Positions 1-12,627 of a stretch of 12,627 nucleotides of DNA are shown here, piece after piece. The notes under the pieces were generated by a model, which saw only the letters and a list, made by a program, of their open reading frames with translations, did no database searches and was not told the origin of the DNA. The DNA is from Microcaldota archaeon (GTDB lineage Archaea; Micrarchaeota; Micrarchaeia; Micrarchaeales; CABMGC01): positions 1-12,627 of the forward strand of contig JAJZEU010000027.1 in the NCBI GenBank assembly GCA_021805625.1, written 5' to 3'. Positions within the stretch are counted from its first letter, which is position 1. Each line of letters starts with the position of its first letter. A program made the translations under genes and the position numbers.

Positions 1-19
1 GAATAAGAGTACTGTAATA

Positions 20-853
20 GTGGTTTCGTTGGCCAACATTAACTCGTTTATTTACTATATCTTGATCATACTCGCTTTCTTCTTCGTAATGCTAACGGCC
101 ATGGTGCCCGGCTACATAATAAGGTTTGTGTTAGTTATACTTGCACTGATTTTTGATATACTCGCCTTCTCTATGAGGTTCTACAGCTACATCTTCATGC
201 CAATGGTGAGGATGAAGAACAGGACAGCTGTATTGAACAGCGATGTGCCTTTCGTCATGTCGCCCTCAGGGAATGCCATAATAGTAAGAAAGGGCGGCGA
301 CGTCTACGCCAGCGCATTCGTGAAAATTCCCATATATAGGTCTGCAACAGAGATGAGCGATGACGAAAAGCTGGACTTCGCAAAGATGTTCAGCAGGATT
401 GTGTCGCTGAACAGGAATATCACGAAGATATCTTCGCAGCTCTACATAATAAACAAGGATGAGTATATCTCGAACATAAGGACAAAGCTGGATGAAGCAG
501 AAGACAGGTATCAGAAGGCAATGAGCGGCAAGGACAGCCAGACACAGACTGATCGTGTGAAGGGAGAAGTGACGATGTGGCACAACCTTTACGATAACGT
601 AAGCAGGGCGCAGTCTAGGGCACTGATAGCTTATGCTATGGTAACGGCTATTGGCGGCACAGATGAGGAAGCAACAAATCTCGCCGTACAGAGAGCGGAA
701 GAAACTGCAGTGGGCATAGGAACCGCACTCGGGATAAATGCGACTGTCGCTGCAGGCCAGGAAATACTGGTATTCGTGGAGCCAGAATATGCTATACCGT
801 TCTCTACAGTAAGTGCAGAACTGAGGGAGAAGGCCGTAGAAGAGGGATTGTGA
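20..853 (+). CDS. Two-TM membrane protein with VirB4 N-domain-like soluble part (copy 1)
   Basis: A protein of about 277 residues with two hydrophobic helices near the N terminus (about 10-29 and 33-55), then a soluble domain from about residue 75 to the end. The soluble part has a beta-rich start (GNAIIVRKGGDVYASAFVKI), a MFSRIVSLNRNITKISSQLY segment, a long charged helix (about 147-200) and an end containing GQEILVFVEPEYAIP. This order resembles the N-terminal domain of VirB4/TraC ATPases, and the two TMs resemble PrgI/VirB3; that reading is inference. It is a paralogue of the next gene: same length, same architecture, and G-E-F-YA-P conserved near the end. It probably forms the membrane base for the ATPase two genes downstream. 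The start is uncertain: GTG at 20 is used here, but the frame is open to the window edge, so the true start may lie upstream. Confidence 0.8.
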   Translation: MVSLANINSFIYYILIILAFFFVMLTAMVPGYIIRFVLVILALIFDILAFSMRFYSYIFMPMVRMKNRTAVLNSDVPFVMSPSGNAIIVRKGGDVYASAFVKIPIYRSATEMSDDEKLDFAKMFSRIVSLNRNITKISSQLYIINKDEYISNIRTKLDEAEDRYQKAMSGKDSQTQTDRVKGEVTMWHNLYDNVSRAQSRALIAYAMVTAIGGTDEEATNLAVQRAEETAVGIGTALGINATVAAGQEILVFVEPEYAIPFSTVSAELREKAVEEGL

Positions 854-1680
854 TGGATGAAGAAACTATAATGTACCTTGCGCTTTCAGGAGTGGTAGTG
901 CTCCTGATGCTCTTCTTCATAGGCGGCTATGGTCCTTTCAAGATCGCTGTTGTCATACTGGCGATTATTGCGCTGCTGATTATAGCGCTAATAAACTTCG
1001 CCGACTTCCTAGTATTTCCGCTCTTTACATCAATTCTCAACATCAAAATCATACCCGCGAAGGACTGCTACATACCCAAAAAGCAGAACTGCACCATAAA
1101 GAACATCAGTGGTCTGTATTATGCCACGGGCTATCTCACTGCAAATGTGTACAGTTATGCTTTCTCTGCGGAGAAGATAGAGGAAACAGAGGACATGCAG
1201 CTAGTTTCTGCTCCGGAGAAATGGGAAAGGATACTTATGAATATATCATTCCCGTTCAAGTTCAGTACTATAACATTTGCGCATGAGCTCCAAGAATATA
1301 GAGAGGGCCTTGAAGGAAAACGCGGCTTCCTCGAATTCCAGCTCTCCAAGGAGATGAACGGCAGCAATCCCAGCCAGATGGCGATAGACGACTTCCAGAG
1401 GAGGATAAATGTGCTGCAGGCGAGGATAGACAGAATCTCCAGCGGGGAAAGACCCGTTGGTAGCCTGATGTACATAGAGACTACCGCGGTTGGAGTAAGC
1501 GAGAAGGCAGCAATGGATGCGCTTGACAATCAACTCAACCAATTGCAGACAGCATTCAATGCCCTTGACCTCCAGATTTCAAGAGTGGTAGGAAGGGAAC
1601 TCTATCTCCTGTTCAACTTCAACTATGCACTTCCAATTACGACAGGAGAGATGACAAAGCTCTTCGAAGAGCAGAGGTAG
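850..1680 (+). CDS. Two-TM membrane protein with VirB4 N-domain-like soluble part (copy 2)
   Basis: A protein of about 276 residues, paralogous to the preceding gene. Two hydrophobic helices lie at about 8-25 and 30-57. A soluble domain follows, with the ISFPFKFSTITFAHELQEY segment, a long helix (about 145-200) and an end containing GRELYLLFNFNYALPITT, which matches GQEILVFVEPEYAIPFST of copy 1. GTG at 850 gives the longest frame. ATG at 853 is more likely, because it overlaps the upstream TGA stop (TGATG) and sits 5 bases after the Shine-Dalgarno AGAGGGA at 841-847. The overlap implies translational coupling, so the two paralogues are probably made together, perhaps as a hetero-oligomer. By inference it is a PrgI/VirB3-like membrane segment fused to a VirB4-type N-terminal domain, with the motor supplied by the next gene. 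The exact family is unconfirmed. Confidence 0.82.
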   Translation: MMDEETIMYLALSGVVVLLMLFFIGGYGPFKIAVVILAIIALLIIALINFADFLVFPLFTSILNIKIIPAKDCYIPKKQNCTIKNISGLYYATGYLTANVYSYAFSAEKIEETEDMQLVSAPEKWERILMNISFPFKFSTITFAHELQEYREGLEGKRGFLEFQLSKEMNGSNPSQMAIDDFQRRINVLQARIDRISSGERPVGSLMYIETTAVGVSEKAAMDALDNQLNQLQTAFNALDLQISRVVGRELYLLFNFNYALPITTGEMTKLFEEQR

Positions 1681-1693
1681 GAAGGATGATAGT

Positions 1694-3196
1694 ATGAGCC
1701 AACTAAAAGTGCAGCACCTGATGAGCAACGAACTGGCTAAGAGAGCCTTCTTCAGCAGGCCGCCGGAACCGCCAGCCGACTTTCTGCTCAACGACCCGTC
1801 AAACTCAATCTTCATAGGCATAACAAAGCTCTTCAACACACCATTTACCTGGAACTTCGATGGCCTTACCAACCCGCATATTGCCGTCGTTGGGATAACT
1901 GGCGCGGGAAAGAGCTTTTTCGTCAAGACCTTCCTGATAAGGGCGAGCTACATCTGGAACACAAATGCCATAATAATAGACTGGGCTGGAGAGTACAAGG
2001 CTTGGGTCAAGCAGAGCGGCGGCACAATCGTATCGCTTGCGAAAGGAGACTACATAAACATAATGGATCTTTCAGGCATGAAGCCCCTGGACAGGACGAA
2101 GCAGATCATGACCTCTTTGGAGATACTTACCGACATAAGCGACTTTCCGGAACAGAAGAGGCTGACAGAGGAAGCAATAGAGCAGGCTTATGTAAATGCA
2201 GGATTTGTGCTTTCAGAGATTGCTGATCCGAAGAGGGAAGCGCCGACGCTCAAGAACTGCATATCTTTGCTTGAGGAAAAGCTGCAGGAAGGCACCTATG
2301 AATATCCTGCTGAACTGGAGAACGCAGTCTACAGGCTGAGGCAGTTCGCCAGGGAGGGCGAAGACTACTTCGCAAAGAAGAGCACGCTTGACCTTGGGAA
2401 GCTCGCATCGTCAGGACTCGTTGACATAGACCTCTCCGCACTGCCTGACGAGAAGTTCAGGGCTCTTGCCGCACTCTTCATTTTGCAGTCGCTAAAGGAA
2501 AAGATGCGCATGGAGGGATGGAACGCATCGAAAGGGCTGAAGGCCATAGTGGTACTTGACGAAGCGTGGAAGATTGCAAGCGACGAGAGGAGCGATGCTG
2601 TGATGATAGTTAGGGAAGGCAGGAAGTACCAGTTCGGACTAATCGTTGCTTCGCAGAATCCTACAGATATCAACGAGGCAATATTCTCGAACGTAGGCAC
2701 AACCTTCATACTCAGGATAAAGTTCGAAAAGTTCCTCAACTACCTGCAGGGCTCAATGAACTTCTCCGATTTCATGAGGAGGGAGATAGGCAAATTTGGA
2801 GTCGGGCAGGCAGCGATAGAGATGTCGTTCCAGACATCAGTGCAGTTTCCGGAAGTGTTTCTGATAAACAGGGTAGTGGGAGAGGTGCCCCTGGATGTAT
2901 ATACGATAACGCTCTCGGAGATACTTAACACTGAGGAGATGGCGGACCAGAACGTGCAGAAAGAATACTACTTCGAGAAGATAGACCTAAATGGCAAGCT
3001 CATAGAAAACAATGTGAGCGCATCTACAATAGACGTGCTCTTCGCGGAGATGGACAAGAAGAACAGGTTCGTGGACGTGCGTGCATTTGCGCAGATACTG
3101 TTGCAGCAGCAGGTAGGAAAGCAGGACGTCATATCGGTGCTAAGGGGAATGGGTCTTACCGATTCCACCATAACAAGAATATTCACATACCTTTAG
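1694..3196 (+). CDS. HerA/VirB4-family ATPase with C-terminal helical-repeat domain
   Basis: A 500-residue P-loop ATPase without a membrane segment. The Walker A motif is GITGAGKS (67-74), followed by IIIDWAGEY (93-101), the position where VirB4/HerA proteins carry a D-x-x-x-EY motif. Walker B is IVVLDEAW (285-292). The segment REGRKYQFGLIVASQNPTDI (307-326) matches the RK-fg-l-a-Q motif of HerA/VirB4/TraC ATPases. VirB4 proteins normally carry about 250 residues ahead of Walker A; here there are only about 66, and the missing part is plausibly supplied by the two preceding genes. Residues 429-500 form an extra helical domain homologous to the protein encoded next. It starts 13 bases after the previous stop, with a GGAAGG ribosome site. 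Its role is probably to energise transport of DNA or protein across the membrane; the substrate cannot be read from the sequence. A HerA helicase role is less likely because no nurA, mre11 or rad50 is nearby. Confidence 0.88.
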   Translation: MSQLKVQHLMSNELAKRAFFSRPPEPPADFLLNDPSNSIFIGITKLFNTPFTWNFDGLTNPHIAVVGITGAGKSFFVKTFLIRASYIWNTNAIIIDWAGEYKAWVKQSGGTIVSLAKGDYINIMDLSGMKPLDRTKQIMTSLEILTDISDFPEQKRLTEEAIEQAYVNAGFVLSEIADPKREAPTLKNCISLLEEKLQEGTYEYPAELENAVYRLRQFAREGEDYFAKKSTLDLGKLASSGLVDIDLSALPDEKFRALAALFILQSLKEKMRMEGWNASKGLKAIVVLDEAWKIASDERSDAVMIVREGRKYQFGLIVASQNPTDINEAIFSNVGTTFILRIKFEKFLNYLQGSMNFSDFMRREIGKFGVGQAAIEMSFQTSVQFPEVFLINRVVGEVPLDVYTITLSEILNTEEMADQNVQKEYYFEKIDLNGKLIENNVSASTIDVLFAEMDKKNRFVDVRAFAQILLQQQVGKQDVISVLRGMGLTDSTITRIFTYL

Positions 3197-3222
3197 ATAT
3201 TATCATAGATAGATGTGTTTCG

Positions 3223-3519
3223 ATGGGAGAGACATTTGCGATAAATAGGATTGACCTCAGGAGGATGCTGACAATACTTGGCGTGGGGGACAAGAATATA
3301 GACAGCCTTGAAGCAGGCCTTGCAAGGATGCACAGGCATGCCAATGCGGTGGCGTTTGCAGGCATGCTGCAGAAGGCGGGACTCAGGCAGGGAGACATAA
3401 CAAACATATTCAGGAGGATAGGAATCGACGACGTAAGGATTACGGCAATAATGAACAACCTTGATGAAGAGAAGATAAACCAAGCTTACGGCAGGGTGGT
3501 GGAGCTTGTCGTGGAATAG
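3223..3519 (+). CDS. Small helical-repeat protein homologous to the ATPase C-terminus
   Basis: A 98-residue, mostly helical protein with no membrane segment or cysteine. Residues 9-80 align without gaps to residues 429-500 of the preceding ATPase, with 22 of 72 positions identical by my count. These include the AFA, R-x-x-G and IT-x-I positions. Within the domain, a unit of about 18-20 residues repeats: LTILGVGDKNIDSLEAGL, LQKAGLRQGDITNIFRRI and FRRIGIDDVRITAIMNNL. This suggests short helical hairpins. It lies 26 bases after the ATPase and belongs to the same run. It may pack against the ATPase C-terminal domain, or compete with it for a shared partner; this is inference. ATG at 3223 is the only conventional start in the short open stretch upstream, and its Shine-Dalgarno signal is weak. 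No known family is recognised. Confidence 0.75.
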   Translation: MGETFAINRIDLRRMLTILGVGDKNIDSLEAGLARMHRHANAVAFAGMLQKAGLRQGDITNIFRRIGIDDVRITAIMNNLDEEKINQAYGRVVELVVE

Positions 3520-3528
3520 GGTGGGCAA

Positions 3529-3906
3529 ATGCAAAAAAGCTACTGCATAATCTGCGGAAACGAACGCGAAGGCATAGAGATACGTGAGGATCACGTCATA
3601 AAGGCTGTGAAATGGTTCAAGACAAACATTACAAAAAACGAAAAGAACAACAGACTCGTAGTGTGCAGGGAGTGCTACCCAAAGTATGAAAAGGCGAGGC
3701 GCAGGTACCAATCAAGAAGGATAACATATACTGTACTAGGGATAATCTTCGCTGCCATAAGTCTGATCGTTTCTCCAAGGTTAGAAACTCTTGCAATGGC
3801 GGTTCTGGTGATTGCTCTTCTGTATGCTCTTTCTTACCTGAGCTACACGCCGCAGCTCAGCATAAGGGTAGATAGGCATAGCAGAGGAACGCCAAGAGAT
3901 AAATAA
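3529..3906 (+). CDS. Zinc-ribbon protein with two C-terminal membrane helices
   Basis: A 125-residue protein. The N-terminal part has two CxxC pairs, C6-x-x-C9 (YCIICGNE) and C46-x-x-C49 (VVCRECYPKY), about 37 residues apart, as in a zinc-ribbon or treble-clef knuckle. A basic stretch (about 51-64, KYEKARRRYQSRR) leads into two hydrophobic helices (about 66-82 and 87-105), and the tail is short and basic. By positive-inside logic, the zinc module and the tail should both be cytoplasmic. It starts 9 bases after the previous stop, with GGGTGGG just upstream of the ATG. The position suggests an accessory membrane subunit of the ATPase cluster, perhaps contacting nucleic acid or another subunit; no function can be assigned from the sequence. 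Confidence 0.78.
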   Translation: MQKSYCIICGNEREGIEIREDHVIKAVKWFKTNITKNEKNNRLVVCRECYPKYEKARRRYQSRRITYTVLGIIFAAISLIVSPRLETLAMAVLVIALLYALSYLSYTPQLSIRVDRHSRGTPRDK

Positions 3907-3921
3907 TTAAAGATTGGCTGG

Positions 3922-3928
3922 TATTATA
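3922..3928 (+). promoter_or_regulatory. Possible internal TATA box
   Basis: TATTATA lies in the 45-base gap between the zinc-ribbon gene and the coiled-coil gene, the widest gap in this cluster. Its centre is about 27 bases before the GTG at 3952, which would give a leaderless transcript. A second AT-rich stretch (TAAATAATTAAAG, about 3900-3912) is an alternative. The match is weak. Confidence 0.3.
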
Positions 3929-3951
3929 GTTCTTGATCGCTGAGTGGTAAA

Positions 3952-4674
3952 GTGCCTGAAGAAGAGATAGTGCCTAAAGTAGAGGAGATAGCCTTTGCGG
4001 GCAAGCTAATTGGGAGCTTTGAGGATATCAAAAAGAAAGTTGATATGCTCCCATTCTTCTCCTCGAAGATAGAGAACAGCGAGACAAGCATAGCTAGGGT
4101 GGAGAGCAGGAACATAAAGAAGAAGCCTTTTCTCTTTTACATAGTAAGGATAAGGAATGAAGGAATAAGCATAGTATACTCCATCGCGCCTGATACAAGC
4201 GAGAGGATGAGGAGGCTTGCTGTGGTAAAGAATGTTGCCTCGCTGCTATCGATGATAACAGACTATTATCAAGTAGACCAGGTGCGCTTCCTGCAATACG
4301 TAGACTCTGTCATAGATGACGTGTTAAATGGCCTTTCGCAGAGCTACAGCACGCTCTTCAATAAGTACGACGCGCTGCTCTCGGAGTACAGGGAGTACAA
4401 GAGGCTCAATATGGAGCTTACTGCATCGAACAGGAACCTAGCCATACAAGCATCGCAGCTCAAGAATGAGAACAACCAGCTCAAGGGCGACCTCGCGACC
4501 CTGCAGACCTATTCGGATGAATCGCTGATGGCAATGTTGCAGGACTGGATAGAGACACATAACAACTCCATAGACATTGACGAGTTTGCCGGGAACTACA
4601 AGCTCCCCTCACCTAGAGTAGAACAGATGCTCGACAAGATGGTTTCCCTTGGCTACATAGAGCTCAAGAACTAG
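3952..4674 (+). CDS. Coiled-coil protein with C-terminal winged helix
   Basis: A 240-residue soluble protein. Residues about 10-120 form an unrecognised alpha/beta domain, with a FLFYIVRIRNEGISIVYSI strand pair. Residues about 128-186 are a coiled coil (SEYREYKRLNMELTASNR, then QLKNENNQLKGDLATLQ). Residues about 190-240 look like a winged helix (LMAMLQDWIETH, LPSPRVEQMLDKMVSLGYIE). No membrane segment is seen. The start is GTG at 3952; a TGA closes the frame at 3934-3936, leaving little room for another start. It may be a DNA- or protein-binding adaptor, or a scaffold for the ATPase complex. The stop TAG is followed in the same reading frame by the small 53-residue gene. Confidence 0.8.
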   Translation: MPEEEIVPKVEEIAFAGKLIGSFEDIKKKVDMLPFFSSKIENSETSIARVESRNIKKKPFLFYIVRIRNEGISIVYSIAPDTSERMRRLAVVKNVASLLSMITDYYQVDQVRFLQYVDSVIDDVLNGLSQSYSTLFNKYDALLSEYREYKRLNMELTASNRNLAIQASQLKNENNQLKGDLATLQTYSDESLMAMLQDWIETHNNSIDIDEFAGNYKLPSPRVEQMLDKMVSLGYIELKN

Positions 4675-4677
4675 CTG

Positions 4678-4839
4678 ATGCCGATGAAGTACTACGTGAC
4701 TGTAAATAAGAAGGTGCAGCACATAAGGAGCTACAACGTTCTCAAGAGGGTACGGGGGGACCAGAACGCACTCTCGAGGGCGATGCAGAAGCTAGTCGAA
4801 AGATATCTGCTCAAGAAGAAGAGCTCGGAGGGGGTTTAG
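4678..4839 (+). CDS. Small basic protein, 53 residues, possible HTH fragment
   Basis: An ORF of 54 codons that starts with ATG 3 bases after the preceding TAG and ends 6 bases before the next start. It is in the same frame as the upstream gene, separated only by TAG CTG. The product starts MPMKYYVTVNKKVQHI and is strongly basic. The segment DQNALSRAMQKLVERYLLKK resembles the recognition helix and following helix of a winged-helix domain (compare S-R-A-L-x-x-L-E-x-x-G-L-I). It fills an otherwise empty 171-base gap exactly, and the Shine-Dalgarno of the next gene lies inside its last codons, as expected in an operon. It could be a real small protein, or the separated C-terminus of the preceding protein. 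ATG at 4684 is an alternative start. Confidence 0.6.
   Translation: MPMKYYVTVNKKVQHIRSYNVLKRVRGDQNALSRAMQKLVERYLLKKKSSEGV
4827..4834 (+). promoter_or_regulatory. Strong ribosome binding site for the 790-residue protein
   Basis: GGAGGGGG, 11 bases before the ATG at 4846. It is embedded in the last sense codons of the 53-residue ORF and supports the ATG at 4846 as the start of the large membrane protein. Confidence 0.6.
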
Positions 4840-4845
4840 AAACTT

Positions 4846-7218
4846 ATGGCAGGCAGGAAGACCAAGGTGCTCGTAGCGGTAGTGGTCGCAGTAATCATAG
4901 TCGCACTTATTGCGAGCCTTGCCATATACATAGGTAACCTTACGCGATCTCTTCATTCTGTAAATTCAACGCGTGCATTTGGAGTCATATCATTTGGAGG
5001 GTCGATAAGCAGCGCAAGCGCGCTCACGTACAGCGATGCTGCTGGCTTGGTAGGATACGCACTCGTGAGCTACAGCGCCACGAATGTAAGCAGCGTGGCA
5101 ATGAATCTTTCCATCTACACCGAAAATCCTGACTTCAGGATATACCTGCTTAACGTGAGCAGTTACTGCTACGACTGCTTCAACGAGCAGCAGCTTCTGT
5201 CTGGACTCAGCAGTTCCCTTGCCGCATACGGCCTGATGACCAACCAGAGCACCTTTTCGTTTGTCGGTATTAGCAACATAGGCAGCATCCCCAACGGCTC
5301 AATAGTCATAATACCCTCTGGGCTCATACCCACAGTGCTCATGCCGGCCGGCAATAACACCGGCATAACTTCGCTCCTCAATCGCCAAGACGCTGTGATT
5401 TATGTTGGGGACAATTTCAACAGGAGCATCGGCACAGATGGTATAATATTCTCGACGAGTCAACAGCAGCTCAACACCCTCAGGCAGTATGGCATAGCAA
5501 CAGCGGGGCTTAACAGTACACGCTCCAGATATACCAAAACCGGTGGCAACTTCACTTTTAGCAATCTCACCTTTAGTTTTGTCGGCGGCTCGAACTACGG
5601 CCCAGTCGCATATGTAAGGGCCGGCAATGGCACGCTGATCGCATTCTCCAATTATGAGACTTTCGGATGGAACAATGCAAGCGCAGAGGCGAGAGACATC
5701 GCTTTGTCGGTAGAATCAAGATTCTGGATGAACGCACTGGCGAGCGGGACTTATGGCTTCTCTGTGCAGCAACATGCTAACGGCACCGCCGGCGTTTTCA
5801 CAACGGCATCGTACCCACAGTACAGCAACGCATCGGCGCAGGAACTGAATGATTCCTATGCTTTCGTGAAGGTCTTTGCGAGAAACGGCACTGCAGGCAC
5901 GATAGATAACCTGTACTCGAGGGTGCACTTCGAACAGAACGGCTCGTTGAGCATGCCAGGCAGCATAGCCCAGACCCAGAGCGTGCCAATACAGATAGCG
6001 ATGAATGTGAACGGCACTGCACTGCAAAGCGTGTCTCCACACATCGACATATACAACAGGAACATGAGCTACATCTCAACTATACCAATAGGCTTTTTCA
6101 ATACCTCCACCAACCTCAACATAATAAAGTACACCTCTTTCTCGCTGCCGCAGGGCTCTTACATTGCCATTCTCAGGAACTTCTACGATAGGTATTATTC
6201 TGCGGCATTCTTCCAGATGGGAAATGTTACCATAACTCCAGTGCTCCTTTCGTTCTCCAACGGCACGTTCGTATTTTCAGTGAGCAGCAACAACTACCAA
6301 ATAGCGAACGCTACGTACAGTGTGGAGCTCAACGGGCAGTACAACTACAGCGGCGTGGTTGAAAATGGCAGGATATATTACACACTGCCAAAGGGTACAG
6401 TAGTGTCTTACGGCAACGAGAGTTTCGGCTTCGGACTTTTTGGCACCAGATACACCTACTCGGAGAACTATGTAAAGAAGATATTCCACATCCCCACCTT
6501 TTACATAGAGTTCGCGATCATAGCGATAGTGGTGGTAATGCTCAACCTGCTGCTCAGGGCCCCCATCAGGGATGATTACTACATAGACGTGCAGGAGTTC
6601 CCGCTTGTGAAGAAATCCACAGTCAAGACAACTACAGACCAGGTGGTAAACGTATTTAACAGAGTGAACATGATGTACCACTGGCATTACATGCCGCTGA
6701 CTCCTGAAGAAGTGAAGAATGGCATAGGCGGCGTGATAAAGTACAACAACATGCCTGTATCGATAACCCTTCAGAACACGCAGGAGATGCTTAGCTATCT
6801 TGTAGATAAAGGTAGCATAGTCTTCGCTGGGAACTACTATGCGCCGAAGAAGTGGGTTGCGGATTCGAATCATGATGTGGAGTACCTTGCGATATTCAGG
6901 AAGCTCAGGGATTACTGCGTGGCCCACGCGATGCTCTTCACAGACATAGATAGCAGTGAGGTAGCTGATGTAAGCATCACGAAGAGCGGCGTGCAGATCT
7001 ATATACTGATATATTCCGGCATTTCCGGAATGAAGAAGATATCCCTGGCAGCAGGTTCGAAATGGTACATCATCTTCATAAACGACGAAGCAAGGAGGAA
7101 TTTCCAGGACAAGCTCTACGAGGCTTCAGGAGACGAGGCGGAAGCCCTTAAGATGGGAATATACTACAGCTATGTAAAGCTTGCCGATACAGACAATCTT
7201 AACGCCATAGTGATTTGA
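4846..7218 (+). CDS. Large sequon-rich envelope protein with cytosolic winged-helix-like domain
   Basis: A 790-residue protein. Residues 7-29 are a hydrophobic signal anchor after basic MAGRKTK. Residues about 30-548 are rich in Ser, Thr and Asn, with about 27 N-x-S/T sequons by my count. A second membrane helix lies at about 551-570, and residues 571-790 form a C-terminal domain with no sequon. This contrast argues that the middle is extracellular and N-glycosylated and the tail cytosolic. C108 and C111 (YCYDC) are the only cysteine pair outside. The outer part has alternating strands such as SIVIIPSGL, DAVIYVGDN and GTLIAFSNYETFGW, which may be a flavodoxin- or amidotransferase-like fold, but this is weak. 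The first cytosolic section, about 612-668, reads like a winged helix (LTPEEVKNGIGGVIKY, TQEMLSYLVDKGSIVFAG). It is the last gene of the run and ends 12 bases from the convergent topVIB. It could be the cell-surface or partner-contact component of the ATPase machine, or a sensor linking the outside to cytosolic DNA. Family unrecognised. Confidence 0.85.
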   Translation: MAGRKTKVLVAVVVAVIIVALIASLAIYIGNLTRSLHSVNSTRAFGVISFGGSISSASALTYSDAAGLVGYALVSYSATNVSSVAMNLSIYTENPDFRIYLLNVSSYCYDCFNEQQLLSGLSSSLAAYGLMTNQSTFSFVGISNIGSIPNGSIVIIPSGLIPTVLMPAGNNTGITSLLNRQDAVIYVGDNFNRSIGTDGIIFSTSQQQLNTLRQYGIATAGLNSTRSRYTKTGGNFTFSNLTFSFVGGSNYGPVAYVRAGNGTLIAFSNYETFGWNNASAEARDIALSVESRFWMNALASGTYGFSVQQHANGTAGVFTTASYPQYSNASAQELNDSYAFVKVFARNGTAGTIDNLYSRVHFEQNGSLSMPGSIAQTQSVPIQIAMNVNGTALQSVSPHIDIYNRNMSYISTIPIGFFNTSTNLNIIKYTSFSLPQGSYIAILRNFYDRYYSAAFFQMGNVTITPVLLSFSNGTFVFSVSSNNYQIANATYSVELNGQYNYSGVVENGRIYYTLPKGTVVSYGNESFGFGLFGTRYTYSENYVKKIFHIPTFYIEFAIIAIVVVMLNLLLRAPIRDDYYIDVQEFPLVKKSTVKTTTDQVVNVFNRVNMMYHWHYMPLTPEEVKNGIGGVIKYNNMPVSITLQNTQEMLSYLVDKGSIVFAGNYYAPKKWVADSNHDVEYLAIFRKLRDYCVAHAMLFTDIDSSEVADVSITKSGVQIYILIYSGISGMKKISLAAGSKWYIIFINDEARRNFQDKLYEASGDEAEALKMGIYYSYVKLADTDNLNAIVI

Positions 7219-7230
7219 AGATCTGCCATG

Positions 7231-8892
7231 TCAGTCATGTCCGTCATTTCCTTCTTCGCTGTTGTCCCCATCTTCGAAAACACTCTTGTACTTGCTGTCA
7301 ATCAGCGACCTCAAGGTTTTTTCTATGAGCTCTTTCTTTACGCCGGTAAGCTCGCTTAGATCTCCTGAAAGCTGGGATATGTAGCGCACTATAGTTTTGT
7401 ACTTCGATTCCTGCATGTTTCTATTCCTTACGCCATGCAGGTAGCGCTGCAGCTCCCTTGCAACTTCCATGACTGCGAACTTTATCTCGTTGATTATCTC
7501 TTCTTCCGGAGAGATGGCCTGTTTTCCAACCCCAGAATAAGGAATGTAAACACTGGATACGTTCACCATAACATTTATCGGTTCCGTATCAAAGTCTGAA
7601 ATGCCGTATCTTTTCCAGTCTATGCCTCTTACCGCATATGTTATAGCACAGTTTGTGCTGTCAAACAGGAGAGGCACCTTGTTTGCGAAGCGCAGCACCT
7701 TGCCAGAGCCGCGTTCTTCGAAGGACTCGTCGCCGGCATATGTGCTTTCCTGCGCCGATGCGTTGGCTTGCTTCTGTGGCAAAGCATTTCCGTATGCTAT
7801 GCCGGCTTCTACTACAAAAGGTATGCCTCCACGGAATACTGCAGGCTTTCTCTCTGCAACGGAGGCAAAGCCTGGATTGAGTATGTTCTTTATCGCTGCC
7901 TCCACCTGCTTCTTTCCTATCGGGGATATGGAATCCGTTTCCGGAGCCATCCACTTTACCTTCGAAAATGCCTTGACGAGCTCCTCGGCGTCTGCCCACG
8001 TCAATGTTTTGGGATCCTTCTCGAAGTCAACGCCGGTAGCAATCTTTTTGAGCTCGTCTACCTTGTCGTGGGATACCCTTGAGAAAGACTCTGTCAAAAA
8101 TGATGATACCTTTCTGCTTGCGCTCACGTGGGCAAAGTCTATAAGGTCGCTGGACTCGAGCCCCATGGGATGGGGCTTCACCGCTTTTGGCTTCTTGGGC
8201 ATGGAGCTATCGGATCTTGGGAAGAGGTACTGCTTTCCGGTAGGATCCGTAAGTGTTATGCTTGCATGGGGGTTTGCAAGTGCTGTCCTTTTCAAGTACT
8301 CATAGACACCGTGGTCGCTGTTCTCATACTTTACGCTGCCGAATTCTCCCTCCACAATAAGTCCCCTGAAGTCTCTCGGCACGTCAGCGACATTTGAAAC
8401 CAGAGGCTTGTTGCTCTTTATGTCTATAGAAACATCGCATTCGAAAGCGTCCCTGCCCGTTGAGGATTTCACATGTATCGGTTTGTTTGTTGTTATGTTC
8501 GCGAAAAGCGTGCAGCCGGAAGCGCCTATGCCCTGCTGACCCCGCTGTTGCACGTACCTATGGAACTTTGTCCCAGACAGAACAGAGCCGAGGGCCTTAC
8601 CAGCCAGGGTTTTAGGAATCCCCGGACCATTGTCGGATACCATTATGGAATATTTGTCCTCGCCTGTCTGTTTTATCTCTGCGCTTATCTCGGGCAAAAT
8701 TCCCGCTTCCTCGCATGCGTCGATGCTGTTGGTCACGTACTCGTGCACTAGCATCGTCAGTGACCTTACCTTGCCCGCATATCCTAGCATCTGCCTGTTT
8801 TTCTTAAAGAACGCAGCTATAGAGTGCTCTTTGAACTCCTTGAATATCTCGTCCGCAGCAACGTTGCTGCTATCCGCTGACATAGCGTGCAC
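7231..8892 (-). CDS. top6B: DNA topoisomerase VI subunit B
   Basis: Subunit B is the GHKL ATPase half of type IIB topoisomerase, which with Spo11-like subunit A passes one DNA duplex through another. The 553 residues match the usual length. The Bergerat fold is visible: N box VHEYVTNSIDACEEAG (49-64), DNGPGIP (87-93) and the ATP lid RGQQGIGASG (117-126). A helix-two-turn-helix region follows. The transducer domain contains PYSGVGKQAI (451-460), whose K457 fits the switch lysine that contacts the ATP phosphate. The acidic C-terminal tail (EDGDNSEEGNDGHD) is specific to this protein. GTG at 8892 is preferred over ATG at 8883 because AGGAGGG lies about 11 bases upstream of the GTG. The gene overlaps the KH gene by 23 bases, so the two are co-transcribed. 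No subunit A gene lies downstream; the convergent envelope-protein gene is only 12 bases away. Confidence 0.97.
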   Translation of the reverse strand: MHAMSADSSNVAADEIFKEFKEHSIAAFFKKNRQMLGYAGKVRSLTMLVHEYVTNSIDACEEAGILPEISAEIKQTGEDKYSIMVSDNGPGIPKTLAGKALGSVLSGTKFHRYVQQRGQQGIGASGCTLFANITTNKPIHVKSSTGRDAFECDVSIDIKSNKPLVSNVADVPRDFRGLIVEGEFGSVKYENSDHGVYEYLKRTALANPHASITLTDPTGKQYLFPRSDSSMPKKPKAVKPHPMGLESSDLIDFAHVSASRKVSSFLTESFSRVSHDKVDELKKIATGVDFEKDPKTLTWADAEELVKAFSKVKWMAPETDSISPIGKKQVEAAIKNILNPGFASVAERKPAVFRGGIPFVVEAGIAYGNALPQKQANASAQESTYAGDESFEERGSGKVLRFANKVPLLFDSTNCAITYAVRGIDWKRYGISDFDTEPINVMVNVSSVYIPYSGVGKQAISPEEEIINEIKFAVMEVARELQRYLHGVRNRNMQESKYKTIVRYISQLSGDLSELTGVKKELIEKTLRSLIDSKYKSVFEDGDNSEEGNDGHD

Positions 8893-9403
8893 CTAGCAAT
8901 TCTCCCTCCTTCATGCGTCGCCTCATTCCTTCGATTACCCTGTAGGCCTTCTTGTGGGTTCCTCCCTCGATGAGTATCCTGACAGCTGCCTCTGCCATCT
9001 TTATTTCGTCGATGGTTCCTATAAAGCTTACTGTGTTTCCGAATATACTTATGCTCGCTCCGCTTACCTCTGATATATATTCCTTGGTCTTGCCATTGCT
9101 CCCTATTATCCTGGCTTTTATCCTCCTTATGCGGTTTTCCTTCCCCAGCGCATCTCGCAGGTTTATAGATGAGAAGAAGTAGTCCCCAGAGAGCAGCTTC
9201 TGCACTTGGCCCATGCTGAAGCCCCTTCCGAATGCGGTTATGGCATCCTTTGCGCTGTATTCGTTCAGCGGTTCGCCATCAGCAATTACGGCGTTCTCTT
9301 GCACTGAAAGTCTGCAATGCAGCAAGTCTTCCAGGCGCTTGAAAAGCTGCTTGTCTTCTTTGAGGAGCTTTGCCCTTTTTGACGGTATAAGAATCTGCTG
9401 CAT
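8870..9403 (-). CDS. Two-KH-domain RNA-binding protein, Dim2/Pno1-like
   Basis: A 177-residue protein of the archaeal KH family related to Dim2/Pno1 and Krr1. In eukaryotes these act in small-subunit rRNA maturation near the 3' end of 18S rRNA; in archaea they are proposed to help 16S processing and to work with aIF2 alpha and RIO kinases. The N-terminal KH (about 3-75) begins ILIPSKRAKLLKEDKQLFKR and lacks a clear GxxG loop. The second KH (about 92-150) has IIGSNGKTKEYISEVSGASI with the G101-S-N-G104 loop. Both features fit the family, where the first KH is degenerate. The ATG at 9403 has little Shine-Dalgarno signal. The protein is the first gene of a two-gene unit with topVIB, an arrangement I know from other archaea. 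Confidence 0.9.
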   Translation of the reverse strand: MQQILIPSKRAKLLKEDKQLFKRLEDLLHCRLSVQENAVIADGEPLNEYSAKDAITAFGRGFSMGQVQKLLSGDYFFSSINLRDALGKENRIRRIKARIIGSNGKTKEYISEVSGASISIFGNTVSFIGTIDEIKMAEAAVRILIEGGTHKKAYRVIEGMRRRMKEGELLGARYVSG

Positions 9404-9473
9404 TATATTACCGATAGAAGTCAGTCAAGTGTTATGTTGTATAACTTATGTGTTGTTATGCATACGTATTATT

Positions 9474-9483
9474 ATTTATATTT
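9474..9483 (-). promoter_or_regulatory. TATA box for the KH-topVIB unit
   Basis: On the minus strand AAATATAAAT lies about 75 bases before the KH start. The expected transcription start would be near 9452, giving a leader of roughly 48 bases. A weaker alternative, TTATAC near 9440-9444, would give a leader of about 12 bases. Confidence 0.4.
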
Positions 9484-9570
9484 GCTATTGCATGTTCTGA
9501 AATCTCAAATGACTGAAGCCGCTGTGCGTATTTGCCCTTCCCTTTTTATCAGTGGAAGTTACAGTTCTCG

Positions 9571-9586
9571 CCAAAAGATTTATATA
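9571..9586 (+). promoter_or_regulatory. BRE plus TATA box for the winged-helix gene
   Basis: CCAAAAGA (9571-9578), a purine-rich BRE-like element, is followed by TTTATATA (9579-9586), close to the archaeal consensus. Transcription would start near 9605-9612, leaving a leader of about 80 bases before the ATG at 9688. The rest of the intergenic region, 9484-9570, shows no gene or RNA that I can support. Confidence 0.7.
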
Positions 9587-9614
9587 CCTTAAAGAGTGTT
9601 CTTTATGTGATTCA

Positions 9615-9658
9615 ATCATGATTCTTTCATGAAAGCATTATGCAAGGATCATGGTTCT
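9615..9658 (+). repeat. Direct repeat flanking a 12-base palindrome in the leader (candidate operator)
   Basis: ATCATGATTCT (9615-9625) and ATCATGGTTCT (9648-9658) differ at one base and start 33 bases apart, about three helical turns. Between them is the perfect palindrome CTTTCATGAAAG (9624-9635). The elements lie between the predicted transcription start and the regulator's ATG, where a repressor or RNA-level control would act. Confidence 0.5.
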
Positions 9659-9691
9659 ATCAAGATGGGATGGAGGGGTAAAAGAACATGA
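9629..9691 (+). CDS. Possible 20-codon leader ORF overlapping the regulator start
   Basis: ATG at 9629 opens a frame of 20 sense codons ending in TGA at 9689-9691. That stop overlaps the regulator's ATG (9688-9690) as ATGA, the usual arrangement for coupled translation. The product would be basic (it begins MKALCKDHG and ends WRGKRT). No Shine-Dalgarno precedes it, so it may be chance. Confidence 0.25.
   Translation: MKALCKDHGSIKMGWRGKRT
9672..9679 (+). promoter_or_regulatory. Strong Shine-Dalgarno of the winged-helix gene
   Basis: GGAGGGGT, 8 bases before the ATG at 9688. A TAA at 9679-9681 closes the frame upstream, so this start is well fixed. Confidence 0.7.
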
Positions 9692-10185
9692 ATTCAAAAG
9701 ACAGGCAAATAGAGGAAGAGCTGCAACAGATCAGAAAGGAACTTGAGAAAATAACAAAAGATAGCAGCTCGGAAGCAGAAGGCCGTTCTTTTGCCGAAGT
9801 GCTCAAATATATGGCGGAAGAGAGGGAAAAGACAAATAGGCTGCTGGCCAGCATAACTGAGAAGGTTCAGATTCTTGAAAAGAGGATAGATGAAGAGGAT
9901 AAGGCTGCAGAGGAGGGGTATGCTATAGCTCCTAACAGCAAAGAGATACCACTCTCCCCTGTCGATGCCTCAATAATAAACTATATCCAGACCAAGGGCA
10001 TGGCATGCGCGGACGAAATAAAGGAATCAATGCGCTACAAAGGAAGGAACGCGGCGTGCGCGCGCCTCAACAAGCTCTACAGGATGGAGCTGCTGGACAG
10101 GTTCCAGCTCGGCCACAGGGTCTTCTATAGATTTAATGCTGGCAAGGCGACTACAAGCATACTAATTGTATCACCTCCACAGTAA
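9688..10185 (+). CDS. Coiled-coil winged-helix protein, probable transcription regulator
   Basis: A 165-residue soluble protein. The charged N-terminal half forms coiled coils (about 4-25, RQIEEELQQIRKELEKI, and about 36-72, LLASITEKVQILEKRIDEE), joined by a Ser/Glu-rich linker. Residues about 90-150 form a winged-helix domain: helix PVDASIINYIQTKG, then ADEIKESMRYKGRNAACARL as the helix-turn-helix, then LYRMELLDRFQLGHRVFYRF as the wing. The fold suits DNA binding as a coiled-coil dimer, so an archaeal transcription regulator is the likeliest role; a nucleoid or chromosome-segregation function is possible. It stands alone on its strand between two minus-strand units, with its own TATA box, a strong Shine-Dalgarno and repeats in its leader that suggest autoregulation. 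Confidence 0.8.
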   Translation: MNSKDRQIEEELQQIRKELEKITKDSSSEAEGRSFAEVLKYMAEEREKTNRLLASITEKVQILEKRIDEEDKAAEEGYAIAPNSKEIPLSPVDASIINYIQTKGMACADEIKESMRYKGRNAACARLNKLYRMELLDRFQLGHRVFYRFNAGKATTSILIVSPPQ

Positions 10186-10193
10186 AAACCCAC

Positions 10194-10221
10194 GGGCCCG
10201 CCTTTCCCCCAAGACGGGCCT
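10194..10221. terminator. Hairpin between convergent genes, possible bidirectional terminator
   Basis: GGCCCG (10195-10200) pairs with CGGGCC (10215-10220) around a 14-base pyrimidine-rich loop; the flanking 10194 and 10221 add a G-U pair. On the plus strand TTCTTGCTTG follows. On the minus strand the stem is followed by CGTGGGTTTTTA, with a run of five T. It lies between the end of the winged-helix gene and the end of eif2g, where both transcripts need to stop. Confidence 0.5.
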
Positions 10222-10253
10222 TCTTGCTTGTAGGCCTCTAAAACTCGTGAAGT

Positions 10254-11483
10254 TCAGGTCACAATAGCATAACCGGTGAGGTACCATCTCTGTGAGAAGT
10301 TCCTCAGTATCGAGACCTTTTCGTTCTTTTCTATGCAGATTGGGTGTCTCAGCGTTATCTCTATTGTATCCCGCCTTGCCTTTGTCACAAATCCAACAAC
10401 GGTAGCAGTGCCTATGCCCAGTATCAGTAGTTCATTTTCCTTGAATGCCTGCTTCTGCAAGTTCTTTCTCTTGAGCTCGTGGTAAATCAGGGCAATAGTG
10501 GAAACAGGCGTGGGCAGCTTGCCCACCATTCCGACGATGTTGCCCACAAGGTTGTCGGCTTTTGTAAGCTCAGGATTGAGATCTGTGCCTATCGCTATTA
10601 GACCACCTGCAGCAGCTTCGTGAAGCTTGCCAGTGCTTGTTGAGAGAGATTCAATCTTGGTGACAAGAGGGATATACGTGCCTGCCTTGCCCTTCTCATT
10701 TGAGACATGCATGCCAGGCCTTATCTCTATGCTATCCCCAACCATAAGCTTTCCCTTTATTATCGAGCCTCCCAGTACTCCTCCAGAGAGTGCAGCCAGC
10801 GGCGTGCCGGGTTTGTTCACATCAAATGATCTCGCGATGTACATTACAGGATTTGCCTCCAGGTCCCTCTTTGGAATCTTTATGTTTGCAATCTCTTCAA
10901 GCACAGCGTCGACATTTATATCCTTGTTCGCCATGACCGGTATTATTGGCGCATTCTCTGCAGCGCTTCCTTTCAGGAAGGCTTTTATCTGCTTGTAGTG
11001 CTGTTCTGCCGCAATCTTTCCTACGATGTCTATCTTGGTCTGCACCACTATGATGTTCGTTATTCCAAGCGCATTGATCAGCATGAGGTGTTCGTATGTC
11101 TGCGGCATGGGGCATGGCTCTGAAGCGGATATTACGAATATAACCGCGTCTATTATGTTGGAACCTGCTATGGCAGTCGCCATCAGCGTTTCGTGTCCCG
11201 GCGCATCGAGAATTGAAATCCTGCGCACAGGCTTCGCCTCCCTGCCGCATTCTGGGCATATCTCCTTGGTTGTATACGCACCTGGTCCTGTGCAGCCATC
11301 GCACTTCCTTACCACCGCATCTGCATAGCCGAGCTTTATCGTCATACTCCTCTTTATGCTCTCGCTGTGCTTGTCGGTCCACACGCCTGTTATCGCAGCG
11401 GTGAGGGTGGTCTTGCCGTGGTCCACATGGCCGAGAGTGCCGATGTTAAGTTCGCTTTGCACTGCTTCTGTTTTTGATTCCAT
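10254..11483 (-). CDS. eif2g: Translation initiation factor aIF2 subunit gamma
   Basis: The GTP-binding core of archaeal aIF2, which with alpha and beta subunits carries initiator Met-tRNA to the small ribosomal subunit. The 409 residues are the family's normal length. G1 is GHVDHGKT (18-25). Switch 1 reads KRSMTIKLGYAD (44-55). A zinc knuckle has C61, C64, C76 and C79 (CDGC and CPECG). G3 is DAPGHE (93-98). SFDVNKPG and the GGVLGGSIIKG beta-barrel segments of domains II and III follow. Two key positions differ from the common form: the G4 motif is TKID (149-152) instead of NKxD, and switch 1 has Ser46 where Gly is usual. It lies 19 bases after rps6e, a common archaeal pairing. Confidence 0.97.
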   Translation of the reverse strand: MESKTEAVQSELNIGTLGHVDHGKTTLTAAITGVWTDKHSESIKRSMTIKLGYADAVVRKCDGCTGPGAYTTKEICPECGREAKPVRRISILDAPGHETLMATAIAGSNIIDAVIFVISASEPCPMPQTYEHLMLINALGITNIIVVQTKIDIVGKIAAEQHYKQIKAFLKGSAAENAPIIPVMANKDINVDAVLEEIANIKIPKRDLEANPVMYIARSFDVNKPGTPLAALSGGVLGGSIIKGKLMVGDSIEIRPGMHVSNEKGKAGTYIPLVTKIESLSTSTGKLHEAAAGGLIAIGTDLNPELTKADNLVGNIVGMVGKLPTPVSTIALIYHELKRKNLQKQAFKENELLILGIGTATVVGFVTKARRDTIEITLRHPICIEKNEKVSILRNFSQRWYLTGYAIVT

Positions 11484-11502
11484 CGATTACTACCTGCGCC
11501 TG

Positions 11503-11919
11503 CTATCCCTCCTTCTCGTCTTCCTTTTTCTCCTTGGGCTTAAAGAGTTCGGAAATGGGCTTTGATCCATACTCCACTATCACAGTGTTCACCTGCGAGG
11601 TATCTGCGCTTATGGTGTTGCCCCTTACCAGCTTCTTCCTTCTGAACCCGGACTTTGCGCCTCTTATGCCAGGGGCGCTTCCAAGCAGCGGCCTTGCCTT
11701 CCTTGTCCCTTCTATTTCCCTTCTTGATGGGGTGCCCATGCTGTCGCTAAGACCTGTTATCTTCAGCTTGTAACCCTCCAATCCAACAGCAGAGCCGTCG
11801 ATAACCTCATAAATTTTCCTGCCGATGAGAAGCGCTTCCCTTTCTTTCTCAACATCAACCTGCGCAGTCTTGCCCGTTTTCGTGTCCGAGTACACAATCT
11901 TCAATATATCACCATACAA
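11503..11919 (-). CDS. rps6e: Small-subunit ribosomal protein S6e
   Basis: A 138-residue protein of the 30S subunit, close to the normal archaeal size. ILKIVYSDTKTGKTAQVDVE at the start and LKITGLSDSMGTPSRREIEG in the middle match S6e, as do GIRGAKSGFRRKKLVRGNTI and VNTVIVEYG near the end. The lysine- and glutamate-rich tail (KPKEKKEDEKEG) is typical of variable S6e ends. No ATG is in frame. The frame opens after the cdc48 stop 12 bases upstream, and TTG at 11919 is used here. A second TTG at 11904, with GGTGA 4 bases before it, would give a protein starting near KIVYSD, the usual S6e beginning. Which is used is open. Confidence 0.95.
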   Translation of the reverse strand: MYGDILKIVYSDTKTGKTAQVDVEKEREALLIGRKIYEVIDGSAVGLEGYKLKITGLSDSMGTPSRREIEGTRKARPLLGSAPGIRGAKSGFRRKKLVRGNTISADTSQVNTVIVEYGSKPISELFKPKEKKEDEKEG

Positions 11920-11931
11920 ACAGCAAAAAGC

Positions 11932-12627
11932 TCAGCGGTACATGCTCTCAGGCTCTTCTTTGAAGCGCTTTATCCTCTCTGCTACTTCTTTAGGTATTGC
12001 AGGATGCACTTCTTCAAAGGCCTTATGGAAGTCCTCCTTCGTCACTACGTCCCTGCTGACCCTTATGGCATTCATGCCTGCCTCCCTGCATATGTTCTCT
12101 ATTTCTGCACCTGTGTAGTTCTCAGTCATGTTGGCAAGCTCTATGAGGTCTACATTCTTGTCAAGCGGCATGCGCTTCGTGTGCACTTTGAATATCTCTA
12201 ACCTTGTCTCGACATCTGGCATAGGTATCTCGATGATTTTGTCGAATCTGCCCGGCCTGAGCAGTGCAGGATCTATCGCTTCCGGCCTGTTCGTGGCCGC
12301 AAGCACCACCACATTCTTAAGCTCGTGCAGGCCGTCCATTTCTGTAAGCAGGGTGTCTACAACTCTTTCTCCCACTCTTGATTCGAACTCATCGCCCCCT
12401 CTGGCTCCTGCTATCGCATCGATTTCGTCCATGAAGATTATGCATGGCGAAGCCTGCATAGCCTTTCTGAACATTTCACGCAGCGTCTTCTCGCTCTCCC
12501 CAACATACTTGCTGAGTATCTCGGGCCCTTTTATCGAGATGAAGTTTGCCTCGCGCTCCGTTGCGACGGCCTTTGCAAGAAGCGTCTTTCCAGTTCCCGG
12601 GGGTCCGATGAGAAGCACGCCGCGTAT
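11932..12627 (-). CDS. cdc48: CDC48/VAT-type AAA ATPase, C-terminal part, cut by window edge
   Basis: The last 231 or so codons of an AAA ATPase; its start lies beyond the window. The visible domain has Walker A GPPGTGKT, pore loop [15 protein letters not shown], Walker [10 protein letters not shown], sensor 1 and [24 protein letters not shown] with arginine fingers, and a small helical lid with [19 protein letters not shown]. The sequence fits the second (D2) domain of CDC48/VAT, the hexameric unfoldase that extracts proteins for degradation by the proteasome; the [12 protein letters not shown] signature favours this over PAN. The end, [20 protein letters not shown], is a typical CDC48 C-terminus. 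The stop is 12 bases ahead of rps6e in the same frame. Without the N-terminal half, a shorter single-domain AAA protein cannot be excluded. Confidence 0.85.

Follow-up and report, generated by a model that had tools for sequence, protein, structure and literature searches.

The window, by which we mean the whole 12,627-nucleotide stretch of DNA analysed here (contig C119 of G000, a small genome that is 73% complete), is likely to be the 3′ part of a chromosomal, T4SS-like operon of Micrarchaeota, related in kind to Ced and Ted, in which the function of VirB4 is split over separate polypeptides. The grounds for this are the gene order, a motor encoded by its own gene, fold and profile matches to VirB4, the identity of the pilins and phylum-wide co-occurrence.

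Gene order in the window and at related loci

The first three genes of the window encode two paralogous proteins, P1 and P2, and an ATPase, all on the + strand; the P1 and P2 ORFs overlap by four bases and a gap of 13 bases separates P2 from the ATPase. The features are listed with the evidence for each in brackets.

20..853, + strand: P1, two TM helices (residues 4-63) and a candidate VirB4-N-domain-like soluble domain (residues 75-258) (ORF, AlphaFold2 model, fold match)
850..1680, + strand: P2, paralog of P1, TM helices (residues 4-48) and a candidate VirB4-N-domain-like domain (residues 71-276) (ORF, model, fold match)
1694..3196, + strand: VirB4/CedB/CedD-type ATPase of 500 aa without an N-domain (NCBIfam, hhalign)
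1892..1915, + strand: Walker A of the ATPase, GITGAGKS, residues 67-74 (sequence, alignment)
2549..2563, + strand: Walker B of the ATPase, VVLDE, residues 286-290 (sequence, alignment)
3223..3519, + strand: 'tail' protein of 98 aa, homolog of the ATPase C-terminal domain (hmmsearch, hhalign)
3529..3906, + strand: family F5, two-TM protein with N-terminal Cys pairs (hmmsearch)
3952..4674, + strand: family F3, coiled-coil protein with a winged-helix/PCI-like C-terminal end (family recurrence, weak Pfam matches)
4846..7218, + strand: family F4, 790-aa protein with two hydrophobic segments (family recurrence)

The genes that follow F4, read by eye, are putatively housekeeping (topoisomerase VI B-like, KH-domain, eIF2-gamma-like, AAA ATPase). 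Only 19 bases of contig precede P1, and the window therefore lacks the pilin and polytopic genes that lie upstream in relatives.

Named relatives of P1 and P2 come from Micrarchaeota, 'Marsarchaeota' or uncultured archaea. The loci fetched by a match to P2 were counted over the best 80 of 83 confirmed, or over 81 sequences when the window is added. In these best 80 of 83 the genes usually run from the polytopic proteins through P1, P2, ATPase, tail, F5 and F3 to F4. Two N-domain ORFs are present in 75/80, a full-length separate ATPase in 71/80 and both together in 66/80 of the best 80 of 83 loci, and the ATPase lies within 200 bp of an N-domain ORF in 65 of the 71 that have it at full length. 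Since the split arrangement recurs at these frequencies it is not due to chance, and the separate full-length ATPase in 71 of the best 80 of 83 loci rules out an assembly or frameshift artefact. Downstream, F5 is found in 60 of the best 80 of 83 loci (the window protein matches its family at 6e-57, hmmsearch), and F3 and F4 are each found in 64 of the 81 sequences (the window plus the best 80 of 83 loci); the Pfam matches of F3 are weak, and F4 has no significant match in Pfam or NCBIfam. Two flanking families also recur in this set of 81, F6 in 58 and F7 in 47. A mobile element was rejected because these families recur and because P2 has no plasmid match at E 0.01 and no confirmed match among viral contigs.

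The separate motor and the candidate N-domain proteins

The best NCBIfam matches of the ATPase are CedD (5.5e-20), CedB (1.5e-19) and CD1110 VirB4 (5.9e-18), all scoring far below cut-off: 71.5 against 600 bits for the CedD equivalog, 70.1 against 700 bits for CedB, and, for TIGR00929 (VirB4), 43.3 against 643.1 bits. Alignment with the archaeal pNOB8-type VirB4 gives an hhalign probability of 98.9 and spans the motor part, and by these matches the ATPase carries a VirB4-type motor domain. The earlier note had drawn attention to the roughly 66 residues before Walker A, and this observation extends to the family: 66 residues precede the motif in the window ATPase, and in 70 of the 72 family ATPases in which the motif was found (window included) it starts at residue 67 to 97, with a median of 67. 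The figure of about 250 residues that had been given for the VirB4 N-region is too low, since Walker A starts at residue 327 in pNOB8 VirB4 and at 441-484 in seven of nine distant CD1110-like VirB4 proteins, the other two having no regex match.

The motor is highly conserved. The window ATPase shares 54-77% identity with 29 others from several Micrarchaeota families, and in the 30 aligned ATPases Walker A residues G67, G70, G72, K73 and S74 and Walker B residues V287, L288, D289 and E290 are invariant. Of the 73 ATPase copies counted with E no higher than 1e-60, none carries a fused N-domain: 72 lie in open frames of 479-565 aa, and the remaining one is a 126-aa contig-edge fragment. The combination of N-domain and ATPase on one polypeptide, by which the VirB4 family is defined, is thus not found. 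The tail protein matches the tail family at 3.3e-45 and the ATPase family at 2.5e-8 (hmmsearch), the two families align with an hhalign probability of 97.4, and, judged by its sequence, the protein would be a second copy of the motor C-terminal domain, in trans. It corresponds to the last ~80 or so ATPase residues, and it adjoins the ATPase in many loci.

P1 has 139 homologs and P2 has 260, and the two are paralogs of each other (hhalign probability 95-97, P 3e-8 to 3e-11). AlphaFold2 models of P1 and P2 (pLDDT 82.1 and 82.6) bear out the earlier description of two TM helices followed by a soluble domain, predicting two N-terminal membrane helices and then the order strand-strand-helix-strand-helix-helix-strand-helix. 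The C-terminal segment that had been described is present, and its spelling as E-x-x-x-F-x-x-x-YA-P is better given as E-x8-YA-x-P. Fold comparison had been set in advance as the test of the proposal that two membrane-anchored VirB4 N-domain proteins accompany a separate VirB4-type motor. VirB4 came first for both models, each independently, which upholds the proposal; for P2 the top five VIA rows are all VirB4 TrwK, and both models superpose on one and the same TrwK region. The VirB4 N-domain fold is therefore predicted by the models to be present in trans. An SPFH/band-7 fold was set aside, being absent among the fold matches listed, which is no proof.

Pfam and NCBIfam scans returned no T4SS family for P1 or P2, and the matches listed for the TM pair include neither VirB3 nor PrgI. 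PF03135 was found in 0/60 genomes, with a model that also misses Sulfolobus among the controls. Profile searches of PDB sequences with P1 and P2 gave nothing relevant, and hhalign against the single TrwK sequence gave nothing. Against the archaeal pNOB8-type VirB4, P2 gives P 0.0094 and the members of minimal systems give P 0.0053, weak matches that rank ahead of the compared families; P1 (P 0.098) does not lead. Comparison with the N-regions of nine distant VirB4-like proteins (the distant tail of a homolog search, one of them named, from Streptococcus) gave single-comparison hhalign P-values of 2.7e-5 for the first half and 0.0011 for the second with 189 pooled N-domain proteins, and of 1.4e-4 for the second half with twelve minimal-system members; no control did better than 0.11, over 9 and 13 families. 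P1 alone (0.0061) and P2 alone (0.012) match these N-regions weakly.

It is improbable that P1 and P2 are membrane scaffolds unrelated to VirB4 and like it in no more than a common alpha/beta arrangement, the ATPase then being a tethered HerA/FtsK-type translocase. VirB4 is the top fold for two models taken independently, the N-domain profiles point to the same VirB4 domain, the operon holds VirB2-like pilins, and the ATPase aligns with VirB4 at the hhalign probability given above.

How the two proteins divide the VirB4 N-domain is a further question. In R388 the VirB4 dimer is reported to be formed entirely by N-domains, VirB3 to bind only the central VirB4, and the role of the outside copy to be unclear (PMC9259494). 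P1 and P2 could each be a complete N-domain, not a half, one specialised like that of VirB4-central and the other like that of VirB4-outside in this hexamer of dimers; in favour of this, the two models fall on a single TrwK region when superposed. Against it, P1 does slightly better on the first half of the VirB4 N-domain (P 0.0021 vs 0.004, hardly discriminating) and P2 leans weakly to the second (P 0.0047 vs 0.061), and a single N-domain suffices in minimal systems. We hold this possibility, which is compatible with a split VirB4, at somewhat less than even. Comparison of the two halves of the VirB4 N-domain with each other is not significant (P 0.22), and an internal duplication is therefore without support.

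Upstream genes, minimal loci and spread across Micrarchaeota

In relatives, six polytopic paralogs and VirB2-like pilins lie upstream of P1. Exactly six polytopic genes are found in 50 of the best 80 of 83 loci, and many of the others end at contig edges. The six positions are homologous to one another (hhalign), and with profiles for each position, built from 47 of the best 80 of 83 loci, the best-profile order 1 to 6 was seen again in a distant family, at four loci (L092, L101, L102 and L103). In a tree of 62 rows, for which main-locus rows of at least 560 aa were trimmed to their last 460 residues, positions 2, 5 and 6 form well-supported orthologous groups and position 3 a weaker one (77/89); positions 1 and 4 are split and do not form single groups. 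Six tandem paralogs in fixed order may make up a hetero-oligomeric channel. They sit at the position expected of a VirB6/TrbL/CedA-type channel protein and are possibly VirB6-like. Their Pfam and NCBIfam matches include no VirB6 or TrbL family and only one weak T4SS_pilin match (E 0.0015); hhalign against R388 TrwI gave nothing, and profile searches of PDB sequences gave nothing relevant.

Among 13 aligned pilins, 10 match PF18895 and six match PF04956, and against PDB sequences TrwL comes first (E 0.063), with unrelated channel subunits next (0.1-0.17). By these matches a VirB2/TrbC-type pilin is encoded at the relatives' loci, not in the window itself. In nine of the best 80 of 83 loci the fetched flank includes a pilin ORF, located 5′ of the polytopic genes; elsewhere pilins share the contig with P1 and lie ~11-13 kb upstream of it (e.g. 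G020, G034, G036). Two genomes (G042:C8 and G055:C2) have 10-12 pilin-profile matches each, several within open frames of 476-1,290 aa, which are possible pilin-domain fusions or arrays. At four loci of one family (L092, L093, L096 and L104), proteins of 1,155-1,453 aa with one hydrophobic segment flank the operon and are candidate surface proteins.

The earlier note had taken the N-domain to be duplicated. This holds in the lineage of the window only: several other Micrarchaeota families have a single N-domain gene before the ATPase, and at many loci there is one N-domain gene per ATPase. Six second loci have the order pilin, one polytopic protein, one N-domain protein and a 353-449-aa ATPase; they were chosen for weak N-domain, pilin or polytopic matches, and so the presence of this minimal order in 6/6 reflects selection. 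The unit resembles VirB2 / VirB6 / VirB3+VirB4N / VirB4 motor, and also the Ted set. One of the six is in the window's own genome, a second, minimal T4SS-like locus (L119, G000:C113; L119:9161-12978), in which overlapping frames encode a pilin truncated by the end of the contig, a single polytopic protein, an N-domain protein, a 376-aa ATPase and a coiled-coil/winged-helix-like protein.

The P2 profile matches 247/295 Micrarchaeota genomes, and 88/96 of those with completeness of 90% or more and contamination of no more than 5%. A further set of 60 combines 59 genomes of at least 90% completeness with the window's own (73%). Each of three profiles, for N-domain, ATPase and pilin, finds 58 of these 60; the same two genomes, G037 and G059, lack all three and are also not among the listed P2 matches. 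An N-domain gene lies at most 1.1 kb upstream of 69 of the 73 ATPase copies (58/60 genomes). For 27 copies it is on the same strand and at most 126 bp away; for 42 there is a P1-profile match 164-1,074 bp upstream, and 41 of these matches are at least 840 bp away, leaving room for a P2. The four exceptions are in G046 (1,559 bp), G017 (P1 ~22 kb away), and one copy each in G026 and G009. The split of motor and N-domain is phylum-wide in Micrarchaeota. An N-domain tree was built from 69 chosen rows.

Proposed mechanism and known systems

In the arrangement we propose, P1 and P2 would each combine one membrane hairpin with a VirB4-type N-domain, and the 500-aa ATPase would be the motor domain alone. 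The N-domain proteins would build a membrane-embedded collar beneath a VirB6-like channel, onto which the ATPase ring would dock, and ATP hydrolysis would then lever VirB2-like pilins from the membrane into a pilus and/or drive substrate through the channel. Together, P1 and P2 may supply in trans the two N-domain units given in bacteria by one VirB4 chain or a VirB4 dimer. A more elaborate version is put forward tentatively, at about one chance in three. In it, one ring of VirB4 motors without N-domains works with two membrane-anchored paralogs that complete the N-domain in trans and with a channel of six different VirB6-like subunits, encoded in fixed order; the whole would derive from a minimal machine of four genes (pilin, channel, N-domain, motor), still present in these genomes.

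If Ced is a guide, the cargo may be DNA; protein transport or host contact is just as possible. A function in protein delivery or contact with a host instead of DNA transport, a reading compatible with a split VirB4, has only a little less than an even chance. ARMAN archaea are reported to be host-dependent and to have pili-like contacts (PMC5498576), T4SS genes are reported to be needed for epibiotic growth of Patescibacteria (PMC12102498), and VirD4 (PF02534) matches are few and marginal (5/60 genomes, E 9e-5 or weaker). The nearest named ATPases, in contrast, are DNA-import proteins.

If the proposed split of VirB4 is correct, most Micrarchaeota genomes encode at least one type-IV-like pilus machine that the standard models used do not recognise, which would provide a genetic basis for pili-like host contacts. 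Separation of the motor from its docking domain would offer a direct test of VirB4 N-domain function, including the role of the 'outside' VirB4 of R388 (PMC9259494), and genomes with both minimal and expanded copies would be a natural setting in which to compare a single channel protein with six.

The archaeon Mia14 is a member of the Micrarchaeota. PMC5498576, in the available portions of which 'VirB' is absent, reports that it has systems for type IV pili and, probably, conjugative elements. Among the matches listed, in open-licence PMC, no publication deals with a T4SS of Micrarchaeota or with a VirB4 N-domain that stands alone. The earlier statement that no such system has been described was nevertheless too strong, as a superposition reported in PMC11868833 places the N-domains of CedB and CedD over distinct portions of that of VirB4. 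This division is best read as the nearest precedent, beyond which the Micrarchaeota split goes. Ced of Sulfolobales (CedB and CedD, CedA/CedE, CedA1) is likewise archaeal and chromosomal, combines a pilin, a polytopic protein and a VirB4-type ATPase, divides its N-domain content, and includes the top NCBIfam matches of the window ATPase; however, CedB and CedD are each a fused N-domain and ATPase, whereas the Micrarchaeota motor has its own gene alongside one or two N-domain genes. Ted of Thermoproteales (TedC, TedA, TedB) is a minimal set of pilin, polytopic protein and VirB4-like ATPase (PMC9905601), as at the Micrarchaeota minimal locus, where the N-domain is instead encoded separately.

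The VirB3-VirB4-VirB6-VirB8 inner membrane complex of R388 shares the N-domain fold, motor class and pilin, but its VirB4 is a single chain and its VirB3 is separate, and the VirD4 matches in the 60 Micrarchaeota genomes are the few marginal ones above. Fusion of VirB3 to VirB4 is reported to occur occasionally (PMC12624023). The epibiont T4SS of Patescibacteria is also chromosomal with VirB2-like pilins, reported in arrays and mostly without a relaxase, whereas its VirB4 and PrgI/VirB3 homolog are separate families, with no VirB4 split noted in the relevant parts of that account (PMC12102498). Nanohaloarchaea have DPANN VirB4-type ATPases as well, VirB4/TraG-like, reported alongside giant SPEARE proteins and proposed as secretion machinery, but there the neighbouring ATPase is reported to carry PF03135 on the same chain (PMC10266531). 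Two VirD4-like segments (G044:C15:89226-89360 and G003:C6:8809-8955) lie within open frames of 4,596 and 3,271 aa, which recall the giant SPEARE proteins of nanohaloarchaea.
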